From assembly GCA_020029535.1 (NCBI GenBank), contig JAIBJM010000019.1, positions 1-36,770 on the forward strand: 36,770 bases of DNA. The letters run 5' to 3'. The stretch is from Gammaproteobacteria bacterium (GTDB taxonomy: Bacteria; Pseudomonadota; Gammaproteobacteria; Steroidobacterales; Steroidobacteraceae). The notes under the pieces were generated by a model that saw nothing but the letters and a program-made list of their open reading frames with translations, was not told the DNA's origin and ran no database searches. This document shows, one piece after another, positions 1-36,770 of this stretch; within the stretch, counting starts at the first letter, position 1; each line of letters begins with the position of its first letter. The position numbers were made by a program, and so were the translations under genes.

Positions 1-136
1 CCGGATATAAGGTCGCAATCTGTCCGCTACCTCCGATCAAGAACGTCGTTGCAGTCGGGGACGGGTCCATATAAGGGCATGCCCCAGCACGCGCCGCCTT
101 GAGCGATCACAAGGTCAGCAGTTCCACGTCCGGGCG
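1..136. other. Non-coding left edge, downstream of rhlB
   Basis: No convincing gene or RNA is seen here. The stretch lies 3' of the leftward rhlB gene. It contains a 10-bp palindrome (GGGCATGCCC, 75-84) but no hairpin followed by a T-run, so I cannot call a terminator. A gene could end just left of the window. Confidence 0.4.
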
Positions 137-1438
137 CTAGCGACGATGGCGTGGTGGCGGGCCGCGACGCGGGCCTCCGCCGCCGGGACGTCCGCCACCC
201 GGACGCCCGCTACGGCGGGGACCGCCATGGTCAGGAGCCGAGGCTTCGCGTGGCGGTGCTTCCAGCTTGGGCAGCGAATCCGGGTTGAAACTACCCACCG
301 GAATCTTGTGGCCGATGTAGTCCTCGATGTCGGGCAGCGAGATGGCGTATTCCTCGCAACCGAAGCTGATGGCATCGCCGCTGGCGCCGGCACGCGCGGT
401 GCGGCCGATGCGATGCACGTAGTCGGCGCAATCCTGCGGCAGGTCGAAATTGAACACATGACTGACGTCGGGAATGTGCAGGCCGCGCGAGGCCACGTCG
501 GTGGCGATCAGCACTGCCAGCTTGCCCTCGTGGAATTCACGCAGGAAGCGCAGCCGCTTGTTCTGCGGCACATCGCCTGACAGCGCCTGCGCGTTGACGC
601 CATTGGCCCGCAGCGTCGCTTCCAGCCGCTCGGCCATCCGGCGTGTGTTGACGAACACCATGGTGCGATGCGCTTCGAACTGGCGCAGCAGCCCCACCAG
701 CAGGGGAATCTTTTCCTGCATGGCCGGGAAGTAGATCAGCTGCGTGACGCGATCAATGGTGACCTTGTCCGGCTCGATCTGCACCAGCTCGGGGTTGTTC
801 ATGTGTTCGTAGGCCAGCTCGAGCACGCGCTGCGACAACGTGGCGGAGAACAGCATCGATTGACGGCGATCCGGGGGCGGCAGCCGCCGCATGAAGTAGC
901 GGATGTCGGCGATGAAGCCCAGATCGAACATGCGGTCCGCTTCGTCCAGCACCAGCACCTGCACATGGCGCAGGTCATAAACCTGCTGCTTGTAATAGTC
1001 GATCAGCCGGCCCGGCGTGCCGATCAGCACATCGACGCCGTCTTCGAGCTGACGACGCTGCTTGTCGTAGTCGGTGCCGCCGAACACCACGGCGAGCTTC
1101 AGTCCGGTGTGCCGGCCCAGCACCGCCGCATCCTTGTGGATCTGCACCGCCAGTTCGCGCGTGGGCGCGATCACCAGTGCCCGCGGCGCGGTGGCTGGAC
1201 GGGCGCTGTCGGCAGGGCGCTGCAGCAGACTCTGGTACAGAGCCGCCAGGAATGCCGCGGTCTTGCCGGTGCCGGTCTGTGCCTGGCCGGCAATGTCCCG
1301 GCCGGTCAATGCCACGGGCAGTGTCTGCGCCTGGATGGGTGTGCAAAAGACGAAGCCGGCTTCGAGAATGCCCTGCATCAGGGTGGAATGCAGCGGCAGG
1401 GCCGCGAAGGCCAGGCTGCTCAGGTGTGCGTCGCTCAT
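137..1438 (-). CDS. rhlB: ATP-dependent RNA helicase RhlB (DEAD-box)
   Basis: This is a 433-residue DEAD-box helicase; E. coli RhlB has 421. RhlB unwinds structured RNA and, in E. coli, works in the RNA degradosome with RNase E. Visible motifs are the Q-motif (CTPIQ, about 32-36), Walker A AQTGTGKT (53-60), PTRELA (92-97), GTPGR (140-144), DEAD (165-168), SAT, and the C-terminal ATDVASRG and HRIGRTARAG blocks. The C-terminus is a Gly/Pro/Arg-rich tail, as in RhlB, that could bind RNA. The start at 1438 (MSDAHLSS) was chosen over an in-frame ATG at 1483 because it aligns with the start of RhlB. The opposed trxA-rho genes to the right match the classical rhlB/trxA/rho locus, which supports RhlB over other DEAD-box paralogues. 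Confidence 0.95.
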   Translation of the reverse strand: MSDAHLSSLAFAALPLHSTLMQGILEAGFVFCTPIQAQTLPVALTGRDIAGQAQTGTGKTAAFLAALYQSLLQRPADSARPATAPRALVIAPTRELAVQIHKDAAVLGRHTGLKLAVVFGGTDYDKQRRQLEDGVDVLIGTPGRLIDYYKQQVYDLRHVQVLVLDEADRMFDLGFIADIRYFMRRLPPPDRRQSMLFSATLSQRVLELAYEHMNNPELVQIEPDKVTIDRVTQLIYFPAMQEKIPLLVGLLRQFEAHRTMVFVNTRRMAERLEATLRANGVNAQALSGDVPQNKRLRFLREFHEGKLAVLIATDVASRGLHIPDVSHVFNFDLPQDCADYVHRIGRTARAGASGDAISFGCEEYAISLPDIEDYIGHKIPVGSFNPDSLPKLEAPPREASAPDHGGPRRSGRPGGGRPGGGGPRRGPPPRHRR

Positions 1439-1685
1439 GCTGTTATGGGTCGATTGTCCATGTATTGATCCGCCGACTTGCAAAGCGCCCCGGAAAGGGC
1501 TAAAAAGTGCTCAAGCAGCGGCTTCTCTGTCCGCGACTATCAAACCTCAGACACAAGTGTAACCGCTAGACGCCAGTCCGTGCGCCGGCTCATTTAGAAG
1601 CCGCGATATCCATACCCAATCAGAGCTCGAGCCATATTTCATCCTTCAAGCCGTTCTGCCAATCCGTTCTGGAGGCGCTACCCGC
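1439..1685. promoter_or_regulatory. Divergent intergenic region between rhlB and trxA
   Basis: This 247-base gap must hold the promoters of both rhlB (leftward) and trxA-rho (rightward). I could not find a -35/-10 pair good enough to place either promoter. A GGAGG Shine-Dalgarno for trxA lies at 1671-1675. No small gene is evident. Confidence 0.5.
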
Positions 1686-2011
1686 GTGAGTAACGAACAC
1701 ATACTGCACACATCCGATACCCGATTCGATGCCGATGTCCTCAAGTCGGACAAACCGGTATTGCTGGATTTCTGGGCCGAATGGTGCGGGCCATGCAAGA
1801 TGATTGCACCCATCCTTGATGAGCTGGCGGTTGAATACAAGGACCGCCTGCGTATCGCCAAGTTGAACATCGATGAGAACCCGCAGACCCCGCCGCGCTT
1901 CGGCATTCGCGGCATTCCGACGCTGATGCTGTTCAAGAACGGCACCGTCGAGGCGCAGAAGGTCGGCGCCCTGTCGAAATCGCAGCTGGCCGCCTTCCTG
2001 GACCAGAATCT

Positions 2012-2015
<4 letters not shown>
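1686..2015 (+). CDS. trxA: Thioredoxin 1
   Basis: A 109-residue cytoplasmic thioredoxin, the normal family length. It reduces protein disulfides using electrons from thioredoxin reductase. The redox motif WCGPC is at residues 33-37, and the cis-proline of the GIPTL segment follows about 40 residues later. There is no signal peptide. The start is GTG, with a GGAGG Shine-Dalgarno ending 10 bases upstream. The stop codon overlaps the proposed GTG start of rho (TGTGA), which suggests translational coupling. trxA next to rho and opposite rhlB is the usual gammaproteobacterial order. Confidence 0.97.
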
Positions 2016-3478
<1,463 letters not shown>

Positions 3479-3483
3479 TGCGT

Positions 3484-3509
3484 GCGGGGCCGGCGTCAGT
3501 CGGCCCCGC
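3484..3509 (+). terminator. GC hairpin after rho
   Basis: A perfect 9-bp stem (GCGGGGCCG at 3484-3492, CGGCCCCGC at 3501-3509) with an 8-base loop starts 5 bases after the rho stop. No T-run follows, so it could be a weak terminator or a 3'-end-protecting hairpin rather than a standard intrinsic terminator. Confidence 0.5.
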
Positions 3510-3544
3510 AGCCCACCGCCTCGCGTCCCAAAGCGGAGCTATCG

Positions 3545-4405
3545 ATGCAGAAGATCATCTCCATCCTTGGCCTTGCGATTCCTTTCCTGATGACGGCCGG
3601 CATTTCCCGGGCGCAGCTGCTGCCACCGAACGAGGCAGGCGTCACGATGGGGCACGTGCACCTGAATGTGCGCGACGTCGAAGCGAGCAGGAAATTTTTC
3701 CTGCGCCTTGGCGGAGCTCCGGTCAAATTGGGCAAGACCGAAGGGATCCAGTATCCGGGTGTGATTCTTTTCCTGACGAAGGCCGATGCGGTCGGCGGCA
3801 TGGAAGGCTCCGCCGTCGATCACATAGGGTTCCTGATGAAGGATGGTGCTGCATTCCTCACCCAGCTCAAGGATGAGGGCGTAAAAACTGTCAGCAACGG
3901 CGTGAACACCCAGGGACAGGCCTATGGCGGCTACGTCTACAGCCTGGATGGCGTGAAGATCGAAATCATCCAGCGCTCGGGGGGCGCCGCGCCCGTGCAA
4001 TTCGAGCACATCCATTTCTTCGCAGCCGACCCGGGGCCGGGAGGCGGTCCGGGGTGGTCGGAACTGCAAAGCTGGTACACGAAAGTGTTTGGCGCGAACG
4101 CCACGCTGACGACCCTGGTCAATCCGGCCCAAGGCAATGCGGCGTCGGCGCCGATGTCCCAAAGTATTCTCGCCGGAACCCCGCTTCGGTTCTCGCCTGC
4201 GTCTTCCCGCGCGCCGACCAAGGGGCGCGCCATGGATCACATCGGCTTCGAGGTAAAAAACCTGGAAGCCTTCTGCAGGCAGCTCCAGGCGAAGGGGATC
4301 AAGCTTGACGTTTCTTATCGTAAGGAAGACGGCGTCGGAACCGCGTATCTGACTGACCCCGCAGGCACGTATATAGAGTTGACCGAAGGCTTGGACCGGC
4401 TCTAG
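3545..4405 (+). CDS. Exported double-domain VOC (glyoxalase/dioxygenase superfamily) protein
   Basis: A 286-residue protein with an N-terminal signal peptide (hydrophobic segment, likely cut after SRA near residue 23) and two vicinal-oxygen-chelate modules. The first covers about residues 30-145, the second about 150-285. Candidate metal ligands are the His residues in GHVHLNV, EHIHFF and MDHIGFE and the Glu residues in IEIIQ and YIELTEG. VOC enzymes act on many small molecules (glyoxalase, extradiol dioxygenase, resistance proteins), so the substrate cannot be read from sequence. An exported VOC protein is less common than a cytoplasmic one. The start at 3545 was chosen for the GGAG at 3535-3538 and the clean signal peptide. 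It is the first of three consecutive exported proteins after rho. Confidence 0.85.
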   Translation: MQKIISILGLAIPFLMTAGISRAQLLPPNEAGVTMGHVHLNVRDVEASRKFFLRLGGAPVKLGKTEGIQYPGVILFLTKADAVGGMEGSAVDHIGFLMKDGAAFLTQLKDEGVKTVSNGVNTQGQAYGGYVYSLDGVKIEIIQRSGGAAPVQFEHIHFFAADPGPGGGPGWSELQSWYTKVFGANATLTTLVNPAQGNAASAPMSQSILAGTPLRFSPASSRAPTKGRAMDHIGFEVKNLEAFCRQLQAKGIKLDVSYRKEDGVGTAYLTDPAGTYIELTEGLDRL

Positions 4406-4425
4406 CTTTCAGTCTTCATGGTGAA

Positions 4426-4454
4426 TTGACCCGGTTCGCCGCATTCGCTACGGT
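4426..4454 (+). promoter_or_regulatory. Candidate sigma-70-type promoter for the lectin-like gene
   Basis: TTGACC (4426-4431) is followed after 17 bases by TACGGT (4449-4454). The -35 box matches consensus at five of six positions, while the -10 matches at only three. It lies about 40 bases upstream of the ATG at 4497. Spacing and position are good, but the -10 is poor. Confidence 0.4.
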
Positions 4455-4496
4455 TTTCCGGTTCCGGCACTTCGTCTCCATGAGAGGGGAATTCCA

Positions 4497-5132
4497 ATGA
4501 AACATAGTCAAGTACTCGGCGGACTGGCGGTTTTGACGATGGGCGTCGCGCTCGCGCAGGCACCGGCCAACATGAGCTTCTTCGTCACCAGCGCAAATCC
4601 CGGCAAGGGTGGCAATCTCGGCGGCCTGGCGGGCGCCGATGCTCACTGCCAATCGCTGGCAACCGCGGTCGGCGCAGGCGGCAAGACCTGGCATGCATAT
4701 CTGTCAACGGACACCGTCGATGCGAAAGACCGCATCGGCACCGGGCCGTGGCGCAACGCCAAGGGCGAACTCATCGCGCAGAACGTCGCGGATCTGCACA
4801 GCGCGAACAACAAGATATCGGCGGCAACGGCGCTCAACGAGAAGGGCGTTGCCCCGAACTACCTTGGCGGCAACCCGCCTGCGCCGCTGGCTCAACCGCT
4901 GCAGCACGATCTGCTGACGGGCACCAACGAGGACGGCACCAGGAATGCGGCCACGTGCAACAACTGGACCGATAGCGCAGACGCCAAGGCGATGCTTGGC
5001 CACCCGGACCGGCTCGGCCGCAATCCCGGTGTGAACTCCTGGAACGCGATTCACCCCTCGGCAGGCTGCTCGCTGGAGAAGCTGGCAGTCTCGGGCGGCG
5101 CCGGCATGTATTACTGCTTCGCGACGAACTGA
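4497..5132 (+). CDS. Exported lectin-like (endostatin-like fold) protein
   Basis: A 211-residue secreted or periplasmic protein. Residues 1-22 form a signal peptide ending ALAQA. The mature part carries the pattern FFVTS...GNLGGLAGADAHC..LA, then TWHAYLST, RIGTGPW, HDLLTGTNEDG, TCNNWT, SWNAIHPS.GCS and a terminal YYCFA. These blocks match a bacterial family often labelled lectin in annotations and related to the collagen XV/XVIII (endostatin) fold. Four cysteines (C51 and those of TCNNW, AGCS and YYCF) probably form two disulfides. A strong purine-rich Shine-Dalgarno (AGAGGGGA, 4483-4490) supports the start. Ligand and role are unknown. Confidence 0.75.
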   Translation: MKHSQVLGGLAVLTMGVALAQAPANMSFFVTSANPGKGGNLGGLAGADAHCQSLATAVGAGGKTWHAYLSTDTVDAKDRIGTGPWRNAKGELIAQNVADLHSANNKISAATALNEKGVAPNYLGGNPPAPLAQPLQHDLLTGTNEDGTRNAATCNNWTDSADAKAMLGHPDRLGRNPGVNSWNAIHPSAGCSLEKLAVSGGAGMYYCFATN

Positions 5133-5175
5133 TCGCTTTCCGGAATCCCTGGAACGTTCATTTGCAAGGTGCTGC

Positions 5176-5964
5176 ATGTTTAGAGCCATTGGTTTGGCCA
5201 TCGCCAGTCTGATCCTGCCCGCCGGCGTCGTATCAGCCGCCGGGCAGAAGCCCAGCCTTCCGGATTGGAGCGGAACGTGGGTGAACATCACTGGAATCTA
5301 CTTTGCCAATCCGGGAACTTTTCGGCCGCTGCAGAACGCCGGAACTTTCACGAATCCCCCGCCTTTGAACGCCGAGTACGACAAGAAGTGGAAGGCGACG
5401 CTCGCTGCCTCCGCGAGCGGCGAACCGATCAACGATCGGCGCGCGGATTGCCTTTGGCCCGGGGTGCCGGCGATCAATCTCTCGCCCATGCCGAGCGAGT
5501 ATGTGATCTCGCGCGACAGGGTGGCGATCCTCAACGAATCCACCGGCGGATTCCGCCTCATCTACACGGATGGCCGCGAAGTTCCCGAAGACCTTGATCC
5601 CAGCTACAACGGTTTTTCCACCGGTCACTGGGAGGGCGACACGCTGGTGGTCGACACAGTGGGGCTGCGTGCCGACGTCACGATTGATCAAAGCGGCATA
5701 GAGCACAGCGACCGGCTGAAGGTTCGTGAGCGTATCCGGAAGATCGCCCCCGACCTTCTGGAAGACGAGATCACGATGACGGATCCTGCTGCCTTCACCA
5801 AACCGTGGAAGGCCAAGGTCCAATATCGCCGCATGCCGCCGGGACCAGCCAACCGCATCATGGAGTTTGTCTGTCTGGACAATAACCGCAATGGGGTTGG
5901 CGCCGATGGCAGCACCTATACGCTCGGCCCGGACGGCAAGCCCCTGAACGGGCCGGCGAAATAA
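5176..5964 (+). CDS. Exported conserved hypothetical protein (WEGDTLVVDT family)
   Basis: A 262-residue protein with a signal peptide (about residues 1-21, ending VSAA) and no recognised enzymatic motif. It has the family marks DWSGTWVN, RRADCLWPGVP, LDPSYNGFSTGHWEGDTLVVDT, HSDRLKVRERIRK, DEITMTDPAAFTKPW and a C-terminal Cys in EFVCLDNN. I recognise these as a recurring family of exported proteins in soil proteobacteria and acidobacteria, without an established function. The shape suggests a lipocalin-like beta-barrel, which is an inference. An AAGGTG lies just upstream of the ATG. It follows the lectin-like gene by 43 bases on the same strand and may be co-transcribed. Confidence 0.8.
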   Translation: MFRAIGLAIASLILPAGVVSAAGQKPSLPDWSGTWVNITGIYFANPGTFRPLQNAGTFTNPPPLNAEYDKKWKATLAASASGEPINDRRADCLWPGVPAINLSPMPSEYVISRDRVAILNESTGGFRLIYTDGREVPEDLDPSYNGFSTGHWEGDTLVVDTVGLRADVTIDQSGIEHSDRLKVRERIRKIAPDLLEDEITMTDPAAFTKPWKAKVQYRRMPPGPANRIMEFVCLDNNRNGVGADGSTYTLGPDGKPLNGPAK

Positions 5965-5972
5965 CCTGCACG

Positions 5973-6003
5973 CTGACAGCTGTGGCGTTGCGGGCGGTAC
6001 AAT
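5973..6003 (+). promoter_or_regulatory. Weak candidate promoter for the bicupin gene
   Basis: TACAAT at 5998-6003 is a five-of-six match to a -10 box. CTGACA at 5973-5978 resembles a -35 box, but the spacing is 19 bases, longer than ideal. It lies about 50 bases upstream of the ATG at 6055. Confidence 0.35.
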
Positions 6004-6054
6004 GCAGGCGCCGTCTCGATGCGGGACGGGATTTCGAAGTGGAGTATTGAACGC

Positions 6055-6915
6055 ATGGCTACGATTCGCGACGTTTCGATCATCGACACGAACACGGCAA
6101 CGGCCAGACAGGTGCCGTCCGGCCTCGAACGGCTGGTATGCGGGCCCGAGCTCACCGGATCGAAGAACCTCACGGTGTACCGGCGCACGATCGAGGCCGG
6201 CAAACAGCTCGAGGTGCAGTCCGGCGCGGACTATCACCTGCTGTACCTGATGCAGACACCGAAACAGGGCACAGTGGAATACAAGGGCAAGTCGCACGCG
6301 GCCGAAGAAGGCGCGGGCGTGCTGCTGGTGCCGGGCGAATCGGCGCGCATCGAGGTCTCGGGCTCGAGCGCGGATCTGCTGCACATGGTGGTGCCGAACC
6401 CGCCGGCGGCCGTCGAGGATGGCCTGCCGGGCGGGCCGGGCTATTTCTTCAATCGCAAGACGCTGCGTGGTTTAAGCGATGCCAGCGGCGGCCGCGTGCG
6501 CCGGTTCTGCGCCGAGTCGGCCGTGCGGCTGCTGGACGGCAGCCGGCTCACGTCCACGAACGCGATCCAGGCCGGCGAGATGCACTACCACGACGGTGGT
6601 TCGTCGCCGTACCACCTGCATACCGGCACGCCGGCGAATCCCGACGGTGCCGCGCACGTTTACATGACGTTCAAAGGCCGCGGCAAGGTCGAGGTCGGCG
6701 ACACGGCGCAGGAAATCGAGCCCGGCACGCTGGTGTTTTTCCCGCCCGGTGTGCCGCATCGGCTGCGCGCGCACGGCGGGCCGCTCGACTACTTCGAGAT
6801 CCAGGCGTGGCGCAGCTTCAAGACCAAGATCCTGAGCGAGGAAGCGCAGGGCCTGAAGTGGTTCTATGAGCCCGAGAAGCCCGGCGCGGCGCCCGTCGAG
6901 TGGAACCAGAGCTAG
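6055..6915 (+). CDS. Bicupin domain protein
   Basis: A 286-residue cytoplasmic protein with two cupin barrels. The first covers about residues 35-115 (YHLLYLMQ...GTVEYKG...GVLLVPGES). The second covers about 170-265, with the metal-site-like run MHYHDGG...YHLHTG, then VYMTFKGRGKVEVG and the FFPPGVPHRLRAHG motif. The second barrel keeps several His residues that could bind a metal; the first lacks an obvious His set and may be structural. The start MATIRD at 6055 was chosen because GGAG lies at 6041-6044; an in-frame ATG at 6019 has no such signal. Bicupins include dioxygenases, decarboxylases and isomerases. The substrate is unknown. Confidence 0.8.
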   Translation: MATIRDVSIIDTNTATARQVPSGLERLVCGPELTGSKNLTVYRRTIEAGKQLEVQSGADYHLLYLMQTPKQGTVEYKGKSHAAEEGAGVLLVPGESARIEVSGSSADLLHMVVPNPPAAVEDGLPGGPGYFFNRKTLRGLSDASGGRVRRFCAESAVRLLDGSRLTSTNAIQAGEMHYHDGGSSPYHLHTGTPANPDGAAHVYMTFKGRGKVEVGDTAQEIEPGTLVFFPPGVPHRLRAHGGPLDYFEIQAWRSFKTKILSEEAQGLKWFYEPEKPGAAPVEWNQS

Positions 6916-6918
6916 GGT

Positions 6919-6981
6919 CGCTTCTTCGCATGAAGCGGACTGTAGGCTGCATCACAAATACGCACGTCGCCATGGGGCGAC
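6919..6981. repeat. Two small stem-loops, each followed by ACTGTAG
   Basis: Between the bicupin and the outer-membrane gene, CGCTTC/GAAGCG (6919-6924 with 6932-6937) and GTCGCC/GGCGAC (6966-6971 with 6976-6981) form two 6-bp hairpins. ACTGTAG follows or overlaps the right arm of each (6939-6945 and 6980-6986). They may act in 3'-end formation, or be chance. Confidence 0.35.
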
Positions 6982-7019
6982 TGTAGCGCGGGCCGGCAGC
7001 GCTGCGGGATCATCACGGC

Positions 7020-7862
7020 ATGAACCGCAGCAGACTTTTACGCACTCGCCATACAGTGCTGGCAGTTGCGCTGACGGCTGCAGCCGTCAGCGTTGCGGCC
7101 GCCGAGCCGGCCACTGAATCCTTCACGCCCAGCCCCATCCACGATCGCCTCGCGATCCGCGCCTCGTACTTCAGGGGTTCGGTCAGCACCGATGCGCGCA
7201 TCGATGACACCGCGGGTGGTGGCATCGGCACGGCGTTTTCGGCCGAAGACGATTTCGGTCTGACCGACGGCATGCACAAGGCACGGGCGGAGCTGCTGAT
7301 CCGCCTGCGCGAGCGCGGCAAGCTGCGCGTCGATCTGTTCGACCTGGCGCGCAAAGGCGCGGTGGTGCTGAACCGCACCGTCGAATACGGCGATCAGACC
7401 TACACGCTGGGTGAGCGCGTGAATTCGCAGCTGGATTGGCGCGCCTTGAATTTCACCTGGACCTATTCGTTGCTGCACAACGATCGTTTTGAACTCGGGC
7501 CGGGACTGGGCCTGCATCTGATCCAGGCCGAATCGACGGCAGCGGTGCCGACGCGGTCGGCGCGCGAGAGCTTCGATGGCTCGGGGCCCTTCGTGACGCT
7601 GGCGGTGGATGGCGTATGGCGCATCTCGCGGCGTTTCGCGTTCTCGGCGCGCGCGCAGTGGCTGGAGCTCACTGTCAGCGACATCACCGGCATGCTGGCC
7701 GACTATCACGCCGATCTGCAATTCCGCTGGCGTCCGAATCTGGCATTCGGCTTGGGTTGGCAGAGCAACCGGATGAAGCTCGATGCGCCGGAGGAAAATC
7801 CCGGTGGCAGCATGACCTTCAATGTGGGCGGACCGGAGTTGTTCCTGCGCGCCAGCTTCTAG
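7020..7862 (+). CDS. Outer-membrane beta-barrel protein, unknown function
   Basis: A 280-residue exported protein. Residues 1-28 form a signal peptide with AAA-rich core and a VAAAE end. The rest alternates polar and hydrophobic residues as in transmembrane beta-strands (for example LAIRASYFRG, KARAELLIRLRERG, LRVDLFDLAR, LGLHLIQAES, FAFSARAQWLELTV, LQFRWRPNLAFGLGW). It ends in Phe (FLRASF), the usual recognition signal for the BAM assembly machine. I do not recognise a named family. A 24-bp perfect palindrome lies inside the signal-peptide codons. The glycosylase gene starts 12 bases downstream, so the two are probably co-transcribed. Confidence 0.8.
   Translation: MNRSRLLRTRHTVLAVALTAAAVSVAAAEPATESFTPSPIHDRLAIRASYFRGSVSTDARIDDTAGGGIGTAFSAEDDFGLTDGMHKARAELLIRLRERGKLRVDLFDLARKGAVVLNRTVEYGDQTYTLGERVNSQLDWRALNFTWTYSLLHNDRFELGPGLGLHLIQAESTAAVPTRSARESFDGSGPFVTLAVDGVWRISRRFAFSARAQWLELTVSDITGMLADYHADLQFRWRPNLAFGLGWQSNRMKLDAPEENPGGSMTFNVGGPELFLRASF
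7069..7092. repeat. 24-bp perfect palindrome within a signal-peptide coding region
   Basis: The half-site CGCTGACGGCTG (7069-7080) is followed directly by its exact reverse complement (7081-7092). It lies about 50 bases into the outer-membrane protein gene. In mRNA it would form a strong hairpin; in DNA it could be a dimer-binding site. Confidence 0.6.
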
Positions 7863-7874
7863 TAGCGTTGTCGC

Positions 7875-8387
7875 ATGAGCGGCAAGCTGTTGCCGGCCAT
7901 CGCCTTTCCTCCATTGGTGGGCGAAGCGCCGCGATTGCTGATACTGGGCTCGCTGCCCGGCGTGCGTTCGCTGGCTGCCGGCGAGTATTACGCGCACCCG
8001 CGCAATGCCTTCTGGCCCATCATGGGTACCTTGTTCGGCGCGCACCCGGAGCTGCCTTATGCGTTGCGCACCGTGACGCTGACTGCTGCCGGCGTGGCGG
8101 TCTGGGATGTGCTGGCGCAGGCGCGCCGTCCAGGCAGCGCCGATGCCGACATCGAGCTCGACAGCGCCCGCGTCAATCCCTTTGCTGAATTCCTCACCCG
8201 GAACCCGGGCATACGCTGCGTGGCTTTCAACGGCACCGCGGCAGCAGTGCTGTATCGGCGCCGCGTGTTGCCGCAGCTGGTGCCGGCGCTGGCGCAGATT
8301 CCGCAGCGGCTGTTGCCATCCACCAGTCCAGCGCACGCCTCGCTCAGTCTGGCCGCCAAGCTGCGCCGCTGGCGGGCACTGGTCTAG
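7875..8387 (+). CDS. DNA-deoxyinosine (hypoxanthine) glycosylase, family 6-like
   Basis: A 170-residue protein of the uracil-DNA-glycosylase superfamily. The N-terminal motif LILGSLPGVRSLAAGEYYAHPRNAFWPIMG (about residues 22-51) is the signature of the family 6 hypoxanthine-DNA glycosylases. The C-terminal LPSTSPAHAS segment is the second conserved loop, which contacts DNA. Family members remove deoxyinosine, the deamination product of deoxyadenosine, and have little or no uracil activity. The cytoplasmic location fits the lack of a signal sequence. The gene ends tail-to-tail with the EamA gene, the two stops sharing CTAG (8384-8387). The specificity is from family knowledge only. Confidence 0.85.
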   Translation: MSGKLLPAIAFPPLVGEAPRLLILGSLPGVRSLAAGEYYAHPRNAFWPIMGTLFGAHPELPYALRTVTLTAAGVAVWDVLAQARRPGSADADIELDSARVNPFAEFLTRNPGIRCVAFNGTAAAVLYRRRVLPQLVPALAQIPQRLLPSTSPAHASLSLAAKLRRWRALV

Positions 8388-9271
8388 TCGCTGCCGCGTC
8401 GGGCCAGGTAGATGCCTGCCAGCAGCACGGCGGCTCCCAGTAGTTGCCAGGACGCCAGCAGCTCGCCAAACAGCAACCAGGCCGCCATCGCCGCCACGAC
8501 CGGCTGCACCAGCAGTCCGGTGGTGGACAGCTGTACCGGCAGATGCGCCAGCGCATAGGCGATGAAGCACTGGCCTCCCACCTGCGTAACCAGCGCCATC
8601 GCCAGCACCACTGTCCAGCCCTGCGACGAAGCGGGCCAGAAGGGTTGGCCACGGAGCGCCGACAGGGCGATGGCCACCGGCAGCAGGATCACTGCGCTGA
8701 TGGTGGTCGACAGCGCCATCAGATGCAGCGTGTCGACATGACTGCGCGCCGCGCGCACCGTCAGCATATAGGCGGTATAGAACAGCGCTGCGACCACGGC
8801 CAGCAGGTCACCGCGCATGCGTGTGCCGCCCAGACTGAAGTGCGGTCCCACCAGCAACACGGCGCCGCCCAGCGCCAGGGCCAGGCCGCCGGCGAACACG
8901 GCGCGCGGTCGCTGCCGATACATCAGCCAGACGTACAGCGTGACGAACAGTGGCGCGCAATTGGCCAGCAGCGTGGCATTGGCCACCGTGGTCAGCAGGA
9001 TCGAGGAATGCCAGACGCCGAGGTCCAGCGCGAAGAACAGGCCCGACAGCAGTGCGGCATTGCGCCAGTGCGCGATGTCGCGCATGGGCGAGCGACCGCC
9101 GCGCACGTTCCAGTGTGCCAGCAGCCACAGCAGCGGAGCCGCCAGCGTCAGTCGCCAGAAGGCGCTGGCGACGGGTCCGGTATCCGACAGCCGCACCAGC
9201 ACCGGCGCAAAGCCGATGCAGCTGCCGCCCAGCAGCAGGATCAGGAAGGCGCCGGTATTGCGCTGGGTCAT
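8384..9271 (-). CDS. EamA/DMT-family transporter
   Basis: A 295-residue inner-membrane protein with about ten hydrophobic segments arranged as two EamA repeats (about residues 8-140 and 150-290). Typical DMT features are the GGSCIGFAPVLVRLS first helix, the FWRLTLAAP segment, GLFFALDLGVWHSSI and the closing LFGELLASWQLLGAAVLLAGIYLA. EamA proteins export amino acids, metabolites or other small molecules; the substrate is unknown. The start overlaps the stop of the upstream alpha/beta hydrolase by 4 bases (ATGA), so it is translated as the last gene of the purHD-containing run. The convergent glycosylase gene overlaps its 3' end by 4 bases. Confidence 0.9.
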   Translation of the reverse strand: MTQRNTGAFLILLLGGSCIGFAPVLVRLSDTGPVASAFWRLTLAAPLLWLLAHWNVRGGRSPMRDIAHWRNAALLSGLFFALDLGVWHSSILLTTVANATLLANCAPLFVTLYVWLMYRQRPRAVFAGGLALALGGAVLLVGPHFSLGGTRMRGDLLAVVAALFYTAYMLTVRAARSHVDTLHLMALSTTISAVILLPVAIALSALRGQPFWPASSQGWTVVLAMALVTQVGGQCFIAYALAHLPVQLSTTGLLVQPVVAAMAAWLLFGELLASWQLLGAAVLLAGIYLARRGSD

Positions 9272-10161
9272 CGGCCCAGCTGTGCTGCCAGAAAGTCCGC
9301 GATGGCGGCGATCGTGACCGGGTCACGCAAGGGTGCGCTGTGGCGCAAGCCGTCGATGACCCGCAGTTCGCCATTGCGCAGCTGTTCGCTGACCTCGACC
9401 GCCTGTGCAGCCGGGATCAGCTCATCGGCGCCGCCGTGCACCATCAGCACCGGCATGGGCAACTGCGCTGCCAACTCGCGCGCCGAGAAATGTTCCGGCG
9501 TGTTGCCATAGCGGACGCGAAACAGCTGGCGCAGCCGCACCACGACGTCGGCACGCAGCGCCATGGCCAGTGTGTACGACTCGAACAGGTAGCCGATGTC
9601 GCGCGGCAGTCCAACCAGCACGGCGGCGCGCAGCGTCGCCGGTGGTGCTTCAGCCAGCCAGGTGGCGGTGGTGAGCGCGCCGAAGGAATGGGCCACCACA
9701 CCGTGGATGGGGCCGAAGCGCGTTTCCACCGCCGCGATGGCGGCGCGGAAGCCATGCAGATCCACCTGACGGCCGGGGGAGCGGCCGTGCGCCGGTGCGT
9801 CGAAGGCCACTACGCGCAGACCGCGCTCGCGCAGCGCGCGAATCACCTCGGCCATGCGCGCGGCGTTGGAGATCCAGCCGTGCACCACCAGCACCGTGGC
9901 GCCGCCAGCGGGCCATTCGTAGGCGTACACCGGGCCCAGCCGGGTGGGCAGGCGATGCACGTGCGCGCCGGCCAAAAACAGCAGCTCTGCGCTGTTGAGG
10001 CGGCGCGAGAAAGGGGTCAGGAACAGCCGCATGGCCACGCGGGCGGCAAGCCCTGGGCTCAGCGCCGTCAGCATGCGGAACAGCCACTGCATCCGCCGAC
10101 GCAGCACCGGCGACAGCCCGGGCACCAGACGCTGGCCGGCTGTCGCAGGGTCTGTCTTCAT
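9268..10161 (-). CDS. Alpha/beta hydrolase
   Basis: A 297-residue alpha/beta-fold hydrolase. Visible features are the oxyanion segment VVHGWISNAARM (about 92-103), DAPAHGRSPG, the nucleophile elbow AHSFGAL with Ser159, the acid in GGADELIP (Asp246) and the His of GLRHSAP (His274). All three catalytic residues are present, so it should be active, probably as an esterase or lipase-like enzyme; the substrate cannot be inferred. The start at 10161 was chosen because the frame upstream runs into purD. It begins 4 bases after the purD stop and overlaps eamA by 4 bases, so it is part of the same transcript. There is no signal peptide. Confidence 0.88.
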   Translation of the reverse strand: MKTDPATAGQRLVPGLSPVLRRRMQWLFRMLTALSPGLAARVAMRLFLTPFSRRLNSAELLFLAGAHVHRLPTRLGPVYAYEWPAGGATVLVVHGWISNAARMAEVIRALRERGLRVVAFDAPAHGRSPGRQVDLHGFRAAIAAVETRFGPIHGVVAHSFGALTTATWLAEAPPATLRAAVLVGLPRDIGYLFESYTLAMALRADVVVRLRQLFRVRYGNTPEHFSARELAAQLPMPVLMVHGGADELIPAAQAVEVSEQLRNGELRVIDGLRHSAPLRDPVTIAAIADFLAAQLGR

Positions 10162-10165
10162 CCAG

Positions 10166-11449
10166 TCAGGACCGTTCGCGCGCCAGGGCGCGGTGGCCGA
10201 TGTCGCGTCGGTACTGCATGCCATTGAAATGAATGGCATTGGTGAGCGCATAGGCCTGTCGTTGCGCCTCGGCGACGCTGGCCCCCAGACCCACGGCGCA
10301 CAGCACCCGGCCCCCGCTGCTGACGATGTGCTGGCCCGACACTGCGGTCCCGGCGTGGAATACCTTGCCGGGCAGCCTGGCGGCGGCCTCGAGGCCTTCG
10401 ATGGCATCGCCGGTGCGCACCGTATCGGGATAGCCCTGCGCGGCCAGCACCACGCCCAGAGACGCGCGGGGATCCCAGCGGGCTTCGACCTGGTCCAGGC
10501 GGCCGTCGAGCGCGGCTTCGCACAGTTCGGGGAGGTCCGATTGCAATCGCGCCATCACCGGTTGCGCCTCGGGATCGCCGAAGCGGCAGTTGTACTCGAT
10601 GACCCTGGGCGCGCCATCGGCGCCAATCATCAGGCCGGCATACAGAAAGCCGGTGTAGGGCATGCCATCGGCGGCGAGGCCGCGGATGGTGGGTTCGATG
10701 ACTTCGCGCATCACGCGCGCATGCACGGCCGGTGTCACCACCGGCGCCGGCGAATAGGCGCCCATGCCACCGGTGTTCGGACCGGTGTCGCCATCGCCGA
10801 TGCGCTTGTGATCCTGCGAGGTGGCGAAGGGCAGGGCATGACGGCCGTCGGCCATCACGATGAAACTGGCTTCCTCGCCTTCGAGGAATTCTTCGATCAC
10901 CACTTCGTCGCCGGCGTCACCGAAGCGTCCGGCGAACATGGCCTCGGCCGCTGCGATGGCCTCGGCGGTGGTGGCCGCGATGATGACGCCCTTGCCGGCA
11001 GCCAGCCCGCTGGCCTTGACCACCAGCGGCGCGCGTTGCGCGCGCACCCAGCCAGCGTCGAAATTGTCGCGCCTGAAGGTGCGATAGGCTGCGGTGGGAA
11101 TGCCGTGACGGCGCAGGAATTCCTTGGTGAAGGCCTTGGAACCTTCGAGCTGTGCCGCGGCGCGCGTCGGTCCGAAACAGCGCAGGCCCTGCGCCTGGAA
11201 GGCATCGACGATGCCGGCCACCAGCGGCGCTTCGGGACCGATCAGCGTCAGATCGACCCGCTCTGACTGCGCCAGCTGCAGCAGCGCGTTGAGGTCGGTG
11301 GTGGGCACCTCCACATTGCGGACGCGTGCTTCGGTGGCCGTGCCGGCATTGCCGGGCGCCACCAGCACTTCGCTGACGCGGGGTGAGGATGCGCACTTCC
11401 AGGCCAGCGCATGCTCACGCCCGCCATTGCCGACGATCAGGATCTTCAT
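10166..11449 (-). CDS. purD: Phosphoribosylamine-glycine ligase (GAR synthetase)
   Basis: A 427-residue ATP-grasp enzyme, the family length. It joins glycine to phosphoribosylamine in the second step of purine synthesis, in the cytoplasm. The N-terminus MKILIVGNGGREHALAW is diagnostic, as are GSKAFTKEFL, VVKASGLAAGKGV, EEFLEGEEASF, the DHKRIGDGDTGPNTGGMGAYSPAP block and EYNCRFGDPE, which carries metal and ATP ligands. It follows purH after 6 bases. The purH-purD pair is common in gammaproteobacteria; here both follow fis directly. Confidence 0.98.
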   Translation of the reverse strand: MKILIVGNGGREHALAWKCASSPRVSEVLVAPGNAGTATEARVRNVEVPTTDLNALLQLAQSERVDLTLIGPEAPLVAGIVDAFQAQGLRCFGPTRAAAQLEGSKAFTKEFLRRHGIPTAAYRTFRRDNFDAGWVRAQRAPLVVKASGLAAGKGVIIAATTAEAIAAAEAMFAGRFGDAGDEVVIEEFLEGEEASFIVMADGRHALPFATSQDHKRIGDGDTGPNTGGMGAYSPAPVVTPAVHARVMREVIEPTIRGLAADGMPYTGFLYAGLMIGADGAPRVIEYNCRFGDPEAQPVMARLQSDLPELCEAALDGRLDQVEARWDPRASLGVVLAAQGYPDTVRTGDAIEGLEAAARLPGKVFHAGTAVSGQHIVSSGGRVLCAVGLGASVAEAQRQAYALTNAIHFNGMQYRRDIGHRALARERS

Positions 11450-11455
11450 CGGGGC

Positions 11456-13012
11456 CTAGTGCCTGAAGTGGCGCATGCCCGTGAACACCATCGCCAGGCC
11501 ATGCTCATCAGCGGCGGCGATGACTTCATCGTCGCGTTTGGAGCCGCCGGGCTGGATGATGGCGGTGATGCCGTAGGAGGCCGCCACGTCGACGCCATCG
11601 CGGAACGGGAAGAAGGCATCCGAGGCCACCACAGCACCCCGCACTTCAAGCTTTTCATCGCTGGCCTTGATGGCGGCGATGCGGGTGGAATAGACGCGGC
11701 TCATCTGGCCGGCGCCGACACCCACGGTGCGACCATCGCGCGCAAACACAATGGCATTGGATTTGACGAACTTGGCCACGCGCCAGGTGAAACGCAGGTC
11801 GGCCAGCTCGCGCGCATCGGGGGCACGCCGGGTCACCACGCGCAGATCCTCGGGCTTCAGTTCGCCGCCGTCGCGATCCTGTACCAGCAGGCCGCCATTG
11901 ACGGTCTTCAGTTCGTAGTCGTCGCCGGTGTCGGCGGCCAGATCGCCGGTGACCAGCACGCGCAGGTTGGCCTTGGCCGCCAGCAGCGCCAGCGCCTCGG
12001 CTTCGATGGCCGGCGCTGCCAGCACTTCGGCGAACTGCCGCGCGAGGATTTCGCGCGCGGTGGTGGCATCCAGCGGCCGGTTGAAGGCGATGATGCCGCC
12101 ATAGGCCGAAGTGGGATCGGTGCGATGCGCGCCGTCATAGGCCTCAAGCAGCGTACTGCCCAGCGCCACACCGCAGGGGTTGGCGTGCTTGACGATGACA
12201 CAGGCCGGCTGTTCGAACTGACGCACGCATTCGATGGCGGCGTCGGCGTCGGCGATGTTGTTGTACGACAGCTCCTTGCCCTGCACCACGCGCGCGCTGC
12301 CCACCGAGCCGCCACGCGCGGTCGGGCTGCGATAGAAGGCGCCGCGCTGATGCGGGTTCTCGCCGTAGCGCAGGTCCAGTGCCTTGTCGAACACCAGCGG
12401 CAGCCGGGTCGGGAAGCGCTCCAGTGGCAGCTGCGTCTGCCGCATCAGATAGCTGGCCACCATGGTGTCGTAGCCGGCCGTGTGCGCGAAGCATTTGGCG
12501 GCCAGCATCGATCGAGTGTCGATTGAACTGTCGCCCGCGCTGTCGATTTCGCCCAGCACTTGCGCATAGTCGGCCGGATCGACCAGCACGGTTACATCGG
12601 CGTGATTCTTGGCTGCGGCGCGCAGCATGGCCGGACCACCGATGTCGATGTTCTCGACCGCGTCGGCGTAGCTGCAGTCCGGTCTGGCGATGGTGGCGGC
12701 AAAGGGATAGAGATTGACCACCAGCAGATCGATGGGCTCGATGCCATGTTCAAGCATCACCGCATCGTCGATGCCGCGACGGCCCAGCAGTCCACCGTGG
12801 ATGCGCGGATGCAGGGTCTTGACCCGGCCGTCCATGATCTCGGGGAAGCCGGTGTAGCCGGCGACTTCCTGGACCGGAATTCCTTCGTTAATCAGCAGCT
12901 TGGCAGTGCCGCCGGTGGACAGCAGCTGGATGTTGCGCCGGACCAGTTGCCGAGCCAGATCGACAATGCCGGTTTTGTCGGAGACCGACAGCAGCGCGCG
13001 GCGGATCGCCAT
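11456..13012 (-). CDS. purH: Bifunctional AICAR transformylase / IMP cyclohydrolase
   Basis: A 518-residue protein that catalyses the last two steps of IMP synthesis. The N-terminal MGS-like cyclohydrolase domain (about 1-145) shows [31 protein letters not shown] and VNLYPF. The C-terminal transformylase domain (about 200-518) shows [16 protein letters not shown] and the catalytic KHANPCGVA with Lys275 and His276. The end, [12 protein letters not shown] then [11 protein letters not shown], is the normal C-terminus. The start is 3 bases beyond the fis stop, so the two are translated from one message. Confidence 0.98.
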
Positions 13013-13015
13013 GGT

Positions 13016-13267
13016 TTATTCAGCGAGGCCGAGTTCGCGCAGCTTCTTGCGCAGGGTCGCCCGGTTGATGCCGAGGATGCCGGCGGCGCGGGTCTGGTTG
13101 CCGGCCGAGTAGTCGAGCACAGCGCGGAACAGCGGCTCTTCGACTTCGCGCAGCACCATGTCGTAGAGCCGGGCCGGACGATGGCCATTGAGGCTGGCGA
13201 AGTAATCGCTCAGCACGCGTTCGGTGTGATTGCGCAGCGGCAGTTCCTTGCCCTGGGTTCGACTCAT
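13016..13267 (-). CDS. fis: DNA-binding protein Fis
   Basis: An 83-residue nucleoid-associated protein; E. coli Fis has 98, and shorter forms are usual outside the enterics. Fis bends DNA and activates stable-RNA promoters during fast growth. The C-terminal helix-turn-helix is at residues 57-76 (NQTRAAGILGINRATLRKKL), preceded by the dimer helices around YDMVLREVEEPLFRAVLDY. It follows dusB by 23 bases, the ancestral dusB-fis order. The close purH start suggests that purine genes share its growth-phase control, which is an inference. Confidence 0.96.
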   Translation of the reverse strand: MSRTQGKELPLRNHTERVLSDYFASLNGHRPARLYDMVLREVEEPLFRAVLDYSAGNQTRAAGILGINRATLRKKLRELGLAE

Positions 13268-13290
13268 AGATCCATCTCGTTGTTATCGGT

Positions 13291-14280
13291 TCAGGCTGCG
13301 ATACCCGCTTCCGTCCTCCCGTCAAACACCCGTTGCGCTGCTGCGAACTGCGACACCGAATCTTCAGCGGCCATCAGTTCGTGCCGCCTTGACTGTGTGT
13401 CGGGCTGTCGCTGGCAATACCAGCCGAGATGTTTGCGCGCCATCCGGACCCCTGTGTACTCGCCGTAAAACTCGTACAGGGATTCGAGGTGCTGAAGGAT
13501 GAGCGCAGTAATCGAGCTCTGCAAGAGCGGCGCAGGAATTTCTGCCGAATTGAGTTGTGCATTGACATGACGAAAAATCCATGGTGAGCCCTGCGCGGCG
13601 CGGCCAATCATCACCGCATCGGCGCCGGTGTACTCAAGCACGTAGCGTGCCTGCGCTGCATTGCAGATATCGCCGTTGGCGATCACCGGAATTCTTGCCG
13701 CGGCTTTCACAGCGCGGATGGTGTCGTACTCGGCTGCGCCGCGGAACATATCGGTGCGCGTGCGGCCATGGATGGCGATGGCCGCGATGCCGCATTGCTC
13801 GGCCAGTGCCGCGATGCGCAAGGCATTGCGGCTGTGTTGATCCGGACCGGTGCGGATCTTGACGGTTACCGGCACTGTTACGGCGCGCACCACAGCGTCG
13901 AGCAGCCGACCCACCAGCGCCTCATCGGACAGCAGCGCCGAACCGCATAGCCGGTTGCAGACCTTCTTGGCGGGGCAGCCCAGATTGATGTCGATGATCT
14001 GCGCACCGAGTTCGACATTCAGTCGCGCGGCTTCGGCCAGCGGCGCCGGTTCGGAGCCCGCCAGCTGCACGGCGCGTATGCCGGTCTCGCCGCGATGATC
14101 CATGCGCCGCTGCGACTTCGAAGTGCCCCACAGCCGCTGATCCGACGTCAGCATTTCAGCGCCGCACAGCGCTGCCCCGAACTGGTGGGCCAGCTGACGG
14201 AACGGCCGATCGCAGATGCCGGCCATGGGCGCCAGCAGGGCCCGGCCGGACAGTTGATACGAACCGATCTGCAGACCCAT
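13291..14280 (-). CDS. dusB: tRNA-dihydrouridine synthase B
   Basis: A 329-residue FMN enzyme that reduces a D-loop uridine of tRNA to dihydrouridine. The TIM-barrel shows LAPMAGICDRPFR (16-28), EMLTSDQ, VQLAGSEP, INLGCPAKKV with the catalytic Cys102, VKIRTG, IHGRTRT, IANGDI and GADAVMIGRAAQGSPW (FMN phosphate site). The C-terminal helical domain has RMARKHLGWY. Length and the fis gene directly downstream fix it as DusB rather than DusA or DusC. Confidence 0.97.
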   Translation of the reverse strand: MGLQIGSYQLSGRALLAPMAGICDRPFRQLAHQFGAALCGAEMLTSDQRLWGTSKSQRRMDHRGETGIRAVQLAGSEPAPLAEAARLNVELGAQIIDINLGCPAKKVCNRLCGSALLSDEALVGRLLDAVVRAVTVPVTVKIRTGPDQHSRNALRIAALAEQCGIAAIAIHGRTRTDMFRGAAEYDTIRAVKAAARIPVIANGDICNAAQARYVLEYTGADAVMIGRAAQGSPWIFRHVNAQLNSAEIPAPLLQSSITALILQHLESLYEFYGEYTGVRMARKHLGWYCQRQPDTQSRRHELMAAEDSVSQFAAAQRVFDGRTEAGIAA

Positions 14281-14291
14281 GGGCGGGGAAC

Positions 14292-15377
14292 CTAGCGGGC
14301 GTTGAACACCGGCTCATCGCCGGCGCAGCGCAGTGCATTGCCCGCGGCAGGCAGGCAGACGTCCAGTTCGAAGCTGGTGGCGGTGTCGCCGGGATCGGCG
14401 ACGGCGATGGTGGAATCCACACGCTGGCCCGCTGTCATGAAGCGCGCGTCGGTACTCTTCGGCGGCAGATATTCGGCAGGCGACAGATTGCGCGCGGCGA
14501 GGCGCTTGCCATAACGATCGAGCAGCGTCAGCCGCAGCAAGGGCATGGGCTGCGGGCGCGTGGCGCGGTTGGCCACGCTGATGCGAATGCGGATGGCATT
14601 GCCGCCATTGCCGTCGGCACTGGCGCCCAGCTGGCGCACATCGTAGGCGCCCAGGCTCCAGGCCGGCGTCAGCATCAGGCCCAGTCTCTGATAGATCCCG
14701 GTCAGCGGCCCATACCAGGCCGGGCGTGCCGCCAGATCATTGCGCCAGTGATGGATGATCTGCGCCAGCAGCAACAACGCCAGCGCCACGGTTCCCGCCA
14801 CCCACAGCCAACGCGCCTGGCCGGGCGGCTGCAGTGCGCGGGCGGGTGCGGTAAAGCCGGACATGGAATCGGCGATGGGTACATCGTCAGGGTTGCCATC
14901 GCCGTTGCTCTTCTCGCTGCCGTCGTCGGCCAGTTGGCGCGCCACCTGCGCCAGTTCCTGATCCGCATCGTCTTCGGCAAAGAACTCTTCGGTCTGCAAT
15001 ATGCCTTCGCCCTCGAGCACGATGGTCTCGAAGGTGCCGGTGCCATGCGATTCGACGACTTCGGCTTCGTCGTCATTGCCAGCAAGGGCTTCTTCCGGAA
15101 CGCCTTCATCGAGCTGCAGCTGCACGCCGGATTCAGCCGACGCATCGTTGGCGATGGTGTCGGTGTAGTCGCTGTCGTTGAAGTCTTCGGGCGGCGGCAC
15201 CTGCAGCGCCGCATGCGGGCGCGTGCTGGTCAGATCGATCGGCGGCTCCTCCGACAGGGCCAGCAGCGCATTGAAAACATTGGAGCAGCGTCCGCAGCGC
15301 ACATAACCCTGCCCGACGCGCAGGTCAGCGGCAGCGACGGCCAGGCTCAGCGTGCACTTGGGGCAGACAGTGAACAT
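14292..15377 (-). CDS. Zinc-ribbon and DUF3426 membrane protein
   Basis: A 361-residue protein with an N-terminal MJ0042-type zinc ribbon (C5-P-K-C8, C28-G-R-C31), a long acidic linker (about 45-175), one transmembrane helix at about 190-211, and a C-terminal DUF3426 domain with the PMPLLRLTLLD, YLPP and FELDVCLP segments. The arrangement puts the zinc ribbon in the cytoplasm and DUF3426 in the periplasm. Function is unknown, although the family often sits beside prmA in gammaproteobacteria and betaproteobacteria, as here. The start MFTVCPKC overlaps the prmA stop by one base (TGATG), so translation is coupled. An earlier in-frame ATG lies at 15407 but inside prmA. Confidence 0.88.
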   Translation of the reverse strand: MFTVCPKCTLSLAVAAADLRVGQGYVRCGRCSNVFNALLALSEEPPIDLTSTRPHAALQVPPPEDFNDSDYTDTIANDASAESGVQLQLDEGVPEEALAGNDDEAEVVESHGTGTFETIVLEGEGILQTEEFFAEDDADQELAQVARQLADDGSEKSNGDGNPDDVPIADSMSGFTAPARALQPPGQARWLWVAGTVALALLLLAQIIHHWRNDLAARPAWYGPLTGIYQRLGLMLTPAWSLGAYDVRQLGASADGNGGNAIRIRISVANRATRPQPMPLLRLTLLDRYGKRLAARNLSPAEYLPPKSTDARFMTAGQRVDSTIAVADPGDTATSFELDVCLPAAGNALRCAGDEPVFNAR

Positions 15378-16252
15378 CAGCGACGTGTTCCAGCCAGCGC
15401 TATCCACGGCGCCTGTTGGTCGAAAGTTGCGGTATCAAACCACGGCGCGTAAGCCGCTGTCACGGCGCCGACCTGTTCTTCGAGAATTCCGGCCAGTGCA
15501 ATGCGGCCGTTCCGGCGCAGCAGCGCCGCCAGTGCGGGTGCCAGCTCGATCAGGGTGCCGGCAAGAATGTTCGCCAGCAGCAGATCGACGCCGGCCTGCA
15601 GCTGCGCTGAATCCGCACGGATCTGCAGACGTTCAATGACACCGTTGCCGGTGGCGTTGTCCGTGGTGGCGATCAGCGCCTGCGGATCGATATCGAAGCA
15701 TTGCACCTCACGCGCGCCGAGGCTGGCTGCGGCGATGCCCAGAATGCCCGAACCACAGCCATAGTCGATGACGCGCGCGCCCTTGCAGTCCTGCGCATCC
15801 AGCCATTGCAGGCACAGTGCGGTGGAGGGATGTGTGCCGGTGCCGAAGGCCAGGCCCGGATCGAGTCGTACCACCACGGCATCCGGTTCGTTGACGGCTT
15901 CGTGCCGTGGGCAGATCCACAATCGCCGGCCGAAGCGCATGGCGTGGAAATCGCGCAGCCATTCGCGCTCCCAGACACGGTCTTCCAGGGTGCTTACCGC
16001 AAGTTCTGCCGGTTCCAGCTGCAATGCAGCGCACAGTGCCGGCAGCAGCGTTGTGGTGTTGGCGGCGGCATCGAACAGTGCCTGCACGCGGGTGGCCGGC
16101 CACAGCCGGATCTCGCCGGGTGCCGGTTCCAGCACTGCGTCGTCGCGGCAATCGCTGAGCGTCACCGACAGCGCACCGTGCCCGAAACACCAATGCTCGA
16201 CGTCATCGATATTGCGCGCGCCCAGCTCGAAACTCAGCGCCAGATAGGGCAT
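15377..16252 (-). CDS. prmA: Ribosomal protein L11 methyltransferase
   Basis: A 291-residue SAM-dependent enzyme that trimethylates ribosomal protein L11. The N-terminal L11-recognition domain covers about 1-95. The catalytic domain has DPGLAFGTGTHPST (131-144), the SAM site VIDYGCGSGILGIAA (161-175), FDIDPQAL and the LLLANILAGTLIELAP segment, all typical of PrmA. It lies 13 bases after accC, in the same order as in many gammaproteobacteria. Confidence 0.97.
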   Translation of the reverse strand: MPYLALSFELGARNIDDVEHWCFGHGALSVTLSDCRDDAVLEPAPGEIRLWPATRVQALFDAAANTTTLLPALCAALQLEPAELAVSTLEDRVWEREWLRDFHAMRFGRRLWICPRHEAVNEPDAVVVRLDPGLAFGTGTHPSTALCLQWLDAQDCKGARVIDYGCGSGILGIAAASLGAREVQCFDIDPQALIATTDNATGNGVIERLQIRADSAQLQAGVDLLLANILAGTLIELAPALAALLRRNGRIALAGILEEQVGAVTAAYAPWFDTATFDQQAPWIALAGTRR

Positions 16253-16265
16253 CGGAATCGGCGGG

Positions 16266-17609
16266 CTATTTCAGTCCCAGCCGTCGCTCCAGGTAGTGGA
16301 TGTCGAGCGCGCCGGCCTGAAAGGCCGAATGCGCCAGGATTTCCTGATGGAGCGCGGTGTTGGTCTTGATGCCTTCCACCACCAGCTCGGCCAGTGCGTT
16401 GCGCATGCGCGCGATGGCGGTCTCGCGGTTCTCGCCATGCGTGATCAACTTGCCGATCATCGAATCGTAATTCGGCGGCACGTTGTAGCCCGAGTACACA
16501 TGGCTGTCGACGCGCACGCCGGGGCCGCCGGGCGGGTGCCACAGCCGGATCGGACCCGGCGAGGGCATGAAGGTGCGTGCGTCCTCGGCATTGATGCGGC
16601 ATTCCAGCGCATGACCGCAGATCCGCACGTCTTCCTGCTTGTACGGCAACTTGTAGCCGCTGGCGATCCGCAGCTGCGCCTTGACCAGATCGATGCCGGT
16701 CACCAGTTCGGTGACCGGGTGTTCGACCTGGATACGGGTGTTCATCTCGATGAAGTAGAACTCGTCGTCCTGGTAGAGGAATTCCAGCGTGCCGGCGCTG
16801 CGATAGCCCACGGCACGGCAGGCTTCGACGACGCGCTCGCCCATCGTGCGGCGCTGCTCGTCGGTGATGCCGGGCGCCGGCGCTTCCTCGATGACTTTCT
16901 GATGGCGGCGCTGCATGGAGCAGTCGCGCTCGCCCAAGCTGATGACATTACCGTAGTTATCGCCCAGCACCTGGAATTCGATGTGGCGCGGCTTCTCCAG
17001 GAATTTCTCCATGTAGACCTGGGCATTGCCGAAGGCCGCCAGCGCTTCGGATTTGGTGATGGCAATGGAATGCAGCAGTGCGCCTTCCGCGTGCACCACG
17101 CGCATGCCGCGTCCGCCGCCGCCGCCGGACGCCTTGATGATCACCGGGTAGCCGATGTCGCGGGCAACGCGCAGGTTCTCGTCGTTGTCTTCGCCCAGAG
17201 GCCCGCTCGAGCCCGGCACGCAGGGCACGCCGGCCTTCTTCATCACATTGATGGCCGACACCTTGTCGCCCATCAGACGGATGGTTTCCGCCTTGGGGCC
17301 GATCCAGGTGAAGCCGCTCTTCTCGACGCGCTCGGCGAAATCGGCATTCTCGGACAGGAAGCCGTAGCCCGGATGGATGCCCACCGAGTCGGTAACCTCC
17401 GCGGCGCTGATGATGGCCGGCATGTTCAGGTAGCTGTCCTTGGAGGCCGGCGGCCCGATGCACACCGACTCGTCGGCCAGCAAAACATGCTTCAGGTTGG
17501 CGTCCGCGGTGGAGTGCACCGCGACAGTCTTGATGCCCAGTTCGCGGCAGGCGCGCAGTATGCGCAGCGCGATCTCACCGCGATTGGCAATGACAATCTT
17601 GTCGAGCAT
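16266..17609 (-). CDS. accC: Acetyl-CoA carboxylase, biotin carboxylase subunit
   Basis: A 447-residue ATP-grasp enzyme that carboxylates the biotin carried by AccB, the first step of fatty-acid synthesis. It begins [17 protein letters not shown] and has [10 protein letters not shown], the glycine-rich ATP lid [12 protein letters not shown], the [20 protein letters not shown] segment, [16 protein letters not shown] (metal and active-site residues) and a normal C-terminus. It follows accB by 3 bases and is co-translated with it, as is usual for accBC. Confidence 0.98.
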
Positions 17610-17612
17610 GGT

Positions 17613-18080
17613 TCAGGCGACGATGAACAGTGGCTGGCTGAATTCGACCGGATCGTTGTTCTTCACCAGCACGGCCTGGACCTTGCCTGCAAATTCCGAC
17701 TCGATCTGGTTCATCATCTTCATGGCTTCGATGATGCATAGCACCTGGCCGACCTTGACCTCATCGCCCACCGAGACGAAGTCCTTCGCGCCGGGCGAGG
17801 GCGCCGCATAGAAGGTGCCCACCATCGGGGCCATCACCACATGCTCGCCGGCACGGGCGGCGCGGGCCTGGTTGGCGGCTTCGGCATCGTGCCGGGTCGC
17901 GCCGGGCGCGGCGGCCGCAGCCGGTGCGGCGGCAGGCGCCGCGGGCACTGCCTGGACCATTTGCATCTGCGAGCCGACCCGCGAAATCCGCAGCGATTCC
18001 TCGCCTTCCTTGATTTCGATTTCAGCTACGCCGGTTTCTTCCAGCAGTTCGATGACTTTCTTGATTTTGCGGATATCCAT
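17613..18080 (-). CDS. accB: Biotin carboxyl carrier protein of acetyl-CoA carboxylase
   Basis: A 155-residue carrier. The N-terminal part (1-38) starts MDIRKIKKVIELLEETG. A flexible Ala/Pro-rich linker (about 44-70) follows, and the C-terminal biotinyl domain carries the attachment motif EAMKMM with biotin on Lys121. The thumb-like segment VMAPMVGTFYAAPSPGAKDFV before it is typical. It lies 30 bases after aroQ and 3 before accC. In E. coli AccB represses its own operon; whether that happens here cannot be seen. Confidence 0.97.
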   Translation of the reverse strand: MDIRKIKKVIELLEETGVAEIEIKEGEESLRISRVGSQMQMVQAVPAAPAAAPAAAAAPGATRHDAEAANQARAARAGEHVVMAPMVGTFYAAPSPGAKDFVSVGDEVKVGQVLCIIEAMKMMNQIESEFAGKVQAVLVKNNDPVEFSQPLFIVA

Positions 18081-18110
18081 CCGGAAGGCTCCTTGGCGGC
18101 GGTGGTCGGA

Positions 18111-18557
18111 TCAGCCGGAGCTGGACAGTCGGGCAGCTGCGGCGCGTACCGCCAGCTCGTAGCCGATTGGACCCAGTCCGGTGATGGTTCCCACCGCGAT
18201 GTCGGAAAAATAGGAATGGTGGCGGAAGGCTTCACGTGCCGCGGTATTCGACAGGTGAACCTCGATGAAAGGCAGTTTGGTGGCCAGCAGCGCGTCGCGC
18301 AGCGCCACGCTGGTATGCGTCAGCGCAGCAGGATTGAAGATCAGGAAATCGATGCCCTCGGTGGCCGCGGCATGAATGCGGGCGATCAGCTCGTGTTCGG
18401 CGTTGCTCTGCGCGGCGATCAGCTGATGGCCCAATTCGGTCGCCAACTGCGCCGAACGCGATTCAATCTCCGCCAGGGTTGCGGTACTGTACTGCTGTGG
18501 CTCACGCGTGCCGAGCCGATCCAGATTGGGTCCGTTCAGTAGTAGCAGTCGGGCCAT
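18111..18557 (-). CDS. aroQ: 3-dehydroquinate dehydratase, type II
   Basis: A 148-residue cytoplasmic enzyme of the shikimate pathway that dehydrates 3-dehydroquinate. It forms dodecamers in this family. Motifs are [17 protein letters not shown] near the N-terminus with the catalytic loop Arg, the following Tyr of [21 protein letters not shown]-type substrate loop (here [17 protein letters not shown]) and EVHLSN. The start MARLLLLNG at 18557 was chosen because it matches the family; an in-frame ATG at 18599 lies in the leader. It precedes accBC, the common gammaproteobacterial order. Confidence 0.96.
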
Positions 18558-18660
18558 GGTTTTATAAACAATCAGGCCCACTGGGCCGACGGCGCGCAAT
18601 CTACCCTAAATCGCCGCCGTTTGGGTACTTTAGATGCAAATTCGCGGCAATTAGCGCAAG
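18558..18660 (-). promoter_or_regulatory. Leader region of aroQ-accBC
   Basis: This 103-base gap is the largest within the leftward run and so may hold an internal promoter. I see only weak boxes (a TTGCGC with a poor -10). A small GC hairpin, GGCCCA/TGGGCC (18575-18587), lies close to the aroQ start. Confidence 0.3.
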
Positions 18661-19368
18661 TCAGGCTGGCTTTGCGCCGCCCCGGACCCGTTCAGTCGCC
18701 AGCCGCTTCAGTTGATCCGCAATGCGCTGCCGGGTGGCGGGCAGATCCTGCTTTCCGGCGTCGAGATCGGCAATGGCCGCCAGTATGGCAGCGGCCTCTT
18801 CCCTGTGCAGCTCACCCACCTTCACGGCCACGATGCGTTCGCGGCCATCGACGAAAATCGAGAATGGCAGCACCAGCTCCATGCCGAATTTCGCAGCGGC
18901 ATCGACGCCATCCTGTTCGCCCACCAGCAGCGGATAGTCGACAGCGGTCTTGTTCACGAAGGCCTGCACGGCGTCGTGAAAATCCACGGCAATGCCGACG
19001 ATCTGCAGCTGCTGTCGGCCATGGCTGCGGTACAGATCGTTCAGCAGCGGAATTTCGCGGCGGCAGGGTATGCACCAGGTGGCCCAGAAATTGATGATGG
19101 TGGGTTGGCCGCTGTACTCCTTCAGGGAACGCAGTCTGCCTTGCAGGTCCTGCAGCTGAATGTCGGGGACCTGTTTGGGCACGGCCTGGCCGGCTGGCTG
19201 ATCCGCTTTGTTGCTGGTATCCGGCGCTGGGGCGGCTGCCACGCTTGCCGCGGCGGGCGGTTCGGCAGGCGTCGGCGGCGGGGCCGCATTGAACTGCCGA
19301 TACAGCAGGAATCCGCCGACGGCGCAGATCACAGCCACCGCGGCCAGTCCCGGCAATGGACGATTCAT
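18661..19368 (-). CDS. TlpA/ResA-like membrane-anchored thioredoxin
   Basis: A 235-residue periplasmic thioredoxin-fold protein. Residues 6-24 form an N-terminal membrane anchor. An Ala/Pro-rich spacer (about 27-62) and a TlpA-like domain (about 65-220) follow, with the redox motif WCIPC at 98-102 in the context INFWATWCIPCRREIPLL. The cis-Pro region reads LPFSIFVDG. Such proteins reduce disulfides in the periplasm, for example in cytochrome c maturation. The start MNRPLPG at 19368 overlaps the stop of the DsbD-like gene by 4 bases (ATGA). That coupling suggests that the DsbD alpha domain is its redox partner, which is an inference. A longer in-frame start at 19464 would lie inside the upstream gene. 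Confidence 0.9.
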   Translation of the reverse strand: MNRPLPGLAAVAVICAVGGFLLYRQFNAAPPPTPAEPPAAASVAAAPAPDTSNKADQPAGQAVPKQVPDIQLQDLQGRLRSLKEYSGQPTIINFWATWCIPCRREIPLLNDLYRSHGRQQLQIVGIAVDFHDAVQAFVNKTAVDYPLLVGEQDGVDAAAKFGMELVLPFSIFVDGRERIVAVKVGELHREEAAAILAAIADLDAGKQDLPATRQRIADQLKRLATERVRGGAKPA

Positions 19369-19997
19369 GTCCCACTCCGCCTGTTCCGTATCAGGCCGCG
19401 CCGGCGCGCGATGACAAAGCCGGCCAATGCAACGATCAGCAGCGATACGGAGGCCGCCAGCCATCGCCAGCGGCTGGCATCGGGCACGGCGTCAGGGGGT
19501 GATCCGGGTGCCGGCAACTGCAGCATCAGCAACGCGGTCTGCGGCGGATAGCACAGGCCGGCGTCAGCGCAGCCCTGGTAAGTGGTCTTCAGTGTCACCG
19601 GCAGCGGAGTTTCGGCGCGGCGGATCAGCGGCAGCTCCACCACCAGTGAGTTGTAGTACACCACCTGCCGGCCGAAGTACTCGTCAGTGTGTTCGGTGCC
19701 CGGCGGCAAGCTGATGGCGCCCAATGCCGGGTCCGCGCCTTCGACGGCGAACTTCAACCGATCGCGATACAGGTAATAGCCGGGGGCAATGATCCAGCTG
19801 AGCTGGATGCGTGTTGCATCCAGCGCCGCCGCCTGCAGCTGGAAAGCCTGCTCGACGGGCAGAAAGTCCCGGTCTTGCCGCTTGCCCAGCAATGCGTCCA
19901 GCTGGGCATGGGCCAGGCCGCCGATGGCCAGCAGGCAGATGCCCAACAACCCGAGAGAATGTTTCTCGAATGACGTAGAAGGTGGTTTGTAGATCAT
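19365..19997 (-). CDS. Stand-alone DsbD N-terminal (alpha) domain with one membrane anchor
   Basis: A 210-residue protein with a signal peptide (about 1-31, ending GLAHA) and a DsbD alpha domain. Similarity to the E. coli DsbD N-terminus runs through FLPVEQAFQL, ATRIQLSWIIAPGYYLYRDRL and TTYQGCADAGLCYPPQT. Cys143 and Cys149 correspond in spacing to the active-site pair Cys103 and Cys109 of E. coli DsbD. After the domain comes a single transmembrane helix (about 173-195) and a basic tail, then the stop. The eight-helix electron-transfer domain and C-terminal thioredoxin domain of full DsbD, which has over 550 residues, are absent. A TlpA-like thioredoxin gene follows, overlapping by 4 bases. 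dsbD beside aroQ is the usual location, so this may be a reduced dsbD. Confidence 0.85.
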   Translation of the reverse strand: MIYKPPSTSFEKHSLGLLGICLLAIGGLAHAQLDALLGKRQDRDFLPVEQAFQLQAAALDATRIQLSWIIAPGYYLYRDRLKFAVEGADPALGAISLPPGTEHTDEYFGRQVVYYNSLVVELPLIRRAETPLPVTLKTTYQGCADAGLCYPPQTALLMLQLPAPGSPPDAVPDASRWRWLAASVSLLIVALAGFVIARRRGLIRNRRSGT

Positions 19998-20092
19998 GAT
20001 TGAATCATTAGAGAAACAAATTCAGTGCAATGTGTGCAAAACTGTACCCGCAGCATAGCGATTGACGCCCCGTTCCGTCATTTCATGCATTG

Positions 20093-20123
20093 CCCTTGAA
20101 AGCTGACAACTCGCCGCTATGAT
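20093..20123 (+). promoter_or_regulatory. Sigma-32-like heat-shock promoter of groESL
   Basis: CCCTTGAAA (20093-20101) is followed after 12 bases by CCGCTATGAT (20114-20123). This resembles the sigma-32 consensus CTTGAAA with a CCCCATNT-type -10 and short spacer. It lies about 80 bases upstream of groES, right for a 5' UTR holding the CIRCE element. Confidence 0.7.
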
Positions 20124-20149
20124 TAGCAGCCATCGATGGTGAGTGCTAA
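20123..20149 (+). promoter_or_regulatory. CIRCE operator (HrcA site) of groESL
   Basis: The consensus is TTAGCACTC, nine bases, GAGTGCTAA. Here the left arm is TTAGCAGCC (20123-20131, seven of nine), the spacer is exactly nine bases (20132-20140) and the right arm GAGTGCTAA (20141-20149) is perfect. It begins at the last base of the sigma-32-like -10 box, so bound HrcA could block transcription start. HrcA itself is not in the window. Confidence 0.75.
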
Positions 20150-20158
20150 CACTCACCA
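20137..20158 (+). promoter_or_regulatory. 5' UTR hairpin overlapping the CIRCE right arm
   Basis: TGGTGAGTG (20137-20145) and CACTCACCA (20150-20158) are exact complements around a four-base loop CTAA. This second dyad shares the perfect right half of CIRCE. In the groESL mRNA it would form a 9-bp stem near the 5' end. Confidence 0.6.
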
Positions 20159-20200
20159 GACAACGATTCCCATTAAACGCACTTTGAAGGAGTGTCATCC

Positions 20201-20494
20201 ATGAAGATTCGTCCTCTTCATGACCGCGTGATCGTCAAGCGCCTGGAAGCAGAGCGCAAGTCGGCCGGCGGCATCGTGATCCCGGACAGCGCCTCCGAAA
20301 AGCCCAGTGAGGGCAAGGTGGTAGCAATCGGCAACGGCAAGATTCTCGAAGACGGCGGCGTGCGCAAGCTCGACGTCAAGGTTGGCGACAAAATTCTCTT
20401 CGGCAAGTACAGCGGCACCGAGGTCAAGGTTGACGGTGACGAGCTGATCGTGATGCGCGAAGAAGACATCTTGGCCGTCATCGAGAGCAAGTAA
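20201..20494 (+). CDS. groES: Co-chaperonin GroES
   Basis: A 97-residue protein, the standard length. Seven copies form the lid of GroEL. It begins [16 protein letters not shown], has the mobile loop around [15 protein letters not shown] (20-34) that binds GroEL, and ends [10 protein letters not shown]. The start at 20201 has AAGGAG eight bases upstream; an in-frame ATG three codons earlier (20192) overlaps that signal and was rejected. It is the first gene of the groESL operon, 12 bases before groEL. Confidence 0.98.
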
Positions 20495-22147
<1,653 letters not shown>

Positions 22148-22178
22148 GACGCGCAAGCGTTCTACGGTTCAGAGAAAC

Positions 22179-22210
22179 AAAGCCCCCGGTCGGAAACGAC
22201 CGGGGGCTTT
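22179..22210. terminator. Intrinsic terminator between groEL and opgH, probably bidirectional
   Basis: A perfect 14-bp stem closed by a GAAA tetraloop (arms 22179-22192 and 22197-22210) ends in TTTTC on the plus strand and has A residues on the left that read as T on the minus strand. It can end groESL rightward and opgGH leftward. It is the strongest terminator in the window. Confidence 0.92.
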
Positions 22211-22214
22211 TCTT

Positions 22215-24335
22215 TCAATCCGGCAGCTTCGCCAAACGCTCAAGCAGCAGCGCGTCGGCTGCCACTTCGATGCGCTCCGCGCCGCTGAGCCAATCGAGCG
22301 CTTCCCGTAATGACTGTGCCTGTGCGACCTTGCTTTCGGCAGTGAGGCGCTGCGACTGAGGATGGCCGCGTGCATCGCGCGGTCGTTGCAAATTGCCGGC
22401 CAGATGCGCGACGCGTGCAGCGGAATCGCGCGCCAGGTGATGCAAGCCGTCTTTGGGCAGGGGTGCGGTGGCTGCGACAAGTTCGTTGCGGCGTCTGATC
22501 ATGGCGTCCGGCGCGCTCTCTTCCGGGGTGCGAAACACGGACACGTAGCGCAGCCATCGACCCAGCCTGACGCTGCCGCTTGATCGGGACAACGGCACCG
22601 CCAGCATGAGACCCAGTACCGCAGGCGAAAGCCACGCGAGCAACGTCGGCGACAGCAACCAGGCAACGGCTGCGATGACGATGCCGACGAATGTGTGCTT
22701 CCAATGCAGATGCCAGGCGTCGCGCCACGACAGGGCTGCGGCCTCGCGACGCTGTGCGGTCCAGTCCGAATCGCCGCCCGTGAGGATGTCGAACACGTGC
22801 TGCGTTTGAATCAGGATCATGATGGGCGCGTACAGTGCTGACAGCACCAGCTCGAAGACCATGCTCGCGGTCAGACCGATGCTGCCGCCGCTGCCGCGGC
22901 GAATGCGCGCGGTGAACAGAGAGCGCACGAATCCCAGCGTCTTGGGCGCAAGCAGTACCGCCATGCTGAAGACGAACAACGAGACCATGCGCTCGGAATC
23001 GAATACGGGCCAGTTCGGAAACAACTGGAATGAATGGCTGAAGTACTCGGGACGAATCAGCCTGGCCTGCAAGGTGAGCGCAAAGCCGACAAGAATGAGC
23101 AGCAGCCACAGCGGTGACGACAGGTAACTCATGATGCCGATTGCAAGATGCTTGCGACTGGTCCACGTCAGGCCGCGCGCGCGCAGCAACTTCAGGTGCT
23201 GCAGATTGCCTTGCGCCCAGCGGCGATCGCGGATGGCCATATCGACGAGCGAAGGAGGGCCTTGCTCCCACGAGCCCTGCAGATCAGGTGCCATGCGAAC
23301 TTTCCAGCCGGCACGACGCAGAAAGGCCGCCTCAATGAAATCGTGCGAGAGCACATGACCGCCGAATGGCTTGCGCCCCGGCAGCTGCGGCAGGCCGCAT
23401 GCCTGCGCGAAGGCGCTCACGCGGACAAGTGCGTTGTGGCCCCAGTAGTTACCGTCGTCGCCCGACCACCCGGCAACACCGCGTGCAATCACGTTGCCGA
23501 AGACGCAGCTTGCAAACTGCTGCAGGCGCGCGAACAGACTCTGCTGCCCGATCAATGTCGGCACAGTCTGCAACAATGCCAGCTCCGGGTCGGCCTGCAT
23601 GCGCTTGACCAGCGAGACCAGCGTCGCTGCGCTCATCAGACTGTCGGCATCGAGCACGACCATGTAGTCATAGTGCCCGCCCCACCGTTTGATGAATTCC
23701 TCGACGTTGCCGACTTTCCGTCCTGTGTTGTGCCAGCGGCGCCGATAGCGAACCGGCATGACGCCGTTGAGCGCGCGGCGCAGCCGATCGATCGCCATGG
23801 TTTCCGCGATCCATGCATTCGCGCTCGTCGAATCGGACACGATCACGATTTCGAAGTAGCGCGCGGCGCCTGCCTCGTCGAGCGCTTCCGCCATCGCCTG
23901 CAATGCCGCTGTGGTATGAGTCGGCTCTTCGTTGTAGACCGGCATCAGCAGCGCCGTGCGCGACTCGCCCAGCGGTGCCTCGGGTGCGCGTGGCGTCGGT
24001 AGAACGAATCCCGCAACCGCCGAGCTCGCAGCGAAAGCGATCCATCCGAGCGTGACGGCGAAGAAGAAAATCATCACGCCCTGCAGCACAGTCATGTTGC
24101 CGAAGCCCGCGATGCTGACCATCTCCCAGATGCCGTAGCCGGTGATGCCCAGCGTCCCGAGAGTGGAGAGGGCGCGTGCAGGCCAGGTAATCCAGGTGCT
24201 TTGGCCGGCATGTGCAATCTGCTGTTGCACGAGTCGGACATCCTGCGTGGGCATGTCGAGCGGTCGTTCCGGTGGCATCGCGCCACTGGCGAACACGACC
24301 GTCCCGGAATGCGCCGGCTTCAGGTTGCCGTCCAT
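22215..24335 (-). CDS. opgH: Glucans biosynthesis glucosyltransferase H
   Basis: A 706-residue inner-membrane family 2 glycosyltransferase that builds the beta-1,2-glucan backbone of osmoregulated periplasmic glucans from UDP-glucose. N-terminal membrane helices lie at about 55-110. The cytoplasmic GT domain has LLMPVYNEEP (129-138), SDST (167-170), LDADSLM (228-234), HDFIEAAFLRRAGW (332-345) and RDRRWAQGN (370-378). Further helices follow, at about 395-420 and 440-600. It is shorter than E. coli OpgH (847), mainly at the N-terminus. The start at 24335 overlaps the opgG end by 16 bases, showing coupling in the usual opgGH order. Confidence 0.95.
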   Translation of the reverse strand: MDGNLKPAHSGTVVFASGAMPPERPLDMPTQDVRLVQQQIAHAGQSTWITWPARALSTLGTLGITGYGIWEMVSIAGFGNMTVLQGVMIFFFAVTLGWIAFAASSAVAGFVLPTPRAPEAPLGESRTALLMPVYNEEPTHTTAALQAMAEALDEAGAARYFEIVIVSDSTSANAWIAETMAIDRLRRALNGVMPVRYRRRWHNTGRKVGNVEEFIKRWGGHYDYMVVLDADSLMSAATLVSLVKRMQADPELALLQTVPTLIGQQSLFARLQQFASCVFGNVIARGVAGWSGDDGNYWGHNALVRVSAFAQACGLPQLPGRKPFGGHVLSHDFIEAAFLRRAGWKVRMAPDLQGSWEQGPPSLVDMAIRDRRWAQGNLQHLKLLRARGLTWTSRKHLAIGIMSYLSSPLWLLLILVGFALTLQARLIRPEYFSHSFQLFPNWPVFDSERMVSLFVFSMAVLLAPKTLGFVRSLFTARIRRGSGGSIGLTASMVFELVLSALYAPIMILIQTQHVFDILTGGDSDWTAQRREAAALSWRDAWHLHWKHTFVGIVIAAVAWLLSPTLLAWLSPAVLGLMLAVPLSRSSGSVRLGRWLRYVSVFRTPEESAPDAMIRRRNELVAATAPLPKDGLHHLARDSAARVAHLAGNLQRPRDARGHPQSQRLTAESKVAQAQSLREALDWLSGAERIEVAADALLLERLAKLPD

Positions 24336-25927
24336 CGATACAGCCAGGTCTCGGTTGCGGGCTTGTCGCCTCGCATCAATCGCAAACGCAGCTCCGACAC
24401 CTCGGATTCCGGGGTGAGCTCGAAGCTGGCGCGTACAGAACCCATGCGTGGGTTGGGTTGCAACAGGAGGTTGAAGAGTTTGCCGGAGGACGTGCCGACG
24501 TCGATACGCAATCCTTCGGTCGACGTGCCGACGCCCTGGAACTCCACCACGAACAACTTACGCTTGCCGTCCCAGCTTGGCCCGGTTCGGGTCGACATTG
24601 CACGGCCCAGTTCTGGAACCAGCTTCGGCAGCTGGTTCCAGCGCAAACGGTAGGAGATTGACCATGGCTTGCCGGCCGGAATGGGCTGCCTGGGGCGCCA
24701 GAACGCAACGATGTTGTCATTCGTCTCGCGATCGGTCGGAATCTCGATCAGTTGCACCGAGCCTTCGCCCCAGTTGCTGCGCGGTTCGATCCAGGTGCTT
24801 GGGCGCTTCTCGTACTGAGCTTCCAGATCCTGATAGTCGGAGAGCCGGCGCGAGCGTTGCACGAGGCCGAAGCCCTTCGGTGCGACAGAAGTGAAGCTGG
24901 AGACTTGCAGCTGCCTCGGATTCGCCAGCGGACGCCAGACCTGCTCGCCGGAATTCATCATGATCTGCAGTCCATCCGAGTCGTGCACCTCATCGCGAAA
25001 GTCGACGACCCGACTGCGTGCCGTTTCATCGAACATGAACATCGAGGTCAGCGGCGCTATACCGATATTGTCCAGCTCCACGCGCGGGAACAGCGTGACA
25101 TCGACGTCCATGATCGTTTCGGATCCCGGTGTTATCAGGAAGCGATAGGCGCCGGTGGTCGAGGCACTCTGCAGAATCGCATGAATGACGATGCTGCTGC
25201 TGCTGTTCGCGGGCCGCTCGATCCAGAAATGCGTGAATGCCGGAAACTCCTCGCCGGTCGGAGCTGCTGTTCGCAGGGCAAGTCCACGTGCGGACAGTCC
25301 GTATGCGGCACCCTTGCCGACAGCACGGAAGTAGGAAGCGCCCTGAAAAACCAGAAATTCATCCCAGATCGAACGCGAGTTGATGGGTGTTCGAACACGA
25401 AAGCCGGACAACGGGATCGTTGCCCTGGCCAGCTGCTTCGCGACCAGCGGACCCAACAGAAATGCACCCGGCGGCGCAATGATCTCCCGGGCCACGTTCT
25501 TCTCGACGACCGCAATCGAAACCGGATTCTGAAACAGGAAACCGGTGGGCAGGACGTCGACGCGAAACCGCACTGGATCGGCCTGCCAGATCGCATGCCG
25601 TGAATCGACACGGATATCGCGGTACTGATCGTAGGTGATCTGACGAAGGGGCGAATCGCCATTGAGCTGTCTGGCAACATGCGGCTCGCGGGAGAGTCGA
25701 TAGGCCATGTCTGTTACGAGAGCCGGAGTGAAAACGGTGGGAAGCGGTGCCTTCGTCGGACCGTCCTGTCGCATTGCGGCGACAGCGACAGCGACAACGC
25801 AAGCGCAGACGACGAAAATGACACCTGCAAGGATCCCGACCCATGAGGAGTGTCGGCGCGAACTCGCCGGAGAAGTTGCTGCCGCGCTGGACGCGGACAA
25901 GCCCGGAAAAGACGTCAACGACTTCAT
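24320..25927 (-). CDS. opgG: Glucans biosynthesis protein G (OpgG/OpgD family)
   Basis: A 535-residue periplasmic protein needed for synthesis of osmoregulated periplasmic glucans; family members were recently placed among beta-1,2-glucan hydrolases. A hydrophobic segment at about 28-52 is an uncleaved anchor or long signal. It follows SSRRHSSW, which has twin Arg but not a full Tat motif. The MdoG domain runs from about 65 to the end and includes YDQYRDIRV, HAIWQ, FLFQNPV, FTHFWIERP, DFRDEVHDSDGL and WRPLANPRQL. The acidic HDSDGL region is strongly conserved in the family and may hold the catalytic acid. A GAGG precedes the ATG by five bases. Whether this is OpgG or OpgD is settled only by the adjacent opgH. 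Confidence 0.93.
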   Translation of the reverse strand: MKSLTSFPGLSASSAAATSPASSRRHSSWVGILAGVIFVVCACVVAVAVAAMRQDGPTKAPLPTVFTPALVTDMAYRLSREPHVARQLNGDSPLRQITYDQYRDIRVDSRHAIWQADPVRFRVDVLPTGFLFQNPVSIAVVEKNVAREIIAPPGAFLLGPLVAKQLARATIPLSGFRVRTPINSRSIWDEFLVFQGASYFRAVGKGAAYGLSARGLALRTAAPTGEEFPAFTHFWIERPANSSSSIVIHAILQSASTTGAYRFLITPGSETIMDVDVTLFPRVELDNIGIAPLTSMFMFDETARSRVVDFRDEVHDSDGLQIMMNSGEQVWRPLANPRQLQVSSFTSVAPKGFGLVQRSRRLSDYQDLEAQYEKRPSTWIEPRSNWGEGSVQLIEIPTDRETNDNIVAFWRPRQPIPAGKPWSISYRLRWNQLPKLVPELGRAMSTRTGPSWDGKRKLFVVEFQGVGTSTEGLRIDVGTSSGKLFNLLLQPNPRMGSVRASFELTPESEVSELRLRLMRGDKPATETWLYRWTAT

Positions 25928-26064
25928 GCTGCCTCGTTCGCCCTCGTACTCTGTCTGGACACCGGGATCGATGCGTATTGTAGCGGTCTTCGAGCCATCT
26001 CCTGGTGATACTCACATCCATGAGTGGTCGACTTGCATCCGGCACAAGGCGCTGCGCGTGCGCA
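25928..26064 (-). promoter_or_regulatory. Region upstream of opgG
   Basis: This 137-base gap holds a good -10-like TACAAT on the minus strand (25977-25982) about 50 bases from the opgG start. I could not find a convincing -35 box at the right distance. No terminator for the preceding methyltransferase gene is evident. Confidence 0.35.
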
Positions 26065-26961
26065 TCATGCCGGAATGGGCACCGCCGGTTTCCGGAACGC
26101 CACAAAAATGTTGTTGCCGGGCTCGCGCAATGCCGTATAGCTCCAGTTGATCAGCTTGCGCGACAGGCGATGCGCAATGCGGTAAAGCAGGTGCGATCCG
26201 GTGGCATCGGTGACGCTCTCTGACCAGGCGGCCACCTTCGGCTCGATCTCCAGCTCGACGATCTCAATGCCGAAATACTGCCCGAGCTTCCGGTAGGTGT
26301 CGGCCGAGAAATGTCCGATGTGGTGAGGAGGAAGATCGAACGGATCTTCGCGATTCCGCAGCATGGCAGAGTCCGCATTCGGGGTTCCCACCGCGAGCAC
26401 GCCGCCAGGGCGGAGGCAGTCGATGCAGCCCTGGAGGTAGGAGCGCGGATCGATCACATGCTCAAGAACCTGGAAGGTGTATACAACATCGAATATGCCC
26501 GCATTGGATCCGGCGAACTCCTCGATCGTCGTGCAGCTCATCGGATGCCTGGTGACCTTGTTGGCGATGGCCTCCTGGTTCAATTCCAGACCGACCGCGC
26601 CGGCCGCGAGCGGTTCGATACTGCGCAGGAAGTAGCCGCGTCCGCATCCGACTTCCAGGACTTTCGAGGCGGGTTTGATCAGGTTGCGGGCGAGCGGATA
26701 CTCCCAGCGCTCGTCACGGTAATAGTTTGGCCAGGCCGCGCTGAGAAGCCGGTAGAACTCCTCATCGCCGGCAACGGAGACGGGGCGCCAGAAGCGGTAT
26801 CCGGTGTTCCGGCATTCGAACAGATCGATGGTCTGGAGATCGCCGAAGGAGCGCCGGACGTCGGCACGGCATTTCATGTAGTAGGCAGCGAGAATATCGC
26901 GAACGGGAACGGAGTCGATCTTCATAGCGGGCCCGAAAGGGCCGGGGATTTCATCAGCCAT
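26065..26961 (-). CDS. Class I SAM-dependent methyltransferase
   Basis: A 298-residue cytoplasmic methyltransferase. The SAM site is VLEVGCGRGYFL (101-112), followed by GLELNQEA, FDVVYTFQVLEHV and CLRPGGVLAVGTPN, the order expected for a Rossmann-like class I enzyme. The N-terminal part contains a Cys pair (YYMKC, LFECRNTGYRFW) that may be structural. The start at 26961 (MADEIPG) is preceded by GAGAGAGAA; the alternative ATG at 26925 has a short GC hairpin (GGCCC/GGGCC, 26930-26943) just before it and no good Shine-Dalgarno. The substrate is unknown. Its place upstream of opgGH hints at a sugar or envelope target, which is an inference. Confidence 0.85.
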   Translation of the reverse strand: MADEIPGPFGPAMKIDSVPVRDILAAYYMKCRADVRRSFGDLQTIDLFECRNTGYRFWRPVSVAGDEEFYRLLSAAWPNYYRDERWEYPLARNLIKPASKVLEVGCGRGYFLRSIEPLAAGAVGLELNQEAIANKVTRHPMSCTTIEEFAGSNAGIFDVVYTFQVLEHVIDPRSYLQGCIDCLRPGGVLAVGTPNADSAMLRNREDPFDLPPHHIGHFSADTYRKLGQYFGIEIVELEIEPKVAAWSESVTDATGSHLLYRIAHRLSRKLINWSYTALREPGNNIFVAFRKPAVPIPA

Positions 26962-27099
26962 GCCGTTCTCTCTCGTCAACGCGACTAAATGATACAGCCC
27001 CTCTGCGCCGGGTTTGTAGGACCACACGGTGTTGAGGAGTAAGCGCGCGAGAACGTGGAAGCCAAGTACGATATGCCGATTGCAAGACGGGAAGAATCC

Positions 27100-28308
27100 A
27101 TGAAATTCTGGTTAACAGTAATGCTGACGGTATTTGCCTGTCTGGCCGGTGCCGAGGAATCTGCGCAGCCGGTTCTCAGTCTTCACGCGCATACGGAGGC
27201 GCAAGCCCGTGCTTCCCTCGTCACCGTCGAGTTGCTGGTATTCAATCGGGGCGGGCAGGCGCTGGACTATGCGCCGGCGACGGAGCTGGCAGGAACATTG
27301 CGCGCCGGCCCACGCGCATGGGTGGTCACCCTGCATCCCGCCAATCCTGTCAACACGACAGCCATCCAGGCTGGGCAGTTCGCAAGTATTCCTTACAGCT
27401 TCACGCTGCCGGGCGACGCCGCCGGTCGCGTCCTGCTGGAAGTGGCGGGAATACCGGCATTGCAGGTTGCCGTCGATATCCGTCAGGACGAAGCGCCGCA
27501 AGGCAATTCGACAGGATCACTGATGGCAGCGATGAAGCAGCAGGAAGAAAATGCGCCGCCGGCCATGTCGCGCATTGAACGCGCCTTTTCCAACCGGTTT
27601 GGCTTTCACGAACCAATCTATTTCCTGTATGGCGAGAAGGCGCCCGCAGTGAAGTTCCAGTTCAGTTTCAAGTACCGCCTGCTGGGCGAGGACAGCAAGT
27701 TTGGCGCGTTGATTCCGCCGTTCCGCGGTTTCTATTTTTCATATACGCAGCGTTCATTGTGGGACATCGATGCCAGCTCCAGTCCTTTCTACGACACCAG
27801 CTACATGCCAGAGCTGTTCTTTGAGTGGCTCGCGCCGCAGAACAATGCCAAGAAAAGCGGCTTCCGCTGGCTGGGCATGCAAACCGGGATGCAACATGAG
27901 TCCAACGGCAAGGACGGTACCGATTCACGCGGCCTGAACACTGCCTACTTGCGTGCCGCGATGACGTTTGGACAGCTGGATGGATGGCAGTTGCAGCTGA
28001 TTCCTCGGGTATTCACCTACATCGGAACCTCCAGCAACAACGCCGACATCGCCCGATATCGGGGGTACGGTGAACTTCGATTGGCGGTGGGCAGGAATGA
28101 GTCTGTTCAGCTGGCCATCTCGCCTCGCATCGGAACCGATCGTCGGAACGCCAGCATTCAGGTGGACCTGACTCAACCGGTCCGCATTCCACTGATCAAT
28201 CTTGAAACCTATCTGCAGCTGCAATACTTCAGTGGTTATGGCGAAAGCCTGCTCACGTATGACCGGAAGTCGACGGTATGGCGTCTCGGCATGGCATTCG
28301 TGCGTTGA
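27100..28308 (+). CDS. pldA: Outer-membrane phospholipase A with extra N-terminal domain
   Basis: A 402-residue outer-membrane enzyme that hydrolyses phospholipids in the outer leaflet. A signal peptide covers residues 1-18. The C-terminal beta-barrel (about 165-402) carries the catalytic motif QHESNG with His266 and Ser268, and Asn280 in SRGLN completes the His-Ser-Asn triad. Calcium-site context DGTDSRG is present. E. coli PldA has only 289 residues; the added length is an N-terminal domain (about 20-130) of strand-rich sequence resembling an Ig-like or beta-sandwich fold, then a linker. The start at 27100 has GGGAAGA upstream and opens a clean signal peptide; an in-frame ATG at 27055 was rejected. 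Confidence 0.9.
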   Translation: MKFWLTVMLTVFACLAGAEESAQPVLSLHAHTEAQARASLVTVELLVFNRGGQALDYAPATELAGTLRAGPRAWVVTLHPANPVNTTAIQAGQFASIPYSFTLPGDAAGRVLLEVAGIPALQVAVDIRQDEAPQGNSTGSLMAAMKQQEENAPPAMSRIERAFSNRFGFHEPIYFLYGEKAPAVKFQFSFKYRLLGEDSKFGALIPPFRGFYFSYTQRSLWDIDASSSPFYDTSYMPELFFEWLAPQNNAKKSGFRWLGMQTGMQHESNGKDGTDSRGLNTAYLRAAMTFGQLDGWQLQLIPRVFTYIGTSSNNADIARYRGYGELRLAVGRNESVQLAISPRIGTDRRNASIQVDLTQPVRIPLINLETYLQLQYFSGYGESLLTYDRKSTVWRLGMAFVR

Positions 28309-28344
28309 AGCCGCAAGCGCAACCGGGAATCCATGGCGACAGCT

Positions 28345-28977
28345 TCAGGTGTCCTCGCCGCGCTTGTCTGTGCGATGTTCATGCGACGTCCCGGAATGGC
28401 CTGAAAGCTCCGTGGCGATCGACGCAAACTCCTCCTGCCCGCGCACTTCATCAAAATGCCGGCATTCGGCCTGCAGCGCTTCGCGCCACGGCTGATCTTG
28501 CGGTTCATGACGGCCGCAGGGCACCTGCGTCACAAAGCCCGGATAGCCATCTGTGCGATAGGGGTCATCCGCGGCATCCAGCGGTGGTGGTGTGATGGCG
28601 CCGTCTTCGACATCGAGCGGAAACATCCAGCAGGTGAAGGGCTTGTAGCGCCAGGGGTGTTCGCGCCGCTTCAGGCCCAGCTTCTGCAGTGCGCACAGTC
28701 CCTGCGTGTCGGCGAACACACAGCGCGTCCTCGGGAAATGTGCTGGATAGGCCGCATTGCGGTACTCATGCGGTCGCGTCGCGGTCTTGCGGCCCAGATG
28801 TTCGCCGTTCCAGTAACCCTCGACGATGTACTCCGCAGGCAGCGTGGCGCGCAGTTCTGGAGTGCTGTCGACGAGCTGCCTGAGGCGCGCTTCTTCGGTG
28901 TCGCTGAGGTACACGCCATCGTGACAGCACATCGCCTCGCAGGCGGCGACGTCGCAGGTTTTCAGCCGGGTTTCCAC
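28345..28977 (-). CDS. Cysteine-cluster protein (YkgJ/DUF3109-like), GTG start
   Basis: A 210-residue cytoplasmic protein with conserved cysteines: C8, C13, C17 and C18 near the N-terminus (CDVAACEAMCC), then RTRCVFAD, GLCALQ, FTCWMFPLD and VPCGRH. It resembles the YkgJ/DUF3109 group of putative metal-binding proteins. The function is unknown. No ATG gives a full-length product that keeps the first cysteines, so I propose the GTG at 28977, two bases past the amt stop, making it the coupled second gene of amt. Its reading frame stays open far upstream, antisense-style, through amt, but that part is a shadow. The stop faces pldA tail-to-tail, 36 bases apart. Confidence 0.75.
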   Translation of the reverse strand: METRLKTCDVAACEAMCCHDGVYLSDTEEARLRQLVDSTPELRATLPAEYIVEGYWNGEHLGRKTATRPHEYRNAAYPAHFPRTRCVFADTQGLCALQKLGLKRREHPWRYKPFTCWMFPLDVEDGAITPPPLDAADDPYRTDGYPGFVTQVPCGRHEPQDQPWREALQAECRHFDEVRGQEEFASIATELSGHSGTSHEHRTDKRGEDT

Positions 28978-28979
28978 CG

Positions 28980-30278
28980 CTACGGGTTGTAGCCCCGTTC
29001 GCCATGCTGCGCCAGATCGAGGCCTTCGGCTTCCTGTTCCTCGGAAACCCGTAATCCCAGCGTGCGATCCAGCACTTTCAGCAGCAGCCAGGTCATCACG
29101 GCGCACCAGGCCGCGCTGGCTGCGATGCCCAGTGCCTGCACGGCCAGCTGCGCGGCCATGCTCTGCTGCACCGTGAAGCCGGTGCCGCCCAGTGACGCCG
29201 CGGCGAACACCGCCGTCAGCAATGTTCCCACCACGCCGCCGACGCCGTGCACCGGCGACACGTCCAGCGAATCGTCGATGTGCAGCACACGCTTGAGCAG
29301 CTGCGTGGCGAAGAAGCAGGCGGTGCCCGCGATGAAACCGATGGCCACCGCGCCGGCTGGTCCGACGAAACCGGAAGCGGGAGTGATGGTGCCCAGGCCG
29401 GCAACCATGCCGGTCACCACGCCCAGCACACTGGGTTTGCCGTAGCGCTGCCACTCGATCAGCATCCACGCCAGCGCGCCCGCCGATGCGCCCAGATGCG
29501 TCGCGAGGATGGCCATGCCGGCCCCACCGCCGGCACTCAGCGCACTGCCACCGTTGAAGCCAAACCAGCCCACCCACAGCAGACCTGCGCCGCAGGCCAC
29601 CAGCGGCAGGTTGTGCGGTGCCATCGATGTCTGCGGAAATCCTCGCCGCTTGCCGACCACCAGCGCGCAAACCAGCGCCGCAACACCGGCATTCACGTGC
29701 ACCACGATGCCGCCGGCGAAGTCCATCACGCCCAGCTTCGCCAGCCAGCCGCCACCCCATACCCAGTGGGCGATCGGCACATAGACAAACATCAGCCACA
29801 ACGCGCTGAACCACAGCACCACACTGAAACGGATGCGCTCCGCATAGCCGCCGATTACCAGCGCGGGTGTAATGACTGCAAAAGTCAGCTGGAACATGAA
29901 GAACACGGATTCGGGCAGGCTGCCAACCAGGGTGTCGCGTTGCATGCCATTGAGGAAGGCCCGTTCGAAGCTGCCGATCAGTCCCTGCCAGGAGCCGCCA
30001 TTGCCGAAGCTCAGGCCGTAGCCGGCTGCAAACCACAGCATCGATGTGACGCAGGTGATGGCGAAACACTGGATCAGTACCGACAGAGCATTCTTGCCAC
30101 GCACCAGACCGCCGTAGAAAAGCGCCAGACCCGGCAGTGTCATCAGCAGTACCAGTGCAGTGGCGGTCAGCATCCACGCGGTATCGGCGGCGTTTGCCGC
30201 CGGCGCTTGTGCCTGGGCAGGCAACGCAGCCAACAGCAGGCCTGTGAACCCGCATCGTCGGGCAAATGAAAGGCGCAT
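28980..30278 (-). CDS. amt: Ammonium transporter (Amt family)
   Basis: A 432-residue inner-membrane ammonium channel. Residues 1-25 look like a cleavable signal, as in many proteobacterial Amt proteins. About eleven transmembrane helices follow, with TLPGLALFYGGLVRGKN and the pore twin histidines His194 (VVHVNAG) and His344 (SPVHGVGG). The cytoplasmic tail GLRVSEEQEAEGLDLAQHGERGY is the family C-terminus that meets PII proteins. A GGGGGAG Shine-Dalgarno supports the start. No glnK gene, the usual partner, is adjacent; the cysteine-cluster gene takes its downstream place. Confidence 0.97.
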   Translation of the reverse strand: MRLSFARRCGFTGLLLAALPAQAQAPAANAADTAWMLTATALVLLMTLPGLALFYGGLVRGKNALSVLIQCFAITCVTSMLWFAAGYGLSFGNGGSWQGLIGSFERAFLNGMQRDTLVGSLPESVFFMFQLTFAVITPALVIGGYAERIRFSVVLWFSALWLMFVYVPIAHWVWGGGWLAKLGVMDFAGGIVVHVNAGVAALVCALVVGKRRGFPQTSMAPHNLPLVACGAGLLWVGWFGFNGGSALSAGGGAGMAILATHLGASAGALAWMLIEWQRYGKPSVLGVVTGMVAGLGTITPASGFVGPAGAVAIGFIAGTACFFATQLLKRVLHIDDSLDVSPVHGVGGVVGTLLTAVFAAASLGGTGFTVQQSMAAQLAVQALGIAASAAWCAVMTWLLLKVLDRTLGLRVSEEQEAEGLDLAQHGERGYNP

Positions 30279-30362
30279 CGGTGTACTCCCCCGGATCTTC
30301 TAATTGTGCGATCTGCAGGGGGCGAGAATACTACGATCATCGCCACCGTTAGAAACTGAAAA

Positions 30363-30382
30363 GGCCGGCATTTCTGCCGGCC
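30363..30382 (-). terminator. Intrinsic terminator of the 5'-nucleotidase gene
   Basis: An 8-bp stem (GGCCGGCA/TGCCGGCC, 30363-30370 and 30375-30382) with a four-base loop is followed on the minus strand by TTTTCAG. It lies just downstream of the leftward nucleotidase stop and upstream of the amt promoter region. On the plus strand GTTTTC follows, but no rightward gene needs it. Confidence 0.85.
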
Positions 30383-30413
30383 GTTTTCATGCTCTGCATG
30401 CCGCTTCTGAAGA

Positions 30414-32198
30414 TCAGTTGATGCGCTGAATGCGTCCCTCGATGTTCGCCGTAAAGGGCTGCGCCAGGGTCTTCACATGGGTAACCAGGGCGTCGAGATC
30501 CACCAGGCCGACGATGCGATTGACGCCGTTCACGAGCACCAGGAAATTATCCCCGCCGCCCGCGAGGAAACTGTTCACTGTTACGCGATAAGTCCCGGCA
30601 GGATTCAGCGGAGTTCCATGAGCGTCCAGGATCTGGATCACGCGATCGCCCAGGGCGCGGGACGCGTCCCAGGTGTAGGTCAGCCCCGAAGTCTTCAGAA
30701 TGCGCGGCGTGCCTTGTCCCTGCCATTGCTGTTCGAGCAGCAACTTGATCTGTGCTCCGGTGAGGTCCATGGAGACGAGATCGTTGGCGAAGGGCTGAAT
30801 GGTGAACAGATCGCCCCAGGTCACTTCCCCCGCGGCAAGATCGGCGCGAATGCCGCCGGGATTCATGAAGCCGAACTGCACTCCGGTGACGATGCGCTGC
30901 GCATCGGCAATGAGATTGCCGAGTGCCGATTCGCCCGCGCTGTTTTCCGCGCGGGTGATGTCGCTGCTCGCGACGCCGATCAGTTGATTCACCAATGGCG
31001 CGACCCGGCTGTCAGCCGCCGCCACGAGCTGCGCCGTTGCGACATCAGGGCTGAGGCCCGGGCCGGCATCGCCCCACGTGGTGACAATGGCCGCGGATTT
31101 TTCGACCACGTCACCGGTAATGCGGCTGATCGCGATATCAATGTCGTCATAGGCCGTGCTGGCGGAGAAGGCCTGCGTGACCAGAATGGGCTTGCCGTTG
31201 CCATTGGCGATCAAGGCATTGGTGAAGGCATGTGTGTGACCGGAGATCACCACATCGACGTCGTCGTCCAGTTGCTTCACGACATCAATAATCGCGCCGC
31301 TCAGATTCTGCACGTCGGGCCTGGTCTGTCCGGTGTAGCTGGACTGGGTGGTACCTTTGTGAATGGTGACGACGACGGCCCGGATGCCCTGGTCACGCAG
31401 CTCTTTCACATACTTGTTGATGGCAGTCGCCTCATCGAGAAAACGCACGCCTGCGACGCCGCTTGGCGTCACGATGCTGGGCGTTTCGGTCAGCACGGCG
31501 CCGATGACGCCGATGCGCACACCGTTCACGATCCTGACGGCATAAGGGGTGAACACAGGTTTTCCGGTTGCGGCGGATACCACGTTCGCCGAGACGTAGG
31601 GGAACCTGGCGCCGCGCCACGGATCCTCGAGAAAGGGCCCTTTGCTGGAGTTGCCGCCATGAATGAGACGCTGCAATTCCGTCAGGCCTTCGTCGAACTC
31701 ATGATTGCCCAGTGTGCCGACGATATTGCACTTGGGCATCAGATGCGTCCGCGCGGTCAGGTATGCGCAATCCCGGTTGGCCAGCAGGTTCAGAACGCTG
31801 ACTGCCGGTTCATCCTGCAGCAACGCGGAATTCGGCGGAGAAGCGCCCACATGGTCGCCGGCGTGAATGATCAGCGAGCCGTCTTGCGCGCTGCCGGCGG
31901 CCGCTTTGAGATAGGCCGCCAACACTGCTGCGCCACCCGCCGGGCGGCCCGCCACCGTTCGCGGCGACAACTGACCGTGAAAATCGTTGATGCCGAGAAG
32001 CTTGAGCTTCACCACGGGATCCCGCGAGTTCCCGTCGCGCCAGCTCACGCGTTCGCCGGCTTTGTCGCGAATCTCGTGCGTGTTCCCGCGCGCATCATCG
32101 TCTCCTTCCAGAGAATGACCGGCGTCATGGGCCAGCGCCGGCGAAAAATTCAGGGCGAGAGCGGTCAGTGCAAAAATCGCAGTCCGTGCAGTACGCAT
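30414..32198 (-). CDS. Periplasmic 5'-nucleotidase / 2',3'-cyclic phosphodiesterase (UshA/YfkN-like)
   Basis: A 594-residue exported metallophosphoesterase that dephosphorylates nucleotides in the periplasm. A signal peptide covers residues 1-23 (ALAHD). The metallophosphatase domain has INDFHGQL (70-77), HAGDHVG (112-118), GNHEFDEG (164-171) and SGHTHAF. The C-terminal 5'-nucleotidase domain (about 430-594) shows ESALGNLIADA, NPGGIRADL, IQPFANDL and the closing GGGDNF. An AGGAGG Shine-Dalgarno lies upstream of the ATG at 32198, so the longer frame to 32303 was rejected. Whether it prefers UMP, UDP-sugars or cyclic nucleotides cannot be read. It could scavenge phosphate or nucleosides. Confidence 0.9.
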   Translation of the reverse strand: MRTARTAIFALTALALNFSPALAHDAGHSLEGDDDARGNTHEIRDKAGERVSWRDGNSRDPVVKLKLLGINDFHGQLSPRTVAGRPAGGAAVLAAYLKAAAGSAQDGSLIIHAGDHVGASPPNSALLQDEPAVSVLNLLANRDCAYLTARTHLMPKCNIVGTLGNHEFDEGLTELQRLIHGGNSSKGPFLEDPWRGARFPYVSANVVSAATGKPVFTPYAVRIVNGVRIGVIGAVLTETPSIVTPSGVAGVRFLDEATAINKYVKELRDQGIRAVVVTIHKGTTQSSYTGQTRPDVQNLSGAIIDVVKQLDDDVDVVISGHTHAFTNALIANGNGKPILVTQAFSASTAYDDIDIAISRITGDVVEKSAAIVTTWGDAGPGLSPDVATAQLVAAADSRVAPLVNQLIGVASSDITRAENSAGESALGNLIADAQRIVTGVQFGFMNPGGIRADLAAGEVTWGDLFTIQPFANDLVSMDLTGAQIKLLLEQQWQGQGTPRILKTSGLTYTWDASRALGDRVIQILDAHGTPLNPAGTYRVTVNSFLAGGGDNFLVLVNGVNRIVGLVDLDALVTHVKTLAQPFTANIEGRIQRIN

Positions 32199-32358
32199 GC
32201 CGTCCTCCTGATTGAGCGGATGGGGACGACTGAAGCCTACGAAGTTGCGTTGACAGATTGATGCCGTTCCTGTGTCCGCTCCATGAATGAAGCGGAACCC
32301 CACCGGGTTGTGTTACAAAAGCACTGCGTCAGTCAAATGCAAAAAAAGGGGACCTTTC
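32199..32358. promoter_or_regulatory. Divergent region between the 5'-nucleotidase and gfa
   Basis: A 160-base gap with promoters for both directions. A perfect TTGACA (32250-32255, plus strand) has no acceptable -10 box 16-18 bases away. An A-rich run (32340-32347) precedes the gfa Shine-Dalgarno. No small gene is evident. Confidence 0.35.
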
Positions 32359-32934
32359 ATGGCTGTTTCACTGCATCCCTCCATCGACCAGGGCATCAAG
32401 CCCGGTGTCAAGGACTTCGCCGGCGGCACACTCAGCTGCAAATGCGGTTCGAATCCGGTGACCGTAAGCCTCAAGGGCAACGTCGCGTTCAATCACGCCT
32501 GCGGCTGCACGAAGTGCTGGAAGCCCAATGGGGCGAAGTTCTCCGTCGTGGCGGTAATCTCGCGCGATAACCTGAAGGTGACAGCCAACGAAGGCAAGTT
32601 GAAGATTGTCGATCCTGCGGCGACGATTCAGCGTCACGCTTGCAAGGACTGCGGTGTTCACCTGTTCGGTCGTATCGAGAACAAGGCGCATCCGTTTTAC
32701 GGCCTCGACTTCGTGCACGTCGAGTTGTCAAAGGATTCGGGCTGGGCTGCTCCGGAGTTCGCGGCGTTTGTCTCGTCCATCATCGAGGGCGGCGGTGCCA
32801 AGCCCGAAGAGATGAACGCGGTGCGCTCGAGGTTGAAGGAGCTCGGACTGGAGCCCTACGACTGCCTCTCCCCACCGCTGATGGACCTGATCGCCACGCA
32901 CACCGCGAAACAGAAGGGCGTGCTGGCGGCCTGA
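32359..32934 (+). CDS. gfa: S-(hydroxymethyl)glutathione synthase
   Basis: A 191-residue zinc enzyme proposed to speed the joining of formaldehyde to glutathione, the first step of formaldehyde detoxification. All seven family cysteines are present: C27 and C29 (CKCG), C48, C50 and C53 (CGCTKC), and C95 and C98 (CKDC). Length matches the family (about 190). The start MAVSLHPS has AAGGGGA seven bases upstream; an in-frame ATG at 32287 was rejected. The partner formaldehyde dehydrogenase gene is not in the window. Confidence 0.93.
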
Positions 32935-32949
32935 GCGGAATGCGCGAAG

Positions 32950-33588
32950 ATGCTCAGTGCAAGAAGAATGCTCAATGAGGAAACCTTCACCGGCCGTGGC
33001 GGTACCCGCATTTTCATGCGCTGCTGGCGGCCGGAATCACCGAAGGTGGTGGTGGCGATCTGCCACGGGGTGAACTCGCACAGTGGCCAGTACCTGTGGG
33101 TCGGTGAGCAATTGGCTGCCGCCGGTTGCGCGGTGTACGCGTACGACCATCGCGGCCGCGGAAATCGCTGGCTTCATCTGCGAGAGCTTCGCGTACCAGG
33201 TGCCGGCGCCCGCGCTGGTGCTGGCACTGGTGCGCCTGCTCGGCAGGATCGCGCCCAGGCTGCCGGTGCTCAAGCTGCATAGCTTGCGGTTCTCGAGGCG
33301 GATCCACTGTGCAAGGGCGAAGTGCAACCGGCGGGCACCGTGGCGGCACTGCTCAAGGCCGCAGATCGCATGAAGGCGGAGTTCAACACGCTGACACTGC
33401 CTTTGCTCATCATGCACGGCACCCTGGACAGGGCGACGATGCCCGCGGGCAGCAAGGAGTTCCACGCAGCGGCGGGATCGAAGGACAAGACGCTGAGGTT
33501 CTACGAGGGTCACTTTCACGATCTGCTGAACGACCTCGGCAAGGAGAAAGTGCTGGCCGACGTGATTGCGTGGATCAACACGCACTGA
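32950..33588 (+). pseudogene. Decayed alpha/beta hydrolase (lysophospholipase-like)
   Basis: Three pieces of one hydrolase lie in two frames. Piece one (frame of 32950, to about 33160) has FTGRGGTRIFMRCW, ICHGVNSHSGQY and YAYDHRGRG. Piece two (the frame of 33155, to about 33296) reads IAGFICESFAYQVPAPALVLALVRLL. Piece three (first frame again, about 33300-33588) has DPLCKGEVQPAGTVAALL, LIMHGTLDRATMPAGS, YEGHFHDLLNDLGKE and the normal end. The two joins (near 33155-33162 and 33294-33300) each shift frame, and the first also lacks about 80 residues, including the GxSxG nucleophile. The remnant cannot be active. The real start was probably ATG 32950 or 32968. Confidence 0.85.
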
Positions 33589-33626
33589 ACCGGCAGTCGG
33601 CGCTGTGCATTACCAGCACGAAGTCA

Positions 33627-34853
33627 TCAGATCCCGAGCTCTGTTTGAACAGCCTCTTCGGGCGGTTCGAAGATATAGAAGCCGCGCTTGCCTGTCGACT
33701 TGACGCGATAGAGCGCGGCGTCGGCATTGCGATACATGCGATCGAACTCGGCGTTATTCTCTGCTTCCAGGCTGATCCCGATGGAAACGCTGACGTGTGC
33801 CGGTGTGAGTGCGCCATTGCCTGCGTCGACATTCGCCAGAATGCGGCGCGCCAGATCGGTTGCGCTTTCGGCATCGCAATCGGGCGCGAAGATCATGAAT
33901 TCGTCACCGCCCAAACGCGCGCAGATATCCCCATGTCGAATACTGTCGCGTAGCACATCGGCCAGCCCCGAAATCGCGCGATCACCGGCCGCATGCCCGT
34001 GGGTGTCGTTGATCGACTTCAAGTTGTCGATGTCCACCAACAACGCAGCGTAGCTTGCTGTGCGGGGCGAGAGGGCCTTTTGAATGGCCGCCAATGCGCC
34101 GCGACGATTGAGCAGCATCGTCAACTCATCGCGAATGGAGGTGTGATAGTGCTGTTCGATGCGATCGCTGAGGTCATGGTGGTAGCGGGCGACCAGATAT
34201 CCGATCAGCAGTGCCGCGATCAGCGCAGCGGACAGGGACCCCAGCCCGATCGACCGGAAACCCCGTTCCTGGGCCAGGTAATACTGCAGGTCGAAGTCCA
34301 CGCCGATGAATCCACTGTAGCGCCCCCGGCTGTCGTAAATCGGTGCGTGCCCGGTCAGGAAATAGCCATAGTCGTCGCGTTGGAAAGTCGGTGTTACCCA
34401 TGTTTCACCCCGCCCAATGCGCTGCAGCCAGTCGCTCTCGTATTCCCTGCGTAGTCGAAAACGCTCGAAATATCCGGAGGGCATCAATGCATGCTTCGCA
34501 TGCAGCTCGGATGAGGTGGCGGTATCCAGAATGAAATACGCGCCATCGGCCCCGGCGAACATGGTGTAGACGTAGAAAATGTCCGGCATCGCGGAGTGAA
34601 AGCGCACCAGCGGTGCAAGAGCCCGCGCGTACAGTTCCGGGGTGTGGTTTTTCGGCTCGAGCAGCTGCCGATGCAAGTCGCCGTTGACGGCTGCTGCTGC
34701 CACGCGCGCGATGTTGCCGACATTCGTGCGCAGTACCGCCAAGCGGGCCTTTTGGGACAGCCACTGGGGCACCGCGACAATGGCCAGGAGCACGGCTGCA
34801 GCGACCAGCGTGGTGACCAGGAAAGTACGAAGTCTGAAGTGCCGCATGCGCAT
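33627..34853 (-). CDS. Membrane diguanylate cyclase with periplasmic sensor
   Basis: A 408-residue GGDEF enzyme that makes cyclic di-GMP from GTP. Helix one is at about 9-29 and helix two at about 201-223; between them is a roughly 170-residue periplasmic domain with Cache/PDC-like traits (IFYVYTMFAG, WVTPTFQRDDYGYFLTGHAPIYD, GFIGVDFDL). The GGDEF domain follows: DELTMLLNRRGAL, DIDNLKSINDTHGH and the intact GGDEF at 315-319. RHGD five residues before it is a matching inhibitory (RxxD) site, so product inhibition is likely. AAGGGAA precedes the ATG. No EAL domain is present. The signal it senses is unknown. Confidence 0.93.
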   Translation of the reverse strand: MRMRHFRLRTFLVTTLVAAAVLLAIVAVPQWLSQKARLAVLRTNVGNIARVAAAAVNGDLHRQLLEPKNHTPELYARALAPLVRFHSAMPDIFYVYTMFAGADGAYFILDTATSSELHAKHALMPSGYFERFRLRREYESDWLQRIGRGETWVTPTFQRDDYGYFLTGHAPIYDSRGRYSGFIGVDFDLQYYLAQERGFRSIGLGSLSAALIAALLIGYLVARYHHDLSDRIEQHYHTSIRDELTMLLNRRGALAAIQKALSPRTASYAALLVDIDNLKSINDTHGHAAGDRAISGLADVLRDSIRHGDICARLGGDEFMIFAPDCDAESATDLARRILANVDAGNGALTPAHVSVSIGISLEAENNAEFDRMYRNADAALYRVKSTGKRGFYIFEPPEEAVQTELGI

Positions 34854-34954
34854 GGAGTTCCCTTGACGGGCGATTCTCGCACAAGCCTGTTGGCTCCAGC
34901 GCTCGGCCGAGCGCTGGCTTTCATCTGCGGGGCTCAGCCCGCCGCGCAGCCCGG

Positions 34955-35374
34955 CTATTCTGCGGCGGTCGCAGTGAGCTCGTATTCGAGCTTCATCGGG
35001 CAGGGTCGGCTCCCGACGCGATCACGAAGGCGCACGCCCTCGCAGCTCAAGCGGCCTTTGGTCTGACGCGCCGCGCCGCGCCGGCTCCGCGACAAGCTGG
35101 TCACCAGCTCGCTCACCGGCTCACGCAAATCGAAGTTGCCGTCGCACTCGGCGCACGGGCAGGTGAAGCGGAAGAACGCCCGGGCCGCCGGAAAAAACGT
35201 GTGGGATTGCGGCGACGGCGTGCGCAGGCTGCCATCGTTGAACACCAGCGAAACCTGCAGTTGTCCGAGTGCGGGATACATATCGCGCACTGCGACTGCG
35301 CGCGCGCGTTCGAGTTGAAGGTTGTTGCGCCGTTGCTCGCTGACGCTGATCGTCTTGCGTGAAGCGAGCTTCAT
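34955..35374 (-). CDS. Conserved hypothetical protein with cysteine motif
   Basis: A 139-residue cytoplasmic protein. The basic N-terminus (about 1-30) is followed by a strand-rich middle and a cluster C72-P-C74-A-E-C77 in FFRFTCPCAECDGNFDL, then C111 and C125 (RPCPMKLEYEL). Four or five cysteines could bind zinc. I recognise it only as a recurring small proteobacterial family without function. Its ATG overlaps the stop of the 51-residue gene by 4 bases, so the two are coupled. Confidence 0.75.
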   Translation of the reverse strand: MKLASRKTISVSEQRRNNLQLERARAVAVRDMYPALGQLQVSLVFNDGSLRTPSPQSHTFFPAARAFFRFTCPCAECDGNFDLREPVSELVTSLSRSRRGAARQTKGRLSCEGVRLRDRVGSRPCPMKLEYELTATAAE

Positions 35375-35526
35375 GTGCCTGGCTTGGCCGGCGCCGCGCG
35401 CTCGACCGATGGTGCCGCCTCGCCCTCGATGGTCCCGCTGCCCGTGCGACGTTGCAGCTTCTCAGCCTGGCGCGTAAGTCGCGCCTGCTCTTTGAGCTTC
35501 TTCTGGTGGCGATAGTTGGTCTTCAT
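35371..35526 (-). CDS. Small basic protein of 51 residues
   Basis: A short open frame starts at ATG 35526 and reads MKTNYRHQKKLKEQARLTRQ, then a Lys/Arg-rich stretch and an Ala/Pro tail. It is likely helical and very basic at the N-terminus. GGAG lies ten bases upstream. The stop overlaps the next start (ATGA). Such short Lys-rich proteins with a KTNY-like start recur in proteobacteria and could touch RNA or ribosomes, which is an inference. Confidence 0.7.
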   Translation of the reverse strand: MKTNYRHQKKLKEQARLTRQAEKLQRRTGSGTIEGEAAPSVERAAPAKPGT

Positions 35527-35550
35527 GCGTCGCGGCTCCGGTCCGGGGCA

Positions 35551-35895
35551 TCAGGTGGCGGCTGGCGCAACCGGCAGGGCCGGTATGGCTGGCATGGCGC
35601 GCAGACGCTGCTCGTCGCGGACATCTTCGGAAGTGAGACCGGTCTGTGCCGCAATCACGTCGATCAGGCGATGCGAGGGGCTGCGCGGCAGATCGACCTG
35701 GTGCAGCCGTTCCCAGATGCGGATGCGTATGGTTGGGGTGTTCATCGACGAGCGTTGCTCGAGGAGTTCGAGCTGGCGGCGCTCAGCGGCTTCCGCCTGA
35801 TGTGCTGCAATGCGTGCCCGATAATCGGCATTGCTTTCGCCGGCGAACGGCACGGGACCGCGCGAGATACTTCCGGTCGGCTTGTTTTCGTCCAT
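35551..35895 (-). CDS. Conserved hypothetical protein, 114 residues
   Basis: No named family. The N-terminal half is charged and helical (YRARIAAHQAEAAERRQLELLEQRSS). The centre reads NTPTIRIRIWERLHQVDLPRSPSHRLIDVIAAQTGL, a pattern I have seen in other short proteobacterial hypotheticals, and the end is Ala/Pro-rich. A strong AGGAGG lies before the ATG. It is the first gene of the three-gene small cluster, 24 bases before the 51-residue gene. Confidence 0.75.
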   Translation of the reverse strand: MDENKPTGSISRGPVPFAGESNADYRARIAAHQAEAAERRQLELLEQRSSMNTPTIRIRIWERLHQVDLPRSPSHRLIDVIAAQTGLTSEDVRDEQRLRAMPAIPALPVAPAAT

Positions 35896-35922
35896 CAGCA
35901 GCCTCCTGTCCGATTTGTGGAA

Positions 35923-35950
35923 ACCGGCCCCGGAGTAATCCGGGGCCGGT
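35923..35950 (-). terminator. Terminator hairpin after the RRM gene
   Basis: A perfect 12-bp stem (ACCGGCCCCGGA, 35923-35934; TCCGGGGCCGGT, 35939-35950) with a four-base loop lies about 20 bases past the leftward RRM gene. Only TTT follows on the minus strand, so some read-through into the small-gene cluster is possible. Confidence 0.75.
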
Positions 35951-35970
35951 GCATTACGGACTGCAGCCGC

Positions 35971-36309
35971 TTACCAGCGACCGCCGCCGCCACCACCGCC
36001 GCCACCGCCGCGATAGCCACCACCACCACCGCCGCCACCGCCGCTCGGACGACCGCCGCCGGTGCGGGGCTTGTCCTGCGCTTCGTTGACGCGTAGCGGG
36101 CGGCCGCCCATGTCCTGACCGTTCAGGTTCTGGATGGCGCGGGCCGCATCGGCCTGGTTCATCTCGACGAAGCCAAAGCCACGCGGGCGACCGGTGTCGC
36201 GATCGGTCGGCAGGCTCACCGACTCGACGGTGCCATGCTGCGAAAACAGGGTACGGATTTCAGCGTCGGTGGCCGAAAACGGCAGGTTACCGACATAGAT
36301 CTTGGCCAT
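35971..36309 (-). CDS. RRM RNA-binding protein with glycine-rich tail
   Basis: A 112-residue protein with one RNA-recognition motif: RNP2 IYVGNL (4-9) and RNP1 RGFGFVEM (43-50), then a Gly-rich C-terminal tail with two runs of nine and ten glycines around YR. It resembles the small cold-inducible RNA-binding proteins of bacteria. It probably binds single-stranded RNA and may act as an RNA chaperone. The start MAKIYVGN has AGGAGA upstream; an ATG-like in-frame start at 36369 was rejected. A 270-base leader lies upstream. Confidence 0.92.
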   Translation of the reverse strand: MAKIYVGNLPFSATDAEIRTLFSQHGTVESVSLPTDRDTGRPRGFGFVEMNQADAARAIQNLNGQDMGGRPLRVNEAQDKPRTGGGRPSGGGGGGGGGYRGGGGGGGGGGRW

Positions 36310-36579
36310 GAATAATATCTCCTGAATGACTCGCGGCCGCGGGTTGTAAATGATTCCCGTTGGCCGCACTGAACGGCAGGCACGGCAGTCAGGTCAGGGA
36401 GAGATCGTCTCGCGAGCCATCGAACCGAAAGTCCTGTCACCTGATCGCAGGTGGCTCGGTCCCGCAATGAACTGCCCTGGAATGGCGCAGCAGGCGGGCA
36501 CTGGGACGTCAACGATCGGATGGCACTTTAACATGCCCAGCGTCGCCGTGCCGGCCACTTTCGGGCTTGCGGCTACCGC
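36310..36579 (-). promoter_or_regulatory. Long leader upstream of the RRM gene
   Basis: This 270-base region is the largest gene-free stretch. It holds no convincing small gene. A 6-bp hairpin (CACCTG/CAGGTG, 36438-36443 and 36448-36453) and a GC-rich segment near the gene are visible. A long 5' UTR, as in cold-shock genes, is possible but unproven. No clear promoter was found. Confidence 0.4.
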
Positions 36580-36770
36580 TCAGCGAACTCGATTTTCGCC
36601 CAGCTGCGCCTTCACCGACGCGACGCGCTCGGCGATGAAGGCCCGCAGCGGCGGACCGCTATGGCCGCCCCAACCGCCGTCGAATGACGCCGTGGCGCCC
36701 GGTGCCGGGGACCGGGCCAGGTTGGCTTCGAAGGCCGCCAGGCTCATGGTGTCATCGCGTCTCACCGAAT
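36580..36770 (-). CDS. C-terminal end of a gene cut by the window edge
   Basis: The frame is open to the right edge and ends at 36580. About 62 residues are visible, including FDGGWGGHSGPP and the helical end LRAFIAERVASVKAQLGENRVR. The ending resembles the tail of CotH-like spore-coat kinase relatives, but that is a weak guess. The GTG at 36765 need not be the start. Confidence 0.5.
   Translation of the reverse strand, partial: SVRRDDTMSLAAFEANLARSPAPGATASFDGGWGGHSGPPLRAFIAERVASVKAQLGENRVR

Follow-up and report, generated by a model that had tools for sequence, protein, structure and literature searches.

The window analysed in this study, a stretch of 36,770 nucleotides, contains a gene that encodes a DsbD alpha domain on its own, and we infer, with a probability of roughly 0.7, that its product is an adaptor which is reduced in trans by an ScsB-like protein encoded on another contig of the same genome, and which passes electrons on to the TlpA protein encoded by the next gene and probably to CcmG.

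The product of the lone gene has a hydrophobic segment for export at its N-terminus, followed by a DsbD alpha domain and a single C-terminal helix (Table 1). With the first Met omitted (209 residues), it matched the Pfam DsbD_N family at 118 bits, against a cut-off of 25, over residues 42-157, while the NCBIfam model for entire DsbD reached 123 bits, against a cut-off of 330, and covered only positions 9-140 of its 574. No match to DsbD_TM (PF02683) was found in the protein or its contig by the Pfam search, and the thioredoxin-like gamma domain is absent, the gene stopping after the single helix. The PDB sequence matches were to E. coli DsbD alpha (3PFU, 1VRS, 1Z5Y, and 1JZD), and these structures include alpha trapped with gamma (1VRS), with CcmG (1Z5Y), and with DsbC (1JZD). 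A model of the 209 residues, built from 6 sequences and with pLDDT of 81-97 in ten-residue blocks of the alpha domain, predicted a helix at 173-206 and matched the same E. coli entries with TM-scores of 0.81-0.89 by target length; the structure of an ScsB alpha domain (6C29) matched this model only weakly (E 1.7e-3). In BLAST comparisons the lone alpha showed 42-52% to canonical DsbD and did not significantly match any ScsB-like protein that was tried. With its paired cysteines, its PF11412 match and its fold match, the protein is a DsbD alpha domain. Scanning the genome collection with the window alpha yielded 8 loci, and 5 of these were taken for structure alignment only; PADLOC returned no result.

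Table 1. Features of the lone alpha locus in the window and of the chimeric locus in genome G033
Feature	Position	Strand	Basis
Lone DsbD alpha gene, 210 aa	19365..19997	-	ORF, Pfam, PDB sequence and model matches
DsbD alpha (DsbD_N, PF11412) domain	19524..19871	-	119.8 bits, genome search
Cap-loop motif D-E-Y-F-G, residues 105-109	19671..19685	-	Equivalent of E. coli D68-G72
Active-site Cys143	19569..19571	-	Cys in 21/21 lone and 52/52 full-length alphas compared
Active-site Cys149	19551..19553	-	Cys in 21/21 lone and 52/52 full-length alphas compared
C-terminal single hydrophobic helix, residues 177-197	19407..19469	-	Kyte-Doolittle 2.41 over 19 residues
ATGA stop/start overlap of alpha and tlpA	19365..19368	-	tlpA start at -4 in 19/25 lone-alpha loci
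tlpA, membrane-anchored TlpA/ResA-type thioredoxin, 235 aa	18661..19368	-	AhpC-TSA, 80 bits
TlpA CIPC active site, residues 99-102	19063..19074	-	Sequence
aroQ, listed from TTG	18111..18599	-	LLLNGPNL motif, name by eye
groES, listed from GTG, divergent	20192..20494	+	PLHDRV motif, name by eye
G033 chimera with separate ScsB-type alpha	L046:3668-6016 and L047:3733-5416

The lone gene lies at the usual place of dsbD, which is marked by the divergent groES and in which aroQ is the usual gene after dsbD-tlpA. Because relatives carry a full-length dsbD followed by tlpA here, between groES and aroQ, the lone alpha gene is a dsbD without its membrane and gamma parts. Past tlpA the gene order is aroQ, accB, accC, and prmA, and groES-groEL is divergent upstream (names by eye); the true start of aroQ is probably downstream of the listed TTG. 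Elsewhere in the window, a thioredoxin gene with a WCGPC site (1686-2015, plus strand) directly precedes a rho-like gene (names by eye) and is a possible cytoplasmic donor. An earlier note, made from the window alone, had correctly recognized that both active-site cysteines are kept, that the electron-transfer membrane domain is missing, that the next gene overlaps by ATGA and encodes an anchored thioredoxin, and that the position next to aroQ is the usual one for dsbD. Its description of the two genes as fused does not hold, since alpha and tlpA are two overlapping genes.

The window TlpA bears an N-terminal hydrophobic segment and has the TlpA-type thioredoxin fold with a CxxC motif, its closest solved structures being ResA and TlpA. 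The best NCBIfam models, ResA (85 bits, cut-off 170) and TlpA (74 bits, cut-off 230), both remained under their cut-offs, and the protein is not a CcmG/DsbE (TIGR00385, 47 bits against a cut-off of 123). A TlpA-like gene follows full-length dsbD in all 20 relatives' loci fetched, and in the larger locus set TlpA was found after full-length dsbD in 46 of 52 rows. Therefore, TlpA is an ancestral neighbour of dsbD and the probable acceptor of the lone alpha, rather than a stand-in for the lost domains. The earlier note had also considered that TlpA and alpha might pass electrons between themselves as a self-contained relay, which finds no support because such a pair still has no route across the membrane and because tlpA also follows full-length dsbD. 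A related reading, in which TlpA and the lone alpha act as a gamma-alpha relay in reversed order, from the ScsB-like membrane domain or a CcdA to TlpA, then to alpha, and then to CcmG or others, is unlikely. It would agree with the membrane anchor and CIPC site of TlpA, with the overlap of its start and the alpha stop, and with PMC5403849, according to which ScsB of Caulobacter feeds a TlpA and a peroxiredoxin; it would also suit one lone-alpha genome, G104, which has no ScsB match but adjacent CcdA-like and thioredoxin genes. However, as the 20 loci carry TlpA beside a gamma-bearing DsbD, TlpA was present before gamma was lost, and it resembles ResA and TlpA, not the Thioredoxin_7-type gamma domain of the ScsB-like protein.

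When the window's own genome (G000; 2.87 Mb in 120 contigs) was searched in all six frames, a single PF02683 match emerged at E <= 0.001; it lies on contig C1, in an ScsB-like frame of 718 aa that also holds a second DsbD_N domain. No canonical DsbD membrane domain and no second canonical DsbD were found by the six-frame PF02683 and DsbD_N searches. Because the sole PF02683 match is on C1, a frameshift in the window does not conceal a canonical membrane domain. It could be argued that a full-length dsbD was cut short artificially by a frameshift or in assembly, the assembly being in 120 contigs, and an error at 19365 was one of the conditions that the earlier note had named as fatal to its proposal; the probability of this is negligible and we regard it as ruled out, given that no frame of the genome holds a canonical DsbD_TM and that in 24 other genomes, too, tlpA comes directly after a lone alpha.

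The ScsB-like protein on C1 combines PF11412, PF02683, and PF13899 in one chain (DsbD_N 64 bits, DsbD_TM a weak 53 bits, Thioredoxin_7 58 bits) with the motifs MPC, ATPCT, and WCITC. It thus unites the alpha, membrane, and gamma domains and bears a pair of membrane cysteines as well as a CxxC, which is the ScsB layout as given in PMC8900818, and its gene is followed by a redoxin gene. The search for a CcdA or a full DsbD that the earlier note had called for, run with PF02683 and DsbD_N, therefore gave no canonical DsbD but a complete ScsB-like protein, and its suggestion that the reduced DsbD may be fed by a membrane protein elsewhere gains a candidate donor, as judged from sequence. As the scsB-like gene is on a different contig from the lone alpha, linkage gives no aid in pairing the two. 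A CcmG above the family cut-off is also encoded (C3:10419-10919, 164 bits), as in all 14 genomes tried, including this one.

Among relatives, 154 genomes of the family that were at least 85% complete, including G000, and 68 genomes of a second family were surveyed. Lone alphas were present in at least 21 of the 154 among the matches listed, namely in G000 and G007 (genus g1), G065 (g18), G016 (g3), and all 17 genomes of g7, and in 4 of the 68 (G056, G201, G220, and G233), with frames of 189-254 aa; for the family, 27 chosen genomes were gone through a second time. Apart from G054, which was dropped because contig ends split the gene, the full DsbD_N tables showed no genome with a lone alpha beside a full-length dsbD; the alpha of G011 runs into a contig end and was classed with the non-lone ones for the tables and the tree. 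Short DsbD_N frames of 25-71 bits (G010:C210, G023, G024:C15 and C49, G225:C27, and G233:C52) were left uncounted and appear to be of the ScsB type or more distant. In the 25 loci that were read, tlpA directly follows the lone alpha in every case, and groES is divergent in 24, as an aroQ motif is near in 24. Two tandem alpha domains are common in full-length DsbD of this order (e.g., L110, L111, and L114). Within the titles and abstract openings listed for the open-licence literature searched, no description of a free-standing DsbD alpha was found.

The lone membrane anchor that the earlier note described is present in the window protein as the C-terminal helix, but it cannot be taken as a general trait of lone alphas: the helix is clear in 15 of the 25, borderline in G108, and absent in 9. 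The four lone alphas of the second family (L044, L178, L179, and L180) have, by eye, a lipobox-like N-terminus (e.g., LFSGC) and no C-terminal helix, which is perhaps an alternative anchoring in that family. Therefore, the membrane attachment of the lone alpha varies.

The short form is conserved among relatives, as the 25 genomes show, and in all 21 lone alphas compared both cysteines are invariant, together with the Q-G-C-A, the cap-loop Asp and Gly, and the YYLY motif. Some positions that are fixed in full-length DsbD drift in lone alphas; for instance, the cap-loop Phe is found in 52 of 52 full-length alphas versus 10 of 21 lone ones. Selection was assessed in 22 lone pairs with dN < 0.25, of which the 14 listed are all from g7. 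In 11 of these 14, pN/pS was 0.19-0.27, compared with 0.22-0.36 for the 14 full-length pairs listed, and the anchorless G020/G102/G110 group was looser at 0.37-0.51; the window alpha has no near lone relative, and the values cover g7 pairs only. Judged by these ratios, the lone alpha is not decaying where selection is measurable, that is, in most of g7. Of the two parts of the remaining objection foreseen in the earlier note, relatives with a full-length dsbD at this place do exist, but the decay does not appear where it could be measured. It is quite improbable, then, that the short gene is a functionless remnant of a dsbD made redundant by the gain of ScsB and now being lost. Such a loss could account for the series of genomes with canonical DsbD only, with canonical DsbD and ScsB, with a lone alpha and ScsB, and with ScsB only (G111 and G221), and for the higher ratios of the anchorless group. 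Against it stand the retention of the lone alpha in all g7 genomes searched, its two invariant cysteines, the tlpA that always follows, the ratios of the other 11 g7 pairs, which are like those of full-length alphas, and the lipobox-like N-terminus that the second family carries instead of the helix.

The lone arrangement appears to have arisen repeatedly. On a tree of 74 rows of alpha plus TlpA (271 columns; good support for 37 of 71 inner branches; the G029 and G133 loci outside the tree, and six full-length rows represented by alpha only, no TlpA having been found), the lone form requires four changes: G000 and G007 are nested in their own genus, G016 and genus g7 form one clade, G065 falls in a g18 clade, and the fourth change is in G056, from the second family, which has a long branch and lies with the outgroup rows. 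A single inherited lone form in the family, with the 21 lone rows as one clade, was rejected (p-AU 0.0006), the tested group having been named after the tree was seen.

Canonical membrane domains were not found in any of the 25 lone-alpha genomes, based on PF02683 for 22 of them and on the DsbD_N and A1 tables only for G201, G220, and G233; with PF02683, no strong canonical DsbD_TM was present in the 21 family genomes or in G056. The profile A1, which represents the ScsB-type membrane and gamma parts and was built from 12 rows (10 taken from genomes with a lone alpha), matched 26 of the 154 family genomes at E <= 1e-40, comprising 19 of the 21 with a lone alpha and 7 of the 133 others (G004 and G066, each with an internal stop, G019, G158, G111, G024, and G033). 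The ScsB-like copy of G065 was missed by PF02683 and caught by A1. At 300 bits or more, A1 matched 9 of the 68 genomes of the second family, i.e., all 4 with a lone alpha and 5 of the 64 others: G225, G210 (internal stop), G212, and G248, which have a full-length dsbD, and G221, which has neither; canonical DsbD scored at most 124 bits on A1 in this family. The association between ScsB and the lone alpha gave Fisher values of 1.3e-16 in the family and 1.5e-4 in the second family, with descent ignored. When descent was considered, three independent pairs were available on well-supported branches, and the lone alpha changed in the same direction as ScsB in 2.6 of the 3 on average and never in the opposite one (median p 0.25). 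Because there are only three pairs, this test is unable to reach 0.05; its ScsB states were set by hand, the stop-bearing copies of G004 and G066 were scored as present, and five rows were omitted.

In total, 23 of the 25 lone-alpha genomes have an ScsB-like match. The exceptions are G101 (91% complete, 320 contigs), in which no donor was found, and G104 (99% complete), where a CcdA-like protein and a thioredoxin are present instead. In G104 the thioredoxin gene adjoins the CcdA-like gene (L171:1417-2618, minus strand), a possible alternative donor. Canonical DsbD is retained in some genomes with ScsB (G019, G158, G225, G212, and G248), and neither canonical DsbD nor a lone alpha is present in G111, G024, and G221. 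For G111 and G221, which have a complete ScsB-like protein and in which no canonical DsbD and no lone alpha were found, this is perhaps the last step of a replacement, or else a matter of assembly gaps.

At the groES-tlpA place, G033 encodes a 782-aa protein in which two canonical alpha domains are followed by ScsB-type membrane and gamma parts. Its alphas showed 42-54% to canonical DsbD and about 25%, barely significant, to ScsB, and its membrane and gamma parts 43-57% to ScsB and 26-31% to canonical DsbD. The ScsB-type alpha of this genome is free-standing (344 aa) on contig C35, directly before a redoxin gene of the same kind as the one after the complete scsB-like gene of G000. The two genomes thus differ in which adaptor is free: in G000 the ScsB alpha is fused and the DsbD alpha is free, and in G033 the DsbD alphas are fused and the ScsB-type alpha is free. 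Another free ScsB-type alpha, in a frame of 298 aa that precedes a redoxin with CPFVGKHY, is found in G019 (L049, contig C45, 3407-4303, plus strand), besides a full-length DsbD and a full ScsB-like protein. The redoxin motif was beside only 3 of the 18 complete ScsB-like loci inspected (G000, G111, and G158), so the ScsB alpha and the redoxin are no general pair. Although it comes from a single genome, the chimera is the strongest argument that an ScsB-type engine may drive a canonical alpha.

The chimera also bears on which part of the donor would reduce the lone alpha. The alpha cysteines are retained in each of the 12 complete ScsB-like proteins examined, so gamma already has a fused partner, and the lone alpha could instead be reduced by this fused alpha or by another reductant, such as the CcdA and thioredoxin that G104 has in place of ScsB. 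Such a donor other than the ScsB-like gamma is very improbable, as the canonical alphas of G033 sit directly on ScsB-type membrane and gamma parts, no further PF02683 match was found in G000, and gamma is called the 'sole legitimate' reductant of E. coli alpha in PMC7347389.

In the reading that we prefer, that of an adaptor served in trans, dsbD would have lost its membrane (beta) and gamma parts, with alpha surviving as a free adaptor. Electrons from cytoplasmic thioredoxin would cross the membrane via the ScsB-like protein of C1, whose gamma domain (or own alpha domain) would act in trans to reduce the disulfide between Cys143 and Cys149 in the lone alpha. With its single helix keeping it at the membrane, the lone alpha would then reduce the adjoining TlpA and probably CcmG, clients that are presumably unserved by the ScsB-like protein's own alpha domain. 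Katzen and Beckwith are said to have found that DsbD domains expressed separately cooperate in vivo. In E. coli, alpha reduces CcmG, DsbC, and DsbG, and the cap loop has its described role, according to PMC7347389.

Several known systems resemble parts of this arrangement. Like nDsbD of E. coli and Neisseria, the window protein has the alpha domain (34% identity to 3PFU, TM-score 0.86 by target length) with its paired cysteines and cap loop, and relatives have the groES-dsbD-tlpA-aroQ place; unlike DsbD, it lacks the eight-helix membrane domain and the gamma domain, and ends in one helix. The proposed donor is like the ScsB family in having alpha, membrane, and gamma in one chain (Cho et al. 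2012, as reflected in PMC5403849, PMC4460558, and PMC8900818), whereas the lone alpha itself is of the canonical DsbD type and not of the ScsB type. Systems of CcdA with a separate thioredoxin (ResA, CcmG, or CcsX) likewise place the membrane engine and the periplasmic carriers on separate chains, but in the lone-alpha genomes the piece that is separated is the alpha adaptor. To our knowledge, CcdA systems have no alpha domain. CcdA corresponds to the beta domain alone according to PMC4460558. Truncated dsbD genes are also found near blaNDM on E. coli plasmids (L176 and L177); one record also shows cutA nearby, the other pieces of groES/groEL. They share short DsbD_N frames with the lone alphas and, in one record, proximity to groES/groEL pieces, but they are on mobile DNA and do not form a conserved chromosomal operon, and the two regions read carry no tlpA annotation; these fragments are unrelated to the conserved lone alpha.

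Taken more broadly, we see even odds that the DsbD/ScsB family is a plug-in network, in which one beta-gamma engine per cell would serve several cassettes of alpha adaptor and client in trans, such as DsbD alpha with TlpA and ScsB alpha with the redoxin, and in which evolution would re-cut the fusion of adaptor and engine. DsbD has usually been studied as a single chain, with adaptor and engine joined. A free alpha beside its probable client, without the canonical engine in every genome in which it was found, offers a direct test of whether alpha by itself determines which clients are served and of whether an ScsB-type engine is able to drive a DsbD-type alpha. For annotators, it means that a genome without a full-length DsbD may still run steps that depend on DsbD alpha, such as cytochrome c maturation.
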